Source: a virus
Reading direction: 5' to 3' (one strand)
Length of the DNA stretch: 62,021 nt
IMG/VR virus record: IMGVR_UViG_3300030109_004637
Coordinates: 1-62,021 of that record
The notes under the pieces are model-generated. The model saw nothing but the letters and a program-made list of their open reading frames with translations, was not told the origin of the DNA and did no database searches. Positions 1 to 62,021 of this stretch are shown here, in pieces. Each line of letters starts with the position of its first letter. Positions within the stretch are counted from its first letter, which is position 1. The position numbers and the translations under genes were made by a program.

Positions 1-116
1 ATTCCAGCAGCAACTTTGCCACCAAAGTCAGCAAGACTTTCATCCATTTTAAAGTCAATTATATTATTTTTATATGCCTGACTTACACTTCTTATTAAAC
101 CTGCATCTGCTGCCAT
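1..116 (-). CDS. 5' end of the 519-residue virion-type protein (cut by window edge)
   Basis: This is the first 38 codons of the same gene found complete at 60409-61968, present twice only because the window overlaps itself. The start ATG is at 116 on the minus strand and the frame runs off the left edge. The encoded residues are the same as in the complete copy over this stretch. It is not a separate gene or a pseudogene. Confidence 0.85.
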   Translation of the reverse strand, partial: MAADAGLIRSVSQAYKNNIIDFKMDESLADFGGKVAAG

Positions 117-164
117 AATTTTATTTTTTTATTTTTATTTTATCTACCTGTGTAGCCTCCAAAA
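1..164. repeat. Left copy of imperfect terminal overlap
   Basis: Matches 61853-62021 almost base for base. The two copies differ by single-base changes (for example C/T at 78, which is synonymous in the gene it lies in), one extra T in a T-run, and a four-base insertion (CTCG) in the right copy. This overlap closes the sequence into a map of about 61.85 kb. Because the copies are not identical, a strict direct terminal repeat is less likely than a circular or permuted genome assembled from related genotypes. Confidence 0.9.
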
Positions 165-1195
165 GGGTCAAACGTGTTTCCTGAACCACCAGTTGGTCCT
201 GTGTAAAATGAACTACTAGGTCCTTCAATAGGTATATAACTATTTGGACTTAGAGTTGCATTTTCAAATTGTCCTGTAAAACCTGAAGTTTGAGGAGGTG
301 TTACACCACCTGGTATATTAGGTATTGCTGAACCCATTATTGATCCACCAGCACTAACTAAACCAGTAAAAGCATCTGCTTGCATTTGTCTCGCTGCTTG
401 CATTTGTTGGTTAGCTGCGCCAACTTGTTCAGCTGTCATACCTAACAATGTACTTCTTCTATCAAATTCCATACCTTGTACTGCAAATTCACCTCTAGCA
501 GCAGCCATTTGATTTGCTGCTTCCTGTTGAATTTGTAATTCTTGATTTCTTGTTTGAGCTTGTACTGAAGCCATTTGATTTGCTTGAGCCATACGCGCTT
601 GAAACTGCGCAGCATTTAATCCAGCAGCTTGATTTCTGCTAGCTTCCTGTGCAGTCATTGATTGTATACGAGCAGCTTGCTGTGCTTGTAATCTTTGATT
701 TGCTGTTTCTTGCTGACCAATAGAAGCAGAAGCACTTTGCAAATTTTGACTTTGTTGTGCTGCTAAAGATTGAGCTAAAGCACCTACACCACTACTACCT
801 GCTGCACCTCTTACTGAACTTAAAGTATTTGCTAATGCTTGCTGTTGTTGTTGAGCTAAAAAATCTGCCTGTTGTCTATTTACAGTTAAATCTTCAGCAA
901 CATTTTCCATTTGTGATGAAAAATTTTTTAAATTATCTGCTCTTTGTTGAACACCAACACCAAAATTTTCTAAATCTGCCGCAAAATTTTGGGCATCAGC
1001 AGCTGTATTACGCAAATTACTAAATTTGTTTTCAAATTGAAATGACTTATATAATTTCATTTGCTTATCAAAAGCATCATTAGCTAAACTTTGAGCAGTT
1101 CTTGCTCTAGATTTAGCATTTGCTCCCATTATTAATTTACCTGTAGTACCTGTTACTACCAAACCTGCACTTACACCTACTGCTAAAAAACTCAT
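140..1195 (-). CDS. Ala/Gln-rich putative internal virion protein
   Basis: A 351-residue protein with a hydrophobic Gly-rich N-terminus (about residues 4-24), then a long Ala/Gln-rich helical region (about 30-280) and a Gly/Pro/Ser/Thr-rich tail. This composition is typical of small internal virion or ejection proteins of podoviruses such as T7 gp14, and its neighbours across the genome junction are two more large virion-type proteins. No sequence motif proves the role. The C-terminal residues differ between the two overlap copies (GGYTGR here, EGYTRG at the right end), both in frame. Start ATG has an A/T-rich leader with no Shine-Dalgarno sequence. Confidence 0.6.
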   Translation of the reverse strand: MSFLAVGVSAGLVVTGTTGKLIMGANAKSRARTAQSLANDAFDKQMKLYKSFQFENKFSNLRNTAADAQNFAADLENFGVGVQQRADNLKNFSSQMENVAEDLTVNRQQADFLAQQQQQALANTLSSVRGAAGSSGVGALAQSLAAQQSQNLQSASASIGQQETANQRLQAQQAARIQSMTAQEASRNQAAGLNAAQFQARMAQANQMASVQAQTRNQELQIQQEAANQMAAARGEFAVQGMEFDRRSTLLGMTAEQVGAANQQMQAARQMQADAFTGLVSAGGSIMGSAIPNIPGGVTPPQTSGFTGQFENATLSPNSYIPIEGPSSSFYTGPTGGSGNTFDPFGGYTGR

Positions 1196-1197
1196 AT

Positions 1198-1686
1198 TTA
1201 TAATTTATTTTTATTTTTTAATAATTCTAAATCAGCTTTAGTTATTAATTGATCATTAAAATCTTTAGCTATAACTTCTTCTTCTATTTCTTTTAAATCT
1301 GTTTTGTCTGTAACTGAAACCGTTATAAAAACAGTGTCTTCATGAATATACAAAACTCTTTTAGTACCTGGTTTAGTTATACCACTATATGGTGCTTGTA
1401 TGTGTTGAACACCACTATCAGTAAGTATTGAAACTTTACCTTTCATAATAAAGTATGGATGTAACTTTTTATGTATTTTACTTATTATAATTTGACCTGC
1501 TGGCATAAATATTTCTCTAATATAACATCCATCACCAAAACTATGTTTTAATGGATTTATTTTATTAGCTTCTTTTCCAGTATAAGCTAAACCTGTATCT
1601 AATATTTCTTGCTCAAAATCTAATACTTTTTCTCTGTATTTATTTATATGATTTAGCGATTTTTCTTTTTGTTTTTTTAATTTCAT
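1198..1686 (-). CDS. Cupin-like phage protein
   Basis: A 162-residue protein whose middle (about residues 50-135) reads as a single cupin beta-barrel: a MPAG turn, an HKKLHPYF segment with two histidines, a KGKVSILT strand, then a PG turn and an HED segment. Cupin proteins of this kind recur beside structural genes in marine phages; whether it binds metal or has enzymatic activity is unknown. N-terminus is lysine-rich. It lies in the late minus-strand cluster, 2 bases from the next gene, so is probably co-expressed with virion genes. Confidence 0.6.
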   Translation of the reverse strand: MKLKKQKEKSLNHINKYREKVLDFEQEILDTGLAYTGKEANKINPLKHSFGDGCYIREIFMPAGQIIISKIHKKLHPYFIMKGKVSILTDSGVQHIQAPYSGITKPGTKRVLYIHEDTVFITVSVTDKTDLKEIEEEVIAKDFNDQLITKADLELLKNKNKL

Positions 1687-1719
1687 TAAATTTAATATTA
1701 TAATTACACTATTGTGTTA

Positions 1720-2082
1720 TTATTTACTACTTTCTGATATTTGTGATCCAACTTGATATAATTCAACTTCACTTGTAGATTCATTTTTCATTTCAACTTC
1801 AGCATAATAACCTACTAAAGAAGACAAGTTAGCTTTATTGTCTTTACTAAAAAAATAATAATAAGTATTATTAGGTGCAGTAGTACCTGAAACAAGTGTA
1901 AAAGTTACTTGATTTACAGTACTACCTGATCCATCATCTTCACTAGTAACACCAACTACAGTACCAATTTCTACAGGTGTTCCAGTTACATTATTAGTTA
2001 TTGTAGCATAATAAACTGTATCACCTATTTGTAAAGATTTATTAACTGGTTTTGTAAATGTTAAAGTTATTGTTTTTGCCAT
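1720..2082 (-). CDS. Beta-rich small structural-type protein
   Basis: A 120-residue Thr/Val/Ser-rich protein with alternating hydrophobic residues, predicted to be all beta. It has an IGDTVYYATI segment that resembles the GDxVTGTG core of the repeats in the large tail protein just upstream. No catalytic motif is visible. A weak hairpin (ACAC-TATT-GTGT, about 1707-1718) lies after its stop codon. Function not recognised; location suggests a minor tail or fibre component. Confidence 0.55.
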   Translation of the reverse strand: MAKTITLTFTKPVNKSLQIGDTVYYATITNNVTGTPVEIGTVVGVTSEDDGSGSTVNQVTFTLVSGTTAPNNTYYYFFSKDNKANLSSLVGYYAEVEMKNESTSEVELYQVGSQISESSK

Positions 2083-2090
2083 TTTTTAAA

Positions 2091-5000
2091 TTATTCAGGA
2101 TTTGACACCGTTACACTTATTGATATACTTAAATCATCGCCAAGCTCTACGGCGGTATTAGTTAACATATCATAATCAAACTTTACTTCTTGAACACCTA
2201 CAACTGGTGAAGGTTCACTAGCACTCATATTAGTACCATCAGGATTAACAAACTGTACATTACTTATACTTGAATTATCAAAATGACTAGAAACACTTAA
2301 CGCAACTGTTGTTTGATTTTGAGTATTACCATTACCTTCAAAGAAAACTCTACCACTACCTGCTACAGTTTGGTTATCTGCTAAACCAATAGCAATTAAC
2401 TTTTTATCTAGTTTAACCTTAGTAATATTAGCGTTACTATTTGCTTCATCTATTAGTCCTTGTAATAAAATACTACTACTACTACTAGCTGAAGGAGTAC
2501 CACCATCTGCTGTTATATTTAAAAACTTACTCCAATCAAGAGTTGATGTTACATTTTGTGATCCATATTTTTTAATATTTAATGTACCAGTTAAAGTATA
2601 TACATCAGTAGTAGTACCAATATTGCCTTTTATATTTGAATATTCAACCTCCCACTCATTTGGTGGATTAAAAGTTATAATATCTCCAACTGCAACAAAA
2701 TCTGATACAGGAGTAAAATTAGCTAAATTAACACTATTATCAGCAATAATTGCTTCAAAACCAGTACCTGAAGAGTTTTGTCTTCCAGTTATTTTATCAC
2801 TTACAGATATACCACCATTTTTAGAACCACCAGAAATAATACTTCTAACACTACTTTGTTTTAAATAAGCATTTGTATGAGTAAGAGAACCCGCAACAAT
2901 ATTTCCAACTCTAAGTGTTTCGGTAAATCCTATTGTTAGTGTACCAACAGATGAAACTGTTCTTGTATCTGGAGAAAATTGAAAATCATCAGGCTCAGGT
3001 TGTCTTTGTTCTGATAAAAATTTAGTACCATCAGTGGTTAATGTCATTGAAAAATTAGTGATAGCAGATTTAGATAATTCTTTTGGTCTACTAAATGAAA
3101 TACCCGTTACTGTAATGTCTGCTGAATCATCAGAATTAGAAAAAGGAGTTGAAGTTATTGTCCAAGTAGATTTTATAGATTGATCTACAGAAACAGGATT
3201 ATCACCATTAAAATCAGTTGCTAATGATGTTTCTTCTAATTTTTCAACTTCATAATTAAAAGTTCTTGCAACACTTGTACTAGGATATTGAATAGGTATT
3301 GAATATACACCTGTATTAGGTATTGTTAAATCTATTGGCTGTGATAAAGTACCACTAGAAACAAAATTTTTACCATTCCAAAAACTATTAAATTTTAAAA
3401 TTTCACCTTCGTCTGTAGTAATAGGTTTACTTGTTGTTATTATAGTATTTGCTACAAAAGTCAAAGTTTCATTAGTTCTACTTGCAACGGGATTAGCACT
3501 TAATTCAAATACAGTATCACTTGTTACAGAGGCAACAACAACTTTATTATCTAAGCCATCATTAGTATTGTCTGCTACAACAAACATACCTGCTTTTATT
3601 TTACCATTATCATCATCATGTGTTACAGTAGCATCACCACTACTATAATCACACGTAGCATCTGTAAAACTAGAATTTAATTCTACAGATGAAACTGTAG
3701 TACCTGCAGGTACAGTTGGTCCTTGTACTAATGCTTCATCTATTAAACTTGAATTAGCTTCTTCTAAAACAATATTTGTTTTATTAGAATAAGCGGCTTG
3801 AGCAATACCAGTTGTAAATCTTTTTAATCTAAATTTAGCTCCTTCTTTACCAAAAACTCTTATAAATCTAGTTTCACCCTTTCCACCAATAGTAGTTTTA
3901 GACATTTGCATGCCAGTTATTTCATTTGGTACATCTAAAAAAGCAGGAGTTGCATGTGCAGTTAATAATAAAGTATCTTCAGTAGGATTATTTGTACTAA
4001 AAACATAATAAACTTTTAATGTAACAACTGAAGGAAAAAAGCTTAAAACAGTAGAACCAGATATCGTTGCAGCTGTATCTAGTGTTAAATTAACACCACT
4101 TATACTAGCAACTTTTGTATTAGAAGATATTCCATTACCAGTTACTACCATTCCAACAGCTATTAAATCATTAGAACCAGTAAGTACAACATTTATATTA
4201 TTTCTTACTATATTACTTTCATTTACTGTTGCTGTTGTTGAAACAAAATCATTACTACTAGTGTATTCACTAAACGTACTTTCATCTTGATCTATAACAT
4301 CTAGTGTTGGAGCAGACCTAAACTCAAAACCAGCATCTGCTGTAAATGTTTTAGATATTATCTCTGTGCCAAATCTTAATATAGTATCATCAGGTATTGT
4401 AGCACTTAAATCAGCACCTGTACCATCTTTAATATTTAAAGCAGTAAAGTTTATTGACTTTACAAGTGCATTATCAGGAACACCTGAACCTATAATAGCC
4501 ATATTTTCAAATATTTTATTAGATGAAATGCTTATTGCAGCATTATTACTTATAGTCTGGGCATTTGTTACACCTACTGAAGCTTGATCACCATCACTAG
4601 TTGTAGCAAATTGAGTGTCTTTAGAACTTATTGCTACACCAAAATTTAAATCTTCATTATCAGATAAAGTTACATTTTTAGATAACACTGGTGCACTTTG
4701 ACTACTAGCGTTTGTAACAGTAATTAACTCAGATATTCCACCACCAGTAACAACCATGCCACTAACTATAGTACCTGAATTATTATCTACATTAACAGTT
4801 GAAGAATCACTAACATTTCCATTTACTTTAGCTGTAACTGTAGTAACACCAGTTCCGGTAATGGTATCTCCAACGGAAATAATTTCATTATTAAATATAT
4901 TATCTAAAACTAAACTTGTAGTTGAACTAGCAGCAGTTTGCATTAATGCTGACTTTTCAGGATGTAAAACTGGTGAGCTGTCTGTACTTAATCCATTAAC

Positions 5001-8000
5001 TCTTGCATTTAAATAATAATCTCCAGTGCCACTATAACCAAAATTGTAAAGAGAAGAAGTAGTTGTATTTTTTTCATCTGTACTAAACGTACCTGTTACT
5101 GTATATTTTAATGGCTTTGCAGTTCCTCTAATATCAATATTTATTGTTGTACTTTGTGCAAGTGCAAGAGTATCTAATATATCTACAGTTACTATAACAG
5201 TATTACCTACAGTTCCTGCAGTACCTGAATTTGTTATTGAAGAAATAACACCACCTTGAAGTTTATTTGAATCATCTGTAGCAACACCAGAAGCACTAAA
5301 ATCAGATGCTGATACAACAAAACCTGCATTTGGTGTTATAGTAAAAACAGAATTACTAAGACTAGAACCAACTTGTGCATCATGCGTTAAATCAGTATAA
5401 GTAACTGTACTAGTGTCTAATGTAGCATTATCTAAATCTCCATCATTACTATCAACTACATTAAGAGTATGAGTGTTTATTCCATTGTCACCTACAGTTG
5501 AAGGTATACCTAATCCTTGAATAGAAAATTCTTTTGTATCTATATTAGATGATGTAGTATTATCTCCTAATATTTGATTAAACTTAAAATTTTCTTTTTC
5601 TTTAAAAAATCTAACACTACCAGTTTGTTGATCTGTAGTTATAGAGTCAGCAAACCACCCTTTTGTTTCTGTTTCTACTAATGTAGATATAGTATTTGGA
5701 GTTAATCCCTCTTTTTTAATAAATTCTAATTTAGTTCCTGCACCATAAGCAGGTTTAAAGTTAATGTTAGTATCATTACTTATTGTATTTGGATTAGATA
5801 AAACTATAGTTTTTTCAGTTCCAGCATTAGTTCCTCCATCTGTTATACTAACAATTGTACCTAAACCCGAACCATCATCTTTTTCAACAATATCTCCAAT
5901 TGAAATATGAGCATCAGTAGCAGTAGAAGTAGATGAAAGAAAAATATTATTAATTTCTACAGTGGTTTGTCCATCAGTTATACTTGAGCTTCCAATTGTG
6001 TGAGCTTTGCTATGATAATCACCACTAGTAGCATCTCTTCCATAAGTATATTTTCTGGAATCACTACCTTCATAATTTAATGTTTTAAAACTCTTAACAC
6101 TTTGTGGAAAGTCATTAAATATAAATTTAATAGATGAAGCATATGCTGTTCCATAAAAAGTATTTCTTACTGTATTGTCGTGAGAATATAAATCTCCATT
6201 TTTATAAGTATAATAAATGTTATTTAATGAAAATCCAGCTTCAGGTATAAAAGACTTAAAACTAGTCCATCCATCAACTCTTTCATCAAAACTTAATGTT
6301 TGATTATTTAAAGTTATATTGTATGATCCTCTATTTTCGTCATAACTACCTATAACATCACTAGATGACGCTAGATTGTCTCTAAAGAAGTCTGTCATAC
6401 CTTTACTAGATATTTCTGTTAAACCATCTCTAGACAACCTTAAAACAGCTCCTCTGGCTTTGTCTGAAAAGTATATTCTAAAAGCATGTGACGCAAAAGA
6501 CTCAGGATTTTGAGATATACCGTATTCACCAACGTATGGCATTGCCTGACCTAAAACTCTATTTGTAGCTGTTAAATTAGTATTGCCATCAGCATTAAAT
6601 AAAGCATCTTTATTTGCTAAAATTTTTAAAACTTTATCTTCACAAAATGTTATTAAATCAGCATCTCTAGAAAATATTTTTTGTATAGTTCCGTATTCAG
6701 GATTTATATCTTTTGTTATAGGTAAAGCTTGAATAAACTGATTTAATTCATTAATACCTGAAATAGAATTAAATATACCTGAAAATATAAAGCTATTTGT
6801 CTTTTGTTCTTCTTTATAATCAGTATCTATAGTAGTAGAAACTATTGGACCTTTGTCTATAAATGGTGCATTAAAATCATCTTTTATTCTATTAGATTCT
6901 ACACCATTACCGAAAGAAAAACAATTAAACCAATTTAAAGAATTTTTTTGACCATGCACTTGATTGTCTGCTAATACAACAGATGTAGCCGTAGAAACAT
7001 CTCCACTAGTAGTTACTGTAAAACTATATATATTTTTTTCATCTGTAAATGTTAGTGTTGTACCACTAGACATTGTTCCATTAGTATTGTTTAATAATTC
7101 TATATTACTACCATCTACTACTGAACTAACAATATTAGAATTACCAGATCCTACGTTTGTTCCAGTAACTGTCATACCTGCTTTTATAATAGGTAATGCA
7201 TCACTTGCTTCATGATATATATCTAAACCTTCACTTGTTTTTGGTTCTGTTTCAAATATAGCAGGATTATCAGAACTTATTTTTTCATCATTTATTTTTA
7301 CATTTTTTCTTATTAAAGATATTTTATTTATTCTACCAAGCTGTTCTGAGCTAACTACATTTTTATTAAATGGATCATCATATAATTGACCTGTTTCATG
7401 ATTTTTTATAAAAACTTTATAAAGCCTTCTTTTACCACTAATTAATCTTTTTTTGTAAAATTCACTAGATCTAAATTCTGAAGTAACACTACTACCAGTT
7501 ACTTCATAAACTTCACCTTTTTCACCGTTTTCATTACTAAAACGAATTAAAGCACCAGGTTTTGTTATTTCTGTTATAAAAGAATTAACATTTATAGTTA
7601 AATCATCTTCTAAAGTATTAACTTTATTGATATCAATACCAGCATAATAAAACTTAAAAAATTTTGAACCTGTTTCAGGATGAGATTCTGAAAAAGTTGT
7701 TGTAGCTACTCCATTTAATACACTAACTGGTGTAAACTCATCTTCAAAAGTATCACCCCAAGCTAAATCTTGTTTTGGTTTTTCTTCACCTAATTCACTA
7801 TCTGAAAAATCATTAGGTATATTCAAAAATATTTTTTCACTTCTAAAATCTTCATATGAAGATGTTATTGAAGGAAATGCTTCTATTATATTTTTATCTA
7901 ATATAAAATCTCTATTAATTTTTACAAAAAATCTACCAAAAAATTCTGCCTTTGGTTTTATTTCTTTAGAAAATATTGTTATTTGTATTTCTGAGTTTTC

Positions 8001-10883
8001 AGATACTAAAGTTGAACTAAATACTCTAGAATCTGTTTCATCTAAAGGATTAACTAATTCTACTTCATAAGTATTACCACTACTTGATAAACCTCCATTT
8101 AATATTTCATATTTTCTAGAAATTTTTGCTGGTGCAGCTAAAAATGTTAAATCAACATTATCAGCTATTGATTGTCTAGAACTAAGCACTAAACTTGTTT
8201 GAGACACTACTTCTTTAACTGTAACATCTCCTGATATACCTGTACCAGTAACAGTATCACCCACTCTTATAGTACCTACATTATTATCTACTAATAATTC
8301 TAATTTATTTGATATTAATCCATTTACTTTTGCTGTTGGATTTTTTCTATCAGGTATGTCTGTAGATATTTGAATTTGATTACCACTTATAAAAGATTCA
8401 GTAAAACTTGGATTTTTAGTAGCCTCAGGTCCATTAAACTTAAAAAAATTAGAACCAACTGTTGGTTGATTATTAGATAATGTTGTACAAACAGCCTTAC
8501 CTTTTGATAATAATTCTTCAGAAATAAAATTAGGTGCTTCATTAGATATATCTAATATTTTATACCTAGCTTCTTCAGATACAAAATCATTACCATCATG
8601 TTTTTTCTTTAAAATTAAATATGTTTCTTCATCAACTTTATTTCTTTCAGATGAAGGAAAAGATAACCAAATATTACCATCTTCAGAAAAATAAAATTTA
8701 TCAAGTGGTATATTATAATATTCGCTAGAAGTTTCTTTTACAAAAAACTTATAGTGTGTGGCCCAAGTAGGTGCGTTATTTTTCAATTCAGCTACTATAG
8801 TATTTTTACTTTTGCCAAAAATTTTAGGTAATCTTATAGATGAATTATTTGAAGAAAAAACTGGAGTTTCTCTACCATAAATATCAGAATATGTTGCACC
8901 AATTTGATAATTTCTTAATGATTTTACTGACTTTTGAGGAGTAGTAGAAAGGCTAAAAGTTAATACTGTATTTTGAGGAATAAAACTATTATAAAAAACA
9001 TAACCATCACCTGTTTTTATTAATTTTTTAAAAGATGGTGTTATTTTACCTTCTAATTCTAATTGTGTTCCTAATATGCTTTTTACAAAAGTACTTTCAC
9101 CTACTCCATCACCTGTAACTAACATGCCTTTTTCTATTAAATTATTTTCAGCAGATAAGGTTACTATATTATTAGCACCAATATTAGAATTTAATACAGT
9201 TGCAGTTGTTTTTTTATCTGAACTTGTTTGATTTACACTTGCTTCAACATCAGGTACATTTTGTTTTATTAAATCATATCCTTGCAAGTAGTTTGCAAAA
9301 ACAAGTCTATTAGCTATAATTTCTTGAGTTTTAGCTTTTTTAGGTACATTATCATAAGGTCTTAACAATTGATTTGATTCTAAAACAAAACCAAAATTTT
9401 CTGAGTTAACAGAGTAAGTTGTTTCTCTAGACTTTAAAGTATCTATAACGTAAACAGAGTTACTTACTGAATCTTTTAATAGTATTTCAACAAACTCAAC
9501 TTCTTCAGGTTGAGTATCAAAATCAGATAATGCAAGTGTTCTTAGTGAATTAATCATACCAAGATTATTACCATCATCGTTTTCATACAAAAATTTACTT
9601 GGCAAAAAAGCTACTTCAGAAAAAGGTGAAAAAGTTGAGTATTCTCCTTCTTTATACTTCCATCTATAAGCAAAACGTACAAATACTTCTTTAAATAATG
9701 GATCTTTTTCTTCAAGAGTTGCTGTCCAATCAACAGATCCTAAATCAGGCAAGTCTAATGGTATTGTTTGTATACTACATTGAGCTGAATAAGTATTAGA
9801 ATCTACATAACCATCTGTTATAATTTCTGAATTTATTAAACCAATTATTTTTAATGTAATTTCATATTTAGTTTCTTCTGTATTATCAGAACTGTTATGT
9901 TGTAATACTATAATATCATTTTTAATAAAATTAGCTTTAGGTCTAAAATTTAAATTAATCAAAGAACCTTGTGTCAAAGCAGATCCACTACTATAAAAAT
10001 CTTGTTTAACTGATATAGGAGTACCACCTAAAATACCAAAAGAACTTTGAGTTCTTTCTGTACTAGACATTGTTAACGTAGGAGCTTTTAAAGGTGATTG
10101 TTTAATTACAGTAATATCTTTTTCTGTAAAATCTGAATTATTAATTTGAGTGTGATAATTAAAAGTGCTAGATCCTTGTTTAAATTTTGATATTTTTATT
10201 TTTTTTGGTTCAGTTTGATTATCTGTCCAAAGCAATAAACCATTTAAAACATTTGCACTTATTATAGGATAAGTTGTACTGTATTTTAATATATTATTTT
10301 TATCAACTAATACTGGAGATATTTCTCCTGTTAAAGTATCAAATTCTGCAATACAACTAATAATTAATTTAAAAGTTAGTAAAGTATTGTCAGCAAGAGT
10401 TGTATTATTAGATAATGTTATATTATTTTGATCTGTTACTGTTGTTACTGTTGTTGTACCTACAACACCACCACCAAAAGCTTTCATACCAACAACTATA
10501 GTACCTGAGTTGTTATCTAAAACAGGAGTATTGTCTGTAGAAGCACCATTAACTTGTGCTGTAGCGGTAGCTTCTGAAGATATAAACCAATATACTTTAT
10601 TATTTTGAGGATCTGCAACATATCCTATACATTTAGGATTTGTTAAATCTTTTATTGAGGACGAAGAACTACCCCAATTAGTTAATAGGCTTGTACTATT
10701 GTCAAAGCTTCTTCCATCTTTTAATGTATTACCTAAAACATTTTGTACAGATCCTACATTAGATCCTTCAGAAGTAATTATTTCTATATTCTGGGCATCT
10801 CTATATTCACCATTAGGTACAATTCTTTCGTCAAGATCTTTATTCATTCGACCTCTACGAAAGTGATGTTTTATATCTGCCAT
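2091..10883 (-). CDS. Giant beta-repeat tail protein
   Basis: A 2930-residue protein, the longest gene in the window. The N-terminus (first about 100 residues) has a HHFRRGRMNKDLDERIVPNG-type opening followed by a region like the tail hub or tail tubular protein B of podoviruses, and residues about 1340-1530 look like a second conserved structural section. Much of the rest is beta-rich and carries some nine divergent copies of a roughly 60-residue module (core VNG..., DNNSGTI, GDTVTGTGIS, then LTF). A similar module sits in the 302-residue gene at 12036. It probably forms the distal tail nozzle or muzzle and host-contact surface. A gp12-like or crAss-like muzzle role is inferred from size and position, not shown. 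Confidence 0.65.
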   Translation of the reverse strand: MADIKHHFRRGRMNKDLDERIVPNGEYRDAQNIEIITSEGSNVGSVQNVLGNTLKDGRSFDNSTSLLTNWGSSSSSIKDLTNPKCIGYVADPQNNKVYWFISSEATATAQVNGASTDNTPVLDNNSGTIVVGMKAFGGGVVGTTTVTTVTDQNNITLSNNTTLADNTLLTFKLIISCIAEFDTLTGEISPVLVDKNNILKYSTTYPIISANVLNGLLLWTDNQTEPKKIKISKFKQGSSTFNYHTQINNSDFTEKDITVIKQSPLKAPTLTMSSTERTQSSFGILGGTPISVKQDFYSSGSALTQGSLINLNFRPKANFIKNDIIVLQHNSSDNTEETKYEITLKIIGLINSEIITDGYVDSNTYSAQCSIQTIPLDLPDLGSVDWTATLEEKDPLFKEVFVRFAYRWKYKEGEYSTFSPFSEVAFLPSKFLYENDDGNNLGMINSLRTLALSDFDTQPEEVEFVEILLKDSVSNSVYVIDTLKSRETTYSVNSENFGFVLESNQLLRPYDNVPKKAKTQEIIANRLVFANYLQGYDLIKQNVPDVEASVNQTSSDKKTTATVLNSNIGANNIVTLSAENNLIEKGMLVTGDGVGESTFVKSILGTQLELEGKITPSFKKLIKTGDGYVFYNSFIPQNTVLTFSLSTTPQKSVKSLRNYQIGATYSDIYGRETPVFSSNNSSIRLPKIFGKSKNTIVAELKNNAPTWATHYKFFVKETSSEYYNIPLDKFYFSEDGNIWLSFPSSERNKVDEETYLILKKKHDGNDFVSEEARYKILDISNEAPNFISEELLSKGKAVCTTLSNNQPTVGSNFFKFNGPEATKNPSFTESFISGNQIQISTDIPDRKNPTAKVNGLISNKLELLVDNNVGTIRVGDTVTGTGISGDVTVKEVVSQTSLVLSSRQSIADNVDLTFLAAPAKISRKYEILNGGLSSSGNTYEVELVNPLDETDSRVFSSTLVSENSEIQITIFSKEIKPKAEFFGRFFVKINRDFILDKNIIEAFPSITSSYEDFRSEKIFLNIPNDFSDSELGEEKPKQDLAWGDTFEDEFTPVSVLNGVATTTFSESHPETGSKFFKFYYAGIDINKVNTLEDDLTINVNSFITEITKPGALIRFSNENGEKGEVYEVTGSSVTSEFRSSEFYKKRLISGKRRLYKVFIKNHETGQLYDDPFNKNVVSSEQLGRINKISLIRKNVKINDEKISSDNPAIFETEPKTSEGLDIYHEASDALPIIKAGMTVTGTNVGSGNSNIVSSVVDGSNIELLNNTNGTMSSGTTLTFTDEKNIYSFTVTTSGDVSTATSVVLADNQVHGQKNSLNWFNCFSFGNGVESNRIKDDFNAPFIDKGPIVSTTIDTDYKEEQKTNSFIFSGIFNSISGINELNQFIQALPITKDINPEYGTIQKIFSRDADLITFCEDKVLKILANKDALFNADGNTNLTATNRVLGQAMPYVGEYGISQNPESFASHAFRIYFSDKARGAVLRLSRDGLTEISSKGMTDFFRDNLASSSDVIGSYDENRGSYNITLNNQTLSFDERVDGWTSFKSFIPEAGFSLNNIYYTYKNGDLYSHDNTVRNTFYGTAYASSIKFIFNDFPQSVKSFKTLNYEGSDSRKYTYGRDATSGDYHSKAHTIGSSSITDGQTTVEINNIFLSSTSTATDAHISIGDIVEKDDGSGLGTIVSITDGGTNAGTEKTIVLSNPNTISNDTNINFKPAYGAGTKLEFIKKEGLTPNTISTLVETETKGWFADSITTDQQTGSVRFFKEKENFKFNQILGDNTTSSNIDTKEFSIQGLGIPSTVGDNGINTHTLNVVDSNDGDLDNATLDTSTVTYTDLTHDAQVGSSLSNSVFTITPNAGFVVSASDFSASGVATDDSNKLQGGVISSITNSGTAGTVGNTVIVTVDILDTLALAQSTTINIDIRGTAKPLKYTVTGTFSTDEKNTTTSSLYNFGYSGTGDYYLNARVNGLSTDSSPVLHPEKSALMQTAASSTTSLVLDNIFNNEIISVGDTITGTGVTTVTAKVNGNVSDSSTVNVDNNSGTIVSGMVVTGGGISELITVTNASSQSAPVLSKNVTLSDNEDLNFGVAISSKDTQFATTSDGDQASVGVTNAQTISNNAAISISSNKIFENMAIIGSGVPDNALVKSINFTALNIKDGTGADLSATIPDDTILRFGTEIISKTFTADAGFEFRSAPTLDVIDQDESTFSEYTSSNDFVSTTATVNESNIVRNNINVVLTGSNDLIAVGMVVTGNGISSNTKVASISGVNLTLDTAATISGSTVLSFFPSVVTLKVYYVFSTNNPTEDTLLLTAHATPAFLDVPNEITGMQMSKTTIGGKGETRFIRVFGKEGAKFRLKRFTTGIAQAAYSNKTNIVLEEANSSLIDEALVQGPTVPAGTTVSSVELNSSFTDATCDYSSGDATVTHDDDNGKIKAGMFVVADNTNDGLDNKVVVASVTSDTVFELSANPVASRTNETLTFVANTIITTSKPITTDEGEILKFNSFWNGKNFVSSGTLSQPIDLTIPNTGVYSIPIQYPSTSVARTFNYEVEKLEETSLATDFNGDNPVSVDQSIKSTWTITSTPFSNSDDSADITVTGISFSRPKELSKSAITNFSMTLTTDGTKFLSEQRQPEPDDFQFSPDTRTVSSVGTLTIGFTETLRVGNIVAGSLTHTNAYLKQSSVRSIISGGSKNGGISVSDKITGRQNSSGTGFEAIIADNSVNLANFTPVSDFVAVGDIITFNPPNEWEVEYSNIKGNIGTTTDVYTLTGTLNIKKYGSQNVTSTLDWSKFLNITADGGTPSASSSSSILLQGLIDEANSNANITKVKLDKKLIAIGLADNQTVAGSGRVFFEGNGNTQNQTTVALSVSSHFDNSSISNVQFVNPDGTNMSASEPSPVVGVQEVKFDYDMLTNTAVELGDDLSISISVTVSNPE

Positions 10884-10886
10884 ACT

Positions 10887-12032
10887 TTAATGTTTAATTC
10901 TTTTAGATTTATTTCTCATTACCTGAGCAATTTCCTCAGATTTAAGATTTGATAATCTTAATTTAGCAACTCTTTTAGCAGCAAAACTTTCTTTTTTTAA
11001 TCTATTAACTAGATATTGTGGAGTATTTAATTTTGTAGACAATATGGCATAAGCTAAATATTTATACATAGCTTCTTCAGCAAACTTATGAACAACCATT
11101 TCAGAGTCTGTACCTAAACTGTCGCTAATATATTTTATAACTACAGTTTTACCACTTATGCTTGAGTTAAAGTGTATATTGCCTCTAAGTTCATCTATAT
11201 AATAATTACCATTTATTTGTGCTCTTTCAGGAGTTAATCCATATCTACCACCTATTTGATGTTCATATAAATTATCTAAATGTGAATCTGAATTTACATC
11301 TATTCTATTTGCTGTGTTTGATTTAAAACTAGACCAAGAAGTTGAATCATTTTTTTCTAACAAAGCTCCTGTATCGTTATCAAACAATAAATTATCATTA
11401 GAATCTTGAAGAATAGATCTAGGATTACCACTTGATCTAGTTGGATATAAATTTCTTTCTATACCAGTGCTAGGTTCAATCCAACATATTTTTACATAAT
11501 TTACATAATCTTGAGGAAGAGGTACTACTAGTGTTGTTGGTACTTTTATTTCAAAAGATTTAGTAGATTTAAATGTGTCGTAACTAAATTCTTGCAATGC
11601 TCTTTGAGCATGAAACGCAACATCTGGCCTTCTTACTCTATTTATTATTTTTTCAGCGCCTACGTAAGCTATGATAAAATTACTTATAATATCATCTAAA
11701 CTAACATGTTGATAATTTCCATAAGCTTGACCTGAAGTATTTTCCCTTACTAATATTGTTAAGCCATTTTTTGGTGCACCATCTGACTCTTGTACATCTG
11801 TATTTACATTTGTACTGGTAAATCTTAATTGAGCAGCTCCTGAAATACCATAATCGTAATTTGAACTTGATATTTGTATATTATTAATAAATACATCAAA
11901 TTCATTTTCTATATCTGGTTGAATTTCAAAAGATGTTGTAAATAATGTAAAAATTAATGTACTACCATTTCCTGTAAATGTTTGACTTTGTCCGTAATAT
12001 CTTTTTTCAGATGTTGTTCCTAATAATCCCAT
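10887..12032 (-). CDS. Putative neck/tail adaptor protein
   Basis: A 381-residue protein. The N-terminal 100 residues are beta-rich (TFTGNGSTLIFTL, EFDVFINN), the middle has a VPLPQDYVNYVKICW segment of a kind seen in phage tail tubular or ring proteins, and the C-terminus is helical and very basic (KRVAKLRL...NKSKRIKH). It stands between the giant tail gene and another ring-like gene, with 3-base gaps on both sides, in a head-to-tail gene order. Adaptor role is an inference from context. Confidence 0.5.
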   Translation of the reverse strand: MGLLGTTSEKRYYGQSQTFTGNGSTLIFTLFTTSFEIQPDIENEFDVFINNIQISSSNYDYGISGAAQLRFTSTNVNTDVQESDGAPKNGLTILVRENTSGQAYGNYQHVSLDDIISNFIIAYVGAEKIINRVRRPDVAFHAQRALQEFSYDTFKSTKSFEIKVPTTLVVPLPQDYVNYVKICWIEPSTGIERNLYPTRSSGNPRSILQDSNDNLLFDNDTGALLEKNDSTSWSSFKSNTANRIDVNSDSHLDNLYEHQIGGRYGLTPERAQINGNYYIDELRGNIHFNSSISGKTVVIKYISDSLGTDSEMVVHKFAEEAMYKYLAYAILSTKLNTPQYLVNRLKKESFAAKRVAKLRLSNLKSEEIAQVMRNKSKRIKH

Positions 12033-12035
12033 TTA

Positions 12036-12944
12036 CTAAGCTTTTTCTTGTTGTAATTTTTTTATTTCTTGTTGACTAGCTGCTTGATATAACTGAGAAT
12101 CTTCTATTGATATACCAGCAAGCTCTAATATTTTTAATACGAGTTCAGTTTCTTCTGATTCATGTAATTCAAAATCTATAGAATTTGTAGAATTAAATAA
12201 AGCTTCTCCATTTACCAAAATGTAATCAAAAGAAGCTTTTGTTGGTTTATCTACATAATTACATTTTATAGTTGGTGTAAAAGTTAATGTCACACCGTCC
12301 GAAATACTTTGAGCAGAAGATAAAACTAAATTGTTTTGATTAATTATTTTAGATACAGTAACTGTACTAGATATACCAGAACCAGTAACTACATCATTAG
12401 CGTTAATAGTTCCTGAATTATTATCAATAACTAAATTAACACTTGAACTTATAGTTCCATTTACACTAGCAGTAGCTAAAGCTAATGAAGAAGGATATAC
12501 TTTTATTGTTGTTTTATTTTGTCTAGTATAATAAGGTCTATTAATTGTAGCTCTTGTTAGTGAAGATTTTTCCAAATCTAAAACATCATTTTGAGAAACT
12601 TTATCTAATTCAATAGGATATGTTTTATCAGTATACATAACAGTACCTAACCTGTACACATCAGTAGGTAATGTACCTATGCCAGAAGCATCTAAAGTAA
12701 TAGCTTGCTGATATTTTTCAAATATAGCTATTTTTTCACTTAGTAAATTCAGCATATTAGAATATTCTGTATCGTTACTAGGCGCTCTGCTAAATTGATT
12801 TACATCATAAAAATATTGTTCAAATATATCTAATTGAGCTTGATTTGCAAATAAGTTAAATTCAAGAGGTGTTATATAACCTCTTTGCTCTTTATTGGCT
12901 ATTGCCAAAACTCTTTGATATACTGTATCTACACTTACTGCCAT
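12036..12944 (-). CDS. Putative tail tubular/ring protein with inserted beta module
   Basis: A 302-residue protein. Residues about 1-155 and 225-302 form a mainly helical protein like podovirus adaptor or tail tubular A proteins (a DTVYQRVLAIANKEQRGY opening and a LPTDVYRLGTVMY strand). Residues about 160-225 are an insertion of the same beta module found repeatedly in the giant tail gene: VNGTISSS, DNNSGTI, DVVTGSGIS, LVLSS, LTF. The insertion interrupts an otherwise continuous protein, which suggests the module moves between structural genes. Confidence 0.5.
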   Translation of the reverse strand: MAVSVDTVYQRVLAIANKEQRGYITPLEFNLFANQAQLDIFEQYFYDVNQFSRAPSNDTEYSNMLNLLSEKIAIFEKYQQAITLDASGIGTLPTDVYRLGTVMYTDKTYPIELDKVSQNDVLDLEKSSLTRATINRPYYTRQNKTTIKVYPSSLALATASVNGTISSSVNLVIDNNSGTINANDVVTGSGISSTVTVSKIINQNNLVLSSAQSISDGVTLTFTPTIKCNYVDKPTKASFDYILVNGEALFNSTNSIDFELHESEETELVLKILELAGISIEDSQLYQAASQQEIKKLQQEKA

Positions 12945-12958
12945 AATTATTTTTTTAA

Positions 12959-12998
12959 AATAATAGTGTGACTACAAACATATAATCACACTATTATT
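12959..12998 (-). terminator. Strong hairpin, terminator-like
   Basis: A perfect 13-bp stem (AATAATAGTGTGA / TCACACTATTATT) with a 14-base loop lies between the 277-residue gene and the 302-residue gene. On the minus strand the stem is followed by a T-rich run, so it could end or attenuate transcription coming from the capsid side. Confidence 0.65.
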
Positions 12999-13005
12999 AA
13001 ATCTT

Positions 13006-13839
13006 TTACTTTAATTGTTTTTCAATATTTGAATATATCTCCATACCCTCGTCAGTTTTAAACCAAGATGCTAATGCAGAATATGGATGCTCATCAAAAG
13101 GAACATTCATTAATTTTCTATCATTAGAACCCCAACTAAAAGTACGTTGATCTTGAGAAAGTTTTATAATACCAAGTTCAGTAGCTTTTATACCCATATT
13201 TCTAAGTTGAACATTTGGATCATTAACAAGATCTATAAACAATTGAGAATTATTCTTAGCATATATAAGTAAATCTCTTTTAAGTTCCTTAGAACTCATC
13301 TCTGATACCTTAGAACCAATTTCTACCCTCATTACAGCCTCTGCCATTTCAATATCAAGATTTTTAGCAATATTAAGTGCTTCTATTTGAGTTTCTATAA
13401 TCTCAACTTCATCAGCAGCTACAACGCTAGGCTTGTATTCATAGAATATTTTATCTCTTTGTGGATGATATAAAGAAAGTAATTTTTGAAGAACTGTTTT
13501 ATTTTTAGGTACATTTAAAACACCTTGTCTAAAAATAATATGCTCTAATCTTTGTTCACCTTTCATTTCATCAACAAAGCAAGTTCTTTGATTAGATGTA
13601 TATTTTAACTCTCTTTCGTAACCTTGTTCTTCATCAAACCAATAAATATTACAACCTTTTATTAGTTTACTTAATGGTTTGTCATTTCCTTTTAGTAGAT
13701 AAAATCGATCTTTTATCTCCCAATCATTTTTTGATTTTTGTTGAACTTTCTTTGGTTTTTCTAAAACCTCAATAGTATCCATTACTATTTCTTCCTGAGG
13801 TTGTTTAACCTCAACTTTTTTTGTTGCTTTTTTAGCCAT
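13006..13839 (-). CDS. Head-completion-type protein, function unknown
   Basis: A 277-residue protein with a basic N-terminus (MAKKATKKVEVKQPQ) and a conserved-looking body: a DRFYLLKG strand, an IYWFDEEQGYERELKY segment, then helices and a KLMNVPFDEHPYSALASWF motif near the end. It lies just after the capsid gene and before ring-like genes, the usual place of head-to-tail joining proteins. I recall similar proteins from Bacteroidota phages but no function. It starts immediately after a T/A block shared with the scaffold gene, and downstream of a strong terminator. Confidence 0.5.
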   Translation of the reverse strand: MAKKATKKVEVKQPQEEIVMDTIEVLEKPKKVQQKSKNDWEIKDRFYLLKGNDKPLSKLIKGCNIYWFDEEQGYERELKYTSNQRTCFVDEMKGEQRLEHIIFRQGVLNVPKNKTVLQKLLSLYHPQRDKIFYEYKPSVVAADEVEIIETQIEALNIAKNLDIEMAEAVMRVEIGSKVSEMSSKELKRDLLIYAKNNSQLFIDLVNDPNVQLRNMGIKATELGIIKLSQDQRTFSWGSNDRKLMNVPFDEHPYSALASWFKTDEGMEIYSNIEKQLK

Positions 13840-13860
13840 GATATAATATAATATAAGTTA
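13840..13860 (-). promoter_or_regulatory. T/A leader block directly before the ATG (copy 1)
   Basis: On the minus strand the bases TTATATTATATTATATC abut the ATG of the 277-residue gene. Twenty of 21 bases match the block before the scaffold gene (16657-16677). It lies between the capsid terminator and the ATG, so a short-leader promoter or translation enhancer is plausible. Confidence 0.45.
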
Positions 13861-13862
13861 AT

Positions 13863-13914
13863 AAAAAAAAATAAAAGAAGAGTAGAGAGTTATAAAACAA
13901 ACTACTCTTCTTTT
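13863..13914 (-). terminator. Intrinsic terminator after the capsid gene
   Basis: A perfect 13-bp stem, AAAAGAAGAGTAG paired with CTACTCTTCTTTT, with a 16-base loop. On the minus strand it follows the capsid stop codon and is followed by an A and nine T residues: a classical factor-independent terminator, placed so that capsid mRNA is separated from the genes behind it. Confidence 0.85.
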
Positions 13915-13924
13915 TTAAAAATAA

Positions 13925-15361
13925 TTAGTTTAATAAACAGAAATTGTTAGCACCTTGAACGACCATACATCTTTCAGAAAGAAAGTTGACAGTCATTGCA
14001 TCTAAATCCGATGTAACAGCCCCAACAGAACCTGTAATCCAAGTTTTGTTTTTTCTGCTTTCTAGATTAGAAGCTCGATACCTAACATGCAAAAATGGTC
14101 TTTTAATATTTTGACCTAAAGACTGATCATAAACAGAAGATACACCAGCTGGTATAACAACGCCTCTGACAGCTTCTCCACCAGTTGCAGCAGCATTAAT
14201 ACCACCTCTAGTAGATTTATCGTTTAAGTATTTCCAATCAGACTTATAAAAGTCATAAGAACCTCTTCTAAATCCTGAAAATCCTAAATTTAAAGCCATA
14301 TCTTCACTGTTGCTAAATACTCCATAAGAAGTACCTCCAGATCCATATGAATTCATTGAAGCAAGCATATCATCAATAGCAAGAGATGTAGCTCTATTTA
14401 CATACATTAAGTTTTCTTCAATAGCACCATTTTCATCAAAAGCAGCTAGTAAAGCATCAAATTCAGATAAATCAGTAGCAGCATTTACTCCACTAATACC
14501 AGAAGACTGATGACCACGAGTAGTGATAGCTTTAAACAAACCTTCAGTACCGGCTAAACCAGCTCCAGCATCTCCACCACCTGTGTCAATAACAGAGTTA
14601 GCTGCAGTTTTTTCAGCTTCAATACAGGTCATTTCTAAGTAGTCATTAAATCTAGCTCTAGTATCACCTTCAGCTTTCAAATACCACATATAACCATTTT
14701 GTCCTTCTTCGCCACTTACTTCAACCCAACCAATTTGAGCTGCATCAGATCCTGAAACCTCATACATATCTTTAATTATAATTGGCTTGTTAACGTGTGA
14801 TACAAAAACAGGCTCATTTGATCTAGTTTGATTTTCAGTTCCTTTACCAAATTCAGAACCAAAAACTAAAAGTTTACATGTGTCATCTCCATCAACAAAG
14901 CCAGCATTATCTAAATGTTCTACCGCATAGGGTTGTAAAGTAACATCATCATCACCAGCTGCAGCAACAGATACACGAGCAGTGATAGTTTGTCCACCAC
15001 CAGCAAATAATACCATATCACCAACTCGAACTCCATGATCAGTAGTTTGAGCTACACCATCAATAGTTTTAGCTATTTTAATTGTACTACTAGCAGCTGC
15101 TGTTATTGTACACTCATAAGATAAATGTAATCTGCCTTGCTCTGACCAAATAACTTGATCAGCTGACATAGGCTCTTCAGCACTAACTTGAGATAAAAAA
15201 CCTGAAATAGTTCTTTTACCATATACCTCAGCTTCTTGTTCAATCAACTCAGGTAAATACTGTTGTGCCCATCCGTTATTTTGGATGTCTAAATAATTAT
15301 CCGCACCAATACTTTGTTGTACATTGGCTTTTGCGGTAATCGTTGGACTTGTAATTGCCAT
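13925..15361 (-). CDS. Major capsid protein
   Basis: A 478-residue protein directly following the scaffold gene, with the composition of HK97-fold capsids: an N-terminal arm (residues 1-60, NNGWAQQYLPELIEQEAEVYGKR), a central GWVEVSGEEGQNGYMWYLKAEGDTRARFNDYLEM region, and many Gly/Ala/Asp turns. The gene has somewhat higher G+C than most neighbours, as is common for very highly expressed genes. Position after portal and scaffold and the strong terminator behind it support the call; I cannot show the fold itself. Confidence 0.75.
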   Translation of the reverse strand: MAITSPTITAKANVQQSIGADNYLDIQNNGWAQQYLPELIEQEAEVYGKRTISGFLSQVSAEEPMSADQVIWSEQGRLHLSYECTITAAASSTIKIAKTIDGVAQTTDHGVRVGDMVLFAGGGQTITARVSVAAAGDDDVTLQPYAVEHLDNAGFVDGDDTCKLLVFGSEFGKGTENQTRSNEPVFVSHVNKPIIIKDMYEVSGSDAAQIGWVEVSGEEGQNGYMWYLKAEGDTRARFNDYLEMTCIEAEKTAANSVIDTGGGDAGAGLAGTEGLFKAITTRGHQSSGISGVNAATDLSEFDALLAAFDENGAIEENLMYVNRATSLAIDDMLASMNSYGSGGTSYGVFSNSEDMALNLGFSGFRRGSYDFYKSDWKYLNDKSTRGGINAAATGGEAVRGVVIPAGVSSVYDQSLGQNIKRPFLHVRYRASNLESRKNKTWITGSVGAVTSDLDAMTVNFLSERCMVVQGANNFCLLN

Positions 15362-15390
15362 AATTTTATATTTTTAATTGTTTTTTAAAT

Positions 15391-16656
15391 TTATTTATTG
15401 TTTTTAAGTTTAAATTTAAAACTAGCAGAATCATCACCCAATACTTTAACTTTTAAACCTCCAGTATCAATATCAGTATGAGATGATCTAGAGTCCATGT
15501 TTATGTTTTTAGATTTAGAAACACTATCCTTGATAGCATCAGCTTTACCTTGCTCATAAAAATGTTTAGCTATAGCATCAGAGTTCATTGCTGTAAATAA
15601 AGATTTATGATAACCCTTAGCATCTGACATTTCATTATTTTCATTTAGAAACTTTCTAATAAAATTATTAATGTCGCTTTGAGTATTTTTTACTTTATCA
15701 GCTTCTTTAACATTAAATCTATATCTTTTATCTCCAACATTATATTCAAAACCTTTGAACGTGTTAGAAAAAACTTCATTAGTTTTTTTATCAAATAAAG
15801 ATTTTTGTTTTTCTGCTAATTTTTGAGACTTTTCAGTCTCTTTGTTATAACGATTAAAAAAATCAATAGCTTTTTGTTGCTCAGGTGCTAACTTAGAACC
15901 CATCTTGATTTCTTCATAGTATCTAGACTTTTGCCCGTCTAGATGGCTTCTAGCATTGGCAACTTGCTCTTTAAATGCTAGTTTTTTTCTTTTAATATCT
16001 CTTTCATCATCAACATCTTCGTCATAAAGAAAATTATCTTCAATTAGAAAATTTATTTCATCGCTTGATAAATGAGGTTTTGTTTGTTTATAGTAATCTA
16101 ATAATAATGAATTATCATCAATCTTACTGTAATCTTGATTTAGTCTAACATAATCTTCTAGACTTCCTCCAGTTTCTTCCATAAATTCAACTACCTTTTG
16201 TATGTTTTCAGGTAATTTAACTCCAGTTTCTTTTTGTTCTTCTACAGCTTCTTTAACTTCTTCAGTTAACTCTTCTGTTTTTTCTTGAACTTGTTTTTCT
16301 TCCTCGTCTTTTATTTCTTCAAGTACAGGTTGTTCTTCTACCTTTTCTTCTTCTTTTTGTTCGGTAAGTTTTTCATTTGTTTCTTGCTTGTTTTCTTCAA
16401 GAACCTCTTTGCTAGCTTCGGGTTCGTCGCGAACAGAAACCTCATCTGTGCTTTGCTCTTCAACGGCATCTTCTTCTTTTTTTACTGGTGGTTTTGATAA
16501 GTCAATTTTTATAACATTATCATCTGATTGTTTTTTTAATGAAGGTCTACCCCTCTTTTTTTTAACTTGTACTTTTTCTTCAACAGGTTTTTCCTGTGTA
16601 GTAGTAGTAGACTCGTTTTTATCCACCACTACTTCTTCTATTGTTTTTTCTTCCAT
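15391..16656 (-). CDS. Capsid scaffolding protein with AT-hook-like motif
   Basis: A 421-residue, very Glu/Lys/Val-rich protein placed immediately before the major capsid gene. Residues about 1-150 are low-complexity acidic and probably disordered; residues about 150-400 are predicted helical and coiled. This is the typical make-up of a head scaffold, with a basic C-terminal end (SFKFKLKNNK) that could bind capsid subunits. Residues 33-42 (KKRGRPSLKK) match an AT-hook minor-groove binding motif, which is unusual for a scaffold. The leader block at its ATG is shared with the 277-residue gene. Confidence 0.65.
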   Translation of the reverse strand: MEEKTIEEVVVDKNESTTTTQEKPVEEKVQVKKKRGRPSLKKQSDDNVIKIDLSKPPVKKEEDAVEEQSTDEVSVRDEPEASKEVLEENKQETNEKLTEQKEEEKVEEQPVLEEIKDEEEKQVQEKTEELTEEVKEAVEEQKETGVKLPENIQKVVEFMEETGGSLEDYVRLNQDYSKIDDNSLLLDYYKQTKPHLSSDEINFLIEDNFLYDEDVDDERDIKRKKLAFKEQVANARSHLDGQKSRYYEEIKMGSKLAPEQQKAIDFFNRYNKETEKSQKLAEKQKSLFDKKTNEVFSNTFKGFEYNVGDKRYRFNVKEADKVKNTQSDINNFIRKFLNENNEMSDAKGYHKSLFTAMNSDAIAKHFYEQGKADAIKDSVSKSKNINMDSRSSHTDIDTGGLKVKVLGDDSASFKFKLKNNK

Positions 16657-16677
16657 GATATAATATAATATAAATTA
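16657..16677 (-). promoter_or_regulatory. T/A leader block directly before the ATG (copy 2)
   Basis: The minus-strand bases TTATATTATATTATATC abut the scaffold start codon, nearly identical to the block at 13840-13860. With no spacing to the ATG, a normal promoter with leader is not possible; a very short leader or a translation element would fit. Confidence 0.4.
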
Positions 16678-16690
16678 AAAAATTGTTTTA

Positions 16691-18391
16691 TTATCCTTCT
16701 AGAGTTTCTATTCTAGATTTAAGATCCTCTATAATAACTTGTTGCTCTTGGATTGCTTTGACTAATCCTACATAAATTGCATTTTTTTCTAAACCAAATC
16801 TTTGATCACCGTCATAATCAAATTCCGATACTGATTCGGGAATTATCTCTTTTACCTCTTGAGCAATAAAACCAAATTGTTTCTTTGAGTTTTTATCTCC
16901 GTTTAACCAATTAAATTTTATTGATCTTAATTTTAATATTTCAGATAATCCGTAATCAATATTTTCAATGTTTGTTTTTAATCTTGAATCTGATGGATCA
17001 CTATTTGTTAAAATTCCTGCTCCTGTCGAAAAAACATCACCACTTCCTAAATCATTTACTTTTACAGATGTTGAATACATTTGCCCTGTAATATTAACAC
17101 CGGTTGCTACAATACTTGCAGTATTTGTAGCACCAGCTGTAAATATCATCTCATTATCGGAGCCATGAACATAAGTTATTCCACCTACATCAGCGTCAGC
17201 CGCATCTCCAAATTTAATAGCACATTGACCACTTCCCATAATACTCATACCCACTGAAGCCACACCGGGATCAATAATAAAATCGTCTGCTACTGATTCT
17301 GGAGATACTGTAGTAGCAGTCCCAGTTTTAAGTGTACCATTTGCTGTTAATGTACCTGAAAAAGTTGAATCATTACCAGCTATGTTAAGTGATGATACTT
17401 GACCACCATTAGCTAATGTCATTATTTCTAACTTAGTGTCTTCAGCGCCAGCAGAAGCATCAGTCATGATACCTCTTATTAAAACAGATTCTTTAACTGT
17501 ATTACCATTATTATCTCCATAAAAGTAAATTCTACCACTTTCATGATTATTTGCACCAGTGTCTGTATTTTGCAGAGCTAAAGTTCCACCACTTGTACTA
17601 TCAGCATCATCTTGTATGGTTACTGTAGCTCCTGTATCAGTAGTTGTTATATTACCTGCAAAAGTTGCATTGGCAGAAGCATCAAAACCTAAAGCTGTAG
17701 TATCAGGCGCTCCATCAGATGCACTTAACCGAAGTTGAAAAGTTCCTTGCGTTGTAGCATCAGCACCATAACATCTGATTTCTGAAGTTGCATTATCTTC
17801 TTGAGAAATTTTAATAGAACTCGCTGTGTGTGATAAATTTGCTCCTGTAGAAACAAATCTTGAAGCATTAACAATACCTGAAAAAGTTGCATTTTGACTA
17901 GAATCTAAAGTTAATGCTAAATTACCACCACCTGTTGTAAATTTAAGAGCACCACTTTCAGATCTCATTATAAAATCAGTATTAGCTGCACCACTTAATA
18001 AAGAAGTACCATTACCTATATAACCTGCAACTGTACTAGTATTATAAGCAAACTCAGTGTAACCAGAAGTTGCATTTGTAGTAGCAAAAGTAGTAATATC
18101 AGAAGATGAAGATGTTATTGTTGAGGTTACATTACTTACAGTAAAATTACCATCTACAACAAATCCAACATTAGCTGCTGCTGCTGCTGTATCTACAGTT
18201 GTAATTGTAAAAGCTCCATTAGCGGCTGCGGCAAGAGTGATAGTGTCATTTGCAGATGGCGTAAACACCAAATTTGCTGCTGCATCATTACCAATATTTA
18301 ATCCATCCAAATGAGCTAAAGACCAAAATTTACTTGATGTTCCCAATTGACCTTCACTATCATCGTTGGGTACTATGTTCTTTGTTGCCAT
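16691..18391 (-). CDS. Tail fibre/spike with S74 autochaperone domain
   Basis: A 566-residue protein. The first about 460 residues are Gly/Ser/Thr/Asn/Ala-rich beta repeats typical of trimeric fibres. Residues 467-566 match the peptidase S74 intramolecular chaperone: SDSRLKTNI at the cleavage site (Ser467 and Lys472 as the expected Ser-Lys pair), FNW, GFIAQEVKEIIPE and a closing coiled coil VKAIQEQQVIIEDLKSRI. In this family the chaperone trimerises the fibre and cuts itself off. The gene lies between portal and scaffold rather than with the other tail genes. It probably determines receptor binding. Confidence 0.8.
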   Translation of the reverse strand: MATKNIVPNDDSEGQLGTSSKFWSLAHLDGLNIGNDAAANLVFTPSANDTITLAAAANGAFTITTVDTAAAAANVGFVVDGNFTVSNVTSTITSSSSDITTFATTNATSGYTEFAYNTSTVAGYIGNGTSLLSGAANTDFIMRSESGALKFTTGGGNLALTLDSSQNATFSGIVNASRFVSTGANLSHTASSIKISQEDNATSEIRCYGADATTQGTFQLRLSASDGAPDTTALGFDASANATFAGNITTTDTGATVTIQDDADSTSGGTLALQNTDTGANNHESGRIYFYGDNNGNTVKESVLIRGIMTDASAGAEDTKLEIMTLANGGQVSSLNIAGNDSTFSGTLTANGTLKTGTATTVSPESVADDFIIDPGVASVGMSIMGSGQCAIKFGDAADADVGGITYVHGSDNEMIFTAGATNTASIVATGVNITGQMYSTSVKVNDLGSGDVFSTGAGILTNSDPSDSRLKTNIENIDYGLSEILKLRSIKFNWLNGDKNSKKQFGFIAQEVKEIIPESVSEFDYDGDQRFGLEKNAIYVGLVKAIQEQQVIIEDLKSRIETLEG

Positions 18392-18404
18392 GTTTTATTT
18401 TTTT

Positions 18405-18737
18405 TTATTCACTAATATATTTTCTAACAACAGTTGGTGTTGCTTTTTCTTGTATTACTTCTTCAATTACACTTTTATAGTGATTTATTTGATCTGTACC
18501 AAGAGAAGTTTGAACCCAACCAGTTACATCAGATTCTTTTAAATCTGCAAACTCTGTAAAACTAGAAAGATCTGAGGTGTCTATTTCTGCAACACCAGTT
18601 GATGATGATAAGTTTTTTTCTTCCGTATCATCTACACCTGTTAGTTCCCAATATACTTTAAATATTACATCTGATTTACCACTTTTTGTTGGGTAGGTAT
18701 CTACAGATTTTGTGTCCCATGTATATGTTATTGCCAT
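18405..18737 (-). CDS. Small fibre-cluster protein
   Basis: A 110-residue protein beginning MAITYTWDTKSVDTYP, with KSDVIFKVYWELTG and a C-terminal VIEEVIQEKATPTVVRKYI helix. Proteins with this opening occur in many marine phages near capsid decoration or fibre genes; no function is established that I know of. Close spacing to the S74 fibre gene suggests a joint transcript and virion role. Confidence 0.55.
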   Translation of the reverse strand: MAITYTWDTKSVDTYPTKSGKSDVIFKVYWELTGVDDTEEKNLSSSTGVAEIDTSDLSSFTEFADLKESDVTGWVQTSLGTDQINHYKSVIEEVIQEKATPTVVRKYISE

Positions 18738-18764
18738 TGTTTTGTTATTTTATGTTTATATTTT

Positions 18765-19004
18765 TTATTTTGGTGTTAAATCTCCATTACCATCTACGTT
18801 CCAATAACCTTCTTCACCGGGTGAAACTGCAGGTGTTAGTTCTGTACTAGTTACATCCCATGAATCACTAAAGTCATAAGCAATACCATCTCTAGGTGTT
18901 AGCTCACCACCAACAACATCCCACACATAATCTTCTATTGCAGCAGCAGCAGATGCACCACTAGTTACGGAAGATAAATCTATGCTTAATCCTAACCCCG
19001 GCAT
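18765..19004 (-). CDS. Small Asp/Thr-rich structural-type protein
   Basis: A 79-residue acidic protein with an internal repeat: GELTPRDG, TELTPAVS and GDLTPK each end a short beta unit (DVVGGELTP, DVTSTELTP, DGNGDLTPK). Its ATG overlaps the previous stop codon (TAATG), so translation is probably coupled to the 122-residue gene before it. Function not recognised; likely a virion decoration protein. Confidence 0.5.
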   Translation of the reverse strand: MPGLGLSIDLSSVTSGASAAAAIEDYVWDVVGGELTPRDGIAYDFSDSWDVTSTELTPAVSPGEEGYWNVDGNGDLTPK

Positions 19005-19372
19005 TAGTATCCTAAGTAAGCGATTACACCACCATCAGCATCAGCTGCTATTGTAAAAGTATCCCATCTACCAAATATCGTAAGACCTTTTGGAAATACA
19101 TTAGATGAATCTATAATTTTACCTCCAGAAGGACCCGGACTATCTCCAGCATTTGGTGTTGATGTACCACCAGCACCTACTTCTCCTGAAGCATTACCTA
19201 CACAAATACCAGCTTGACCATTAGTAGGTGAAAGTTCACTAAAAGTTGTATCTGCTAAAAATTGTATTGCAATTATTTTACGATCATCTGGTGGAACTAC
19301 TTGATCTGTATGATCAGTAAATATAGATCCATTTTGTCCAAAGTCATAACCTGTTCCGAAATGTATACTCAT
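19004..19372 (-). CDS. Capsid/tail decoration-type protein
   Basis: A 122-residue Gly-rich beta protein: FGTGYDFGQNGSIF at the start, IIAIQFLADTTF, and FGRWDTFTIAADADGGVIAYLGY at the end. The closing segment is one I recall from marine phage structural proteins, but the family is unnamed. It follows the portal gene and is translationally coupled to the next gene. Confidence 0.55.
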   Translation of the reverse strand: MSIHFGTGYDFGQNGSIFTDHTDQVVPPDDRKIIAIQFLADTTFSELSPTNGQAGICVGNASGEVGAGGTSTPNAGDSPGPSGGKIIDSSNVFPKGLTIFGRWDTFTIAADADGGVIAYLGY

Positions 19373-19399
19373 TTTGTTTTTGTTTTATTTATGTTTTAT

Positions 19400-21817
19400 T
19401 TATCTAGGATCAAAAGCACCTAAGTTAAAATTACCACCTAATATATCATTACCTGCTGACTCAAAGTTTTTAGGTGGTTTATCTTTTTTTCTTTGATCAA
19501 TTAATTCAGATTGTTGAGATGCTTGTATTTTTGTTCTTTCATCTTTACGATCTTCTTTTTCTTTTTCTCTATTTTTAAATGATTGAACCTCAATTTGTTT
19601 TAGTTGCATATTCATTTGAAATTCCAACTGCATCAATTCTTTTTTAGCAGCAACTTCTTGTTGCATTTTTTGTGCTTCTAATTGTGCCTTAAGTTGTTCT
19701 AATTGACTATCTACCTGAACTAAAGCTTGTTGTTTTTGTACCTCTGATTCTGCGGCGGCAGATTGTTGTGCGGCATTTGCTTGAGCTTGAGCTTGTATAT
19801 TTTGTTGAGCAACTTGTTGATCTCTTTGTTGTTTCTTTTTTCTTCTTAACTTTAAAACTTGATTAGCTAACTTAATATTATTTATTTCTCTTATATCAAT
19901 AGCATCTTCAAGATCTATAGTTTTTTGTTGAACAGCTACTTGAATATTATTTTCAAGCATTGCTTTTTCTTCTTCATCAGGTTTTAATTCAATAAATATA
20001 CCAAAATCATGCATATGCAAATTAGACATCTCTTCTAATGTAGCTACATTATGTACACCTATACTTTGTATAAAAGCTTCTTTTGTAGGAGAATATTCTA
20101 TTACATCAGATATTCTTAATGATAAGCATTCAGCTGTTTCAGCTGTTAAAAATAAACCTGATTGTAATATATGCCTTGTTGCTGTATTAGAATTAGCTGC
20201 TGCTATTTTTTGAAGACCTACTAAAGAATTTTTATCAGGAGTGCTACCATCTCTAGCTTCATTTAAGCCAGTAACATCTCTTATCATTTGTAAGTAATAA
20301 TTATAAGTTTGTATTAGTGTTTGCATTTTAGCTCCACCACTACCACTAGCTATTTCTTGTATAGGTACTTTTCCAGGATTAAGATCTCCATCTGAAGTAA
20401 GTGATCTACCTATAATACTACCAGTTTGAAAAAACATATTTAATGCTTCTTGAGGATTATAGTTTGTTCCATTACCAAGATCAACTTCAGCTATACCATC
20501 AGCATCTAAATAAACACCATCTGGTATCATCCTTGACATTACTTGCTGTAGCTTTAAATGAGTTAGCTGTATCATATCAGCAAAACCAGTTATTCTACTT
20601 ACTAGTGATTCTACTCTACCTTGATAAACTCTAGGAGCAACAATACTGTAATTCATTTTAACTTTAGTGTTATCACTTTTTGGCCTCATCATATTTTCAG
20701 CCATTTCCCATTTTAACAGCTTACTGCTACCTAAAGCCATAACACCTTCGTACAATACTTCTAATGATCTAGAAACTTTTTCAAAATTTTCATCTGATAC
20801 TTCAGATGGTGGGTTAAAGTTGTCATCTTTATTTATTGCTTTATTAGCACCAGTACCTGTAGTTTTTATTTTATAAACTTCATTCATATATGTTTTATAA
20901 TTAAAATATAAAACATCTATTTGATTATTATCTTTTTGATCGTACTGATACCTACTACTACGAGTTTTTACTGTAGTTGAATAATTTTGTATTTCCTTTA
21001 AATCTTCATTTGTTAGTTGAGGAAACTCTTTTTTTAATTCGTTTATTGGTACTGTTTTTATTTCGCCAACGTAATATATATCTTCAAAGTATGGTGACTC
21101 AGTATATGAATAAACTAAGTTTATTGGATCTACATATTCTATTTTTATGCCTTCAGATTTACTAAATGTATTTTTAATACAACCTATACCTAATACTGTT
21201 AAATCATAAAAAAATCTTTTTTTAGTTAATTCATATTTATTTTTTTCAAACAAAACATTTAAAGCTTGTTCTTCTGCTATTTCAATAGCTTGTTTGTAAG
21301 TTAACTGCATATGAAGCTCAAGTTCTTCTTTAGAATCTGGTAATTCTTCTTCTGGTGTTGATGCAAGGCTTACATTAAAATTTTCTTTAAAAAAACTGTC
21401 AAAGTTTTTAAGTCTCATGTCAGATAAAATACCCTCCATGTAATCAGTTCTTTTACTTATTCCATTTGGATCTTGAGAAAAAGCTTTTATGTCATAAGTT
21501 CTTTCAGAAATACCATTAACAACTATATCTACAAATTTAGGTATAATAGGTACTGGTTTCCAGTCTAAATTAAGATAAGATAAATCACCATTTATAGATA
21601 ATTCATCTTTATATTTTTGTATGGACTGCTCACCTCTAGCATAAAGTCTTAGTTTGTGATAATTATTATAATTAGTTCTATACCTGTGATTACCACTATC
21701 ACCGTAAAACCATTCAGTTTCTATAGCTCTAGCAACCTTAAGTCCATATTCTGGACTTATTTTTTCAAGATCACTAGCTACTTGGCTAGGAAAATAATTT
21801 TTAATAGAATCAGCCAT
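19400..21817 (-). CDS. Portal protein
   Basis: An 805-residue protein immediately downstream of terL (8-base overlap), the normal place of the portal. The N-terminal half holds YLNLDWKPVPIIPKFVDIVVNG, a segment typical of portal proteins of Bacteroidota phages, and a VAPRVYQGRVESLVSRITGF clip/stem-like region follows. Residues about 650-760 form a long Gln-rich coiled coil (QQRDQQVAQQNIQAQAQ...). Twelve copies would form the DNA channel at one capsid vertex, bound by the terminase during packaging. The length is above the usual 500-600 residues mainly because of the Gln-rich C-terminus. Confidence 0.8.
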   Translation of the reverse strand: MADSIKNYFPSQVASDLEKISPEYGLKVARAIETEWFYGDSGNHRYRTNYNNYHKLRLYARGEQSIQKYKDELSINGDLSYLNLDWKPVPIIPKFVDIVVNGISERTYDIKAFSQDPNGISKRTDYMEGILSDMRLKNFDSFFKENFNVSLASTPEEELPDSKEELELHMQLTYKQAIEIAEEQALNVLFEKNKYELTKKRFFYDLTVLGIGCIKNTFSKSEGIKIEYVDPINLVYSYTESPYFEDIYYVGEIKTVPINELKKEFPQLTNEDLKEIQNYSTTVKTRSSRYQYDQKDNNQIDVLYFNYKTYMNEVYKIKTTGTGANKAINKDDNFNPPSEVSDENFEKVSRSLEVLYEGVMALGSSKLLKWEMAENMMRPKSDNTKVKMNYSIVAPRVYQGRVESLVSRITGFADMIQLTHLKLQQVMSRMIPDGVYLDADGIAEVDLGNGTNYNPQEALNMFFQTGSIIGRSLTSDGDLNPGKVPIQEIASGSGGAKMQTLIQTYNYYLQMIRDVTGLNEARDGSTPDKNSLVGLQKIAAANSNTATRHILQSGLFLTAETAECLSLRISDVIEYSPTKEAFIQSIGVHNVATLEEMSNLHMHDFGIFIELKPDEEEKAMLENNIQVAVQQKTIDLEDAIDIREINNIKLANQVLKLRRKKKQQRDQQVAQQNIQAQAQANAAQQSAAAESEVQKQQALVQVDSQLEQLKAQLEAQKMQQEVAAKKELMQLEFQMNMQLKQIEVQSFKNREKEKEDRKDERTKIQASQQSELIDQRKKDKPPKNFESAGNDILGGNFNLGAFDPR

Positions 21818-24032
21818 ATTGTTCTGTTATTATTTTAGATGACATGCCTTCGTTTTTATATTTAGCAAATCCAATATTTATTTTTCTTTTTTCTCTTTGT
21901 ATGTTTGGTGCATATAAATTTCTATTGCAAGCCATAACAGCTAAACCACTACTTATAGATGCATCAAATTTTGTTCTGTTATTTATGTCAAATTTTGACC
22001 AATCATTTAATGTTGTATTAAAATACATACTACCATAACTACCATCACTCTTTAAACCAACATTATTTTGTATATACATTTCAATAGCAGCAGCATGAGC
22101 CTGCTTCATGTCTTCACTAGAGTTAGGTATACCACCTATTTCTTTTTCTGTTATTGATAGTTTGTTCCAAATTTTATCTGGTCTATTCATAGAATAACCT
22201 CTATAACCTCTACGTCTTAAATAATACAAAAGCCTAGGCTTATTATTCTCTGCTAGTATTGGCATGCCATAAAATACAAGCGCCATTAATACATCTTCAA
22301 AAAATATTTCTGCAGTTTGAGGTCTAGCTAAATATTCTAAAAAGAAACTAGTACTTGGTGCTTCTTCCATTGAAAACTTTGTTAGTCCGTGTAAAGCTCC
22401 TTTAGAACCTTGACCGTCAACAGTACCAGATATATCATAACTATCACATCCAAAAGCACCGATATGTTCATTACCTGGTTTTTTACCGTTACTAGTTTGT
22501 ATTACTTTATTTTGCAAATGAGTTGGTGGCACCCAACTAATATTAAATCTACCTTTAGGATCTGGATAAAATATTACTTTTGAATCTTTAATACCATTTA
22601 CCCATTGAAAATTACCAGTTGTTATAGCTGAATTATTATTAACACCTTCATTATAATCTATTTGTTCGTATATTCTAGTTAAATTAAATATACTATTCTT
22701 AGTTTCATCTCTAAATGCATGCTCTTCTGTTCTAGGAAACTGTCTATAAAACTCATTTAAAGCATCAGGATCATTTTTTAAACCATCAACTTCATTTTGC
22801 CAATGATCTAATATACCTGTATCTATGTATTCCCCATAAGGTCCTTTAACTTCTTTTTCAGGTGTATCAAATACTGGCTGACCGTACTCATCAATAAACC
22901 CCTCGTAATTCCATTCCATAGGAATAAAAAGGCTATAAAGCCCAGAACTAGTTTGTCCATTTCTATTTCGTTTATTGACATCTGAATCTCTGTATAGTTT
23001 TTTAAAATTCTCACCACCTTTGTCTAAAGCATTAGACGTAGATCCCATCATACATTTACCTATAACTCTACTACCTAACCTTAACGTTGTTTTTGTGACT
23101 TGCCAGTTGTTGAGTATGTTGTTTGGCTTTTCCCACTTCCCTGATTCATCATGTACGAGGAGTTTAAGTTTTTCCCCATCGTAGGAGTTGTCGCCGGTAT
23201 TTTTCCAATCGATTGTGGTGTCCAATCCTTGTAAATCAGCTGGTCTTTCCGAACTCGTGATACTCCGTCTGGTAAGTTTTGATGCTGGTACTCTGAATGC
23301 AAGTTCTGTTTTAGGTCTATCCATACCGTCTTGGATTGGTTTGAAGAAGAAGGGGTAGTTGACAGATATTGGCACGACCTTGTCAGTGAACATCTTCTTA
23401 GCATCGGGTCCAGACTTGGACAAAATGCCGTACCTCGAATCACTGGATATTGTAGCAAGGTTAACCGATTCTCCACTTGCCATGAAAGAAAACCCTGATC
23501 TTCTGTTCTTAAGATAACACATCCCATAGGATCTTGCATCTGATTTACAAGCCTCCCAAAAGATGTAGAATAATCTATTGGCTTCACGATAATCTGGTTT
23601 CCCGACGTCAATTTTACTCCATTGCAAGTACATGTAATGAGCACCAGTAATATAAGTAGGGCAGCCGTTGTTATAGTACCATAAACCTTCTTCTCTAATT
23701 TTGAACTCATTTTCTATATATTCTATATGTTTTTCTTTAAAACTATTAGGATACTCCTTCCAATCAAATATTGTTTTTATTTTACTAAGTTCTTCTGGAC
23801 ACTCAGTATACTCCCATTTATTGCTTTTAAACTTAACAATATTAGTTTGTTTTGGTAAAGCTATTTTAAGATTTTGTATCTCATATACTTCACCTATTTG
23901 ACCGGTTTTACTAATTATAACAACATCATGTTCTTTGTTATAACCATACTCCCATTTTTTAGACTTGTTAAGTCTTGTTATTGTATTTAATTTAATTGGA
24001 GTTATAACCTTATATAAGGTTTGTTTATACAT
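21810..24032 (-). CDS. terL: Terminase large subunit
   Basis: A 740-residue packaging motor. The ATPase half has a Walker-A-like NRRSGFSF loop near residues 176-183 (an atypical one, lacking GKT), a Walker B LLVHDE at 291-296 and a GSTSNALDKGG coupling segment at 330-340. The nuclease half (from about 480) has acidic residues in FGCDSYDIS, EIFFEDVLMAL and the closing DMKQAHAAA region. Residues about 128-316 are encoded by a stretch of near 50% G+C while the flanks are about 27%, with a 209-codon open shadow frame; the protein itself stays intact. The gene precedes the portal. Confidence 0.85.
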   Translation of the reverse strand: MYKQTLYKVITPIKLNTITRLNKSKKWEYGYNKEHDVVIISKTGQIGEVYEIQNLKIALPKQTNIVKFKSNKWEYTECPEELSKIKTIFDWKEYPNSFKEKHIEYIENEFKIREEGLWYYNNGCPTYITGAHYMYLQWSKIDVGKPDYREANRLFYIFWEACKSDARSYGMCYLKNRRSGFSFMASGESVNLATISSDSRYGILSKSGPDAKKMFTDKVVPISVNYPFFFKPIQDGMDRPKTELAFRVPASKLTRRSITSSERPADLQGLDTTIDWKNTGDNSYDGEKLKLLVHDESGKWEKPNNILNNWQVTKTTLRLGSRVIGKCMMGSTSNALDKGGENFKKLYRDSDVNKRNRNGQTSSGLYSLFIPMEWNYEGFIDEYGQPVFDTPEKEVKGPYGEYIDTGILDHWQNEVDGLKNDPDALNEFYRQFPRTEEHAFRDETKNSIFNLTRIYEQIDYNEGVNNNSAITTGNFQWVNGIKDSKVIFYPDPKGRFNISWVPPTHLQNKVIQTSNGKKPGNEHIGAFGCDSYDISGTVDGQGSKGALHGLTKFSMEEAPSTSFFLEYLARPQTAEIFFEDVLMALVFYGMPILAENNKPRLLYYLRRRGYRGYSMNRPDKIWNKLSITEKEIGGIPNSSEDMKQAHAAAIEMYIQNNVGLKSDGSYGSMYFNTTLNDWSKFDINNRTKFDASISSGLAVMACNRNLYAPNIQREKRKINIGFAKYKNEGMSSKIITEQYG

Positions 24033-24035
24033 ATA

Positions 24036-24428
24036 TTATCCTTTTGTAAAGAAAGCATATTCAGCAACTATTGTATTTGCAGAAGCTTCTAATTGTACCG
24101 CAACTGAACCACCAGTTCTACCTATTGGAACAAACATAAATTCACCTGCACTTAATTCTCCAAAAGATTTGTCATCTTCTATTTCAACTTCTAAAGTTGA
24201 TGTTACCGCAGCATCATTTTCATCAACTCCGGTGTGTTTTACATACAAATATCTAATACTAGAAGCTGACGCACATATTATTGTTGAACCACCTGTAGTT
24301 GAAGCTGATATTTTACTTAATCCTATTATAGGATCTGTTACTGTTAAAGAATCTGTTAAATTTAAATTTAAAGGATTAGATGTAGCGTCTGTACTTGATA
24401 GTATTAATGTTGCTGATAATGTTGCCAT
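24036..24428 (-). CDS. Beta-rich structural-type protein
   Basis: A 130-residue Ser/Thr/Ala-rich protein predicted all beta (LSATLILSSTDATS, STIICASASSIRYLYVKHTG, FMFVPIGRTGGSVAVQLEASANTIVAEYAFF). The pattern resembles small capsid-decoration or fibre-tip proteins of marine phages. It lies between the putative small terminase and terL with gaps of 3 and 8 bases. No catalytic motif visible. Confidence 0.5.
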   Translation of the reverse strand: MATLSATLILSSTDATSNPLNLNLTDSLTVTDPIIGLSKISASTTGGSTIICASASSIRYLYVKHTGVDENDAAVTSTLEVEIEDDKSFGELSAGEFMFVPIGRTGGSVAVQLEASANTIVAEYAFFTKG

Positions 24429-24436
24429 ATTTTTTT

Positions 24437-24715
24437 TTATTTAGATCTTTTTTCTGCAAAACCACCAAATGACACATCTTTTTTTATATCAACTGGTATT
24501 TTGTTTTCTATTATGTTTTCTTCTTCTTCTATTCTTTTTAATATTTCAAAGGCATCAAAGATAGCAAGTTTTTTTGTTGCTGCTGCATTTTTTAATCTGT
24601 CTGCAGATATATCATCGTCTGAATCAACAATAGCTTCTTTAGCTACTTTTATTAATTCTTCAACCGCTACTTGCCCAGCTTGGATTATATTCTTCTTCGT
24701 TTCCTTTGTATTCAT
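24437..24715 (-). CDS. Putative terminase small subunit
   Basis: A 92-residue, largely helical, charged protein (AVEELIKVAKEAIVDSDDDISADRLKNAAATKKLAIFDAFEILKRIEEEE) one gene upstream of terL, fitting a small DNA-recognition terminase subunit. There is no clear helix-turn-helix. Its only methionine is the first, so the 56-base overlap with the preceding gene seems real. The role is inferred from position and size. Confidence 0.45.
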   Translation of the reverse strand: MNTKETKKNIIQAGQVAVEELIKVAKEAIVDSDDDISADRLKNAAATKKLAIFDAFEILKRIEEEENIIENKIPVDIKKDVSFGGFAEKRSK

Positions 24716-25265
24716 ATTTAATTGTAATTTGACTAGTTAAAACTCTATATAGTCTTTCACCGTCAATAATAAATTCATAAGTGCTTATAGGTGTAAATCC
24801 AACTAAGTCACCTTCTTTTAAACCAAATTCTAAAAGTGCTTTGTTACTTTGTTTCAAAATACCTACACACTCTTTTTCTTGATTTGAAGAATATTTATCT
24901 GTAGATTTTATTGGTTTTACAAAACAAAAACCTTCTGTAGCTATCCACTTATTGTTTCTTTTATAAGAAAATATTTGATCTTCTTTTACACAATAAGTAT
25001 TTTCGTTTATATAACTTCTACTATTTTTTTCTTCAGCTTTTATATTATGCCATCTTCTAAATACATTATGATGAACTATTATTTCATCATCTACTTGTAT
25101 TTTAGTAGGTACAGCTATAGGTATTGATTTAACTATAGCTCTTCTACTAACATATTTATGGTTATATATTTCTGTATTAAGTATAAGTTTTTTATCACCT
25201 ATTTCTTTAACATTATTATATCTTGATTTCTTAGGTGATATAATAAAATCATATATACTTTGCAT
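24660..25265 (-). CDS. Possible tandem GroES-like protein
   Basis: A 201-residue protein that seems to hold two GroES-type beta barrels: residues about 28-108 (VSRRAIVKSIP, VDDEIIVHHNVFR, TYCVKEDQIFSYKR) and about 113-190 (CFVKPIK, GILKQS, LKEGDLVGFTP, ERLYRVLTSQI). Each half has the GroES pattern of a first strand, a GD-V turn and a closing Y-V-x-x-x-x-I strand. The phage also has a normal GroES/GroEL pair 2.2 kb away. The assignment is by eye and needs structural support. Its ATG overlaps the previous stop (TAATG). Confidence 0.4.
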   Translation of the reverse strand: MQSIYDFIISPKKSRYNNVKEIGDKKLILNTEIYNHKYVSRRAIVKSIPIAVPTKIQVDDEIIVHHNVFRRWHNIKAEEKNSRSYINENTYCVKEDQIFSYKRNNKWIATEGFCFVKPIKSTDKYSSNQEKECVGILKQSNKALLEFGLKEGDLVGFTPISTYEFIIDGERLYRVLTSQITIKYEYKGNEEEYNPSWASSG

Positions 25266-25489
25266 TAATATTCTAGATTATACTCTACTGATATAGCCAT
25301 GTTTTTATTGAAGTTTTTCCAAATAATAACATCTTCATTTTTTTTAATATAAATGTCATACCCTTCATCTTCTTCAATTATATTATAAATCTTATGACCT
25401 CCATAAACCTCTTGACCTACAGAGTAATGCATAGATTCATTTTTATAATCTTTACCAATACTAATTTTACGTATTAGCTTGCTGCTCAT
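25265..25489 (-). CDS. Small hypothetical protein
   Basis: A 74-residue protein from ATG 25489 (a TTG six bases earlier is also in frame). It has a beta-rich body: YSVGQEVYGGHKIYNIIEEDEGYDIYIKK. It overlaps the preceding coiled-coil gene by 23 bases and abuts the next, so is translated with them. No family recognised. Confidence 0.5.
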   Translation of the reverse strand: MSSKLIRKISIGKDYKNESMHYSVGQEVYGGHKIYNIIEEDEGYDIYIKKNEDVIIWKNFNKNMAISVEYNLEY

Positions 25490-25721
25490 CTTCAATTGGA
25501 GTTATGGTGCCGTCTACAATATTAACGTTTACTTTACCGTATTGTTTTTCAAGTGTTTCTTGAAAATCTTTAAGACCTTTTTGAACCTCACCTATTTGAT
25601 GAAGTAGTACGTGTTTTTGAGTTTCAAGTTGACCAATTTGTGATTGACCATTGTTTATTTGTTTTACTAAACCTTGTATTGCTTCTAACTCGTCTTTTTT
25701 AATTTTTTTAACTTTACTCAT
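25467..25721 (-). CDS. Small coiled-coil protein
   Basis: An 84-residue protein: a basic start (MSKVKKIKKDELE), then one long heptad-rich helix to about residue 60 (IQGLVKQINNGQSQIGQLETQ, HQIGEVQKGLKDFQETLEK), then a short beta tail. It resembles prefoldin-like small phage proteins in shape only. First gene after a 67-base gap, so possibly first of a transcript. Confidence 0.5.
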   Translation of the reverse strand: MSKVKKIKKDELEAIQGLVKQINNGQSQIGQLETQKHVLLHQIGEVQKGLKDFQETLEKQYGKVNVNIVDGTITPIEDEQQANT

Positions 25722-25788
25722 TATTTTAAATTTAATTAAATTTTACTTGTTAATATTTAAATTACACAAATACTTTGTTTTTTAAAAT

Positions 25789-26235
25789 TTACTTTGCACT
25801 TGTGCCATAATAATATGCAAATATATTACTTATAACAACACCTTCTACCATACCCATTAAATGTACAAACAAATCATTATCAGTTACAGTAGGTACATAA
25901 ACTACTGCATATATTATAAAAGCAAATGACATTAACCCAACTATTCCGGTCAATGTCATCATAAAGTCTTTTTTACCAGTTTTAGCAACTTCTATTTCCC
26001 TGTTTCTAGCAGAGTCTCTATCAGCTACTTCTAGTTTATACATTTCAGCATGTTGCTTATTTAATATCTTTTTATCCTCAGGTGATATCTTAGGATCATT
26101 GTCAATCATCTTACCTACCATACTAAGCACACCTGCGTCTGGTATTAAATCACCTGCAACATTAAGTATTTTAGGTGCTAAGTTTTTTAGCAGTCCACCT
26201 AACTTGGTGTCTTTAAATTTTTTCTTTTCACTCAT
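25789..26235 (-). CDS. Putative holin (two membrane segments)
   Basis: A 148-residue protein. Residues 1-90 are soluble and charged with an ADRDSARNREIEVAKTGKKDF motif; two membrane spans follow at about 92-113 (MTLTGIVGLMSFAFIIYAVVYV) and 124-143. Proteins of this plan are commonly called holins in Bacteroidota phages. The lysis role is inferred from topology only. Start codon overlaps the stop of the metallopeptidase-like gene by 4 bases. Confidence 0.5.
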   Translation of the reverse strand: MSEKKKFKDTKLGGLLKNLAPKILNVAGDLIPDAGVLSMVGKMIDNDPKISPEDKKILNKQHAEMYKLEVADRDSARNREIEVAKTGKKDFMMTLTGIVGLMSFAFIIYAVVYVPTVTDNDLFVHLMGMVEGVVISNIFAYYYGTSAK

Positions 26236-26549
26236 GTTTTTCTTCTTCTTCTTTTTCCACTCACTCTTTTACGCCTAGAAGCTTTGTATGCTTCTTTTTC
26301 CCAAGGTAAATTTTCACTACCTTCATCTATTTTATTTCTTGGATATGTCTTTCCTTTCCAATAAAAATTTTTATTATCATAATCAAGATCACCTCTTCTC
26401 ATTTGTTCTAAATGAACCTTTTCATGAGCAATCACTCGTTTTGCTTGAGCACTGTTTTTATCTATAGATTTATTAATAAGTATTGTATTACCTTTATTCG
26501 CCTGGCCTAAAACATTTTTACCTAAACGCTTTTTAATTACACGTACCAT
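26232..26549 (-). CDS. Mini zinc metallopeptidase-like protein
   Basis: A 105-residue protein with a clear HExxH zinc motif, H42-E43-K44-V45-H46 in VIAHEKVHLEQM, and a downstream LPWEKEAY (E84/E86) that could give the third ligand as in minimal gluzincins. The C-terminal tail is very basic (SRRKRVSGKRRRRKT). Such small proteins are frequent in phages of Bacteroidota; substrate unknown. Coupled to the putative holin, so a part in lysis or virion maturation is possible. Confidence 0.55.
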   Translation of the reverse strand: MVRVIKKRLGKNVLGQANKGNTILINKSIDKNSAQAKRVIAHEKVHLEQMRRGDLDYDNKNFYWKGKTYPRNKIDEGSENLPWEKEAYKASRRKRVSGKRRRRKT

Positions 26550-26551
26550 AC

Positions 26552-26992
26552 TTATCTATCTTTGTCTTTTATCATATCATCTAAAGCTTTATTCATTACT
26601 TTATCAGTATATGTTTTGTTTTTATGAAAAACATTTCTTTCTGTAAATGGTGGATCTTCTTCACCTAGTAGTATTCTATATATTCTACTTATTACTTGAC
26701 TACATTTAAACGATGTTTTAAATACACTGTATTTTATAGTAGTCCTATTTCTTTGTCTCCAAACCTCTATCCAACCCTCTCTTTTTAATCTCTCCCACCT
26801 GTGCTTATCCCAAGTATATGTATAAGCACCATCTATAAATTCATTACGTGTAAATCTTCCTTTACAATCTAAGTATATTAATAATTCAAGATCAGCATCA
26901 CTTAAACCATAAGTTTTACAGACCCACTTACGTGTGAGCCTGTAATACTTAAGGATGTTAAGATCACGAAGATCTTGTGCTGTTAATCTCAA
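26552..26992 (-). CDS. Winged-helix (MarR-like) DNA-binding protein
   Basis: A 146-residue protein with the winged-helix pattern DLNILKYYRLTRKWVCKTYGLSDADLELLIYLDCKG..FTRNEF (helices 1-3) and DKHRWERLKREGWIEVWRQRNRTTIKYSV (recognition helix and wing). Proteins of this type are common in marine phages beside structural genes, probably as regulators of late expression or as a packaging factor. Which one cannot be told from sequence. Confidence 0.6.
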   Translation of the reverse strand: MRLTAQDLRDLNILKYYRLTRKWVCKTYGLSDADLELLIYLDCKGRFTRNEFIDGAYTYTWDKHRWERLKREGWIEVWRQRNRTTIKYSVFKTSFKCSQVISRIYRILLGEEDPPFTERNVFHKNKTYTDKVMNKALDDMIKDKDR

Positions 26993-27002
26993 TATTTAAA
27001 TA

Positions 27003-27320
27003 TTAAGTGTCAATTGTTAATGCAGTGCTAGTAATATCTGGATGTAAGAATACAGAATTTACTAAATCACATACTACAATAAAACCATCAACATGAGGTC
27101 CACCATTAATAGCTTGAATTATAGCTTGTGTAACAGCTTTCTCCGTTTGAGTTGTAATTGTTAAAGTTACAAGATCAGTGTCAGCCGCATCATTTGTTGA
27201 GGCTGGTGCAAAAAACAGTTTTAAATCAGTATCTCCATCGTGGATAATACTAATTAAATTTGATACTGGATAGCAATAAGCATCGTTATTTCCATCTTGA
27301 AAATATAAAAATTTATCCAT
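27003..27320 (-). CDS. Small structural-type protein
   Basis: A 105-residue protein starting MDKFLYFQDGNNDAYCYPV, with LVTLTITTQTEKAVTQAIIQAINGGPHVDGFIVVCD. I recall similar FLYFQD-type proteins beside structural genes in marine phages but know no function. A 98-base gap with a small hairpin follows before the GroES gene. Confidence 0.5.
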   Translation of the reverse strand: MDKFLYFQDGNNDAYCYPVSNLISIIHDGDTDLKLFFAPASTNDAADTDLVTLTITTQTEKAVTQAIIQAINGGPHVDGFIVVCDLVNSVFLHPDITSTALTIDT

Positions 27321-27396
27321 AATTATTATTTGTTTTGAGTTTTAAAATTAATTTACCGTTTGTGGTTACTGGATTATGGGTTTAGGTTTCTGGCTT

Positions 27397-27414
27397 ATTC
27401 TATATTAATAGAAT
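27397..27414. other. Short perfect hairpin after groS
   Basis: ATTCTAT-ATTA-ATAGAAT: a 7-bp stem with a 4-base loop, five bases past the groS stop codon. No T-run follows on either strand, so it may be an RNA end-protecting hairpin rather than a terminator. Confidence 0.35.
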
Positions 27415-27418
27415 GTCT

Positions 27419-27676
27419 TTATTCGACAAGAACTACGTCTTGTGCTCTTATAATTTTATAAAGGGTGTCTTCATAGCTAATACCATGTCCTGCATGCTTG
27501 TCATAGTATACTATGTCTTTATCATTGACACCCTCGACCTTACTGCCGCAGCTGATAACCTTAGCTCTAATGTAACGATTATCCAGGTCTGTCTTCTCTG
27601 TGAAAATAAGTCCAGCAATCTTTTTTTGCTCTTCTTTTATATCACTTACTATTAAATAGTAATTAATTGCTTTCAT
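27419..27676 (-). CDS. groS: Co-chaperonin GroES
   Basis: An 85-residue GroES-type lid protein: NYYLIVSDIKEEQKKIAGLIF (first strand and start of the mobile-loop region), YIRAKVISCGSKVEGVNDKDIVYYDKHAG and a closing YKIIRAQDVVLVE that matches the final GroES strand. It is a little shorter than the usual 95-97 residues, mostly in the roof loop. It overlaps the end of groL by 14 bases, so the pair is expressed as groL-groS, the reverse of the usual bacterial order. The gene is richer in G+C than its surroundings. Confidence 0.8.
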   Translation of the reverse strand: MKAINYYLIVSDIKEEQKKIAGLIFTEKTDLDNRYIRAKVISCGSKVEGVNDKDIVYYDKHAGHGISYEDTLYKIIRAQDVVLVE

Positions 27677-29225
27677 TAGTCCTCATATTAGATATAACAC
27701 AATCTGCAGATATAATAGTTGATACTACACTTACTGCATTTTTTAAAGCTGTCTTTGTAACTAATACAGGATCTATAATCCCACTTTTTACCATATTAAC
27801 GTGTTCACCAGATACAACATTAAAGCCCCAACCTTTTTTTAAAGGTTCAACTGAGTCTTCTATACCTGCATTTTCTAGTATAGTGTTATAAGGTGAGCGT
27901 GTTGCTTGTAATAATATATTTTCACAATCGTTAGAGGGTAGTATTGCTTGTGATGCATTTAATAAAGCTATGCCACCACCAGATATAATACCTTCTTTTA
28001 ATGCTGCTTTTACAGCATGTATTGCATCTTCAACGCGATCTTTCTTTTCTTTTAACTCAACTTTTGAGTCCGCACCTACTCTTACAATACCGACAGAACC
28101 AGATAGCATGCTAAGTCTATCTTGTAATTTTCTTTTTATAAATTCGTTTTTTTCTTTTTCTATTTTCTTTTCAACTTCAGATATTCTTTCACTAATACTA
28201 CTGTTAAGTTCTTTTATAGTAAGTACAGTGTTTTTATTATCTGTAACTGATTTTAATACTTCACCTAAACAATCAGGTTGTATTAGATCTAAATCATCAC
28301 CAAGCTCTTCACTAATAACTTTAGCACCAGTTAGTATAGCTAGATCTTCAATAGCATCTTGTTTGGTAGGTCCAAATCCTGGTAAATCAATAATATTAAC
28401 ACTAATATTACCTTTAACCTTATTCATCATTAAAGCTGATTGAACTTGTTGGGCTACTGAAGCTACTATTAATAAAGATTTTTTATTCTTTATAACGTGT
28501 TCTAATATAGACTGTATTTTTCTAATACTTGGTATTTCTGATGATACTATTAATACTAACGGGTTTTCTAATGTTGCAGTCTCTCTATCTTTATCTGTAA
28601 CAAAATGAGGTGATTTTAAACCGCAGTCTATTTGTACACCATCAACAGTTTCTACATAAGTTTCGTTTGTTTCTGATTCTTCCATTAACACAACACCGTT
28701 TTTACCTACAACGTTGTATGCTTCGGCTATAGTGCTACCTAGTTCTTCATCGTTGTTACATGATATAGTAGCAACACTATCTAACATTTTACCAGAAACA
28801 TCTACACTATTTTTATCTAAAAATTTATTTACTTTGTTTAAAGCAGAGTTTATACCTGATTTAATTTGTCTAGTAGTATATTGTAAATTTGCATTAACTT
28901 CATTTAATAGAGATTCGGCAAGTACGATAGCAGTTGTAGTACCGTCACCTGCCTCCCTCACTGTATTCCTAGAAGCTTCTTTAATAAGAGTAGCTCCTAT
29001 GTTCTCCACTGGATCAAACAAGACAACCGATTCTGCTACGGTTACTCCGTCTTTTGTGATCACTGGTTTACCTCTAGCATCTTCGTAAATAACACATTTA
29101 CCTGATGCACCTAGAGTAGATTTAACAGCGCCTGCTAGTTTTTCTACTCCAGCTGATATTCTATTCTTAGCTGAGTCACCAAAGTTTAAATCTTTGACAA
29201 TCTCGCTAGGCTGATTGTATTCCAT
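27663..29225 (-). CDS. groL: Chaperonin GroEL (Cpn60)
   Basis: A 520-residue chaperonin subunit. ATP-site motifs are intact: KDGVTVAE (Asp59) and AGDGTTTAIVLAE (93-104) in the N-terminal equatorial part, and RVEDAIHAVKAALKEGIISGGG in the C-terminal part. The apical domain lies between about 180 and 370. It lacks the Gly/Met C-terminal tail of host GroEL. Phage GroEL proteins usually fold capsid or tail subunits. Part of the N-terminal coding region (28.9-29.1 kb) has raised G+C. Confidence 0.9.
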   Translation of the reverse strand: MEYNQPSEIVKDLNFGDSAKNRISAGVEKLAGAVKSTLGASGKCVIYEDARGKPVITKDGVTVAESVVLFDPVENIGATLIKEASRNTVREAGDGTTTAIVLAESLLNEVNANLQYTTRQIKSGINSALNKVNKFLDKNSVDVSGKMLDSVATISCNNDEELGSTIAEAYNVVGKNGVVLMEESETNETYVETVDGVQIDCGLKSPHFVTDKDRETATLENPLVLIVSSEIPSIRKIQSILEHVIKNKKSLLIVASVAQQVQSALMMNKVKGNISVNIIDLPGFGPTKQDAIEDLAILTGAKVISEELGDDLDLIQPDCLGEVLKSVTDNKNTVLTIKELNSSISERISEVEKKIEKEKNEFIKRKLQDRLSMLSGSVGIVRVGADSKVELKEKKDRVEDAIHAVKAALKEGIISGGGIALLNASQAILPSNDCENILLQATRSPYNTILENAGIEDSVEPLKKGWGFNVVSGEHVNMVKSGIIDPVLVTKTALKNAVSVVSTIISADCVISNMRTNESN

Positions 29226-29252
29226 TAAATTAAATTAAATTGATTATATATA

Positions 29253-29426
29253 TTACTTCTTTTTCTTCTTCATCATCATAGCGCCATTTTTCTTCTTCAT
29301 CATAGCACCATTCTTTTTCTTCATCATTGGACCATTTTTCTTCTTCATCATAGGTCCGTTCTTCTTTTTCATCATGGGTCCATCATCTTTTTTTTTCATC
29401 ATTGGACCTTTCTTTTTTTTCATCAT
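29253..29426 (-). CDS. MMKKKNGP tandem-repeat microprotein
   Basis: A 57-residue protein made almost only of Met, Lys, Asn, Gly and Pro. It consists of six units of the form MMKKKxGP/A (variants MMKKKKGP, MMKKKDDGP, MMKKKNGP twice, MMKKKNGA twice) and a closing MMMKKKKK. The DNA repeat of about 24 bases is diverged at third positions while the amino acids are kept, which argues for a translated, selected protein. Net charge is very high. Function unknown: a nucleic-acid condensing peptide, a Met-rich metal binder or a membrane-active peptide are all possible. Confidence 0.65.
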   Translation of the reverse strand: MMKKKKGPMMKKKDDGPMMKKKNGPMMKKKNGPMMKKKNGAMMKKKNGAMMMKKKKK

Positions 29427-29446
29427 AACTATAATTGTTTAAATAT

Positions 29447-29707
29447 TTAAAATGTTTTAACTACTTTGGGGCCTTTTGTTGCCTCAAGTTTCTTATTGTA
29501 ATGTTCGATACTACCGTCAATAGCAGCTTCCGCGCCATCTAAGGTCTCTCTTCTTGTAACGTCGTACCAAACATCTTCATTGTCGATGTCTCGGTGCTCG
29601 GTTTGATAAAATCCATTAGGTAATTGTGTAATCCTCCAGTTGCTTTTTTTAGCAACATGCTTGAGTTTATTAATTACTTCTGGATTTATTTGTGTTTGGT
29701 TGTTCAT
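29447..29707 (-). CDS. Small hypothetical protein
   Basis: An 86-residue protein from ATG 29707 (MNNQTQINPEV); an ATG at 29737 and a TTG at 29767 are also in frame. The body NWRITQLPNGFYQTEHRDIDNEDVWYDVTRRETLDGAEAAIDGSIEHYNKKLEA looks like a small alpha/beta domain that may bind a partner. The family is not recognised. It precedes the repeat microprotein by 20 bases. Confidence 0.5.
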   Translation of the reverse strand: MNNQTQINPEVINKLKHVAKKSNWRITQLPNGFYQTEHRDIDNEDVWYDVTRRETLDGAEAAIDGSIEHYNKKLEATKGPKVVKTF

Positions 29708-29758
29708 TGTGTTTGAACGGTAATAAAAATAAGTCATGGTTTTTAAATTTACATGGTT

Positions 29759-29783
29759 AAACCGCAATATCGCGGGTTTTTTT
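29759..29783. other. GC-rich hairpin with T-run on the plus strand
   Basis: AAACC-GC paired with GC-GGGTTT (one bulge) followed on the plus strand by seven T residues. In the plus direction it has terminator form although the nearby genes run on the minus strand; it might block antisense transcription or act as an RNA structure before the 86-residue gene. Confidence 0.35.
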
Positions 29784-29791
29784 AAGGTTTT

Positions 29792-29911
29792 TTACCTTTT
29801 AATATTTTTTTTGTCTTCAAGCATAGAGTTCATTAACCTTATTGATATAAATAATAAAGTTAATCCTATAATCATTGCTATAAAAGCGTCTTTTTCCATT
29901 AAAGCTGTCAT
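29792..29911 (-). CDS. Single-span membrane microprotein
   Basis: A 39-residue protein starting at ATG 29911, one base after the stop codon of the preceding gene. It has one membrane segment (FIAMIIGLTLLFISIRLM) and a charged tail. The longer open frame to 30076 overlaps the basic gene and is probably not used. Could be a lysis accessory such as a small holin or antiholin; no direct evidence. Confidence 0.5.
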   Translation of the reverse strand: MTALMEKDAFIAMIIGLTLLFISIRLMNSMLEDKKNIKR

Positions 29912-29912
29912 T

Positions 29913-30134
29913 TTAACCCTCTTTTCTAGTTCCTTGGCCATCATTACCTCTGTTTTTAGCTGGAGTTTCCCATCTTTTGTCTTTATGATCCCAGTCCATA
30001 CCTTTTTTGCTAGGATTTGCTCTATGTCTACGCTGGTTTTCAGCTTTTTTTGCTCTTCTTGATGGTGTTTTAGCAAATGCTAAGTCTCTAGCAGCCTTAT
30101 CTCTTCTAGCTTGTGGTGATAATTTTTGTGCCAT
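29913..30134 (-). CDS. Small basic phage protein
   Basis: A 73-residue Arg/Lys-rich protein (LSPQARRDKAARDLAFAKTPSRRAKKAENQRRHR) with a closing MDWDHKDKRW and NRGNDGQGTRKEG. Proteins with this plan recur in cyanophages and other marine phages, where DxDH and NRGN are conserved; some are loosely annotated as HNH-like but a full HNH motif is not present. It is the gene closest to the divergent region and so likely the first minus-strand gene there. Confidence 0.6.
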   Translation of the reverse strand: MAQKLSPQARRDKAARDLAFAKTPSRRAKKAENQRRHRANPSKKGMDWDHKDKRWETPAKNRGNDGQGTRKEG

Positions 30135-30173
30135 AACAATAATATTACATGTAAAATCAATTTTTTAAAAAAG

Positions 30174-30220
30174 TATGACAATAGCCCCTTACTCTAATAC
30201 TATATATAGCTAATGTCACA
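30174..30220. repeat. 47-bp dyad element, copy 1
   Basis: Begins TATGACAATAG and ends CTAATGTCACA, an imperfect inverted repeat around a core CCCCTTACTCTA. The same element occurs at 31629-31676 and, inverted, at 38590-38636. On the minus strand it is followed by a T-run. It sits at the divergent point between early and late genes. Confidence 0.75.
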
Positions 30221-30403
30221 GTTTAGATGTGTTGAAAATTTGTGTTATACTATATATATATGACAATAAAAAAATAAAAAAATGGTTTTCGTTTACCCGG
30301 GGCCCCTAATATGATACATATGCATGCAGATGTTTTTGCCTTTTATAAAAAAATTTGTAGAATATTTTAGGTATTGCCCAGGGGTGGGCCGTGTATAGCA
30401 TTC
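30221..30403. other. Divergent intergenic region (30135-30546), non-coding core
   Basis: The 412 bases between the first minus-strand and first plus-strand genes hold no convincing gene. Besides dyad copy 1 and two promoters, this core contains a run ATACTATATATATATGACAAT followed by an A-rich stretch, an isolated GC block ACCCGGGGCCCC (30295-30306), a CATATGCATGCA palindrome-rich spot and a GCCC-AGGGGT-GGGC hairpin (30376-30389) ahead of a GTGTATAG octamer. A replication origin or late-gene promoters could lie here, but neither can be shown from sequence. Confidence 0.5.
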
Positions 30404-30435
30404 ACAAACTAAATAATAGATATGATAGATAATAT
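30404..30435 (+). promoter_or_regulatory. Early promoter motif P1
   Basis: ACAAACTAAATAATA, a 9-base gap, then GATAATAT. All eleven plus-strand copies share this spacing. It is tandem with P2, 66 bases apart. Confidence 0.7.
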
Positions 30436-30469
30436 ATATAAGTTTTTTTAAATAAATATTATTTTACTC

Positions 30470-30501
30470 ACAATTATAATAATAATATATAGAGATAATA
30501 T
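30470..30501 (+). promoter_or_regulatory. Early promoter motif P2
   Basis: ACAATTATAATAATA, 9-base gap, GATAATAT, ending 45 bases before the ATG of the 78-residue gene. Confidence 0.75.
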
Positions 30502-30546
30502 AAATATAAATAAATAAATAAATTTTAAATTTAAATTAAATTAATT

Positions 30547-30783
30547 ATGACTACTAACAATGTAACAACAAAGCGATTCGTGATACGTAAAACATTAATT
30601 GGTACTAATACCATAATAACATTTACCACTAACAAAGGTAAGAAGGTTTCATATGATCACGATAAGGTTTATACTGCTCACAAGAAAAGGTTTGATAGTA
30701 TGCCATGTTTTGAGAAATATAAATCTTACACTAACACTAACAACTTACCTGTGTTTGTTAGGAATATGAAGGAGCTTGTTTAA
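30547..30783 (+). CDS. Small early protein A1
   Basis: A 78-residue basic protein with a conserved core: LIGTNTIITF, YDHDKVY, SMPCFEKYKSYTNTNNLPVFVRN. It is a close paralogue of the 82-residue gene at 31774; the two align end to end with about 60% identity by eye. It has its own promoter (P2) and its own terminator hairpin that overlaps its stop codon, so it forms a single-gene transcript. Probably an immediate-early host-takeover protein, by position; no known domain. Confidence 0.65.
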   Translation: MTTNNVTTKRFVIRKTLIGTNTIITFTTNKGKKVSYDHDKVYTAHKKRFDSMPCFEKYKSYTNTNNLPVFVRNMKELV

Positions 30784-30795
30784 GCTTCTTCTTTT
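30768..30795 (+). terminator. Terminator of A1
   Basis: GAAGGAGCTT paired with AAGCTTCTTC (10 bp with one G-T pair), loop GTTT, followed by TTTT. The stop codon of A1 lies in the hairpin. Confidence 0.75.
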
Positions 30796-30799
30796 ACTC

Positions 30800-30831
30800 A
30801 CAATTAAAATAATAATAAATAAAGATTATAT
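30800..30831 (+). promoter_or_regulatory. Early promoter motif P3
   Basis: ACAATTAAAATAATA, 9-base gap, GATTATAT, starting five bases after the A1 terminator and 33 bases before the next ATG. Confidence 0.75.
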
Positions 30832-30864
30832 AATTAAATAAATTAAATAAATAAATATACTACT

Positions 30865-31116
30865 ATGATAAATTATAATAATAAGATGAAGGAGTTACTA
30901 GGTAACAATCTCGAGATGATGATTAAAAACAGAGCGTTTGATAGCTGCTCATACATTGATGAAGATAGAGATCAGATCTACTGCATAATAAAGCATACCT
31001 TCGATCTGTATAAGGATAATGACTTTGAAGATATGCTAGACGGTGCTGACGAAGTCAGTGAGTTGTATGACCGACAAACCGAACTATATGAAACGCAGCT
31101 ACTTTTTACTAAGTAG
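30865..31116 (+). CDS. Small acidic early protein B1
   Basis: An 83-residue acidic protein ending LYKDNDFEDMLDGADEVSELYDRQTELYETQLLF. The motif LY.N.DF..MLDGA...SE......ETQL is shared with the 88-residue gene at 31263, showing an old duplication. Own promoter P3 and own hairpin at the stop codon. Acidic early proteins are often DNA mimics or RNA-polymerase binders, but nothing here proves that. Confidence 0.6.
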   Translation: MINYNNKMKELLGNNLEMMIKNRAFDSCSYIDEDRDQIYCIIKHTFDLYKDNDFEDMLDGADEVSELYDRQTELYETQLLFTK

Positions 31117-31120
31117 TTGC
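31095..31120 (+). terminator. Terminator-like hairpin of B1
   Basis: GCAGCTACTT paired with AAGTAGTTGC (10 bp, one G-T pair) with loop TTTACT, overlapping the stop codon of B1. No long T-run follows, so strength is uncertain. Confidence 0.55.
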
Positions 31121-31149
31121 TTCGGCCTGTGGGCTGTGTATAGTAACTC

Positions 31150-31181
31150 ACAATTAAAATAATATATATAGAAGATTATAT
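31150..31181 (+). promoter_or_regulatory. Early promoter motif P4
   Basis: ACAATTAAAATAATA, 9-base gap, GATTATAT. A GTGTATAG octamer lies just upstream (31136-31143). The leader to the next ATG is long (about 75-80 bases) and can form GGC-GATTTT-GCC or the alternative TTTTGC-C-GCAAAA. Confidence 0.7.
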
Positions 31182-31262
31182 ATATAATTAAAATAAATAA
31201 ATAATTAATACCAACAATAAATCAATTGGCGATTTTGCCGCAAAACCTTAAACCCCATAATT

Positions 31263-31529
31263 ATGGAGCCGTTTGAGTTGAAAAATCCTGCATCACCTGC
31301 AGGTATGTTAGTTGCTGAGTTTGGCAACTGTGTGTTTAATTTTCTGGATCATGAAGGTCTGCTAACTATCGAGTGCGAACGAGTGCACGATGGTAAGTTG
31401 TATGCGACTTTCACTCATGACCGTAGCTTATACGAGAATGAGGATTTCGTCATGATTCTGGACGGTGCTGAGGCTACCTCAGAAATGACCACCGACCAAG
31501 GCTGGATAGAAACCCAGCTAATAGCTTAA
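31263..31529 (+). CDS. Small acidic early protein B2
   Basis: An 88-residue acidic protein, paralogue of B1 in its C-terminal half (LYENEDFVMILDGAEATSEMTTDQGWIETQL). Its coding DNA is clearly richer in G+C (about 45% in the middle) than the surrounding small genes (near 30%), suggesting a different origin or different expression demand. Own promoter (P4) and own palindromic 3' end. Confidence 0.6.
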   Translation: MEPFELKNPASPAGMLVAEFGNCVFNFLDHEGLLTIECERVHDGKLYATFTHDRSLYENEDFVMILDGAEATSEMTTDQGWIETQLIA

Positions 31530-31547
31530 GCTAACTAGCTAAGCTGG
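31514..31547 (+). terminator. Palindromic 3' structure of B2
   Basis: CCAGCT pairs with AGCTGG and an inner perfect palindrome TAGCTTAAGCTA (31522-31533) contains the stop codon. No T-run follows; a second small hairpin ATTGC-TCCCC-GCAAT lies at 31558-31572. Confidence 0.5.
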
Positions 31548-31628
31548 CTAAGTAACCATTGCTCCCCGCAATGTGTATAGCAGACCTATGCCCTTTCGGT
31601 TGGAAAGTATACTTAACATATTTAACAC

Positions 31629-31676
31629 TGTGACAATAGCCTGTTACTCTATAATAATTAATAGCCTAATGTCACA
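31629..31676. repeat. 48-bp dyad element, copy 2
   Basis: TGTGACAATAG ... CTAATGTCACA around a CCTGTTACTCTA core. On the plus strand it is followed by eight T residues, so this copy could end transcripts coming from B2. Confidence 0.75.
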
Positions 31677-31701
31677 CTTTTTTTTACTTGTGTATAGCAT
31701 C

Positions 31702-31733
31702 ACAATCGAAATAATAATGGCTACAGATAATAT
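31702..31733 (+). promoter_or_regulatory. Early promoter motif P5
   Basis: ACAATCGAAATAATA, 9-base gap, GATAATAT; a GTGTATAG octamer is four bases upstream. Drives the A2 gene. Confidence 0.75.
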
Positions 31734-31773
31734 ATATAATTAAATTAAATTTTTAACTTAAACATATTTAACT

Positions 31774-32022
31774 ATGGCTACTACTAAAATTAAAACAACT
31801 ACTAAAACTACTAACAGGTTTATAATTGCTAAATCATTAATTGGCAAGAATACTATAATTACCTTTAAAAATAAAAAAGGTGATGACTGTACTTACAATC
31901 ATGATAAAGTATATAATACTTTAAAAGAAAGATTTGAAGCAATGCCATGTTTTCAGAAGTATAAAAGCTATACTAATTCCAATAATCTACCAAAGTTTGT
32001 TAGAAATATAGAATTTGCATAA
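31774..32022 (+). CDS. Small early protein A2
   Basis: An 82-residue basic protein, close paralogue of A1: LIGKNTIITF, YNHDKVY, AMPCFQKYKSYTNSNNLPKFVRN. The conserved PCF.KYKSYTN.NNLP.FVRN core suggests a folded domain with a fixed partner. Own promoter P5 and terminator. The A1-B1-B2-A2 order implies duplication of a two-gene block with inversion of order or two separate duplications. Confidence 0.65.
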   Translation: MATTKIKTTTKTTNRFIIAKSLIGKNTIITFKNKKGDDCTYNHDKVYNTLKERFEAMPCFQKYKSYTNSNNLPKFVRNIEFA

Positions 32023-32034
32023 GTTTAGTAGTCA

Positions 32035-32070
32035 GGGAGTAAGGCCAGTGCCTGCTCTCTGCTATTTTTC
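32035..32070 (+). terminator. Terminator of A2
   Basis: GGGAG with CTCTC outside and GGC-CAGT-GCC inside form a hairpin, followed by GCTATTTTTC. Confidence 0.65.
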
Positions 32071-32105
32071 TATTAAATAATATATCCACTTTAAAAAAAA
32101 TAACT

Positions 32106-32228
32106 ATGAATGATTTTCCTTATGGTGATTTCCTAGTAGAACTAATGCTAGCAAATACCAAATTTACTTTAGAAGAAATAAATGAAATGACCAGAGAAGA
32201 AATTAACATGCACTTAGGTTATGACTAA
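32106..32228 (+). CDS. Small acidic protein
   Basis: A 40-residue acidic protein (MNDFPYGDFLVELM, FTLEEINEMTREEINMHLGYD) with a predicted helix-turn-helix-sized C-terminus. No promoter motif lies directly before it, so it depends on read-through of the A2 terminator or on an unseen promoter. Family not recognised. Confidence 0.45.
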   Translation: MNDFPYGDFLVELMLANTKFTLEEINEMTREEINMHLGYD

Positions 32229-32230
32229 TT

Positions 32231-32262
32231 ACAAACATAATACGTTTCACTACAGATAATAT
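32231..32262 (+). promoter_or_regulatory. Early promoter motif P6
   Basis: ACAAACATAATACGT, 9-base gap, GATAATAT; 35 bases before the ATG at 32298 and likely serves the run of small genes to about 33.2 kb. Confidence 0.75.
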
Positions 32263-32297
32263 ATATAAATAAATTTTTAACATTTAAACATACCACT

Positions 32298-32429
32298 ATG
32301 CCTAATACTATCAAAGTTTTAACTTCTAAAAAAATATTAATTAATAATATACCTTATATTAAAATTAATTCCACTTTAGAATATAGAAAATATATAACTT
32401 ATAAAAACAACAACTATGCTATGGCATAG
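32298..32429 (+). CDS. Tiny basic protein
   Basis: A 43-residue Lys/Asn/Ile/Tyr-rich protein. It is the first frame after promoter P6 and has a start context (CACTATGCC) like its neighbours, but composition is close to that of random A/T-rich DNA, so coding status is only likely. Confidence 0.4.
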   Translation: MPNTIKVLTSKKILINNIPYIKINSTLEYRKYITYKNNNYAMA

Positions 32430-32448
32430 TTTTTAAACTAACAGAACT

Positions 32449-32655
32449 ATGATTAAAACACTCGCACTAGCAGCAATGCTTCACTCGCCACAGGTAGACT
32501 CAGTTTCATTTGTTAAGTCAGAAATAATAATAACACTCGAAGACTTATCTGAGTGGATGAGAAATGATATAGATAATGAAACTATAGATCCTCGACTAGC
32601 AGAAATATATATTGAAAACTTTAATAGATTAATTAAACAAGTGAAAGAACTATGA
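32449..32655 (+). CDS. Small hypothetical protein
   Basis: A 68-residue protein with a helical C-terminal half (LSEWMRNDIDNETIDPRLAEIYIENFNRLIKQVKEL). The stop TGA overlaps the next ATG (ATGA), showing translational coupling in this operon. Function not recognised. Confidence 0.5.
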   Translation: MIKTLALAAMLHSPQVDSVSFVKSEIIITLEDLSEWMRNDIDNETIDPRLAEIYIENFNRLIKQVKEL

Positions 32656-32783
32656 AACAAGATAAATACTATCACCCAGTAACAAAAGTAGAGATGTCTC
32701 TAAAAGACTATATGGAACTTATGTTTGGTAAAGAGTTTATGAGCTCTACAGATAAAGGTACTTTAAAAGAATATAAACTATGA
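32652..32783 (+). CDS. Small hypothetical protein
   Basis: A 43-residue protein (MKQDKYYHPVTKVEMSLKDYMELMFGKEFMSS...). Coupled at both ends by 4-base ATGA overlaps, which strongly supports coding despite its size. Function not recognised. Confidence 0.55.
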   Translation: MKQDKYYHPVTKVEMSLKDYMELMFGKEFMSSTDKGTLKEYKL

Positions 32784-33085
32784 CAGACTTTGAAAACAAC
32801 TATATAGATGGTAAAGCACCATTTTATAAAAACCTTGCTAAAAACAAAACAATACTATATAATAATAAAAGTGTGTTTGTTGAAGAATACAATTTAATAG
32901 TAAGTAAAAGAGACTTTGGCCTTTACACTATAGGTTTAAAACCTAATGCTAAATGGAGTTTTAATGCAACAAAGAAATACTATGGTGTAAAAGGTAACAA
33001 AGACAAAGCATATGCAAGTATGCAGCAACTAGTAAAAGATTATAAAGAATTTAAGAGTAAACATTTAACATATGAAACTAACTGA
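32780..33085 (+). CDS. Small hypothetical protein
   Basis: A 101-residue basic alpha/beta protein (FVEEYNLIVSKRDFGLYTIGLKP, MQQLVKDYKEFKSK). Lies in the P6 operon with an overlap of 14 bases to the next gene. No family recognised. Confidence 0.55.
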   Translation: MTDFENNYIDGKAPFYKNLAKNKTILYNNKSVFVEEYNLIVSKRDFGLYTIGLKPNAKWSFNATKKYYGVKGNKDKAYASMQQLVKDYKEFKSKHLTYETN

Positions 33086-33272
33086 AAAAGAAAAAGAGAT
33101 ACTAGAGGTGGCACTAATCCAATACAAAGAAGAGTGCTATACACTTTGGCATGCAGGTAAAAAAGATACTGCAGAGTGGCAAGATCAAGCACTAATGATA
33201 GAAGCAATAAGAAGAAAAATGTACAAAAGTAAAACAGAGTACAAAGTAGATGTACCTGCACAATTTAAATAA
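33072..33272 (+). CDS. Small helical protein
   Basis: A 66-residue charged helical protein (LTEKEKEILEVALIQYKEECYTLWHAGKKDTAEWQDQALMIEAIRRKMY). Looks like a two-helix hairpin. Promoter motif P7 overlaps its last codons. Function unknown. Confidence 0.55.
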   Translation: MKLTEKEKEILEVALIQYKEECYTLWHAGKKDTAEWQDQALMIEAIRRKMYKSKTEYKVDVPAQFK

Positions 33273-33291
33273 TATTAACTATGGATAATAT
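33260..33291 (+). promoter_or_regulatory. Promoter motif P7 overlapping two genes
   Basis: ACAATTTAAATAATA, 9-base gap, GATAATAT. The gap contains the ATG of the next frame and GATAATAT encodes its residues 2-4, so transcripts from P7 would start at or near the second in-frame ATG (33296). Confidence 0.6.
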
Positions 33292-33454
33292 AAATATGAA
33301 ACATAAAAAATCAAATGTTAATGTAACTAAGTTTGGCACACTAATACATTCACTAAACGATGGGTATTACTATACTGAAATAGTAGGTGTACATGCTGAA
33401 TCTCAAGACAAGTACAATGCAAAAATTAGATTTAAATATAAAAGTTATGTATAA
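33281..33454 (+). CDS. Small paralogous protein C1
   Basis: A 57-residue protein starting MDNINMKHKK. Its C-terminus YYYTEIVGVHAESQDKYNAKIRFKYK aligns with YYEAVGVQAKSEDKQNAQIKFIYE in the next gene, so the two are tandem paralogues. A start at codon 6 (33296) is an alternative if P7 is used. Confidence 0.55.
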   Translation: MDNINMKHKKSNVNVTKFGTLIHSLNDGYYYTEIVGVHAESQDKYNAKIRFKYKSYV

Positions 33455-33456
33455 TT

Positions 33457-33621
33457 ATGGATTGGCTTTGGGAAGATAAAAAGAAAAAATCAAATATGGT
33501 TATAACTTACGAAGGTAAGCTTGTACAATTTATAAATCCAATACACTATTATGAAGCGGTTGGTGTGCAAGCTAAATCTGAAGATAAACAAAATGCACAA
33601 ATAAAATTTATATATGAATAA
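33457..33621 (+). CDS. Small paralogous protein C2
   Basis: A 54-residue basic protein (MDWLWEDKKKKSNMVITYEGKLVQF...), tandem paralogue of C1 two bases upstream. Overlaps the next gene by 8 bases. Compact beta-hairpin-like pattern; function unknown. Confidence 0.55.
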   Translation: MDWLWEDKKKKSNMVITYEGKLVQFINPIHYYEAVGVQAKSEDKQNAQIKFIYE

Positions 33622-33790
33622 TACAATTACAACTAAATATAAAGCCTACTACGTCGTAGCAAAATGGAATGATGCAGATGGCAACCCGCTCTTTACTACT
33701 TCAAAATTTTATCATAAAAAAAAGGCTGAAAAATTTGTTAAAGAAGCAGTACATAATCATGGTGTAACTTTTGAAATAGTAGAGATATGA
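33614..33790 (+). CDS. Small hypothetical protein
   Basis: A 58-residue protein (KYKAYYVVAKWNDADGNPLFTTSKFYHKKKAEKFVKEAVHNHGVTFEIVEI) with a beta-beta-alpha-beta pattern like a small dsRNA-binding or DUF-type fold. Coupled to both neighbours by overlaps (8 and 4 bases). Confidence 0.55.
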   Translation: MNNTITTKYKAYYVVAKWNDADGNPLFTTSKFYHKKKAEKFVKEAVHNHGVTFEIVEI

Positions 33791-33951
33791 TAAACAAAGT
33801 AAAACACTCAGAGTGCTTAGACGCACTTGACTACTTGTCAGGTTATTTATGTGAGATGACAAGAGATAAAAAATACTACGTTTCAGTATTAATGAAGCGA
33901 GTGGCAAATGAATATAACATTAAACTAGAGTTTGAGGATGAAGCGCAATAA
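33787..33951 (+). CDS. Small hypothetical protein
   Basis: A 54-residue acidic helical protein (HSECLDALDYLSGYLCEMTRDKKYYVSVLMKRVANEYNIKLEF). Overlaps the nuclease gene by 14 bases. Function unknown. Confidence 0.55.
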   Translation: MINKVKHSECLDALDYLSGYLCEMTRDKKYYVSVLMKRVANEYNIKLEFEDEAQ

Positions 33952-34336
33952 ATATATGCTAGCACTGATCTTATGTTTACTAGTATCATACATGATATAC
34001 CTAAACAGAAGTACTACAGTATACAGAGTTATTGATGGTGATACATTTGTAACTAACAAAGGTGATAAAGTACGTATGATAGGTATTGATGCACCTGAGC
34101 TGCCTTCACTACAAGGTATAAAATCTAAAATGTATTTATACAACTTAATAAAAGATAAAACTATTACACTACAAAAAGATAATAACTTACATAATAAAGA
34201 TAAGTATGGTAGACTACTGCGCTATGTCTATTTAAATGGCAAAGATGTTAATCTACTAATGCTTAAACAAGGTTATGCAAAGCAATACAATTACTTTTAT
34301 TTTAATAAATTTAAACAATATAATAACTATGAATAA
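33938..34336 (+). CDS. Membrane-anchored SNase-like nuclease
   Basis: A 132-residue thermonuclease-family protein. Residues 5-22 form a hydrophobic anchor or signal (YMLALILCLLVSYMIYL). The SNase core follows: VYRVIDGDTF (Asp33/Asp35), KVRMIGIDAPE (Arg46, Asp51, Glu54) and DKYGRLLRYVYLNGKDVN (Arg92), matching calcium ligands and the two catalytic arginines of staphylococcal nuclease. The anchor suggests action at or outside the inner membrane, perhaps on host or competitor DNA. ATG 33938 is preferred to a TTG six bases earlier. Confidence 0.8.
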   Translation: MKRNKYMLALILCLLVSYMIYLNRSTTVYRVIDGDTFVTNKGDKVRMIGIDAPELPSLQGIKSKMYLYNLIKDKTITLQKDNNLHNKDKYGRLLRYVYLNGKDVNLLMLKQGYAKQYNYFYFNKFKQYNNYE

Positions 34337-34703
34337 AGAACAAGAAATAAAAGAAAAGATCAATGATCTTACTAAACAAATAGAATATAATAACAATTCT
34401 AATGAGCGAATGCAAAATCAAATCAATTTACTAAAAGAAGATCTTATGATACTAGAAAAACCTAAAATGTTAGAAAGTGATCTTGAAATTATGGTTAAAG
34501 ATTTAGCTGAAATGGTGTCAACTATATTAGATTCAACAGCTGATAATATAAATGACTTCAATCCTGAGTTTCAAATAGGATATGATAATGAAGTTTCAAT
34601 ATCTAGTATAAACTTAGACTATGATGCTACTGTAGATATTCAAAGATATATTGAAGAGAGATTTGATATAATTGTACCTGACCAAACACAGAACACAAAT
34701 TAA
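34329..34703 (+). CDS. Coiled-coil protein
   Basis: A 124-residue protein; residues 1-45 form a coiled coil (EQEIKEKINDLTKQIEYNNNSNERMQNQINLLKEDLMILE), the rest is acidic alpha/beta. Starts inside the end of the nuclease gene (8-base overlap). Promoter P8 begins in its last codons. Function not recognised. Confidence 0.55.
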   Translation: MNKEQEIKEKINDLTKQIEYNNNSNERMQNQINLLKEDLMILEKPKMLESDLEIMVKDLAEMVSTILDSTADNINDFNPEFQIGYDNEVSISSINLDYDATVDIQRYIEERFDIIVPDQTQNTN

Positions 34704-34726
34704 ATACGATTTACTACAGATAATAT
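34695..34726 (+). promoter_or_regulatory. Early promoter motif P8
   Basis: ACAAATTAAATACGA, 9-base gap, GATAATAT; identical in its first 15 bases to P10 and P11. Ends 25 bases before the ATG at 34752. Confidence 0.8.
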
Positions 34727-34751
34727 ATATAAATAAATAAATAATAAACCT

Positions 34752-34976
34752 ATGGATACCACAACTTTAATAAACCTACTTCGGTGCCACGACTGGTACT
34801 ACCACTACAGTGACGATCACAGCAAATGGCTAAATGGTGTACAGTCACAGCGAGCTATTTATGATGCTATGGATGAGCTTGGCAACACTGATGCTGTAAA
34901 AGAATTATATTATAGTCATATGCCTAAGCGTTTACTTGATAAAATCAATAAAGCAAATGCTATACACGGCGAGTAA
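34752..34976 (+). CDS. Small hypothetical protein
   Basis: A 74-residue protein: LINLLRCHDWYYHYSDDHSKWLNGVQSQRAIYDAMDELGNTDAVKELYYSHMP. The CHDWYYHYSDDHSKW stretch is one I recall from many marine phage small proteins of unknown role. First gene of the P8 unit. Confidence 0.6.
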   Translation: MDTTTLINLLRCHDWYYHYSDDHSKWLNGVQSQRAIYDAMDELGNTDAVKELYYSHMPKRLLDKINKANAIHGE

Positions 34977-34977
34977 T

Positions 34978-35094
34978 ATGCATAATAAAATAGAAAAAAT
35001 ATTATGGCGTATTGCTGGTTGGTTTGCCTTTGTAGTAGTATGCCTTATATACTACGCAGCTATAGCACCAATAATAAAATTAATATTTAAATGA
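34978..35094 (+). CDS. Single-span membrane microprotein
   Basis: A 38-residue protein with one membrane span (RIAGWFAFVVVCLIYYAAIAPIIKLIF). Its stop overlaps the next ATG (ATGA). Early membrane microproteins in phages often act in superinfection exclusion, but this is only a possibility. Confidence 0.5.
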   Translation: MHNKIEKILWRIAGWFAFVVVCLIYYAAIAPIIKLIFK

Positions 35095-35339
35095 TTAAAC
35101 CTGAATGGTATTTTATGGAACGTGAAAAACGATTAATAAGAATATACTCTGACATACAAGGTAGGTTGAGTATACTTCGCGAAGACTTAACAGTTGTAGA
35201 TAAAACACTAAAAAAACTGTTAGCTAACAAACCTATACATGTACAAGATATAAATACTGTACGTGATTTACTAGGTGATGATTTGTCTGAAAGATTACAA
35301 AAACTTGTAACAAGTGATGATTATCCTCAACGATTCTAA
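35091..35339 (+). CDS. Small helical protein
   Basis: An 82-residue charged helical protein (EREKRLIRIYSDIQGRLSILREDLTVVDKTLKKLL ... VRDLLGDDLSERLQKL). Coupled to the membrane microprotein by ATGA. Function unknown. Confidence 0.5.
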   Translation: MIKPEWYFMEREKRLIRIYSDIQGRLSILREDLTVVDKTLKKLLANKPIHVQDINTVRDLLGDDLSERLQKLVTSDDYPQRF

Positions 35340-35342
35340 ACT

Positions 35343-35690
35343 ATGAAACTAATCAAAGTAAAAGACAACACACAAGCTATGTATTATCGGTTAAAAGATA
35401 ACCGTATAGGCGTAATATATCCTAAAACTGGTTATATTAGGGTAAGTCCTAGTTGGATTAATGATCCTGAGTGGCAAGAGTGGTATAAAAAAAGGCATGG
35501 TTCTCTGTATTACAGAGACAAAGTAATGTCTACTAAAAACCTAACTTTACACCAGATAAATCCTGTAAAAAAAGTAACATCACCAAATGGTAATTATACT
35601 TATGTTAGAATATTGTTTGAAGATATATGGAAAATGCAAGAATATTTAAAAGAGTATGAAAAAAAGAATTGTGTTGAACAAATTGCTTGA
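35343..35690 (+). CDS. Small hypothetical protein
   Basis: A 115-residue basic alpha/beta protein (LKDNRIGVIYPKTGYIRVSPSWINDPEWQEWYKKRHG; NGNYTYVRILFEDIWKMQEYLKEYE). Same transcript as its neighbours; overlaps the next frame by 35 bases. Not recognised. Confidence 0.5.
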   Translation: MKLIKVKDNTQAMYYRLKDNRIGVIYPKTGYIRVSPSWINDPEWQEWYKKRHGSLYYRDKVMSTKNLTLHQINPVKKVTSPNGNYTYVRILFEDIWKMQEYLKEYEKKNCVEQIA

Positions 35691-35814
35691 TATAACATCT
35701 TATATGTTAAACTTTATATTAAGAAAAAAATGGTTTAATATAGCAGATAAGTTAATGAAGTTCAGAAAAAAGTATATAATTAGGCGCTTATTAGATATAA
35801 ATGAATCCACATAA
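35656..35814 (+). CDS. Very basic small protein
   Basis: A 52-residue Lys/Arg/Ile-rich protein (MKKRIVLNKLLDITSYMLNFILRKKW ... KFRKKYIIRRLL). It overlaps both neighbours (35 and 14 bases), so coding is likely but not certain. Amphipathic basic helices could bind membrane or nucleic acid. Confidence 0.4.
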   Translation: MKKRIVLNKLLDITSYMLNFILRKKWFNIADKLMKFRKKYIIRRLLDINEST

Positions 35815-36115
35815 ATATACTCTTACTGAAAAGCCATGCTTACAGTGTGGTAAGATGCACACAAGAAAAAAGTTTTGTTCACCATACTGTGGATCAAAGT
35901 ATAATGCAAACTATATGCGTAATACTATGGGTGTTGATGATCCAAGATTTTCATCAGCAAATATAAATTCTATAATTAAAGGTAAAGAATCACCTGTAGT
36001 AGATCATGGCTACAACTTTGTATTTTCAAGTAAAATAGAAGACTGGATAGGTAGTAGTACTAGGCGTAAAAGAGAGAGATATGCTGACAAAAGAAAAGCT
36101 AAACTAATAAAATAA
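35801..36115 (+). CDS. Zinc-ribbon protein D1
   Basis: A 104-residue protein with a CxxC-x(10)-CxxxC zinc ribbon near the N-terminus (CLQCGKMHTRKKFCSPYC, residues 13-30), then a YNFVFSSKIEDWI segment and a basic tail. The segment is repeated in the next gene (YNFVFSNKIRDWI). Probably a small nucleic-acid or protein-binding factor. Confidence 0.6.
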   Translation: MNPHKYTLTEKPCLQCGKMHTRKKFCSPYCGSKYNANYMRNTMGVDDPRFSSANINSIIKGKESPVVDHGYNFVFSSKIEDWIGSSTRRKRERYADKRKAKLIK

Positions 36116-36116
36116 A

Positions 36117-36290
36117 ATGGAACAAAAGATACCGAAACAAATTGATACAATGTATTATAATGATTCTGAAACTAGAGTATGCAAATACAATTTTGTATTC
36201 TCTAATAAAATAAGAGACTGGATTTATAGTGCTCAAAGAGTAACAAAGAACGGTTACAAACACAAATTTAATACGACAATAGATGGATAA
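36117..36290 (+). CDS. D1 paralogue without zinc ribbon
   Basis: A 57-residue protein sharing KYNFVFSNKIRDWI with the preceding gene but lacking the cysteine ribbon. The pair looks like a duplication followed by loss or gain of the zinc module. Its last codons hold promoter P9. Confidence 0.55.
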   Translation: MEQKIPKQIDTMYYNDSETRVCKYNFVFSNKIRDWIYSAQRVTKNGYKHKFNTTIDG

Positions 36291-36293
36291 TAT
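36262..36293 (+). promoter_or_regulatory. Promoter motif P9 overlapping two genes
   Basis: ACAAATTTAATACGA, 9-base gap, GATAATAT. As at P7, the gap ends in ATG and GATAATAT encodes residues 2-4 of the next frame (MDNI), with another in-frame ATG at codon 6 (36298). Confidence 0.65.
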
Positions 36294-36501
36294 TGATATG
36301 GACGACGAACGTAATATAAAGTTAAATAAAAATTTTATGGTCAATGCTATTATAACAATGTCTCTTAGCTCAAATCATATGTCACTAGGTAACATAGATA
36401 ATGTTAAATACATGTATAAAAATATGACTATAGATGAAGTTAAAAAAGATTTTGAAAGATTAAAAGATGTATATAAAAACAGAAGTTATGAGAAAATTTA
36501 A
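36283..36501 (+). CDS. Small hypothetical protein
   Basis: A 72-residue protein (MDNIDMDDERNIKLNKNFMVNAIITMSLSSNHMSLGNIDNVKYMYKNMTIDEVKKDFERLKDVY). Start may instead be codon 6 if P9 is active. Helical; function not recognised. Confidence 0.5.
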   Translation: MDNIDMDDERNIKLNKNFMVNAIITMSLSSNHMSLGNIDNVKYMYKNMTIDEVKKDFERLKDVYKNRSYEKI

Positions 36502-36679
36502 TAGATATAAAGAGAATTTACGTATGCACGATAGTGCTATATGGAGTTATAATACTAAGGTTGCAACAATATCTGATGGTAAAATGATTGTACCAAAGTG
36601 GTACTCACAAACTACTAGCAAGCATATTAACTATGCAGCTAGTGAATTAGGCCTTAAAGTTATCAGAGAATATGAATAG
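36488..36679 (+). CDS. Small hypothetical protein
   Basis: A 63-residue basic protein from ATG 36488 (MRKFNRYKENLRMHDSAIWSYNTKVATISDGKMIVPKWYSQTTSKHINYAASELGLKVI); an ATG at 36467 is also in frame. Overlaps both neighbours slightly. The TSKHINYAASELGLKV segment is recurrent in marine phage microproteins. Confidence 0.55.
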   Translation: MRKFNRYKENLRMHDSAIWSYNTKVATISDGKMIVPKWYSQTTSKHINYAASELGLKVIREYE

Positions 36680-37064
36680 CTTGCAGAATCAAGTATGTTC
36701 TAAACTTGAAATAGTAGTTTATAAAGATATAACTCAAGAACAAGTTAACGAGTATCATATACCATATGAAATTATATATGGTAGAACTGCTTGTTCAATA
36801 CCTTGTTATACGCTTAAAAAAACAAATGGTTTTTGTGTTCACAAAGATTTATATGTAGATAAAGATATATTTGATGCAAAAGTGTTAGATTTGTTTATAA
36901 CTTATTGGCCATTTAGTATACATATTGATACAAGGCTAATGCCAAGAAGTGAAGCTAAAGACCAATTGTATAGTTTAGATAATAATTTATGTGAAAAAAT
37001 ACTTAAAAAAGTAGAGTTTCTTGAAAATGATTATGAAAATCAATATCACAAGAGATTCTTATAA
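36672..37064 (+). CDS. Hypothetical protein
   Basis: A 130-residue alpha/beta protein with several cysteines (VCSKLEIVVYKDITQEQVNEYHIPYEIIYGRTACSIPCYTLKK). Last protein gene before the tRNA. No family recognised. Confidence 0.5.
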   Translation: MNSLQNQVCSKLEIVVYKDITQEQVNEYHIPYEIIYGRTACSIPCYTLKKTNGFCVHKDLYVDKDIFDAKVLDLFITYWPFSIHIDTRLMPRSEAKDQLYSLDNNLCEKILKKVEFLENDYENQYHKRFL

Positions 37065-37107
37065 TACTATTTAGTAGTAGTAGTTTAGTTAGTTTAGTTT
37101 GATTAAC

Positions 37108-37195
37108 TGTAAGGTGGTGGAACAGGTAGACACGCCATCCTATCTCGATGGTGACAGCTTCGGTTGTCGTGGAGGTTCGAACCCTCCCCTTACAG
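37108..37195 (+). tRNA. Class II tRNA, Leu-like, apparent anticodon AUC
   Basis: All arms fold: acceptor TGTAAGG/CCTTACA (7 bp), D stem GTG/CAC with a GAACAGGTAGA loop, anticodon stem CCATC/GATGG (5 bp), a long variable arm with a 6-bp stem closed by a TTCG loop, T stem GGAGG/CCTCC with loop TTCGAAC. The D-arm matches bacterial tRNA-Leu. The anticodon loop reads CTATCTC, giving anticodon AUC (would pair with GAU) and U at position 37, both odd for any Leu or Ser tRNA; the discriminator is G, not the A expected for Leu. No CCA is encoded. Confidence 0.8.
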
Positions 37196-37209
37196 CTAAC
37201 TTTATAGTT

Positions 37210-37317
37210 ATGAGATTATTAGCTTGGCAGTGCACATACTGTAATGCGTTTAATGCAATTGATAGAACTAAATGTGGTAAATGCAACAAAGAAAAAAAAG
37301 TAAAAATAGTATTTTAA
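37210..37317 (+). CDS. Single RanBP2-type zinc finger microprotein
   Basis: A 35-residue protein that is nearly all one zinc finger: W6-x-C8-xx-C11-xxx-N15-x6-C22-xx-C25, the RanBP2/NZF pattern including the Trp and Asn. Fingers of this type in eukaryotes bind ubiquitin or single-stranded RNA; in bacteria and phages the role is unclear. Starts 15 bases after the tRNA and may be made from the same transcript. The pattern match is exact, so coding is likely. Confidence 0.65.
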   Translation: MRLLAWQCTYCNAFNAIDRTKCGKCNKEKKVKIVF

Positions 37318-37318
37318 T

Positions 37319-37492
37319 ATGCAAAGTTTTTTATTTATTTATGGAGTACTTATCATAATGATATTCAGTATGTTAGCATTAAATTGTTATCAAGACTGGT
37401 TAAATAAAAAGCAACATTTCATTGACTTTTTTGTTTTTGCTGTAATAGATATTATTACCATAATAGCTTTCATAGCACAGTTCACAAATTAA
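37319..37492 (+). CDS. Two-span membrane microprotein
   Basis: A 57-residue protein with two membrane spans (FLFIYGVLIIMIFSMLAL and FFVFAVIDIITIIAFIA) split by a short charged loop (QDWLNKKQHFID). ATG is one base after the zinc-finger stop. Promoter P10 overlaps its stop codon. Function unknown. Confidence 0.5.
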   Translation: MQSFLFIYGVLIIMIFSMLALNCYQDWLNKKQHFIDFFVFAVIDIITIIAFIAQFTN

Positions 37493-37515
37493 ATACGATT
37501 ACTATAAGATAATAT
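37484..37515 (+). promoter_or_regulatory. Promoter motif P10
   Basis: ACAAATTAAATACGA, 9-base gap, GATAATAT, 29 bases before the ATG at 37545. It would drive the unit ending with the sigma factor. Confidence 0.8.
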
Positions 37516-37544
37516 ATTTATACAAACCGATTCAAATTTAAACC

Positions 37545-37931
37545 ATGGAAACCGAAGAAAAAGTAGCAGCCGTGCTCAATCATTACGGCACAACAATCAC
37601 ACACGATTATAATGATATTGGCAATGCAGAATATGTAATGTATACAGATATAACTAGAGATGGTTATGATTTATATGTAGCTAAATTTAATGGCGAACCA
37701 AGAACCATATGGCCAAGCGATGGCGCATTATATTTATCTGAACATGTTTGCATGTATGACCATGACTTATGCCAAATACTTATACAAGAGATACGTAGAG
37801 AAGGTTTTGAAATGTATATTGAAACTGATATATATGATAAATGCCATTTTGATGATGTACTTCAAGATGAATTTTATTATCTACAAGACAATGATAAAGA
37901 GTTCTTAGATAAATATCCAATGGAAGAATAA
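37545..37931 (+). CDS. Acidic hypothetical protein
   Basis: A 128-residue acidic protein (EKVAAVLNHYGTTITHDYNDIGNAEYVMYTDITRDGYDLYVA; HVCMYDHDLCQILIQEIRREGF). No family recognised. First gene of the P10 unit, with a roughly 23-base leader lacking a Shine-Dalgarno sequence. Confidence 0.55.
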   Translation: METEEKVAAVLNHYGTTITHDYNDIGNAEYVMYTDITRDGYDLYVAKFNGEPRTIWPSDGALYLSEHVCMYDHDLCQILIQEIRREGFEMYIETDIYDKCHFDDVLQDEFYYLQDNDKEFLDKYPMEE

Positions 37932-37932
37932 T

Positions 37933-38232
37933 ATGACAGATAAAGAAAAACAAGAGATAGCAGACCTTGTTATTAAAAAAATGCTTCAAGCTAGAAGCAA
38001 CATGGAAAAAGAATTATATAATATAAATGATATACTATTTACATTATTAAATACTCAGCTTACTCAAGAAGAGATTCTGGTTGGTGAGTTAGCAAGGCTA
38101 ATGACACTAATGAATTTATATGAAGACAAAGAGGAATATGAGAAAGCTGCTATAATTAAAAACAAAGTAGACAAAATAAACGACAAACTAGATCAAATAG
38201 ACAAAAAACGAAGAGACGATGGTAATATATAA
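37933..38232 (+). CDS. Small helical protein with UVR-like motif
   Basis: A 99-residue helical protein. Residues about 60-95 (LMNLYEDKEEYEKAAIIKNKVDKINDKLD) match the UVR coiled-coil motif that mediates UvrB-UvrC and Clp-adaptor contacts. Whether it contacts a host Clp or repair protein is only a guess. Overlaps the next gene by 14 bases. Confidence 0.5.
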   Translation: MTDKEKQEIADLVIKKMLQARSNMEKELYNINDILFTLLNTQLTQEEILVGELARLMTLMNLYEDKEEYEKAAIIKNKVDKINDKLDQIDKKRRDDGNI

Positions 38233-38587
38233 ATTATTAGCAAATTTAGGAATAATAAGTACTTTACTTATAGAAACAGTAACTGCAACGGTATATAATG
38301 CTTTGCCCGAACAAACTGATTCTACGCCATTTATAACAGCCTCAGGCGCACGAATTAATCAACAACATCCTGAACTGCATCGATGGGTTGCTGTGTCACA
38401 GGACATGTTAAAACGCGGTTATAAATTTGGTATGCGTATCGAAGTATCAGGTGCGGGAGACTTAGATGGCATATGGGAAATACAAGATGTAATGAATAAA
38501 AGATATACAAATTGTATAGACTTTTTAGTAGAAAATAATAGAAAATTAGGTAAATGGAAAAATGTAAAAATAAAATTAATAACTTAA
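38219..38587 (+). CDS. Secreted 3D/double-psi-barrel protein
   Basis: A 122-residue protein with an N-terminal signal or anchor (LLANLGIISTLLIETVTA) and a 3D-domain/RlpA-like double-psi barrel: TATVYNALPEQTDSTPFITASGARI, RWVAVSQDML, GMRIEVSGAG and GIWEIQDVMNKRYTNCIDFLV. Enzymes of this fold cut peptidoglycan glycans, so it may be a lysis or wall-remodelling protein exported to the periplasm. The catalytic Asp set (DLDG, QDVM, CIDF) is present. It is among early genes rather than with the lysis genes. Confidence 0.6.
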   Translation: MVIYKLLANLGIISTLLIETVTATVYNALPEQTDSTPFITASGARINQQHPELHRWVAVSQDMLKRGYKFGMRIEVSGAGDLDGIWEIQDVMNKRYTNCIDFLVENNRKLGKWKNVKIKLIT

Positions 38588-38589
38588 TG

Positions 38590-38636
38590 TGTGACAATAG
38601 GTTATTATAATAATAGGGTAAGGGGCTAATGTCACA
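38590..38636. repeat. 47-bp dyad element, copy 3 (inverted)
   Basis: TGTGACAATAG ... GGGTAAGGGGCTAATGTCACA; the core is the reverse complement of copies 1 and 2. It holds the ATG of the helix-turn-helix gene (38629), so a protein bound here would control that gene. Confidence 0.75.
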
Positions 38637-39255
38637 TAGGAATCTTAATTATTTACATCGAAACAGAGTAGCATATAAGATGTTTCCTACTTCAGATAAA
38701 CCTACAAAAACTTTTACTTGGGGTTATTTTTTTGAAAACGGTACGCATCAATGCTATGATCTGTTTCGTAGTAAAGCCAAGATTACATCTTATAAGTCTC
38801 TTAAATGGCACATGTATGTTTTATATTATATTAATCCGCATGTATCAGATATTAGAATGAAAAAAATAATAGACTACATATGTAACAAAGACAATGGATT
38901 CATTACATTTACAGTTAAGGACAATATTAAAGACAGTATGATATCTGATGTTCTTGCTTCTGATTTAAATGAACCACCAAAAAATAAATTAAGAAAAGTT
39001 ATATTCAAAGACTCTACAGGTTTATCTACAAAACAAAAATTAAAGATAGTTGGAGAGTTAATAGGTAAAACTAAAATAGTTAATAATGATGACATTTACG
39101 AGTGCATGTTAGAAATTAATAACTCAAACAGAAGAATTACAATAGCTAATTTAGCTAAAATATTAGGTTGTTCCTCAAGAACCATACATAGAAATATGGA
39201 TAAACAACTAAAAAGAGAAAAGGATATACTTAATATTCAAAATGAAGAAATATAA
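38629..39255 (+). CDS. Helix-turn-helix protein, possible initiator or regulator
   Basis: A 208-residue basic protein with a C-terminal helix-turn-helix (ITIANLAKILGCSSRTIHRNM, about 172-192). The N-terminal part (TFTWGYFFENGTHQCYDLF; ISDVRMKKIIDYICNKDNG) looks like phage replication-initiator or replisome-organiser proteins. Its start codon lies inside dyad copy 3, suggesting that it binds this dyad and regulates itself. It overlaps the sigma gene by 14 bases. Confidence 0.55.
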   Translation: MSHRNLNYLHRNRVAYKMFPTSDKPTKTFTWGYFFENGTHQCYDLFRSKAKITSYKSLKWHMYVLYYINPHVSDIRMKKIIDYICNKDNGFITFTVKDNIKDSMISDVLASDLNEPPKNKLRKVIFKDSTGLSTKQKLKIVGELIGKTKIVNNDDIYECMLEINNSNRRITIANLAKILGCSSRTIHRNMDKQLKREKDILNIQNEEI

Positions 39256-39994
39256 TATAAATACATATAAGATATATAAAGAAGATGTAAAACAAACTGT
39301 ATCGTCTTTACCTGATATAGATTATGAAAGATTAACCAGAAACCAATTAATAACCAAGTTTATGCCTCTTGTAGAAAATATAGCAAAAAAGTTTTCAACT
39401 GCATCTCAAGCATCAGGTACGTTAGACATACTAGATATAATACAAGAAGGTAGCGTTGGTTTAATTAAAGCAATAGACAGAATAGACTGGAACGTATTTA
39501 ATTTATCAGAAGATAAAGATAAGACTATGAAGTCTTTCTTATCTAAAAGAATAAGAGGTGCAATTAGAAGATCAATAGATATGTATAGAGGTGATATGCG
39601 TATACCTGAACATAAGTTAAATGATATACGCAAGAATTTTGGTAAAGACGAAAAAATGGTTGCTATGTTTTTTAATTCTATATTTTTATCAACAGATGAT
39701 TATGTTGATCGTGGATTAATAAATAATATAGAAGATAAATCAGATCCATATAATATGGATTTACTAAATGCTTATTTATCATCATTACTTAGAAGACATT
39801 TAAACAGTAAAGAATATCAAGTGCTTAGATTAAGTTATGGATTAGACTGTGAAAAACAATCAGCACAAGCTATAGCAGATAAATTAGGACTAAAAGGTTC
39901 TAGTGCTTTTGTTAGAGTATCTCAACTTAAAAGACAAGCAGTTGACAAGTTAATAAACAATGTAGACCCTGAACAAGTATTAGATTATATGTAG
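39242..39994 (+). CDS. Phage sigma-70 family factor
   Basis: A 250-residue sigma factor. Region 2 is clear (LITKFMPLVENIAKKF; DILDIIQEGSVGLIKAIDRID; SKRIRGAIRRSIDMYRGDMRIPEH, about 35-125) and region 4 follows (LNSKEYQVLRLSYGLDCEKQSAQAIADKLGLKGSSAFVRVSQLKRQAVDKL, about 188-240); region 3 is replaced by a short linker and region 1.1 is absent. It should redirect host RNA polymerase. Whether it reads the ACAA-GATAATAT promoters or the late genes is open; P11 lies directly after it. Confidence 0.85.
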   Translation: MKKYNINTYKIYKEDVKQTVSSLPDIDYERLTRNQLITKFMPLVENIAKKFSTASQASGTLDILDIIQEGSVGLIKAIDRIDWNVFNLSEDKDKTMKSFLSKRIRGAIRRSIDMYRGDMRIPEHKLNDIRKNFGKDEKMVAMFFNSIFLSTDDYVDRGLINNIEDKSDPYNMDLLNAYLSSLLRRHLNSKEYQVLRLSYGLDCEKQSAQAIADKLGLKGSSAFVRVSQLKRQAVDKLINNVDPEQVLDYM

Positions 39995-39997
39995 TTT

Positions 39998-40029
39998 ACA
40001 AATTAAATACGAATACCAAATGATAATAT
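39998..40029 (+). promoter_or_regulatory. Promoter motif P11 of the replication operon
   Basis: ACAAATTAAATACGA, 9-base gap, GATAATAT, 23 bases before the ATG of the ERF gene. No further copy is seen in the following 8.6 kb of plus-strand genes. Confidence 0.8.
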
Positions 40030-40052
40030 GTTAAACAATTAAATTATATTTT

Positions 40053-40625
40053 ATGGATAAATTTAACGAGTTAAACCTCAAACTAGCAGAAATGCAAACA
40101 AAATTTAAATCGAAGAAAAGTAGATTTAATAACTTCGGCAAATACCACTTTAGAAGTGCTGAAGATATATTAGAGGCTATAAAGCCTTTCCTTTTAGAAC
40201 TAGGTGTTACTGTAACTATTAATGAAAACTTAATTAATAATGAATATACAAGTGGCATAAATATACCGATGATTGAGTCTGATGCGCGTATTAGTGATGG
40301 TAAAAATGCTATACATGCATGCGCTATTGTTGGCGTTGATCTTAATCAAAAAGGTATGCAAACTCCACAACAGTTCGGTAGTGCTTCTTCATATGCTAAG
40401 AAATATGCACTAGGTAATCTTTTACTTATTGATGATACTCAGGACAGTGATGCTGTAAATGATCACGGTAAATCTACTCCTAAAATTAAAGAACGCAAGT
40501 CGTTAACTAAATCATCAGATAATTTTAATAAAGCTAAAGATTATATAAAGTCTGGAGGTACAATTGAAACTATTAAATCAAAGTACACAATGTCTAAAGA
40601 CGTTGAGACAGCTTTATTAGCATGA
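40053..40625 (+). CDS. ERF-family single-strand annealing recombinase
   Basis: A 190-residue protein with ERF hallmarks: KYHFRSAEDILEAIKPFLLELGVTVTI near the start and QQFGSASSYAKKYALGNLLLIDDTQDSDA in the middle, matching the GSAxxYAxRYAL-LLGI motif. It anneals complementary single strands during phage recombination, typically with a partner exonuclease, which is the next gene. First gene after promoter P11. Confidence 0.8.
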   Translation: MDKFNELNLKLAEMQTKFKSKKSRFNNFGKYHFRSAEDILEAIKPFLLELGVTVTINENLINNEYTSGINIPMIESDARISDGKNAIHACAIVGVDLNQKGMQTPQQFGSASSYAKKYALGNLLLIDDTQDSDAVNDHGKSTPKIKERKSLTKSSDNFNKAKDYIKSGGTIETIKSKYTMSKDVETALLA

Positions 40626-41353
40626 ATAAAAGCCAAACATTAATGAAGCTTAGGGATGATGAGCATTACTATGGAGACTTTGGTAAAAAGTACCTAAGTA
40701 ACTCTGATATAGCTACACTGCTTGGTAATCCCTTAGCTTTAGGCAAAACATCTCCGCCTAATCCTAATTTTTTAGTTGGTGGTTATTTTCATACTGCAAT
40801 ACTACAACCTGACAAGTTAAAAAAGTATAAAATAATAAATGCAACAACTAGAAACACTAAGGCTTATAAGGAGATGTCAGGTGGTGAACTATGTTTACTA
40901 CAGCACGAGGTTGATATCATAGAAAAAATGACAGATAAGTTTATAACTAATGATGTTTGTAGAGATTTAATAACTATACAAAACTGTTTATATGAAGAAC
41001 CAGGTATTGCAGAGATTGAAGGTCGTATGTGGAAAGGTAAAGCAGATGTTATTAATCAGTCTGAAAACTTAATAATAGATTTAAAAACTACAAACGACAT
41101 CAATACATTTAAATATTCTGCAAATAAATACAACTATGATAGTCAAGCTTTTATATATAAGACAATTTTTGGTATGGAGTTTTTATTTATTGCTATAGAT
41201 AAAAACACTCACCAAATAGGTATCTTTGATTGTTCAGATGAATTTTATGGTCGTGGACAAGACAAAGTTCAAAGAGCGGTTGAGGCTTATGAGTTATTTT
41301 TTGATTCAGAAGACTTTGATCCAAATCAATTTTTTATAACTAAAACCCTTTAA
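40622..41353 (+). CDS. RecE/Cas4-like PD-(D/E)XK exonuclease
   Basis: A 243-residue nuclease: LVGGYFHTAILQP (His57), GIAEIEGRMWKGKADVI (Glu131, Asp142), LIIDLKTTND (Asp153, Lys155) and a Gln-Tyr-type YNYDSQAFIYKTIFG, the motif set of RecE/RecB-type exonucleases (PDDEXK-like exodeoxyribonuclease 8). It overlaps the ERF stop codon (ATGA), forming a two-gene recombination pair. Confidence 0.8.
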   Translation: MNKSQTLMKLRDDEHYYGDFGKKYLSNSDIATLLGNPLALGKTSPPNPNFLVGGYFHTAILQPDKLKKYKIINATTRNTKAYKEMSGGELCLLQHEVDIIEKMTDKFITNDVCRDLITIQNCLYEEPGIAEIEGRMWKGKADVINQSENLIIDLKTTNDINTFKYSANKYNYDSQAFIYKTIFGMEFLFIAIDKNTHQIGIFDCSDEFYGRGQDKVQRAVEAYELFFDSEDFDPNQFFITKTL

Positions 41354-41355
41354 TT

Positions 41356-41664
41356 ATGGCAGGAATAATAACCGGCAGTATAAACCTTAGTAATATACCA
41401 AAGGACAAGATCATCGATGGTAAGAAAGGTAAGTATTTGCCAATATCAATATCTATTAATGACGAGCCTGATCAGTTTGGTAATCAAGGTCCTATAGTTG
41501 TTAGTCAGAGTAAAGAGGAGAGGGAGGCAAAGTCTGCAAAGACTTATTTAGGTAATATCAAAGTTGTATGGGGTAATGGCGTTATGCCTGATCCAACACC
41601 ACGAGATGATCAACCTATGCCAACTAAAGCTCAAGCTCCAATTGACAACGATCTACCGTTTTAA
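41356..41664 (+). CDS. ssb: Single-stranded DNA-binding protein
   Basis: A 102-residue protein with a beta-rich body (KGKYLPISISINDEPDQFGNQGPIVVSQ; KTYLGNIKVVW) and the acidic tail APIDNDLPF, matching the protein-interaction tip (DDDIPF) of SSB proteins. It lies between recombination and primase-helicase genes. The OB fold is inferred from size, tail and context. Confidence 0.7.
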   Translation: MAGIITGSINLSNIPKDKIIDGKKGKYLPISISINDEPDQFGNQGPIVVSQSKEEREAKSAKTYLGNIKVVWGNGVMPDPTPRDDQPMPTKAQAPIDNDLPF

Positions 41665-41667
41665 TAG

Positions 41668-43380
41668 ATGAATATAAATACCACGGAGATTAATGGTTTC
41701 ATTATTGATACATTTAATCAATATCACCTAGAAGAAGGTAAAACGCAGGGGACTTGTCCTCTGTGCTCTTCTACTAGAAAACCAGCTAATCAAAAGGCAA
41801 AGTGTGCAAGCTACGACTGGGAAAGAGGTCTTGGTACATGTCACAATTGCAATACCACATTTCAATTACATACATACCAACGTAAAGGCGGTAGTGAAAA
41901 AGAATATGTAAGGCCTGGAGTTGATACCATTATGAAGGTTGATACCAAAGTTGAAAAGTGGTTTAAGTCTAGAGGTATATCAAAACAAACACTTGATGAC
42001 TTACGTGTAAGCGAAGGTAAAGAGTGGATGCCACAGACTGGGCAAGGTGAAAATACTATCAGGTTTAATTATTTTATGGGTGATCAGTTGATTAACATAA
42101 AATATAGAGATGGTAGAAAAAACTTCAAGTTATTTAAAGGTGCAGAGAAAATATTCTACAATATTAATTCAGTTGTAGGTTATGACTCTTGTATAATAGT
42201 AGAAGGTGAGATGGATGTACTAGCACTACACGAAGCCGGTATTAAAAATGCAATATCAGTTCCTAACGGTGCTACATTAAATTCAAACAACTTAGACTAT
42301 TTAGATAACTGTATAGATTATCTTGAAGACAAAACCAAGATTATATTAGCTGTAGATGCTGATGAAGCAGGACAAGCTTTACGTCAAGAGTTTATACGTA
42401 GACTAGGCGCTGAAGTTTGTTATCTTGTAGACTTTAATGGCTGTAAAGACGCTAACGAATATTTGTTGGAGTTTGGATCAGAAAAGTTGAACAAAGTTAT
42501 AAACTTAGCAGTTCAAGTACCACTTGAAAATGTTTCAACATTAAAAGATGTAGAAGAAGATCTTAAAGATTTTGTTATCAACGGTTTTAAACCCGGTTAC
42601 CAAATAGGTATAGATAATTTTGATAGAATATTTTCAACATATACATCTCAGTTTATAACTGTAACAGGTATACCAAGTTCAGGTAAATCAGATTTTGTTG
42701 ACCAAATGGTAGTTGGTTATAATAAAAATTACCAATGGAAAACAGCATTTGCATCACCTGAAAATCAACCTATATACCTACATGCTCACAAGTTGATGCG
42801 TAAAGTTTGGGGCACAATGCCTAGATCATCTGAAATAGGTGGTAACAAATGGAACGAGGTTACGGAGCATGTTAACGATAATTTTTTCTTTATTGATATG
42901 GATAAATATAATCTTGATGCTGTGCTACGCAAAGGCGCTGAGCTTGTAAAGCGTAAAGGTATCAAGTGTTTAGTTATAGATCCATTTAATAAAGTTAGAC
43001 AAGTAGATGCATCAGGAGACGTCAATGTTTATACATTGGAGTATCTTAGTAAAATTGAAGTATTCGCTAGGAAGTATGACGTACTTGTTATCGTAGTAGC
43101 TCACCCTACTAAAATGTATAAAGATAAAGATGGTAAAATGGAAGAGCCAACGATGTATAACATCAAAGGCGGTGGAGAATGGTATGATTCAAGTTATCAT
43201 GGTTTATTAGTACATAGGGATTATGAAGCTAAAACCACAAAAGTAAAAGTTCTTAAAGTTAAATTTCAAAACCTAGGCGAAAACGGTGCAGAGGCCCATT
43301 TTACATGGGAGCCAAAGTCCGGTTGCTACATACCAACAGCTGTGCAACTAGACGAACCTATGCCTTGGGAAGAAAGTTAG
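41668..43380 (+). CDS. Bifunctional primase-helicase (T7 gp4-like)
   Basis: A 570-residue protein. An N-terminal zinc ribbon uses Cys30, Cys33, Cys58 and Cys61; the TOPRIM primase domain has IIVEGEMD (Glu179, Glu181) and ILAVDADEAG (Asp230, Asp232); the DnaB-type helicase has Walker A GIPSSGKS (334-341) and Walker B KCLVIDP. This is the plan of the T7 gene 4 primase-helicase, unwinding DNA and making primers at the fork. No DNA polymerase gene is visible in the window, so a host polymerase may be used. Confidence 0.88.
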   Translation: MNINTTEINGFIIDTFNQYHLEEGKTQGTCPLCSSTRKPANQKAKCASYDWERGLGTCHNCNTTFQLHTYQRKGGSEKEYVRPGVDTIMKVDTKVEKWFKSRGISKQTLDDLRVSEGKEWMPQTGQGENTIRFNYFMGDQLINIKYRDGRKNFKLFKGAEKIFYNINSVVGYDSCIIVEGEMDVLALHEAGIKNAISVPNGATLNSNNLDYLDNCIDYLEDKTKIILAVDADEAGQALRQEFIRRLGAEVCYLVDFNGCKDANEYLLEFGSEKLNKVINLAVQVPLENVSTLKDVEEDLKDFVINGFKPGYQIGIDNFDRIFSTYTSQFITVTGIPSSGKSDFVDQMVVGYNKNYQWKTAFASPENQPIYLHAHKLMRKVWGTMPRSSEIGGNKWNEVTEHVNDNFFFIDMDKYNLDAVLRKGAELVKRKGIKCLVIDPFNKVRQVDASGDVNVYTLEYLSKIEVFARKYDVLVIVVAHPTKMYKDKDGKMEEPTMYNIKGGGEWYDSSYHGLLVHRDYEAKTTKVKVLKVKFQNLGENGAEAHFTWEPKSGCYIPTAVQLDEPMPWEES

Positions 43381-43385
43381 ATTAT

Positions 43386-43613
43386 ATGGGCCCTTATAAT
43401 GCTACTACTGAAGACATGGATATTAGATTATGGTGTCACCGTAACAATATACATGTAACTCCAGTTCAAACAGGTTACCGTAAGAGACAGTGGTATGTTG
43501 AAGTTACAGTTAATGGTAAATCAACAATGTCACCTAAATCATATGATCATCTTAATATATGGGACAAAGTAATGGAATACAGAAAATATTACTATAATAA
43601 ATATGCGAAATAA
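43386..43613 (+). CDS. Small hypothetical protein
   Basis: A 75-residue basic protein from ATG 43386 (MGPYNATTEDMDIRLWCHRNNIHVTPVQTGYRKRQWYVEVTVNGKSTMSPK). Beta-rich with a KxxW-type strand. Five bases after the helicase stop. Function unknown. Confidence 0.5.
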   Translation: MGPYNATTEDMDIRLWCHRNNIHVTPVQTGYRKRQWYVEVTVNGKSTMSPKSYDHLNIWDKVMEYRKYYYNKYAK

Positions 43614-44256
43614 ATTTTATAATGCTAATGAAGTATTTAATCACTTTTGGTTTACAATAAGACACAAAGGTGTAAAGTTTGATAATACACTAGCTATGTT
43701 TAATGTAGGATTTGAAATAAAACATCCTTTAAAAAACAACATAGAAGCTCCTTGGCGTAAGTGGAATAAAGATTATGCTGACGCTGAGTGGCAATGGTAT
43801 TTATCAGGAGATCCTAGTATAAAAAAGCTAGGTAAAATATATGGTAAAGTTCCTAAGATATGGGAGCAAATGGCTGATGAAAAAGATAAAGTCAGATCAA
43901 ACTATGGTTGGCAATGGCAACGTAAAGATCAAATAGATAAAATAGTTTTTTTACTGAAAACACATCCTGATACTAGAAAAGCATCTATAAGTATATATGA
44001 TGCTAAAGAGTTTGATACTTATACTAATGATACGCCTTGCACATATGCAGTTAACTTTACAATATTAAATAACAGATTAAATATGTCTGTTGTAATGCGA
44101 TCTAATGATCTGTGGTTTGGTTTTTGCAATGATCAATATTGTTTTTCAATGTTACAAAAAATGATTGCAGATACGTTGTCTATGAACGTCGGAACGTATT
44201 ACCATTTTGCACAGAATTTTCATATATATAATAAACAATTAGAAGACCATGATTGA
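43603..44256 (+). CDS. Thymidylate-synthase family enzyme, predicted dCMP-type
   Basis: A 217-residue member of the thymidylate synthase/dCMP hydroxymethylase family. Conserved residues fall at E. coli ThyA positions: catalytic Cys146 (TPCTYAVNF), Arg166 and Asp169 (MRSNDLW). Position 177, Asn in dUMP enzymes, is Asp here (GFCNDQYC). In T4 dCMP hydroxymethylase and in engineered ThyA, Asp at this place gives dCMP preference, so it may methylate or hydroxymethylate dCMP. The usual His147 is Thr. Shorter than ThyA (264). Confidence 0.75.
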   Translation: MRNKFYNANEVFNHFWFTIRHKGVKFDNTLAMFNVGFEIKHPLKNNIEAPWRKWNKDYADAEWQWYLSGDPSIKKLGKIYGKVPKIWEQMADEKDKVRSNYGWQWQRKDQIDKIVFLLKTHPDTRKASISIYDAKEFDTYTNDTPCTYAVNFTILNNRLNMSVVMRSNDLWFGFCNDQYCFSMLQKMIADTLSMNVGTYYHFAQNFHIYNKQLEDHD

Positions 44257-45076
44257 TAAAAATAAAAGGTATCATTTGTACCATATACCAGGTAAAAAAA
44301 TAGGTGTTACCTGTGATCTTAATAACCGGGTCACTGTACAACAAGGATATAAAAAAGATGAATATGAAGTTTTAGAATCATCTAATGACATAAATTATGT
44401 ATCTTTGAGGGAACATCAACTTCAAGAAGAGTATGGTTACAAAAAAGATATGCGACCATACAAAGAAGTTATTAAATCTAAAATTAAAATTAAATCAAAT
44501 AAAATGAATGATAAAAAAGTGTTAAGTTCAAGTCCTGCAACTACTACTTTTCCTTGTCCTATAGTAGATCTTAGATCTTATCTACTTAATAATAAAAATT
44601 ACGAGTGGATTATGCCTACAGGAATTACTGTTTGTTTAGATAAAACTAATATAGAGTGGATATTAAAAAATGCTAACAGATCTCAGTTTGGAGATGATAA
44701 GTGTTACATATATAATAAAGCTTTTGAAGATCAAATGAATAACAATACTGAAGTTGATGAACTTATGGAAGATAGATTTTTCTTAATAAGAAGTTGGGCT
44801 GTTGAAAAAGGTATATACAAAGGTGGTGATTCAAAAACTCAATATGTTAAGTTAATGGAAGAGGCAGGTGAATTAGCTAAAGCTTTACTTGAACGAGATG
44901 AACCTGAGATTATAGATGCAATAGGAGATATGGTAATAGTATTAACAAACCTAGCTAAGTTAGAAGGTCTTAATATTGAAGATTGTATTGATTCTGCTTA
45001 TAACGTTGTTAAACAAAGAGAAGGTAAAATGTTTAACGGAACATTTGTAAAAAATTCTATAACAGAATCATTATGA
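44249..45076 (+). CDS. GIY-YIG-like/MazG fusion protein
   Basis: A 275-residue protein with two parts. Residues 7-70 (YHLYHIPGKKIGVTCDLNNRVTVQQGYKKDEYEVLES) look like a degenerate GIY-YIG nuclease start. Residues about 180-265 are a MazG-type NTP pyrophosphohydrolase: KLMEEAGELAKAL (Glu204, 205, 208) and EIIDAIGDM (Asp223, Asp227), closing with NVVKQREGKMFNGTF. A roughly 100-residue low-complexity linker joins them. The MazG half probably hydrolyses NTPs or alarmones; the nuclease half lacks visible key residues. Confidence 0.65.
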   Translation: MIDKNKRYHLYHIPGKKIGVTCDLNNRVTVQQGYKKDEYEVLESSNDINYVSLREHQLQEEYGYKKDMRPYKEVIKSKIKIKSNKMNDKKVLSSSPATTTFPCPIVDLRSYLLNNKNYEWIMPTGITVCLDKTNIEWILKNANRSQFGDDKCYIYNKAFEDQMNNNTEVDELMEDRFFLIRSWAVEKGIYKGGDSKTQYVKLMEEAGELAKALLERDEPEIIDAIGDMVIVLTNLAKLEGLNIEDCIDSAYNVVKQREGKMFNGTFVKNSITESL

Positions 45077-45363
45077 AAAAGCCTGAAAGCATAAATATAG
45101 AGTTTAGGGATCCTGTTGTAAAACGTGTTGTACAAAAGTTTGTAGACAGATCAAATGTAGGTTTTAAAAAGTATGGCAGAACATTAAATAGTGAAAGATT
45201 AGGTGGTCACAAAGACTTAGTTGCTTACCTAAATGATATACAAGAAGAGTTAATGGATGCAATACTATATATACAGACTGCACGCGAAGAGCTAGCTGAT
45301 CTTAGAGAAGATGCGCTTGTCCGTAAATTAAAAGAAAAATATGGCGAATCGTTTGAAGATTAG
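45073..45363 (+). CDS. MazG-like all-alpha NTP pyrophosphatase
   Basis: A 96-residue helical protein with a SNVGFKKYGRTL segment and the motif YLNDIQEELMDAILYIQTAREEL, matching short MazG-like phage proteins (EE...D metal site). ATGA overlap with the fusion gene before it and a 23-base overlap with the nuclease gene after it. Likely acts on nucleotides in the same pathway. Confidence 0.6.
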   Translation: MKKPESINIEFRDPVVKRVVQKFVDRSNVGFKKYGRTLNSERLGGHKDLVAYLNDIQEELMDAILYIQTAREELADLREDALVRKLKEKYGESFED

Positions 45364-45814
45364 AAGAAAAAAAGGTCCAGTTGTAGCAAAAAAAATAACT
45401 TATAATAATATAACTTTTGCTTCTGGTCTTGAGAAATATATGTATATCGCTTTAAAAAAAGCAAAAATTAAATTTAAATATGAAGGAGAAAGTTTTATAT
45501 TGGTTAAATCATTTAATGTTAACCGTGCGACTTATGAACGCCAGAATAATGGAAAAGGTGAATATATTGATAGAGGAAATAAAAAAATTCTAGGTATAAA
45601 ATATACGCCTGATTTTGTAGGTAAAGATTTTATAATAGAAACAAAAGGTAGAGCTAATGAGTCTTTTCCTATGAGATGGAAGTTATTTAAAAAACATCTT
45701 ATGGAAATAGGTGACAATAGGCTACTATATAAACCACAAACCAACAAGGAGTGTGACAGAACTGTAGAATTAATAACAAGAAAAAGAACATGGGATTATT
45801 TGAAGAAAGAATAG
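45341..45814 (+). CDS. PD-(D/E)XK endonuclease (T7 endo I/resolvase type)
   Basis: A 157-residue basic nuclease: ITFASGLEKYMYIALKKAKIKFKYEGE (Glu), GIKYTPDFVGKDFIIETKG (Asp ... Glu-x-Lys) and a basic C-terminus. The motif spacing fits endonuclease I or DUF1064-type junction resolvases, which cut branched DNA before packaging. A TGACAATAG-like half site at 45713 in this gene is probably chance. Confidence 0.7.
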   Translation: MANRLKIRRKKGPVVAKKITYNNITFASGLEKYMYIALKKAKIKFKYEGESFILVKSFNVNRATYERQNNGKGEYIDRGNKKILGIKYTPDFVGKDFIIETKGRANESFPMRWKLFKKHLMEIGDNRLLYKPQTNKECDRTVELITRKRTWDYLKKE

Positions 45815-46749
45815 AATACAAACCTTTTGAGTACCCTGAGTATTATACTGAGGGTTGGTTGAAACAAGCTCAAGCATTTTGGTTACATACTGAAATACCA
45901 ATGTCAGGTGATGTTAAAGATTGGAACGAAAAATTAACACCTGAAGAAAAAAATCTAGTAGGTAATATATTATTAGGTTTTGCACAGACCGAGTGTGCAG
46001 TATCAGATTACTGGACGCAAAATGTAGTATCATGGTTTCCAAAACATGAAATACAACAAATGGCTATGATGTTTGGTTCGCAAGAAACAATACATGCAGT
46101 AGCTTATAGTTATTTAAACGAAACATTAGGATTAGATGATTTTCAAGCGTTTTTACATGAGCCTGCAACGGCTGAGAGATTTGATAATCTCGTTGGATAC
46201 ACCGGTACCGAAAAGTTGGGGATTGCACGATCGCTTGCAATCTTTTCCGCTTTTGCTGAGGGTGTTAGCCTTTATAGTGCTTTTGCTGTGTTATATTCTT
46301 TCCAACTTCGTAATCTTCTTAAAGGAATTGGTCAGCAAATGAAGTGGAGTGTAAGAGATGAAAGTTTACATAGTAAAATGGGTTGTAGGCTATTTAATCA
46401 TATGTGTGAAGAACATACTGAATTAAGAGTTCAAGCTGGACCAGCTATAAAATCTGCTGCAGAAGTAATGGTTGAATTAGAAGAAAAGTATATTGACAAG
46501 ATGTTTGAAATGGGTGATGTTGAAGGTATAAAAGCTTTTGACTTAAAACAGTTTATAAGAAAAAGATGTAATGAAAAGCTCAGAGAACTAGGATATACTG
46601 ATATGTTTACTTTTGAAGAAAAAGCCGCAGCAGAACTTGATTGGTTTTATCACTTAACTGGTGGTCACACACATACAGACTTTTTTGCAATGAGACCTAC
46701 TGATTATAGTAAAGCTAATGAAGGAGAAGATTTCGAAGATATTTGGTAA
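45790..46749 (+). CDS. nrdB: Ribonucleotide reductase class I beta subunit
   Basis: A 319-residue R2 protein. Metal-site residues align by spacing with E. coli NrdB: Glu68 (for Asp84), Glu99, His102, Glu157, Glu191, His194; Tyr106 takes the radical position (E. coli Tyr122). Glu rather than Asp as first ligand is unusual beside a retained Tyr. The protein is shorter than the host form (376). Codons for about residues 120-183 lie in a patch of 50% G+C. Works with NrdA to make dNTPs. Confidence 0.9.
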   Translation: MGLFEERIEYKPFEYPEYYTEGWLKQAQAFWLHTEIPMSGDVKDWNEKLTPEEKNLVGNILLGFAQTECAVSDYWTQNVVSWFPKHEIQQMAMMFGSQETIHAVAYSYLNETLGLDDFQAFLHEPATAERFDNLVGYTGTEKLGIARSLAIFSAFAEGVSLYSAFAVLYSFQLRNLLKGIGQQMKWSVRDESLHSKMGCRLFNHMCEEHTELRVQAGPAIKSAAEVMVELEEKYIDKMFEMGDVEGIKAFDLKQFIRKRCNEKLRELGYTDMFTFEEKAAAELDWFYHLTGGHTHTDFFAMRPTDYSKANEGEDFEDIW

Positions 46750-46984
46750 AATAGAAAAACAACTTGTTAGAAGAAGAAGTCTTTCTCCTTGGGAGAAGAT
46801 GTATGAAAGAATAGGTTATATGGGTAGTGGTTTTTTAATTGCTGCTCAATGGTCTATATCAGCTGAACTTTATGTAGTAGGATTTATATTAGTTATGGTT
46901 CAGACAAGTTCAAGAAGACAATGGAATTTAGTAATATTAAATCTAAACGGTTTAATAGCTTGGTTAATACACCTTTTAAAATAA
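46718..46984 (+). CDS. Membrane protein between nrdB and nrdA
   Basis: An 88-residue protein with two hydrophobic segments (GSGFLIAAQWSISAELYVVGFILVMV and WNLVILNLNGLIAWLIHLL) and a basic start (MKEKISKIFGKIEKQLVRRRS). It overlaps the nrdB end by 32 bases; ATG 46799 is an alternative. A membrane protein inside an nrd operon is unusual; function unknown. Confidence 0.5.
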   Translation: MKEKISKIFGKIEKQLVRRRSLSPWEKMYERIGYMGSGFLIAAQWSISAELYVVGFILVMVQTSSRRQWNLVILNLNGLIAWLIHLLK

Positions 46985-46989
46985 AATAA

Positions 46990-48690
46990 ATGACTAGTAG
47001 TAATAGATGGATTAAAGGAGAAGATTACCCTGCGTGGGCAGATGGTGATGTTTATAAAAAAACAATACAAGGAGGTTACTTACTTCCTGATGAAACACCG
47101 CGTGATGCATATATGCGTGTTGCTAAGACCGTCTCGAGGCGTTTAGACAAGCCAGAGATGGCAGATAAATTTTTTGAATACATATGGCATGGCTGGTTGT
47201 GTTTGGCATCTCCTGTGTTGTCTAATACAGGAACTGATAGAGGCTTACCAATTAGCTGTTTTGGTATTGATGTAGCAGATTCAATATATGATATAGGCAC
47301 TAAAAACCTAGAGATGATGTTACTTGCAAAGCACGGTGGAGGTGTAGGTATTGGTATTAACCAAATCAGACCTGCAGGTTCAACTATAACAGGTAACGGC
47401 ACATCAGATGGTGTTGTACCTTTTTGTAAAATATATGATTCAACTATATTAGCAACAAATCAAGGATCAGTAAGACGTGGTGCTGCTAGTGTTAACTTAA
47501 ATATAGAACATTCAGACTTTGAAGACTGGTTAGATATTAGAGAACCTAAAGGCGATGTAAATAGACAATCACTTAACATGCATCAATGTGCTATTATAGG
47601 TGATAAGTTTATGCGTAAGTTAACTGCAGGTGATAAAGTTGCAAGAAGAAAATGGAGTGCACTTTTACAAAAGCGTAAAGCAACAGGTGAACCTTATATA
47701 ATGTTTAAAGGTAATGTTAACAAAGTAAACCCTCCAGCATATAAGGATAACGCTTTAAAAGTATTTATGACAAACATATGCTCTGAGATAGCACTACATA
47801 CAGATGAGAACCATAGCTTTGTATGTTGTTTGTCTAGTTTAAACCTAGCTAAGTACGATGAGTGGAAAGATACAAACTTAATATATGATAGTACTTTCTT
47901 TTTAGATGGTGTTATGGAAGAGTTTATACAAAGAGCTAAAGGTTTAAAAGGTTTTGAAAATGCAGTCAGATCTGCTGATAAAGGTAGAGCAATAGGTCTA
48001 GGTGTATTAGGTTGGCATACATATTTACAAGAAAAAAATCTACCATTTGAGGGATTATTAGCGCAACATGAAACACGAAGAATATTTAGCCAAATTAAAA
48101 TCGAAAGCGAACGAGCTAGTATGGCTCTTGCTAATCAGTACGGGGAACCGCTCTGGTGTGTTGGTACGGGATTTAGGAACACTCATCTTAGAGCTATTGC
48201 TCCTACTGTTAGTAACAGTAAGCTTAGTGGTAATATTAGTGCCGGCATTGAACCTTGGGCTGCTAATGTATTTACTGAGCAGAGTGCAAAAGGTACTTTC
48301 ATACGTAAAAACCCTACTCTGGAAAAAGTCTTAGATAAATTAAATATGAATACTAGTGAAGTTTGGGAGAAGATATTAGCTGACGGTGGATCCGTACAGG
48401 ATGTCAAAGGACTTGACGATGAAACTAAAGAGGTATTTAAAACATTTAAAGAACTTAATCAGCTAGAAATAGTTAATCAAGCAGGTATAAGACAACAATA
48501 CATAGATCAAAGTGTTAGTTTAAATCTAGCATTTCCATCTCAAGTAGATCCTAAATTTATTAATAAGGTTCATCTTGAAGCTTGGAAAAAAGGTATTAAA
48601 ACTTTATATTATATGAGAACAGAATCAGTTCTTCGTGGTGATATAGCTGAAAAAGCCATGGATGAAGATTGTTTAAGTTGTGATGGCTAG
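46990..48690 (+). CDS. nrdA: Ribonucleotide reductase class I alpha subunit
   Basis: A 566-residue R1 protein with active-site Cys90 (LPISCFG), the NxCxE loop Asn262/Cys264/Glu266 with Cys279/280 after it, and the C-terminal shuttle pair CLSC (561-564). It lacks the N-terminal ATP cone, so is much shorter than host NrdA (about 760) and may escape dATP inhibition. Residues about 357-477 are encoded by a patch near 50% G+C, including ISAGIEPWAANVF, a conserved region where introns and inteins often insert. Last gene of the plus-strand operon. Confidence 0.9.
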   Translation: MTSSNRWIKGEDYPAWADGDVYKKTIQGGYLLPDETPRDAYMRVAKTVSRRLDKPEMADKFFEYIWHGWLCLASPVLSNTGTDRGLPISCFGIDVADSIYDIGTKNLEMMLLAKHGGGVGIGINQIRPAGSTITGNGTSDGVVPFCKIYDSTILATNQGSVRRGAASVNLNIEHSDFEDWLDIREPKGDVNRQSLNMHQCAIIGDKFMRKLTAGDKVARRKWSALLQKRKATGEPYIMFKGNVNKVNPPAYKDNALKVFMTNICSEIALHTDENHSFVCCLSSLNLAKYDEWKDTNLIYDSTFFLDGVMEEFIQRAKGLKGFENAVRSADKGRAIGLGVLGWHTYLQEKNLPFEGLLAQHETRRIFSQIKIESERASMALANQYGEPLWCVGTGFRNTHLRAIAPTVSNSKLSGNISAGIEPWAANVFTEQSAKGTFIRKNPTLEKVLDKLNMNTSEVWEKILADGGSVQDVKGLDDETKEVFKTFKELNQLEIVNQAGIRQQYIDQSVSLNLAFPSQVDPKFINKVHLEAWKKGIKTLYYMRTESVLRGDIAEKAMDEDCLSCDG

Positions 48691-48704
48691 TATGCTATAC
48701 ACAC
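48691..48704. other. Convergent junction of early and late genes
   Basis: Only 14 bases separate the nrdA stop from the stop of the first minus-strand gene. They hold an inverted GTGTATAG octamer (CTATACAC, 48695-48702). No hairpin terminator is visible, so read-through and antisense overlap are expected. Confidence 0.5.
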
Positions 48705-48803
48705 TTACTTTTTTACAGGCACGCAGTTAGGTACTCTTCTATTACCTTTTTTCTTAAATCCTTTCTGTGTGTAACCTCTCCAACAATTTTTTTTCTTTTT
48801 CAT
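48705..48803 (-). CDS. CW-GY microprotein
   Basis: A 32-residue basic protein MKKKKNCWRGYTQKGFKKKG... with RVPNCVPVKK at the end. The CWxGYxxxGxKxxxxRVPNCV pattern is one I recall from many marine phages, function unknown. Its start overlaps the stop of the gene before it (ATGA). Confidence 0.65.
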   Translation of the reverse strand: MKKKKNCWRGYTQKGFKKKGNRRVPNCVPVKK

Positions 48804-49045
48804 GCTCCGCATTTTTTACCTGTAGCTACGTTAATCCAGTTTTCTTTACCAAACCAGTCTCTTAAAGTTGCACCTTTTTTGCGTGCACCTTTTACGTTAC
48901 TGCTACTACTTCTTCTGTACTTACCTTTAGATGCTGCTGCTCTTTTAGCATTTACAACTTTTTTTCTTTCAGCAGGTGACATACTAGCAACTTTTCTTGC
49001 TGGTAAACAAACTTTTGTAGTACCTCCACCTTTAATTTTACTCAT
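48800..49045 (-). CDS. Basic protein with WFGKENW-CG tail
   Basis: An 81-residue Lys/Arg/Ala/Ser-rich protein: VCLPARKVASMSPAERKKVVNAKRAAASKGKYRRSSSS, then LRDWFGKENWINVATGKKCGA. The tail (W-x5-W-x-x-V/A-x-T/G-K-x-C-G) resembles short domains found in marine phages and large DNA viruses, thought to be virion or nucleoid proteins. ATGA-type coupling on both sides. Confidence 0.6.
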   Translation of the reverse strand: MSKIKGGGTTKVCLPARKVASMSPAERKKVVNAKRAAASKGKYRRSSSSNVKGARKKGATLRDWFGKENWINVATGKKCGA

Positions 49046-49278
49046 TTCTTTAATCTTTTAACTGCTTTATTTCTAGCACATTTCATTTTAGCAGCGTAGC
49101 TAGGATTACGCTTACGGTTAAATACTATTTGTTGATTTAGACTACCAACAATTTTACGCACATTACCTTTCCTACTTTTTATCATCCATGATGCTAATGC
49201 ACTACAAGATAAATTTTTCATTTTACCTTTAGCATCAGGAGCATCAGAGTCTTTCCATGTAGGTCTTTTACTTGCCAT
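49042..49278 (-). CDS. Basic island protein
   Basis: A 78-residue basic protein: SDAPDAKGKMKNLSCSALASWMIKSRKGNVRKIVGSLNQQIVFNRKRNPSYAAKMKCARNKAVKRL. The SDAPDAKGxMKNLSC opening is recurrent in phage microproteins. Function unknown; probably DNA-associated given charge and context. Confidence 0.6.
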   Translation of the reverse strand: MASKRPTWKDSDAPDAKGKMKNLSCSALASWMIKSRKGNVRKIVGSLNQQIVFNRKRNPSYAAKMKCARNKAVKRLKK

Positions 49279-49447
49279 ATCTTTTATTATTACAGTCTTG
49301 CATATTTATAAACCAATTAGCTAACTGTACATCTCTTTTAGTTGCACCTTGCCTTGATTTTAATTTTTTTACTTTACTACATGTAACATCTCCACCATAA
49401 AGTTTATTTATTCTAGCTTTTAAAACACCTCTATATGCTTTTGCCAT
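49268..49447 (-). CDS. Basic island protein
   Basis: A 59-residue protein (MAKAYRGVLKARINKLYGGDVTCSKVKKLKSRQGATKRDVQLANWFINMQDCNNKRYGK). Its ATG overlaps the PAP2 stop codon (TAATG) and its end overlaps the next ATG by 11 bases, supporting translation in series. Function unknown. Confidence 0.6.
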   Translation of the reverse strand: MAKAYRGVLKARINKLYGGDVTCSKVKKLKSRQGATKRDVQLANWFINMQDCNNKRYGK

Positions 49448-49986
49448 TACACTTTATTTTTAATGTGTTCATACATTGCATTACCAAGTTCTTCACCAAA
49501 TTTAGAGTCTGACTTATAATGTGCTTTTGCTACATTTCTACTATAAGAAATATTTTTACCTTCTCTTAAAAAATCTTTAGCTGCTTTAGGAAATTTATTA
49601 GCTAATACTTTAGATATTAAAATACCTTGCGCTGAATGACCAGAAGGATATGATGGTGTTTTCATTGAACTCATTTCTATATCATCAAGCTTTATATTAA
49701 ATTCTTCGGCAACTGCTTTGGGTCTAGGTCTTTTATAATACTTTTTAAGTTCCATGATAACTTTAGAACTTTTATCAATTAAGTCTTTTACAAGTTTAGC
49801 AGGATATTCTATTTTATTTTTTTCTGAAACAGATTTAAATGTAGAAAATATATTATCTTTATCCTTAACAAATTTTTTATCACTTTTTATATTTTTTAAT
49901 TCTTTGATTTCTTTAAAAGTGCCTAAAGATTTATTGCCAGGAGGTTTTTTATTTTTAAATTTATTTACATTAAAATCTTTAAACAT
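49447..49986 (-). CDS. Soluble PAP2-type acid phosphatase
   Basis: A 179-residue protein with all three PAP2/class A acid phosphatase motifs: K81-x6-R88-P89 (KKYYKRPRP), P114-SGH117, and S149-R150-x5-H156-x3-D160 (SRNVAKAHYKSD). His156 would be the nucleophile and His117 the proton donor. There is no membrane span, unlike lipid phosphatases, and the N-terminal 80 residues are basic. Substrate unknown: nucleotides, lipid head groups or wall-lipid carriers are options. It is embedded among basic virion-type proteins, so may be packaged. Confidence 0.75.
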   Translation of the reverse strand: MFKDFNVNKFKNKKPPGNKSLGTFKEIKELKNIKSDKKFVKDKDNIFSTFKSVSEKNKIEYPAKLVKDLIDKSSKVIMELKKYYKRPRPKAVAEEFNIKLDDIEMSSMKTPSYPSGHSAQGILISKVLANKFPKAAKDFLREGKNISYSRNVAKAHYKSDSKFGEELGNAMYEHIKNKV

Positions 49987-49991
49987 AACCT

Positions 49992-50273
49992 TTATTTTTT
50001 ATTTCTTGCTTTTCGTATAGCTTCTTTACCTTTTTTAGCTATTGCAGCTTGTTGAGTTTTACCCGCAACTTTTGCTCTTTGTTCTAAAACAGTTAATATT
50101 TGTATTTTTCTAGCGTAAGGCTTACTTATTTTTTTTACTTTAGCTACTGTAGCTCTAGCATCAGCAGGTGTTTTAAATTTTATACTTACTGTATCTCTTG
50201 GATTTTCGTCAGTATATAATCTTCTGCTTGAACCTTTTGGCTTTTTACCTGTGCCTTTTTTAGGATCTGCCAT
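49992..50273 (-). CDS. Basic island protein, RRLYTDENPRDT type
   Basis: A 93-residue basic protein: KKPKGSSRRLYTDENPRDTVSIKFKTPADARATVAKVKKISKPYARKIQILTVLEQRAKVAGKTQQAAIAKKGKEAIRK. The GSxRRLYTDENPxDTVSIKF core is widely seen in marine phages and some large viruses as a domain of unknown function. Predicted beta-alpha-alpha; likely nucleic-acid binding. Confidence 0.65.
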   Translation of the reverse strand: MADPKKGTGKKPKGSSRRLYTDENPRDTVSIKFKTPADARATVAKVKKISKPYARKIQILTVLEQRAKVAGKTQQAAIAKKGKEAIRKARNKK

Positions 50274-50275
50274 AA

Positions 50276-50416
50276 TTATTTCTTTTTACCTACACCCCAA
50301 TTTTTAGCTCCTCTTCTTCTACATTGAACTAATTGACCAGATGCATAAGCACTTGGCCAAACTTTTACAGCTCGCTTTACTTTATGATAACAAGCATCTT
50401 TTTTGCCTTTACTCAT
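50276..50416 (-). CDS. CYHKVK-WPSAYASG microprotein
   Basis: A 46-residue protein with the motif CYHKVKRAVKVWPSAYASGQLVQC and a K-NWG tail. This CxxKVK...VWPSAYASGxLVxCR pattern recurs across marine phages and large DNA viruses; role unknown, two conserved cysteines. ATGA coupling with the gene before it. Confidence 0.65.
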   Translation of the reverse strand: MSKGKKDACYHKVKRAVKVWPSAYASGQLVQCRRRGAKNWGVGKKK

Positions 50417-50544
50417 TTTTTCTTTTTTAATTTAAACTTGGGTCCACCTTTTCTAAGTGCTTTAAAATCAGCTCCTGTAATAGCATCAAATGGCGCAGCC
50501 ATTTTTGCTATTTTCATTTGATTTTTAGTTAATTTCTTTTTCAT
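50413..50544 (-). CDS. Basic island microprotein
   Basis: A 43-residue protein (MKKKLTKNQMKIAKMAAPFDAITGADFKALRKGGPKFKLKKKK). The PxDxITGADFKxLRK segment is recurrent in marine phages. Stop overlaps the next ATG. Function unknown. Confidence 0.6.
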   Translation of the reverse strand: MKKKLTKNQMKIAKMAAPFDAITGADFKALRKGGPKFKLKKKK

Positions 50545-50702
50545 TTCTTTTGTTTATATGGGAATAAAATATTCATTGCATCTCTTCGTCCTTCACAACC
50601 ACAAGGTATATTAAGTCCTTTAGATACTCTATCAACAACTCTTTTTATACCAGTTGCTTTTGTTAATTTTTCTATGCTGTCTCCTAATCCTCTTGATTTC
50701 AT
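50541..50702 (-). CDS. GLGDSIEKLT-CGCEGR-LFPY protein
   Basis: A 53-residue protein from ATG 50702 (MKSRGLGDSIEKLTKATGIKRVVDRVSKG...CGCEGRRDAMNILFPY). A longer frame to 50771 overlaps the preceding gene and is less likely. The GLGDxIExxTxxTGI...CGCxxR...LNxLFPY pattern is common in Bacteroidota phages. CGC could bind metal. ATG is four bases past the preceding stop. Confidence 0.65.
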   Translation of the reverse strand: MKSRGLGDSIEKLTKATGIKRVVDRVSKGLNIPCGCEGRRDAMNILFPYKQKK

Positions 50703-50706
50703 AATA

Positions 50707-50955
50707 TTAACATTTCCATCTACGACGTGCAGCTTTACCTCTTTCACCAGTCCAGTTTTTTGATCTAGCACAAAAAGATTTTCTACGCTTAGCTGCTTTA
50801 CTACCAGGCTTTACTTTACCAGTAACAGCTGTCTTTAATTTACTACCAGGGTTTTGTTTTTTATATGCAGCAACTCCTTTTGATGTCATACCAGCTCCTT
50901 CTTCAACACTCCTGAAGTTTCTACCTTTACCCTTAGTTGTTTTTCTAATAGCCAT
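50707..50955 (-). CDS. GMTSKGVAAYKKQNPGSKL-type basic protein
   Basis: An 82-residue very basic protein: GAGMTSKGVAAYKKQNPGSKLKTAVTGKVKPGSKAAKRRKSFCARSKNW and a closing KAARRRWKC. This plan (GMTxKGVAAYxxxNPGSKLxTAVT...KRRKSFCARS...RRWxC) matches what I recall as a DUF6321-type family, widespread in phages. Two conserved cysteines. Probably a virion-associated DNA-binding protein; not proven. Confidence 0.7.
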   Translation of the reverse strand: MAIRKTTKGKGRNFRSVEEGAGMTSKGVAAYKKQNPGSKLKTAVTGKVKPGSKAAKRRKSFCARSKNWTGERGKAARRRWKC

Positions 50956-51422
50956 TATTTACAAGTACAATTACACTCAGTACAACAATCGGTTACACTA
51001 ATATTTATAATATCAGCTTCACTCATTTTTTGATATAATCTTTTAAATGCTGGTCCTGAGCTAGTTAAATTATTATCTTCATTAAATCTATTTGATTTAA
51101 CAGAGTCACCTACCAAAAGGCAACCATCAGTATGGTCATCATCATTGCCTATATGAATATAAACATATTGAAAACCAGGTACATCATGCAACATAAAGTG
51201 AAAGTCAAACCAAGGATATTTTGATCTGTATTTTTTGGTTAAACCACTTAATACTTCACGCTTTGCTACTTTATAAGTTCCTTCAGGTATACGTGTTTCA
51301 CCTTTTATTTTTTCAGCTCTATATTCATCTTCTAATGTAAAGCATTCAAACTCTCCATCAAGAAACATTAATCCTAACGTAGTGTCACTTTGACTACTAA
51401 ATCTTTTTAGTTCTAGTTTCAT
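50955..51422 (-). CDS. DUF5675-like protein, possible peptidoglycan enzyme
   Basis: A 155-residue protein: CFTLEDEYRAEKIKGETRIPEGTY, FHFMLHDVPGFQYVYIHIGNDDDHTDGCLLVGD. The HIGN...HTDGCLL pattern resembles the His/Gly-Cys site of L,D-transpeptidase-like folds, so a wall-degrading or wall-modifying role in lysis is possible. It is next to a membrane/coiled-coil gene, a typical lysis arrangement. The tail CCTECNCTCK (146-155) has five cysteines and is unusual. Confidence 0.6.
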   Translation of the reverse strand: MKLELKRFSSQSDTTLGLMFLDGEFECFTLEDEYRAEKIKGETRIPEGTYKVAKREVLSGLTKKYRSKYPWFDFHFMLHDVPGFQYVYIHIGNDDDHTDGCLLVGDSVKSNRFNEDNNLTSSGPAFKRLYQKMSEADIINISVTDCCTECNCTCK

Positions 51423-51739
51423 TATCTATCTTTTTTGCTGTAAAGATCTTTTTGTAAATCTTCAATATGCTTTTTAAGATCTTTAACATCTTCTTCTAAA
51501 TCACTAACATGATCCATCATCCAAGCGTGATTTAAATCATATTCTTTTCTTTCTATAGCAGCTGGAGGCAATAGCTTTGCTTCTTCAATATCATTTTGTA
51601 ACTTAAAGTACATGCCACCTAAAGTAAATACACCTGCAACTATTAATCCAATTGATTTTAGTGTTAAGTGAAAATCAGGCTTACCATCACCATCTACATC
51701 AACTCCCATATTTGTACCACTTCCTAGTTCTTGTGCCAT
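51422..51739 (-). CDS. Membrane-anchored coiled-coil protein (spanin/holin-like)
   Basis: A 105-residue protein with one span (LTLKSIGLIVAGVFTLGGMYFKL, about 26-48) followed by a long acidic coiled coil (HVSDLEEDVKDLKKHIEDLQKDLYSKKD). This topology fits an inner-membrane spanin or a holin-type protein. It precedes the DUF5675-like gene directly (1-base overlap). Confidence 0.55.
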   Translation of the reverse strand: MAQELGSGTNMGVDVDGDGKPDFHLTLKSIGLIVAGVFTLGGMYFKLQNDIEEAKLLPPAAIERKEYDLNHAWMMDHVSDLEEDVKDLKKHIEDLQKDLYSKKDR

Positions 51740-51766
51740 ATTTTATGTTGTTTTATATATTTAGTA

Positions 51767-54700
51767 TTACTTGTTTTTGTTTTTTTCTAACTTTTTTTGT
51801 TTAAGATATTCTCTTATCCAATTACCTTCTTCCATATAATCCATGCCTTCAGTCATTTTTTCTATATATGCTTTTTCTTCAGCTTTTTTCTTAGCTATAT
51901 TTCTTGCTCTTGTTTCTTTTGCTTTTTCAACACCTAATCTTTTTCTAGTTTTAGCACCTTCGGCTTTTATTTTTTCATGTTCTTCATTTTCAAGATTTAA
52001 ACTCCAACCTGGCCAACCAGCTATTAATGCTATTTTTTGCCAAGACTTAACGTAACTTTCATTAGCTAAACGAAGATTTTTTATTTTAGTAATAGCTCTA
52101 TCTACTGGTATGTTAAAAAATGCAGAAACTAAATTGCCATAAACTTCGTATCTAGGACTATCAAACTCATAGCCTTTTACAGCTATAATATCTCTATCAT
52201 AATAATTAATATTATGCGCTTTATAAATTTTTCTAAATTTAGATCCAATAGTAGGTGCTACATTTGCTATTTCTATTGCAGTATAAAAGTGATCTGCTTT
52301 AAAAGGTCCTTTTTTCTCTTGTTCATAATATTTTAAAATTACATTTTTTAAAGTTGCAACTATAGCACCTTTATAACCAAGTCCTCTTAATATTGTATCT
52401 GACATGCCATTAGCAACTCTAATAATTTTGCGTTTTTCTTCTTCAGAAGTTTCATCATCATCGTCATATAATAAAGTAAATAAAGCACTTTGAGCTGCAT
52501 TGAATATAAGATTTTGAACTATTCCATAATATATTATTTTAGATATATGTGTTTTCCAAGCTCCTTCTTTAAATGATCTAACGCCATCACCTCTTTTATT
52601 TATAAGATCTAAAATTGATTTTTTTATTCTTCTATTATATTGCAAAGCAACATTTTGATATGTTAAGAAAAATCTAGCTACAGGATTTCTTTGCTCTTGA
52701 GATAATCTTGATGGATCAGCTGATTGCTGAGCTGAATCTGTTTCTTCAGAAAAGTCTTCAAACGCTTTAGTTTCTGCTTCTTTTTTATTAAAACCTTTTG
52801 ACAAGTAAGTGTTTACTCTATTTCTATAAAAAGAAGCACCACCAAAAGATATTGCAATAGCATCAGCAGCTTGAGTTGGAGTAAAACCTATTCTCAATAA
52901 ATATCTTAAAGCACTTTTATATTTGCTTTTAGAAGTAGCAACACTACTAGCTAATTCTGCTGCTTGTACATCTATATTTAAACCTTTTCTACGTTGTTTA
53001 AGTTTATCAGACATAACAATCATTTCAAAATCTGCCCAAAATTGCTTTTGATTAGCAAACGCCTTGGCAGCTTGTAAAAAGTTATTATCACTCCAATTTA
53101 AATAATTTATACTTGATATAAGCTGAAGAGATGCAGACCTCATGTTTATAAACATAGTAACACCAGTAGATGAATTTAACCAATTAGCAAATTCATTAGC
53201 TACTCTATTATTACCAAAGTTACGACTAGTACCATTTTCCATGGCATATAAAGAATCTTCTAATGCTTCTCTAAATCTAGTACCATATATTGCTTCAATT
53301 TTGTTTAAGTTTTCTTTACTAAATATTATTTTTCTATTTTCTATAAACTCACTTAAAAACTTTTTTCTACCAACTTTTTCAATAACATTGTTTATATCAC
53401 TAGCAACAGTTTCAAATGACCAATCAGGAGTAGGTTTTAAATAACCTTCTGGTAAACCAGTAATTACACCAAGACCTCTAGCAAAACGTTGTAGTTTTTG
53501 ATCATTAGCTACTGTAAAAAATAAACTGTTTATTTCACTATTACTTAATCCAAGAATATCTAAATTAGTTTCATTTGCTTTAGCATTATATTTCCACAAA
53601 TAAACTCTTATAGCTTGATCATAAGTAAAATCACTACCTGGTATTTTTTTACCTAACTTTTTAGATACTTCAGGAAATTTTCTTTTAAGTACTTTGTATT
53701 CATCTTCAATTTTTTGTTTTGCTGAATCAATACTTGCAATACCTCTTTTATATGGTCTATTAAGCATTTCTTCAAAAAATTCTTTTTGTTGATCACCTAA
53801 TTTACCTTCACCTAAAAAAGAATACATTAGACCCATAAAATCATCAGCTGATGCTGGTAAGAAAAAATCGTACTTACCTATATCTCTACCTTTTTGTCTA
53901 GCTAAAGTTTGAGATAAATTATCATCAGCAGCTATACCTTTATTTTGTTCTATTATTTTATTAAATACAGCACTAGCATCTTCTGCTTGTTTTGATCTCT
54001 TTGGATAATGTCTATTATTACCATTTCTTCTTATTTTTTCTTGAGTTTCTTTTTTACTTAAAGATTCTTGAGATTGTTGTAAATCTTTTCTGTTAGATAT
54101 TCTTAAATCTATTTTAACATACACTCTAGAAGTTTTAACTGTAGGTGTAGGTAAAACGAATTTAGTACCTTTTTTAAATGGTACTTTAACATCTCTAGAT
54201 CCTGATCTTTTTATAGATAAATTTCTAGTTCCTTTAAACGGTTTATTATCTTTTGCTGCAAAAAGTGGAATAAGTCCATTAAAAAAATTTGTATCAAAAG
54301 CATAAAGATCTTTGCCATTTGGTACTATAAGTTTAACACCTTCATAAACTCTTCTTATTAATTCATCTGTTTCGTTTTGATTAGGTGTATCTTTTATAAT
54401 TAAAGTTTTACCCGCATTTTCAAGTGCTTTTTGTAAAGCGTCTGTATGAAAATCACCTCTAAAAGTTCCATAAAAGTCTTTCTTTTTATTAAGTACCTCA
54501 CCTGTTTTATCTAATTTTGTGTTTTTATATTGTTGTGGTAAATTATCATGGTACTGATTAAATATATTTTCCCAATATTCTTTATTTTCAATAAACTCAT
54601 TTATTATCTCTTCAGATATTACATCACCATTTTTATCTTTAATTTCAATTTTTTCTCCTTTAACACCTTTTAAAAGAGTTTCATCAAGAACAAATTTATT

Positions 54701-57700
54701 TCCTTGTTTTTTAAATTTAATTTTATCTATTGGTATTACAAAACCGGAAAATATACCTCCCATAGAAGCTTTAATTTCTATTCTACTAGAATATAATTGC
54801 TCACCTTCTTTTACTACTTCATATTCAATATCACCTTTTATAGGATTGTTTGATGCTGTTGGATTATTTAGTACATTAATCTTTATATCAGGACTATCTC
54901 TATTAAATATATTAGCAGATGACATAAACTGCTCATGAACATACTTTTCAGTAACATTACCATTTCTTTGCCCTGCGTTATCTAATAATTTATTATTGTA
55001 TGCTAAATCTAAAATAAATGCTTTATTAAAATCACTTAAATTATTTAAGTATTTTAATTTATCTGTTGCTTCGGTAAATCCTTTAGCTTGTTTCTTTAAT
55101 TGAGCTAAACTTGTTTTAGATATATCTTTTATTATTTCATCATCTGTTAGTTGACTTAAATTAATCCTATGATAATTTTTATCTTTAGTAAATATATTTT
55201 TTAATATATTTTCTTTGTCTATATCTTCCCAACTTTCGTTATTAACATATATTAGTTTACCTTCTTCATCTAATTGTCTAAATTGTTCAAGTTCATTTAA
55301 AATTTCAACAGCGTCTTGATTATTTATATTATATTTTCTTATATCTCTTTGTAATTGTTTATTTAAATCACCGATTGTTTGATCAACTTTAGCATCTGTT
55401 AGTAAATTTTGATTATTAGCAAATGCAGATATTATACTAAATTCATCGCTTTCATTAAGCTCTTTAATTTGTTGTTTCTTTTTATCAGGTGTAATATCAT
55501 CATTTGATATTTTATTTAACTTTGCTGAATATTCATCAAATTTGTTAACTTCTTCTTGAAATAATTCATAGTTTATTTCACCAGATATTTCTCTCCACAA
55601 AGGTTCATTTTTCATTTGTGGCCAAGCTTTTGGACCTGATTTAAAATGATTAATCCATTGTTCATCAGATATATCAATTTTTCTTCTAAGTCTTTGTCTT
55701 CCAGTAGTATTACCTTGTAATTCAGCTACATCTTTATCACTTCTAATAAAATCAATATTACCTGGTTTAGTACCAACTACTTGATTAGGCTTCCAATCAG
55801 TAGTAAAATTACCGGTAGGATTACCCTGACTATCAACGCCAGTTATAACAAATTTTTCTATTGCAAAAGGAAAAGCTTTAGCTAAGTAAGTTGTAGTTAA
55901 ACCTTCTATTATTGATTTTTTATTATCTAATAAAAACTTTTCATAGGATTTTTTATTATCTTTTTTAGGCCAATTCATGGCATTTTTAATTAATACCCAA
56001 GAATCAGTTACTTTAACTTTAGATTTTACTTTAGTTTTACCTGCTTTACTTTTAACAACATTACCTTTTTCATCTCTTACTATTTCAAACCATCTACCTG
56101 TTGCTTGTTCTTTTAAATAAGCTAAAAAAGAATCTTTATCAAACTCAAATAAAGCCTTATTGTTTTTAACAATGTTAAGCAATATATTTTTTAATCCTGA
56201 TATAGTAGTTTTATCTTCAAATTTTACAGCATCTTTAAGTGGTTTTCTAGTTTTACCTAACTCACCTCTTCTACTTATTATTTTTTCTTGCTCTGTTTTT
56301 TCTCTTTGTTTTGTTTCTTCAACTGTTTCTTGTATAGAAGTATCTGGTACTTGAGCTGTTATTGTTTGACCTTCTTTAGCATCTATTTCTTTATCTCTTG
56401 ATACAGTTTTAACTTGCCTCATTTCAGCACCAATAATATCACCTATTATGAGACTTAATTTTCCTCTAAATGCTGTTTGATCTTGTTTGCTACCACCAAT
56501 TAAATAACCACCAAGTCCTGCTGGATTAGTAGGATCATAAGCTGTAAGAAGATTTTCTACAACTTTATCATTTACTTTTTGAATTAAATCAGGAGTTGGA
56601 GTTACACCTCTTCTGTTTAGTTCATTTTTTATAGAACCATCAAGTATACCATCAACACTTATAGCTGTAAATGCATCTGCTATATCTCCTGATTTCCAAC
56701 TTTCTTTAGTTGAATTTTCAGGTACTAATTCATTTAATGTTTGTACTATTCTACTTTTACGTGGTTCTTCTTTATCTGTTATAACAGCTGCTCTAGGTTT
56801 TTGAGGCAAAATAACATTTTCATCTGTACCTCTTGATGCTTTATTAAATCTTTTAACAAAGTTATAAACTTTTGCTCCTTCAGATTTTTTAATTGCAAAA
56901 GAAGAAGGCAATACTTTATTAACGATATTTACAAGATTATCTACTAATGCAATATCTGTACTCATATCTTTATTAGTAAATACATCAGATAAAACATTCA
57001 TTGCCTCTTCAAAATAAGCAGGATCTTTTACTCCATTTTCATCAACGTAGTCATTTTCTAATCTTTGTTCTATTGTAGCTGCTAAATCTGGATTTGATTT
57101 TCTTAAAAATTGTAATAATGATTCTCCAAATCTGTTTGCCTCAGAGTTATCACCATTAGTAATTCTTTTAATTAAACCATGTAATATTTCGTGATGACCA
57201 ACTCCAATGCTTGCGGTTTGTATTGATCTATTTTTATCAATAACTAATGTATTATCTGATAAAGCTTCACCTGAAGATTTGCTTTTAATAAAATCATCAA
57301 CAACATTTTTTTGATTTTTATTTAGTTTTTTGTATGAATCTTTTTTAAATACTTTTACAGCAAACTCATCTTTATTATCTGTTTGTTCAAGCTCAATGAG
57401 TTGCATATCAAGACCAGGATACTTTTCATTTAAAAAATTAATGTAATTTTTAGCTGATTTTATTTCTGTATCATATTGTCCTTTTAATCTTTCAATAAGA
57501 TAATTATTTTTAGCCGCTTTTTCTATTTCATCTTTAGTTTTATTTTTAGGATCTTTTTTTGCTTCTTTATTTCTTTCGCGTTTTTCTTTGCTAGATAAAT
57601 TATCCCATTCATTTAAAATTGTGTTAACAAAAGTAGAATTTACAGCAAGTCTGGCTATTGTATTTTGTTTAATAAACTCTTTTTCATCAATTGATATTGA

Positions 57701-60379
57701 CTTTGCTTTTCTACCTCTTCTTGTATCAGGAGTTGCTAATTCATCTTTAACAGCTACAGCTTGATTAACTTTTAGTTTAGCTTTTTCTATTAATTTTTTA
57801 CCTTCAGATGGTGTTAAAGTACCAAGACTAACATCTCTATTAACTTGTTGTGCATACAATAAATTTTTTCTAATTATTTTATTTTGATTACCTATTTCTA
57901 TTAAATCTTCTTTTGTTATTCTTCCTTCTCTAATATCTTTTAGTAATCTTTGCTCTAATTGCTTGTTTTCCATTACAAGCTCATTAACTAGCTCTTGAAC
58001 TCTTGGAGGTAAATCTTCTAATTTACTACCAAGAGGTATCAACTCTGATATTTCTTTTTGTATTTCTTGTGATCTTTTAGCTAAAGCACTTGATCTATTT
58101 TCTAAAAATATAGCTCTATTTACTATACTAAGTCCACCATAAGAACCTAAACCTATACCAGGTATAAGTGCTTGCATGGCAACCTCATCAAGATCTTCAA
58201 AAATATTTACGTCTTTTTCTAATAAATATTTTTCACCTAACTTAACAAAAAATTCTGTAAAAACTTCGCTAGTTGGATCACCAACAACTCCACGAGCAAG
58301 AGCTGCTCCTGCTGCTTTAAATGCTTTATTAATATCTTGAATATTTTGAGATTTTGCAGCGTGTTTAAAAGATTTTAAAATAGAAACACCACCAATAGCA
58401 GCTTCCCAAAAAATTGCTTGTGTAAAAGCATTTGTCTCTTGACTTAGTAATTGCGCTTCAGATAAACTTAATTTTTTAAAATCTTCATCTATTTGTTTTT
58501 GTATAGCTTCTCTTTGTAAGTTATTATTGGTATTATTTAGTAAATCAATATTGGCACTAATTCTTTTTTTAGCACTGATTTCACCTAAATGAGCTTGAAC
58601 TCCTTGATCTCCTGCTTCTAATAATCCAAACAATGGTAAAGAATAATAACCTCCACCAGCTGCTAAACCAATTGAAAAAGCACCATTAAGAGATGCAGTA
58701 GCAAGCCAAGCTAATTGATCATCACTTGTTTTTGCTTCACTCCACTTAGGAGAATATTGAAATAAAGATAATTCATCATTAATATCCTTATTTAATAAAG
58801 CGGCAGCTTCTATAGAGTTTCTTTGCTGTGATATACTTGGTTGTCTTTCTACGGTAATAACGTTACCAGCCTCATCTACGTCAAAACCTATTGTTGGTTC
58901 AGCACTTGTTCTTGCTCCAGTCATAGTAGTTTTTAAACTTGGTATAATTGTACCAACTGAGTCAAAAATAACTCTACCTACATTTGCTGCTTCATATAAA
59001 ATATTAGATGCTCCACTTTTAATTATACTAGAAAATTGTTCTAATCTATCATAATTTTTACCGGCATGTTCTAAGGCTAAATCTGCATATTTTATTTTTT
59101 TATTAAAATCATCAACATCTTCAATAAATTTTTTATCTAAAAATTTAATTTTTTCTTGATCACGCATTATGTTATTAAACGTAGATAAAATATCTTTAGC
59201 TTGAGCATTACGTTGATCTAACTCTTGTTGATCGTTAAACTTATAGTTTTCAGGATATTTTTCAGCAAATTCATTAATTGTTTTATTAAAAGAATTGTAT
59301 TTGTTTTCAATTTTTAATTTATATTTTTTAATATTAGCATCTGCATCTATAAGTCTATCTGGCTCTTGATTAAGCAAAGAATATTCTATAGCTTCAGCAT
59401 AACCTCTTTGCTTATCATTTAAGTTTCTAAATATACCACTAGCTACTCTATCTTTATTTACAAGATAGTTATCTTGAATATATTTATTTACTTCTTCTTC
59501 TGTATAGTCATCTTCAAAATGTTCTCCCTTTAACCATAGTTTATATTTATTTTTTTCTTTATCTGTTAGCATTGGATCTTCAGGTTTACGTCCTGGAGCT
59601 CCGTATCCAAATGTTACTGGAGAATAGTTTTCAAAAAACTTTTGATCTTCAAATTTATCTTCAAGATCTTTATCCATCATATCTTTAGCTTTATCAGGTG
59701 TTAACCTAATCTCACTTATAGTATTAGCAAAATTGTCAGCAAACTCTGGCATTTCTTTTTTTGCTTTTAAAATATAATCTATATCAGCGTTTTCAAATAT
59801 AAAATTATTAATTCTTGATAACTCATTTTGATTAAATTCTTTATCACTATCAACATCAAAAGTAATTGATTTAGATGGAGTTGATAATCTTTGGGGTACA
59901 GGACCAGAAAAGCCAAATCCTCCAGTTTGTGATCTTTTTTTAGTAGATATAGTTATAGATTCACCGATGCCGGTTTGCTCAACATCAAAGCCATAATAGC
60001 TTAACTTTGAACTTAATTTTTCTTCAAAACTCTTTTCAGATAATTTTAAATTTTCATCTTTTATATAAAATTTTAATTCACGTCTAAGATCTTCTCTTGA
60101 TTTTTTATCAGTTGTTAAAACATCTACAAAATCTTTATCACTTGCATTTACTAACTCATAATTACTAAATCTTGATTTAAAAGTATCTAAGTCATTAGCA
60201 TTAACTTTTACTTTATTTCCAGTTTTAGGTGAAATAAAGTCTAACATTATTGGTTCTTCTTTTTCTTCTTCAGATTTTAATTTTGCATCAGGAAATCTTT
60301 TTAAAAAACTATCAACAGAAGATTCATTAACTTTTACTTCATTACCACCACTAAGTATATAAATAAATTCTTTATCCAT
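51767..60379 (-). CDS. Giant internal virion protein with embedded HExxH motif
   Basis: A 2870-residue, largely helical, Lys/Asp-rich protein. Residues 1-75 hold two copies of a short repeat (LSGGNEVKVNESSVDSFLKRFPDAKL and SPKTGNKVKVNANDLDTFKSRFSNYEL). Hydrophobic glycine-rich segments lie near 580-790. Near residue 1062 is GHHEILHGLIKRI, an HExxH zinc-protease motif, followed by acidic helices. The C-terminal 400 residues have a RNPVARFFLTYQNVALQYNR region seen in podovirus inner-core proteins. It is comparable to T7 gp16 in place and probable role: ejected with DNA into the cell envelope. Confidence 0.65.
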   Translation of the reverse strand: MDKEFIYILSGGNEVKVNESSVDSFLKRFPDAKLKSEEEKEEPIMLDFISPKTGNKVKVNANDLDTFKSRFSNYELVNASDKDFVDVLTTDKKSREDLRRELKFYIKDENLKLSEKSFEEKLSSKLSYYGFDVEQTGIGESITISTKKRSQTGGFGFSGPVPQRLSTPSKSITFDVDSDKEFNQNELSRINNFIFENADIDYILKAKKEMPEFADNFANTISEIRLTPDKAKDMMDKDLEDKFEDQKFFENYSPVTFGYGAPGRKPEDPMLTDKEKNKYKLWLKGEHFEDDYTEEEVNKYIQDNYLVNKDRVASGIFRNLNDKQRGYAEAIEYSLLNQEPDRLIDADANIKKYKLKIENKYNSFNKTINEFAEKYPENYKFNDQQELDQRNAQAKDILSTFNNIMRDQEKIKFLDKKFIEDVDDFNKKIKYADLALEHAGKNYDRLEQFSSIIKSGASNILYEAANVGRVIFDSVGTIIPSLKTTMTGARTSAEPTIGFDVDEAGNVITVERQPSISQQRNSIEAAALLNKDINDELSLFQYSPKWSEAKTSDDQLAWLATASLNGAFSIGLAAGGGYYSLPLFGLLEAGDQGVQAHLGEISAKKRISANIDLLNNTNNNLQREAIQKQIDEDFKKLSLSEAQLLSQETNAFTQAIFWEAAIGGVSILKSFKHAAKSQNIQDINKAFKAAGAALARGVVGDPTSEVFTEFFVKLGEKYLLEKDVNIFEDLDEVAMQALIPGIGLGSYGGLSIVNRAIFLENRSSALAKRSQEIQKEISELIPLGSKLEDLPPRVQELVNELVMENKQLEQRLLKDIREGRITKEDLIEIGNQNKIIRKNLLYAQQVNRDVSLGTLTPSEGKKLIEKAKLKVNQAVAVKDELATPDTRRGRKAKSISIDEKEFIKQNTIARLAVNSTFVNTILNEWDNLSSKEKRERNKEAKKDPKNKTKDEIEKAAKNNYLIERLKGQYDTEIKSAKNYINFLNEKYPGLDMQLIELEQTDNKDEFAVKVFKKDSYKKLNKNQKNVVDDFIKSKSSGEALSDNTLVIDKNRSIQTASIGVGHHEILHGLIKRITNGDNSEANRFGESLLQFLRKSNPDLAATIEQRLENDYVDENGVKDPAYFEEAMNVLSDVFTNKDMSTDIALVDNLVNIVNKVLPSSFAIKKSEGAKVYNFVKRFNKASRGTDENVILPQKPRAAVITDKEEPRKSRIVQTLNELVPENSTKESWKSGDIADAFTAISVDGILDGSIKNELNRRGVTPTPDLIQKVNDKVVENLLTAYDPTNPAGLGGYLIGGSKQDQTAFRGKLSLIIGDIIGAEMRQVKTVSRDKEIDAKEGQTITAQVPDTSIQETVEETKQREKTEQEKIISRRGELGKTRKPLKDAVKFEDKTTISGLKNILLNIVKNNKALFEFDKDSFLAYLKEQATGRWFEIVRDEKGNVVKSKAGKTKVKSKVKVTDSWVLIKNAMNWPKKDNKKSYEKFLLDNKKSIIEGLTTTYLAKAFPFAIEKFVITGVDSQGNPTGNFTTDWKPNQVVGTKPGNIDFIRSDKDVAELQGNTTGRQRLRRKIDISDEQWINHFKSGPKAWPQMKNEPLWREISGEINYELFQEEVNKFDEYSAKLNKISNDDITPDKKKQQIKELNESDEFSIISAFANNQNLLTDAKVDQTIGDLNKQLQRDIRKYNINNQDAVEILNELEQFRQLDEEGKLIYVNNESWEDIDKENILKNIFTKDKNYHRINLSQLTDDEIIKDISKTSLAQLKKQAKGFTEATDKLKYLNNLSDFNKAFILDLAYNNKLLDNAGQRNGNVTEKYVHEQFMSSANIFNRDSPDIKINVLNNPTASNNPIKGDIEYEVVKEGEQLYSSRIEIKASMGGIFSGFVIPIDKIKFKKQGNKFVLDETLLKGVKGEKIEIKDKNGDVISEEIINEFIENKEYWENIFNQYHDNLPQQYKNTKLDKTGEVLNKKKDFYGTFRGDFHTDALQKALENAGKTLIIKDTPNQNETDELIRRVYEGVKLIVPNGKDLYAFDTNFFNGLIPLFAAKDNKPFKGTRNLSIKRSGSRDVKVPFKKGTKFVLPTPTVKTSRVYVKIDLRISNRKDLQQSQESLSKKETQEKIRRNGNNRHYPKRSKQAEDASAVFNKIIEQNKGIAADDNLSQTLARQKGRDIGKYDFFLPASADDFMGLMYSFLGEGKLGDQQKEFFEEMLNRPYKRGIASIDSAKQKIEDEYKVLKRKFPEVSKKLGKKIPGSDFTYDQAIRVYLWKYNAKANETNLDILGLSNSEINSLFFTVANDQKLQRFARGLGVITGLPEGYLKPTPDWSFETVASDINNVIEKVGRKKFLSEFIENRKIIFSKENLNKIEAIYGTRFREALEDSLYAMENGTSRNFGNNRVANEFANWLNSSTGVTMFINMRSASLQLISSINYLNWSDNNFLQAAKAFANQKQFWADFEMIVMSDKLKQRRKGLNIDVQAAELASSVATSKSKYKSALRYLLRIGFTPTQAADAIAISFGGASFYRNRVNTYLSKGFNKKEAETKAFEDFSEETDSAQQSADPSRLSQEQRNPVARFFLTYQNVALQYNRRIKKSILDLINKRGDGVRSFKEGAWKTHISKIIYYGIVQNLIFNAAQSALFTLLYDDDDETSEEEKRKIIRVANGMSDTILRGLGYKGAIVATLKNVILKYYEQEKKGPFKADHFYTAIEIANVAPTIGSKFRKIYKAHNINYYDRDIIAVKGYEFDSPRYEVYGNLVSAFFNIPVDRAITKIKNLRLANESYVKSWQKIALIAGWPGWSLNLENEEHEKIKAEGAKTRKRLGVEKAKETRARNIAKKKAEEKAYIEKMTEGMDYMEEGNWIREYLKQKKLEKNKNK

Positions 60380-60408
60380 ATTTTTTTTATTAATGTTATC
60401 TCAAGTAT

Positions 60409-61968
60409 TTAATTTAAACTTTGTAAATAATTATACTCAGGTGTACCTTGTTTTATAGAATCTTCAGATACAAATTTTTCATCGGGTTCTCCTAATTTTT
60501 TTATAAAAACAACATCATTTTCATATTTAATTACAAATTTATCACCTTTATTTCCACCAGTGTCACCAGTGTTACTAAAATCAATTTCAATATTTTGAAC
60601 ATTTTGTTCATTAATACCAACAGCGCCTATATTAAGATTAAGTAATGCATTTGATAGACTAAATTTAAGATCTTTAATAGTTTCTAAATTTATGCCACCT
60701 ATAGGCATTTGAGCGGTTTTTTGAGTAGCTGTATCAAATTTTCCTTGTTTTATTACAATTATTTTACCATCATCTGAAAGTTCAAAATTTATATTTTTAC
60801 CAGCAAAACTATTGTTAATATTATCAACAAGTAATTTTGGATTAACTTTTCCATCTTCATTCATTGAATTTTTAATTATAACTTCAACAGCTTTTTTAAG
60901 ATTATCTTGATTAAATTCAAATTCTCTAGATCTTAAGGTATCATCTCCTGCAGGTTTAATGTAATATCCTCCATGATATAAAGTTGCTGCTCTACCTAAT
61001 TGACCTTGCTTATCATTTACACCATCACCTACTAAATAATTAATAGCTGCTGTTTTTGCTTCAACAATTTCTTCTGGTGTTTTAGCTTGTTGTATTGCTA
61101 GAAGTATTTGTTGTTGAACTTCATCATCTTTTGGATTATAACCTTCTAGTATTTGCTCTGATAACATTGTTTTTATTTGATTTAAACTATTTGGTCCTGT
61201 TTTTTCTAATTGTTTTCTTAAATTAAATAAATCTGCATTTAAATCATTTAATACTTGACCTTCTAGTTCAACTCCATTTACAGCTAACTGTTTAAGATTT
61301 GCAGCTATACCACTATAAACATTCATAATAGAAGTATCTGGTAATACAGCTAAATTTTCTACAACTTCATCTTGATTTAAAACTTTTCCATCACCAAAAT
61401 CTAATAGTATTTTATTATCTTTAAAAACTAAATTATAATCACCTTCTTTTACTCTTGCAGTAAAATCTTTAACTTCATCAGTGTTGTGCGTAGCTAGTAA
61501 ACTTAAATCTATTGCAGAAACACCACCTTCAAGCTCATTTAAATTGTCTATTTGATTAGCAAAAAACTGCATTTCAGTTGCCATAGATGTTAGTTCTTTA
61601 GTTGCTTGTTGATATTCACTTGAACCTGGCGATGAAGTTTCAATTATTCTTGTTAGTTCTTTTGCTTTTTCTCTTCTAGGTCCATAAAAATCCCTAACAA
61701 GATTTAATTGATCTTGAGTAGTCGCTCTACCTGCAATTAATAATTCGTTTTGCATGGCTTGTTTATCAGCCGCGCGCATTCTAATATCTAACTTTTCTTG
61801 CTTAATAGCTTCTTCTTTTTCTTTTGCAAGTTTTAGCTCCCTTCTTTTATTAATTCCAGCAGCAACTTTGCCACCAAAGTCAGCAAGACTTTCATCCATT
61901 TTAAAGTCAATTATATTATTTTTATATGCTTGACTTACACTTCTTATTAAACCTGCATCTGCTGCCAT
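60409..61968 (-). CDS. Helical virion-type protein (gp15-like position)
   Basis: A 519-residue protein (MAADAGLIRSVSQAYKNN...) with a long charged helix at about 30-130 (GINKRRELKLAKEKEEAIKQEKLDIRMRAADKQ) and an alpha/beta C-terminal part (VNINNSFAGKNINFELSDDGKIIVIKQG). It stands between the 351-residue and 2870-residue virion-type genes once the map is closed, the order gp14-gp15-gp16 of T7-like phages, so an ejection-core role is inferred. Its 5' end is repeated at 1-116. Confidence 0.55.
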   Translation of the reverse strand: MAADAGLIRSVSQAYKNNIIDFKMDESLADFGGKVAAGINKRRELKLAKEKEEAIKQEKLDIRMRAADKQAMQNELLIAGRATTQDQLNLVRDFYGPRREKAKELTRIIETSSPGSSEYQQATKELTSMATEMQFFANQIDNLNELEGGVSAIDLSLLATHNTDEVKDFTARVKEGDYNLVFKDNKILLDFGDGKVLNQDEVVENLAVLPDTSIMNVYSGIAANLKQLAVNGVELEGQVLNDLNADLFNLRKQLEKTGPNSLNQIKTMLSEQILEGYNPKDDEVQQQILLAIQQAKTPEEIVEAKTAAINYLVGDGVNDKQGQLGRAATLYHGGYYIKPAGDDTLRSREFEFNQDNLKKAVEVIIKNSMNEDGKVNPKLLVDNINNSFAGKNINFELSDDGKIIVIKQGKFDTATQKTAQMPIGGINLETIKDLKFSLSNALLNLNIGAVGINEQNVQNIEIDFSNTGDTGGNKGDKFVIKYENDVVFIKKLGEPDEKFVSEDSIKQGTPEYNYLQSLN

Positions 61969-62021
61969 AATTTTATTTTTTTTATTTTTATTTTATTTAC
62001 CCTCGTGTGTAGCCTTCAAAA
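61853..62021. repeat. Right copy of imperfect terminal overlap
   Basis: Corresponds to 1-164. It carries the start of the 519-residue gene and, in its last bases, a variant 3' end of the 351-residue gene (EGYTRG and stop instead of GGYTGR and stop). All differences keep both reading frames open. Confidence 0.9.

What the first reader, a model, noticed from the sequence alone, without database searches (positions are those of the whole stretch)
29253..29426. Protein built of MMKKKNGP repeats
Six tandem MMKKKxGP/A units plus MMMKKKKK make a 57-residue protein of five main amino acids. The nucleotide units differ at many third positions while the residues are kept, which points to selection on the peptide and not to recent slippage. 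I know of no characterised family with this sequence. Paired methionines could bind Cu(I) and the lysines could bind DNA or membrane.
Basis: partly seen in the sequence, partly recalled or inferred. Interest (0 to 1): 0.7.

Follow-up and report, generated by a model that had tools for sequence, protein, structure and literature searches.

The report
Lysine-methionine repeat protein in marine flavophages
A marine virus of (probably) flavobacteria carries a real, selected gene for a tiny, highly charged protein made of one repeated phrase (MMKKKNGP); it is most likely a loose DNA-coating protein in the style of bacterial histone-H1-like proteins, and it sits among related viral proteins that carry an undescribed short tag of similar make-up.

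Summary
Confirmed. Window 29253-29426(-) encodes a 57-aa protein of six MMKKKx(x)G(P/A) units plus MMMKKKKK (net charge +22). It lies between a conserved 106-aa gene and phage groEL/groES, on their strand. The slot is filled in every sampled member of one groEL clade (single origin, support 99/100), by 35-57-residue proteins rich in K, M and G/S-P. Two relatives keep the MMKKKNG(P/A) repeat itself; the others keep the composition, not the sequence. Between orthologues pS is about 0.75 and pN about 0.02, so the peptide is under selection. Lys codons are shifted to AAG (54% against 16%), which breaks up poly(A). No Pfam, PHROGs, NCBIfam or PDB match. The protein is predicted unstructured. Best reading: a late, disordered, polycationic nucleic-acid-binding protein, like H1-like proteins (Hc2, AlgP) in manner but not a member. 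Cu(I) binding is unsupported: Met is exchanged for Leu, Thr or His in relatives. Wider lead: within 6 kb of groEL, 90 of 1327 distinct proteins of these phages carry an N-terminal [AP]FK[ML][KR]-type tag (expected about 2); none of 504 around portal do. The window phage has no tagged protein. Function remains inferred.

The parts
29253..29426 (-). gene of the 57-aa MMKKKx(x)G(P/A) repeat protein (six units plus MMMKKKKK)
   Evidence: orthologues in L001/L002 and slot homologues in L006, L009, L010/L011
29427..29460 (-). conserved A/T-rich leader TTAAAACATTTTAAATATTTAAACAATTATAGTT before the start codon; no Shine-Dalgarno-like motif seen
   Evidence: alignment with L001, L010 and in part L009, L006
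29447..29767 (-). conserved neighbour gene directly upstream (106 aa from TTG; 96 aa from ATG at 29737), predicted alpha-beta3-alpha fold, weak YegP/UPF0339 resemblance
   Evidence: present before groEL in 59 distinct versions among groEL loci; 36 invariant columns in 32 rows; AF2 pLDDT 82; Foldseek best E 0.07, VIA Z 5.1
27663..29225 (-). groEL, 27 bp downstream of the repeat gene
   Evidence: Pfam PF00118 E 1.5e-52, PHROG 5725 E 4e-136
27419..27676 (-). groES
   Evidence: PF00166 E 6e-6, PHROG 3188
29913..30134 (-). 73-aa small basic protein (pI 11.2), same operon direction; some relatives of it carry an N-terminal FKLK-type tag
   Evidence: phrog_6437 E 0.004; pI; tagged version in L023, near-tags in L042, L043, L075
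26232..26549 (-). 105-aa peptidase-like protein, untagged here; homologues in L009, L010, L012 start with MAFKMKG or MGFKMKG
   Evidence: phrog_16532 E 4e-11 and phrog_87 metallo-protease E 0.007

Best explanation
A small, intrinsically disordered, strongly cationic phage protein encoded in the presumed late operon next to groEL/ES. It most likely works as a non-sequence-specific nucleic-acid binder in the manner of histone-H1-like/protamine-like proteins: clusters of three lysines, spaced by G-P or G-A turns and flanked by flexible Met, neutralise and bridge phage DNA (or RNA) during replication, packaging or in the virion. Shown: real conserved gene, selection on the peptide, composition-conserving turnover of units, clade-wide presence in one slot, codons that avoid poly(A). 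Inferred: disorder (from sequence and a low-confidence model), late expression (from operon direction and neighbours), nucleic-acid binding (from charge and analogy), virion location (from looser analogues lying in virion gene clusters).
For: Net +22 in 57 aa, no aromatics, 2 acidic residues. AF2 pLDDT 62, pTM 0.13, no secondary structure. pS 0.75-0.80 against pN 0.016-0.023 between window and L001, p about 1e-10. Slot filled in all five sampled lineages of one groEL clade, one origin, support 99/100, 0 of 500 shuffles. Charge kept (+15 to +22) while sequence and unit number change, 35-57 aa, like Hc2, whose lysine-rich units are duplicated and deleted in frame (PMC2848022). Related small proteins in the same phage family read MKKAPAKMAKKSPAKK and KKKSPAK, which is H1-like. 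Lysine-rich low-complexity regions are enriched in DNA-binding proteins (PMC6821194). Looser MKKK repeats in other marine phages lie between terminase and portal or among capsid-side genes, and a cultured pelagiphage has a run of small basic proteins upstream of its capsid gene.
Against: No binding, expression or virion proteomics data exist. Met makes up 26% of residues, more than a plain H1-like protein needs. No sequence-level homology to any DNA-binding protein can be shown, because the sequence is low-complexity. The gene lies beside groEL, not beside replication or packaging genes. Elemovirus elemoF, Cellulophaga phi38:1 and phi46:3 and Tenacibaculum Gundel_1, in the stretches read, show no such gene, so it is dispensable for phages of the wider group.
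Confidence: 0.45

Rival explanations
1. Free-standing multivalent docking motif. The phages of this family put a short N-terminal tag ([AP]FK[ML][KR]-G/S-x-P) and internal SP[MAF]/KMK motifs on accessory proteins encoded around groEL. The repeat protein is an array of a related motif that binds the same partner (prohead, chaperonin or nucleic acid) and organises or competes with tagged cargo.
For: 90 of 1327 distinct proteins in groEL loci are N-terminally tagged against 1.8 expected, 0 of 504 in portal loci. Tagged proteins are enriched in SP[MAF] and KMK motifs. The tag is optional on the same protein family. In L009 one 386-aa protein has MPFKMMSPF at its start and about eight MKKKSP-like units at its end.
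Against: The window genome has no tagged protein although it keeps the repeat gene; the repeat lacks Phe, the residue by which the tag is defined; no partner is known.
Confidence: 0.25
2. Membrane-active or anti-host cationic peptide (lysis helper, or inhibitor of a host process).
For: Cationic-hydrophobic composition (M 26%, K 42%).
Against: G-P or G-A every 8 residues and no predicted helix; it lies on the strand of the structural genes, next to groEL; no signal sequence seen.
Confidence: 0.08
3. Cu(I)-binding Met-motif peptide.
For: Met pairs in every unit.
Against: Met is exchanged for Leu or Thr (L009, L010: TLM, MLM) and the pair is replaced by MGH in L006; crowding by Lys should disfavour a cation (inference).
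Confidence: 0.03
4. Leader peptide/attenuator of groEL: a Lys/Met-rich ORF followed by a terminator hairpin.
For: Hairpins follow the ORF in L001 (-13.8 kcal/mol, z -5.7) and L010 (-9.7, z -2.7).
Against: No hairpin in the window; in L001 another gene, not groEL, follows the hairpin; the peptide is conserved while its Lys codons vary freely between AAA and AAG.
Confidence: 0.04
5. Not a gene: slippage-grown AT-rich repeat, or the antisense frame is the coding one.
For: AT-rich genome (30% GC); antisense frame open in window and L001.
Against: Units are not recent copies (pS about 1 between units); sense frame and start kept in five lineages, antisense broken in L006 and L009; AAG preference.
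Confidence: 0.03

Closest known systems
Chlamydial histone H1-like protein Hc2 (PMC2848022) and relatives such as BpH1
   Same: lysine-rich low-complexity protein of short tandem units that are duplicated and deleted in frame; even spread of positive charge
   Different: Hc2 units are K/R-A-V-T-P pentamers in a 165-237-aa protein with conserved ends; here 8-residue MMKKKNG(P/A) units, Met instead of Ala as filler, 35-57 aa, a phage gene; no homology can be shown
AlgP (histone H1-like protein of Pseudomonas; PMC9239181, title and abstract only) and SPKK-motif sperm histones (PMC9903204, abstract only)
   Same: KSPAKK/KAPAK-type motifs occur in sister small proteins of this phage family (L018, L055, L111)
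   Different: the window protein itself has GP/GA in place of SP and no KAPAKK
MKKKGYAxGG / MMKKKGMAAGG repeat proteins of other marine phages (L094, L124, L117, L130 and others; unnamed)
   Same: M-KKK units with a short G/A spacer, stand-alone or as a C-tail, in virion gene clusters
   Different: spacer GYAxGG or GMAAGG, no Pro; unrelated phages; kinship not demonstrable
Small basic marine-phage families DUF6321 and DUF5872
   Same: small lysine-rich proteins in or near virion gene clusters of a cultured pelagiphage (HTVC027P) and of marine contigs
   Different: defined sequence domains; the window protein matches neither

Membership tests
Hc2 / bacterial histone H1-like proteins | lysine-rich tandem short repeats, strongly basic | tested here: met
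   six units, pI 10.85, net +22
Hc2 / bacterial histone H1-like proteins | Ala/Pro/Val/Thr-type pentamer units (K/R-A-x) | tested here: not met
   units are MMKKKx(x)G(P/A), with Met and Gly as fillers
Hc2 / bacterial histone H1-like proteins | sequence match to a family model | tested here: not met
   no Pfam, PHROGs or NCBIfam hit
Hc2 / bacterial histone H1-like proteins | DNA/RNA binding | not testable with these tools
   needs gel shift or condensation assay
Marine-phage MKKKGYAxGG repeat proteins | MKKK units with GYAxGG or GMAAGG spacer | tested here: not met
   spacer here is N-G-P/A
N-terminally tagged proteins of this phage family | [AP]FK[ML][KRN] within the first 16 residues | tested here: not met
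   no Phe in the protein; no tagged protein in the window
DUF6321 / DUF5872 | match to Pfam model | tested here: not met
   one search gives no family for the 57-aa protein
Cu(I) Met-motif proteins | conserved Met ligands | tested here: not met
   Met exchanged for Leu, Thr or MGH in slot homologues

The most novel reading that the evidence does not exclude
Marine flavophages of this family use a short terminal peptide code (N-terminal [AP]FK[ML][KR]-G/S-x-P plus internal SP[MAF]/KMK/MKKKSP motifs) that sends dozens of unrelated accessory proteins to one destination, such as the capsid interior or the phage chaperonin. The MMKKKNGP protein is a free-standing multivalent member of this code.
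Probability: 0.15. Interest if true: 0.75.

Novelty: new variant of a known kind. Interest (0 to 1): 0.45.

Why it matters
It shows a phage gene whose amino-acid make-up and motif are under strong selection although the sequence turns over between sister phages, a good natural test of what a minimal disordered polycation does for a virus. It also points to an undescribed short N-terminal tag on about 7% of the proteins around groEL in an abundant marine phage family (at least 600 stretches with a portal relative). If the tag is an encapsidation or chaperonin-docking signal, it would say which accessory proteins travel in the virion.

Tried and rejected
Pfam, PHROGs, NCBIfam and PDB sequence searches of the protein: nothing. 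Repeat pattern in 11.3 million genome contigs: 0. Strict two-unit pattern in 2.9 million viral contigs: only the two close relatives. Relaxed [SG]P pattern: 25 stretches, which include this clade, proteasome-like proteins with an unrelated AMKKK tail, and L215 and L156. tblastn of the 106-aa neighbour and of the L009 386-aa protein in named phages: none. Searches of named phages with three repeat proteins of other marine phages gave single weak hits or none. The terminator scan did not list the L001 hairpin, but folding shows it. Conserved nested ORF MKLKKITLTTAEW... inside the scaffold-like gene: may be only a shadow of that gene's codons. dN/dS as sole proof of the sense frame: rejected, because antisense third positions coincide. 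No paper in the library holds the tag strings. Structure search of the 106-aa neighbour: only weak YegP-like matches, not used as evidence.

Full report
What is there. The window is one whole virus record of 62,021 bases, 30% GC. Its terminase and portal are related to those of cultured phages of Flavobacterium (Elemovirus), Cellulophaga, Tenacibaculum and Maribacter, so the host is probably a marine flavobacterium (inference). The reported ORF is exactly where stated: 29253-29426, minus strand, 57 aa, six MMKKKx(x)G(P/A) units and a final MMMKKKKK. It has 24 Lys, 15 Met, pI 10.85, net +22. It lies 20 bp after a conserved 106-aa gene and 27 bp before groEL, with groES next, all on the same strand.

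Is it selected? Among the five exact 8-codon units the pairwise differences fall at codon position 3 (38) and position 1 (6), none at position 2. Against the 49-aa orthologue in L001 there are 14-15 synonymous and 2-3 non-synonymous changes on about 19 and 128 sites: pS 0.75-0.80, pN 0.016-0.023, p about 1e-10. Neighbouring genes of the same pair give pS 0.21-0.22 and pN 0.035-0.044. So the peptide is constrained, and the units are old rather than freshly slipped. The high pS in the gene itself is unexplained; reshuffling of units (comparison of non-orthologous copies) is the likely cause, since most outer units differ little and the middle ones much.

A trap. The antisense frame (FFFFIIGP...) is open in the window and in L001, and its third positions coincide with those of the sense frame, so these ratios cannot tell the strands apart. 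Three facts favour the sense frame: it lies in operon direction, its upstream region is conserved up to the start codon, and the antisense frame has stops in L006 and L009. A fourth sign is codon choice: Lys is AAG in 54% of cases against 16% in the genome and in its Lys-Lys contexts (p 1.6e-5), with the same shift in L001, L006 and L010 but not clearly in L009. This breaks up poly(A), as expected if slippage of polymerase or ribosome is costly.

Relatives. A groEL search gave 80 viral loci. The same slot holds MMKKKKGPMMKKKNDGP(MMKKKNGA)3MMMKKKKK in L001/L002, MPGRMMKKGPNMGHKKGPK... in L006, MPGMKKKKSPVMMMKKKKSP... in L009, and MMKKKKSPAMMMKKKSPMTMMKKKSP... in L010/L011. In a groEL tree of 80 rows these five lineages form one clade (99/100; one change; 0 of 500 shuffles as low). 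L006 and L007 (same contig as L001) are sisters, yet their slot proteins differ strongly, so sequence turns over while charge, Met content and G/S-P spacing stay. Outside the clade the slot is empty or holds other genes. A scan of 2.9 million viral contigs with a two-unit pattern finds only L001/L002, and a genome-contig scan finds none.

Wider context. Other members of the phage family carry small proteins such as MKKAPAKMAKKSPAKK... and MKKKSAMTMKKKSPAK.... Unrelated marine phages carry MKKKGYAxGG or MMKKKGMAAGG repeats as stand-alone proteins or C-tails, between terminase and portal or among capsid-side genes; kinship with the window protein cannot be shown, and the gene roles there are read from sequence by eye, not from a family search. 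In the groEL neighbourhoods, 90 of 1327 distinct proteins begin with an FK[MLI][KRN] tag within 16 residues (expected 1.8 by shuffling), against 0 of 504 around portal. The consensus is M-[A]-F-K-[M/L]-[K/R]-G/S..., often followed by S-P. It is an optional add-on: the 105-116-aa peptidase-like family and the 73-aa basic family occur with and without it. Tagged proteins are enriched in SP[MAF] and KMK motifs. L009 joins both features in one 386-aa protein, tag-like start (MPFKMMSPF) and MKKKSP-like tail. The window has no tagged protein, so the link between tag and repeat is suggestive only. The count is of ORFs called by a simple longest-first rule, related copies count more than once, and only 6 kb around groEL was sampled.

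How it most likely works. The protein is predicted to be unstructured (AF2 pLDDT 62, pTM 0.13), with no homologue in PDB or family libraries. Charge, spacing and in-frame unit turnover match the way Hc2-type proteins are built and evolve (PMC2848022), and lysine-rich low-complexity regions are typical of nucleic-acid binders (PMC6821194). I therefore commit to a late polycationic nucleic-acid binder at 0.45, with a docking-motif array as the main rival at 0.25. It may work like an H1-like protein; it is not filed as one, since unit type and model matches fail. Cu(I) binding is disfavoured, because Met is exchanged for Leu, Thr or MGH.

Verdict. It is a new variant of a known kind of low-complexity basic protein. 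The tag pattern around it is the more surprising lead and deserves its own study.

Noticed in passing
groEL loci L006-L085 (for example L009:9942-10292, L016:2478-3248, L050, L040): N-terminal [AP]FK[ML][KR]-G/S-x-P tag on 90 of 1327 distinct proteins, optional on the same families, absent around portal; not found in the held literature.
   Followed up: partly
window 16338-16469 (-) inside 15391-16656 (-): A 43-aa basic ORF (MPLKSKAQMRFLFATNPKLAKRF...) nested in another frame of the scaffold-like gene between portal and capsid; related nested ORFs at a similar offset in L218, L251, L252, L258, L266, L271, L286 and L291, some ending in KKSPxxFKMK.
   Followed up: partly
L215:4543-4674 (+): A 43-aa MPGMHKKKSPMMKKKSPMKKKSP... 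ORF nested in the scaffold-like gene of a related phage, 175 nt from that gene's start, much as the window's nested ORF (187 nt).
   Followed up: partly
portal loci L226-L296: A conserved nested frame MKLKKITLTTAEWLQSLKMPSPHKNKKKYNRK... about 140 nt into the scaffold-like gene in most loci; could be a second gene or a shadow of the main frame.
   Followed up: no
L009:8779-9939, L093, L094, L101, L103, L016, L054: EF-hand-like PDLTGDGKVTQKDILKGRGV or DIDGDGNTTESMK motif in or beside lysine/methionine repeat proteins of different marine phages.
   Followed up: partly
L001:6181-6546 (+): An extra 121-aa very basic protein (MPVKKQKKVKIIKNK...) between the repeat gene and groEL in L001/L002, absent from the window; a terminator-like hairpin stands before it.
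   Followed up: no
window 29447-29767 (-): The conserved 106-aa companion gene has a confident alpha-beta3-alpha model with weak YegP/UPF0339 resemblance.
   Followed up: partly
window 48705-48812 (-) and 50413-50544 (-): Other tiny basic ORFs (MRSMKKKKNCWRGYTQKGFKKKGNRRVPNCVPVKK; MKKKLTKNQMKIAKMAAPFDAITGADFKALRKGGPKFKLKKKK); the first resembles L032:2089-2208. No Pfam match.
   Followed up: no
L089, L118, L120, L122 and others: Proteasome-like phage proteins (MTAIVGIQGKGWAVIAADSMTT...) with a MPAMKKKxxSPAMKKKAYAMAEK C-tail.
   Followed up: no

What the first reader, a model, noticed from the sequence alone, without database searches (positions are those of the whole stretch)
30547..32070. A-B-B'-A' block: four duplicated small genes, each with its own promoter and terminator
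Genes at 30547 and 31774 (A1/A2) are clear paralogues (shared PCF.KYKSYTN.NNLP.FVRN), and 30865 and 31263 (B1/B2) share LY.N.DF..MLDGA...SE......ETQL. Each has its own ACAA-GATAATAT motif and a hairpin overlapping its own stop codon (strong with T-run for A1; GC hairpin for A2). Single-gene autonomous transcripts in series are unusual for a phage and suggest independently tuned first-wave proteins that meet host targets.
Basis: partly seen in the sequence, partly recalled or inferred. Interest (0 to 1): 0.72.

Follow-up and report, generated by a model that had tools for sequence, protein, structure and literature searches.

The report
Marine phage early genes, shared promoter
A stretch of four small paired genes in an uncultured marine phage is the front end of an early gene region in which each short transcription unit starts from its own copy of one strict 33-base promoter; the promoter and the first protein recur across a large family of uncultured ocean phages, and neither matches anything known here.

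Summary
A1/A2 (65% identity) and B1/B2 (39% over 44 residues, acidic) are real paralogue pairs. Each gene starts behind a 33-bp element, (C/T)ACAA..AAATA(C/A)..N9..GATAATAT, with an invariant 25-bp offset. The window has 11 copies, all on the + strand between 30403 and 40029; shuffled sequence scores far lower. The same element precedes 113 of 123 A genes in related viral contigs and marks the early strand of 12 of 12 genomes examined. Its left half is recoded genome by genome: at 11 orthologous promoters a close relative changed C3 to T in ten and A/T25 to G in all nine that lacked it.

Own terminators are partly supported: good for A1, A2 and B2, none clear for B1. Single-gene units are confined to this block; later promoters drive 4-6 genes. 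Protein A is the only accessory early gene kept across the clade (at least 468 relatives in IMG/VR; none in 50,697 phage records, Pfam, PHROGs or PDB). B is lineage-specific. I read the block as a duplicated promoter-plus-A unit with B genes between, part of an early host-takeover array. What reads the promoter is unknown: it does not resemble the flavobacterial sigma-A promoter.

The parts
30403..30435 (+). Early promoter copy P1 (upstream copy before A1): CACAAACTAAATAATAGATATGATAGATAATAT
   Evidence: 33-bp motif
30469..30501 (+). Early promoter copy P2, directly before A1
30547..30783 (+). Gene A1, 78 aa, basic (pI 10.1), family A
   Evidence: relatives
30768..30791 (+). Intrinsic terminator of A1 (10-bp stem over the stop codon, then TTTT)
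   Evidence: also scored
30799..30831 (+). Early promoter copy P3, before B1
30865..31116 (+). Gene B1, 83 aa, acidic (pI 4.3), family B
31149..31181 (+). Early promoter copy P4, before B2
31263..31529 (+). Gene B2, 88 aa, acidic (pI 4.2), family B
   Evidence: AlphaFold2 model pLDDT 88.6
31629..31676 (+). Dyad TGTGACAATAGCC-N-GGCTAATGTCACA followed by T8: terminator-like end of the B2 unit and start of the duplicated A2 unit
31701..31733 (+). Early promoter copy P5, before A2
31774..32022 (+). Gene A2, 82 aa, basic (pI 9.9), family A
   Evidence: AlphaFold2 model pLDDT 84.3
32029..32064 (+). Intrinsic terminator of A2 (-18.5 kcal/mol, then TTTTT)
32230..32262 (+). Early promoter copy P6 (unit of several small genes)
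33259..33291 (+). Early promoter copy P7
34694..34726 (+). Early promoter copy P8
36261..36293 (+). Early promoter copy P9
37483..37515 (+). Early promoter copy P10, operon that carries the HTH and sigma genes
39997..40029 (+). Early promoter copy P11 (held out of the first matrix), before the Erf-like gene
   Evidence: Erf
30174..30220 (.). Dyad copy at the divergent boundary between late leftward and early rightward genes
38590..38636 (.). Dyad copy lying over the start codon of the HTH gene
38629..39255 (+). HTH protein, 208 aa, conserved with the sigma gene; candidate binder of the dyad
39242..39994 (+). Phage sigma factor, 250 aa (sigma-70 regions 2 and 4)

Best explanation
The block is the leading part of the early region of a phage of Flavobacteriia. 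Shown by sequence: a phage-specific promoter class, one 33-bp bipartite element with invariant spacing, is placed before each short transcription unit; A is the clade's core early protein and duplicates repeatedly in other lineages; B is a lineage-specific addition. Read from the anatomy: the block arose as a duplicated unit (dyad, TGTATAGCA, promoter, A gene) with two diverged copies of an acidic gene B between the two A copies. Inferred: these units are transcribed at once on entry, at strengths set one by one through promoter and terminator, and make small host-takeover or anti-defence proteins; A, small and basic with an unassigned fold, probably binds nucleic acid or the host transcription machinery. 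Inferred with less confidence: the promoter is read by a phage-specified factor already in the cell at the start (virion-delivered; about 40%), while the sigma factor and its HTH partner, made at the end of the early region, switch transcription to the late strand.
For: Motif strength and one-strandedness. Early-strand restriction in relatives (G010 by eye). De novo gapped k-mers find ATAC-N12-ATAAT in 42 of 144 early upstream regions and 0 after shuffling, and no comparably strong motif on the late strand. 113 of 123 A genes in further contigs have GATAAT within 170 bp upstream, nearly all as the 33-bp module. Concerted recoding at 11 orthologous promoters between the window and G004: C1>T in 9 of 9, C3>T in 10 of 11, A/T25>G in 9 of 9, with A2, A4, A10-A13 and the GATAATAT block essentially kept. 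A is the only gene of the 30.5-37.5 kb accessory region found in all 11 fetched relatives. Recurrent A duplication: 35 of 77 further loci carry 2-4 copies, and copies within L012, L015 and L017 cluster together. Each A copy of the window has the dyad, TGTATAGCA and promoter in that order. Promoter unlike flavobacterial sigma-A: TAnnTTTG is not enriched in early upstream regions (11 observed, 8.4 expected), while flavobacterial sigma-A reads TAnnTTTG (PMC9723704). A late-strand motif ATGTAAnTAT (9 of 108 late regions, 0.35 expected, 1 of 144 early) sits after the boundary dyad in several genomes and is a candidate target of the sigma factor.
Against: No transcript data, so timing and start sites are inferred. 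No gene with RNA-polymerase homology was found, so the virion-delivered reader is a conjecture. A has no known relative or fold match, so its target is a guess. B1 lacks a clear terminator, and only 21% of A genes have a textbook terminator within 75 nt, against 1.5% in shuffles. The sigma gene co-occurs with the motif, which fits a rival reading.
Confidence: 0.6

Rival explanations
1. The phage sigma factor (39242-39994) with host core polymerase reads the 33-bp element: GATAAT acts as the -10 box and the left half as the -35 region, in a self-amplifying loop.
For: The sigma gene is present in 11 of the first 27 A-carrying contigs, among them nearly all of those above 60 kb, and in 22 of 24 further ones, but absent from four cultured relatives without the motif. 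The spacing between the two halves is sigma-70-like. Bipartite promoters read by a phage sigma with host core are known: phage 7-11, GTAAtg-(16)-aCTA (PMC8948821).
Against: The sigma gene lies downstream of copies of the same promoter, so it cannot start the cascade unless it is delivered. Its region 4 helix is unchanged between G004 and G005 (95.2% identical overall) although the left half of their promoters differs. A different late-strand motif is available for it.
Confidence: 0.3
2. A host sigma factor of the natural host reads the element directly, as in most phages that use host polymerase early.
For: No phage RNA polymerase was recognised in the genome. A host switch could explain the genome-by-genome recoding of the left half.
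Against: The element does not match the known flavobacterial classes, TAnnTTTG, its TAnnTTGY variant, sigma-54 or the CGT-type ECF box (PMC9723704). Early upstream regions show no TAnnTTTG enrichment.
Confidence: 0.2
3. The repeated intergenic element is a replication-origin iteron or other binding site, not a promoter.
For: The cumulative GC-skew minimum lies near 30.5 kb, and the repeats are AT-rich and clustered.
Against: Copies run over 9.6 kb, all on one strand, most of them 23-81 bp before an ATG, at the head of transcription units in every relative, with terminators directly before some copies. The GC-skew change also follows gene orientation.
Confidence: 0.04
4. B antagonises or buffers A: the acidic B proteins bind the basic A proteins as an electrostatic partner, or B acts alone as a DNA mimic against host defence. 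(A reading of B's role, compatible with the main explanation.)
For: A carries about +9.7 charge, B -10 to -13, at similar size, encoded as A-B-B-A.
Against: Strong charge of either sign is common among the other early proteins here. A occurs without B in most of the clade. A and B profiles are not homologous. B gave no significant fold match.
Confidence: 0.12

Closest known systems
Early gene arrays of SIRV2 and other archaeal viruses with one shared early regulatory sequence (PMC11065993)
   Same: Many small, mostly single, unannotated early genes each behind one highly conserved promoter sequence, with an HTH regulator (Aca8) proposed to repress them later.
   Different: Archaeal TATA/BRE promoter read by host factors; here a bacterial-type element of unknown reader that is recoded genome by genome. 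No anti-defence activity has been tested for A or B.
SPO1 host-takeover gene cluster (PMC6873191 abstract; promoter details from my own knowledge)
   Same: Cluster of small early genes acting on host functions.
   Different: SPO1 early promoters are strong host sigma-A type (own knowledge); the element here is not host-like. No sequence similarity was tested.
phiEco32-like phage 7-11 sigma-dependent promoters (PMC8948821)
   Same: Fixed-spacing bipartite phage promoter; the phage encodes a sigma factor.
   Different: Those promoters are late and the early ones are host sigma-70; here the strict element is on the early strand and lies upstream of the sigma gene.
crAss-like phages phi14:2 and crAss001 with virion-packaged RNA polymerase (described in PMC8375218)
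   Same: Phages of Bacteroidota; an early operon of small genes; a giant late-cluster protein; the window has a crAss muzzle domain.
   Different: No RNA polymerase homologue found here; the giant 2870-aa protein has no database relative and no conserved DxDGD motif.
Cultured or named relatives by portal protein: Flavobacterium elemo phages, Maribacter phage Panino, Cellulophaga phi38:1, Podoviridae sp. MW202828
   Same: Late gene cluster with portal; GroEL annotated in elemo, phi38:1 and MW202828; Erf-like gene annotated in elemo and Panino; divergent layout.
   Different: They lack the 33-bp motif, the sigma gene and the giant C-terminal domain (the motif scan of phi38:1 and Panino covered the parts fetched); no A relative was found in the phage collection that holds them.

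Membership tests
Flavobacterial sigma-A promoter (TTG / TAnnTTTG) | TAnnTTTG box at -7 | tested here: not met
   The motif ends in GATAATAT; TAnnTTTG in 11 of 144 early upstream regions against 8.4 expected; consensus from PMC9723704
E. coli-type sigma-70 promoter | TTGACA-N17-TATAAT | tested here: not met
   Consensus scan found no excess over shuffles: 76 found, 82 expected
Sigma-factor-type bipartite promoter in general | Two conserved blocks at fixed spacing before gene starts, one strand | tested here: met
Phage with virion RNA polymerase (crAss-like, N4-like) | RNA polymerase gene, single-subunit or DxDGD type | tested here: not met
   Pfam/PHROG scans of the large and unassigned ORFs, PDB profile search and motif search of the giant protein found none; the PF00940 search had no positive control, so absence is not proved
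Phage sigma factor (phiEco32/7-11 type) | Sigma-70 family homology | tested here: met
   Regions 2 and 4; which promoters it reads is not testable with these tools
Host-takeover or anti-defence early gene array | Small genes expressed immediately after infection, acting on the host | not testable with these tools
   No expression or interaction data; no PADLOC match for A and only a weak one for B1
Known protein family for A | Match to Pfam, PHROG, NCBIfam, PDB sequence or fold | tested here: not met
Known protein family for B | Match to Pfam, PHROG, NCBIfam, PDB sequence or fold | tested here: not met
   (best Foldseek E 0.12, TM 0.48)

The most novel reading that the evidence does not exclude
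An abundant clade of uncultured marine phages starts infection with its own, so far unrecognised transcription initiation machinery, delivered by the virion, that reads a 33-bp promoter unlike any known host promoter; the recogniser and the whole set of 6-13 promoters per genome are recoded together as lineages split.
Probability: 0.25. Interest if true: 0.85.

Novelty: new variant of a known kind. Interest (0 to 1): 0.66.

Why it matters
The motif gives a one-line test that finds and delimits the early genes of a large, uncultured group of ocean phages, and marks hundreds of unknown small proteins as candidates for host takeover or anti-defence. The concerted recoding of all promoters of a genome at two or three defined bases is a natural experiment in promoter and recogniser co-evolution.

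Tried and rejected
Chance repeats in AT-rich DNA: rejected by shuffles and by the held-out site. Host-like promoters in early regions: none above expectation. A and B as one superfamily: weak tblastn overlap not upheld by profile comparison. Giant 2870-aa protein as an RNA polymerase: no homology, no conserved DxDGD, though a conserved HExxH is present. Sigma region 4 or the HTH helix as the changing recogniser of the left half: both essentially unchanged where the motif changes. Known fold for A or B: Foldseek found nothing significant. A in cellular genomes: 15 contigs binned to many unrelated taxa, most simply read as stray phage contigs. B charge as evidence of pairing with A: other early proteins are equally charged. 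The 95 of 96 sites with 25-bp offset are partly circular, because the sites were found with a fixed-length matrix; searches are the unbiased tests. Papers on crAss-like early promoters: none found; the phi14:2 polymerase paper is not held.

Full report
WHAT WAS CLAIMED.

CHECK. A1 and A2 are 65% identical over 66 residues. B1 and B2 are 39% identical over 44 residues of the C-terminal half. With a free spacer of 15-28 bp, the pattern CA(A/C)AA..GAT(A/T)ATAT occurs nine times in 62 kb, always with 20 bp between the halves and always on the + strand. A matrix finds 11 sites scoring 28.9-41.3 while shuffled genomes peak at 14.5; the site at 39997 was not used in training. All lie between 30403 and 40029. 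Terminators are good for A1 and A2, plausible for B2 through a dyad with eight T and absent for B1. One gene per promoter holds for A1, B1 and B2; A2 is followed by one small ORF, and later promoters of the series drive 4-6 genes.

SETTING. The window is an IMG/VR virus record. Its portal protein is closest to phages of Flavobacterium, Cellulophaga, Maribacter and Tenacibaculum. Rightward genes from 40 kb encode Erf, exonuclease, primase-helicase, thymidylate synthase and ribonucleotide reductase; leftward genes encode virion proteins and GroEL. The block is the first part of the rightward strand, next to the divergent boundary; 'early' is inferred from this layout.

RELATIVES. A is absent from 50,697 phage records and has no Pfam, PHROG, NCBIfam or PDB match. 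The A1-B1-(B2)-A2 order is kept in the window's close relatives; elsewhere A stands alone or in 2-4 copies, without B. In twelve genomes compared gene by gene, A is the only gene of the variable 30.5-37.5 kb region kept in all. Twelve residues of A are invariant in 35 sequences. AlphaFold2 gives a confident small fold (pLDDT 84.3) without a match in PDB or viral models. B also folds well in the best two models (88.6 and 86.4; the other three are between 60 and 67), again without a significant match.

PROMOTER CLASS. Genome-specific matrices find 6-13 copies in 11 of 12 genomes, nearly all on the early strand within about 10 kb; single hits on the other strand in G027 and G009 look like chance. 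The twelfth, G010, shows the same 33-bp geometry by eye. Free enumeration of gapped k-mers puts this motif first on early upstream regions (42 of 144 against 0 shuffled) and nothing comparable on late ones. Upstream of A genes in further contigs the module is almost always there, 113 of 123. The right half GATAATA is nearly constant. The left half differs by genome and is largely uniform within a genome: CACAA..AAATA, TATAAAATAAATAC, TGCAGACA..TACGA, CACGGACTT, TACAAACTAAATACGA. Between the window and its relative G004, 11 orthologous promoters changed together: C1>T in 9 of 9, C3>T in 10 of 11, A/T25>G in 9 of 9. This is what is expected if one recogniser reads all sites and its specificity shifts. 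The four named relatives tested lack the motif in the parts fetched.

WHAT READS IT. Not settled. The element lacks the flavobacterial sigma-A box TAnnTTTG (PMC9723704), and that box is not enriched in early regions. A separate late-strand motif, ATGTAAnTAT, is enriched (9 of 108 late regions, 0.35 expected) and in several genomes lies about 30 nt after the boundary dyad; I take it as a candidate sigma target. No RNA polymerase gene was recognised, but the 2870-aa late protein, whose C-terminal 750 residues are kept in 17 clade contigs and absent from the tested isolates, has no database relative at all, so a virion-delivered factor cannot be excluded.

ORIGIN OF THE BLOCK. A 45-48 bp dyad TGTGACAwTAG..CTAwTGTCACA occurs at the boundary (30174), over the start codon of the HTH gene (38590; it explains why nearly all HTH proteins begin MSH) and between B2 and A2 (31629). 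Both A copies follow the order dyad, TGTATAGCA, promoter, A. The simplest reading is duplication of this unit, with B1 and B2 sitting between. Copies within L012, L015 and L017 cluster in the tree, so duplication recurs; the window's A1 and A2 are an older, unresolved split.

COMPARISON. Functionally the layout resembles the SIRV2 early array, where small single genes share one promoter and include anti-CRISPR genes (PMC11065993), and the SPO1 host-takeover cluster (PMC6873191). It is not a member of a known promoter class by the tests above. I therefore call it a new variant of a known kind.

CONFIDENCE. Promoter class real: about 0.95. Early timing: 0.75. Duplicated-unit origin: 0.7. Host-directed function of A: 0.5. 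Reader: virion-delivered phage factor 0.4, phage sigma 0.3, host factor 0.2, other 0.1.

Noticed in passing
window 30174-30220, 31629-31676, 38590-38636; also G004, G010, G013, G021, G027 and others: Conserved 45-48 bp dyad TGTGACAwTAG..CTAwTGTCACA; in the window and other complete relatives one copy lies over the start codon of the HTH gene and one at or near the early/late boundary; candidate operator of the HTH protein.
   Followed up: partly
window 30392, 31574, 31691 and reverse copies at 33135, 34958, 40307, 48693: The 9-mer TGTATAGCA / TGCTATACA is enriched (7 against 0.7 expected; up to 14 in relatives) and often sits just upstream of an early promoter, in either orientation. Meaning unknown.
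   Followed up: partly
L015, L118, L123, L138, L149 and other CACGG-type contigs, directly after the promoter: Transcripts seem to begin with a 5'-terminal hairpin (e.g. GAAGATTA-ATAA-TAATCTT, GAGCTTAATAATGAGCTC) that varies in sequence but keeps pairing: 41% of 64 sites against 2.7% shuffled; absent in the window's type.
   Followed up: partly
late-strand upstream regions; window about 30135-30155 (-): Late-strand motif (C/T)ATGTAAnTAT, in several genomes about 30 nt after the boundary dyad; candidate late promoter.
   Followed up: partly
window 33259-33300 and 36261-36300: Some early promoters overlap the annotated ATG; the likely start lies a few bases after GATAATAT, suggesting leaderless transcripts.
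   Followed up: no
window 51767-60379 (-): 2870-aa late protein with conserved HExxH and a C-terminal domain of about 750 residues found only in this clade; no Pfam, PHROG, PDB or isolate relative.
   Followed up: partly
L050/L051 (G011, G010): These two relatives carry a second, stronger sigma-70 region 2 protein of about 300 aa in the early region.
   Followed up: no
window 29253-29426 (-): Short ORF of MMKKKNGP repeats next to GroEL.
   Followed up: no
G004:C1:6016-8163: The giant late gene of this relative reads with three TAA stops in frame in the matched stretch.
   Followed up: no
L169-L183: A genes occur in metagenome bins labelled as many unrelated taxa (Rhodobacteraceae, Woesearchaeota, Aliivibrio); probably mis-binned phage contigs.
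   Followed up: no
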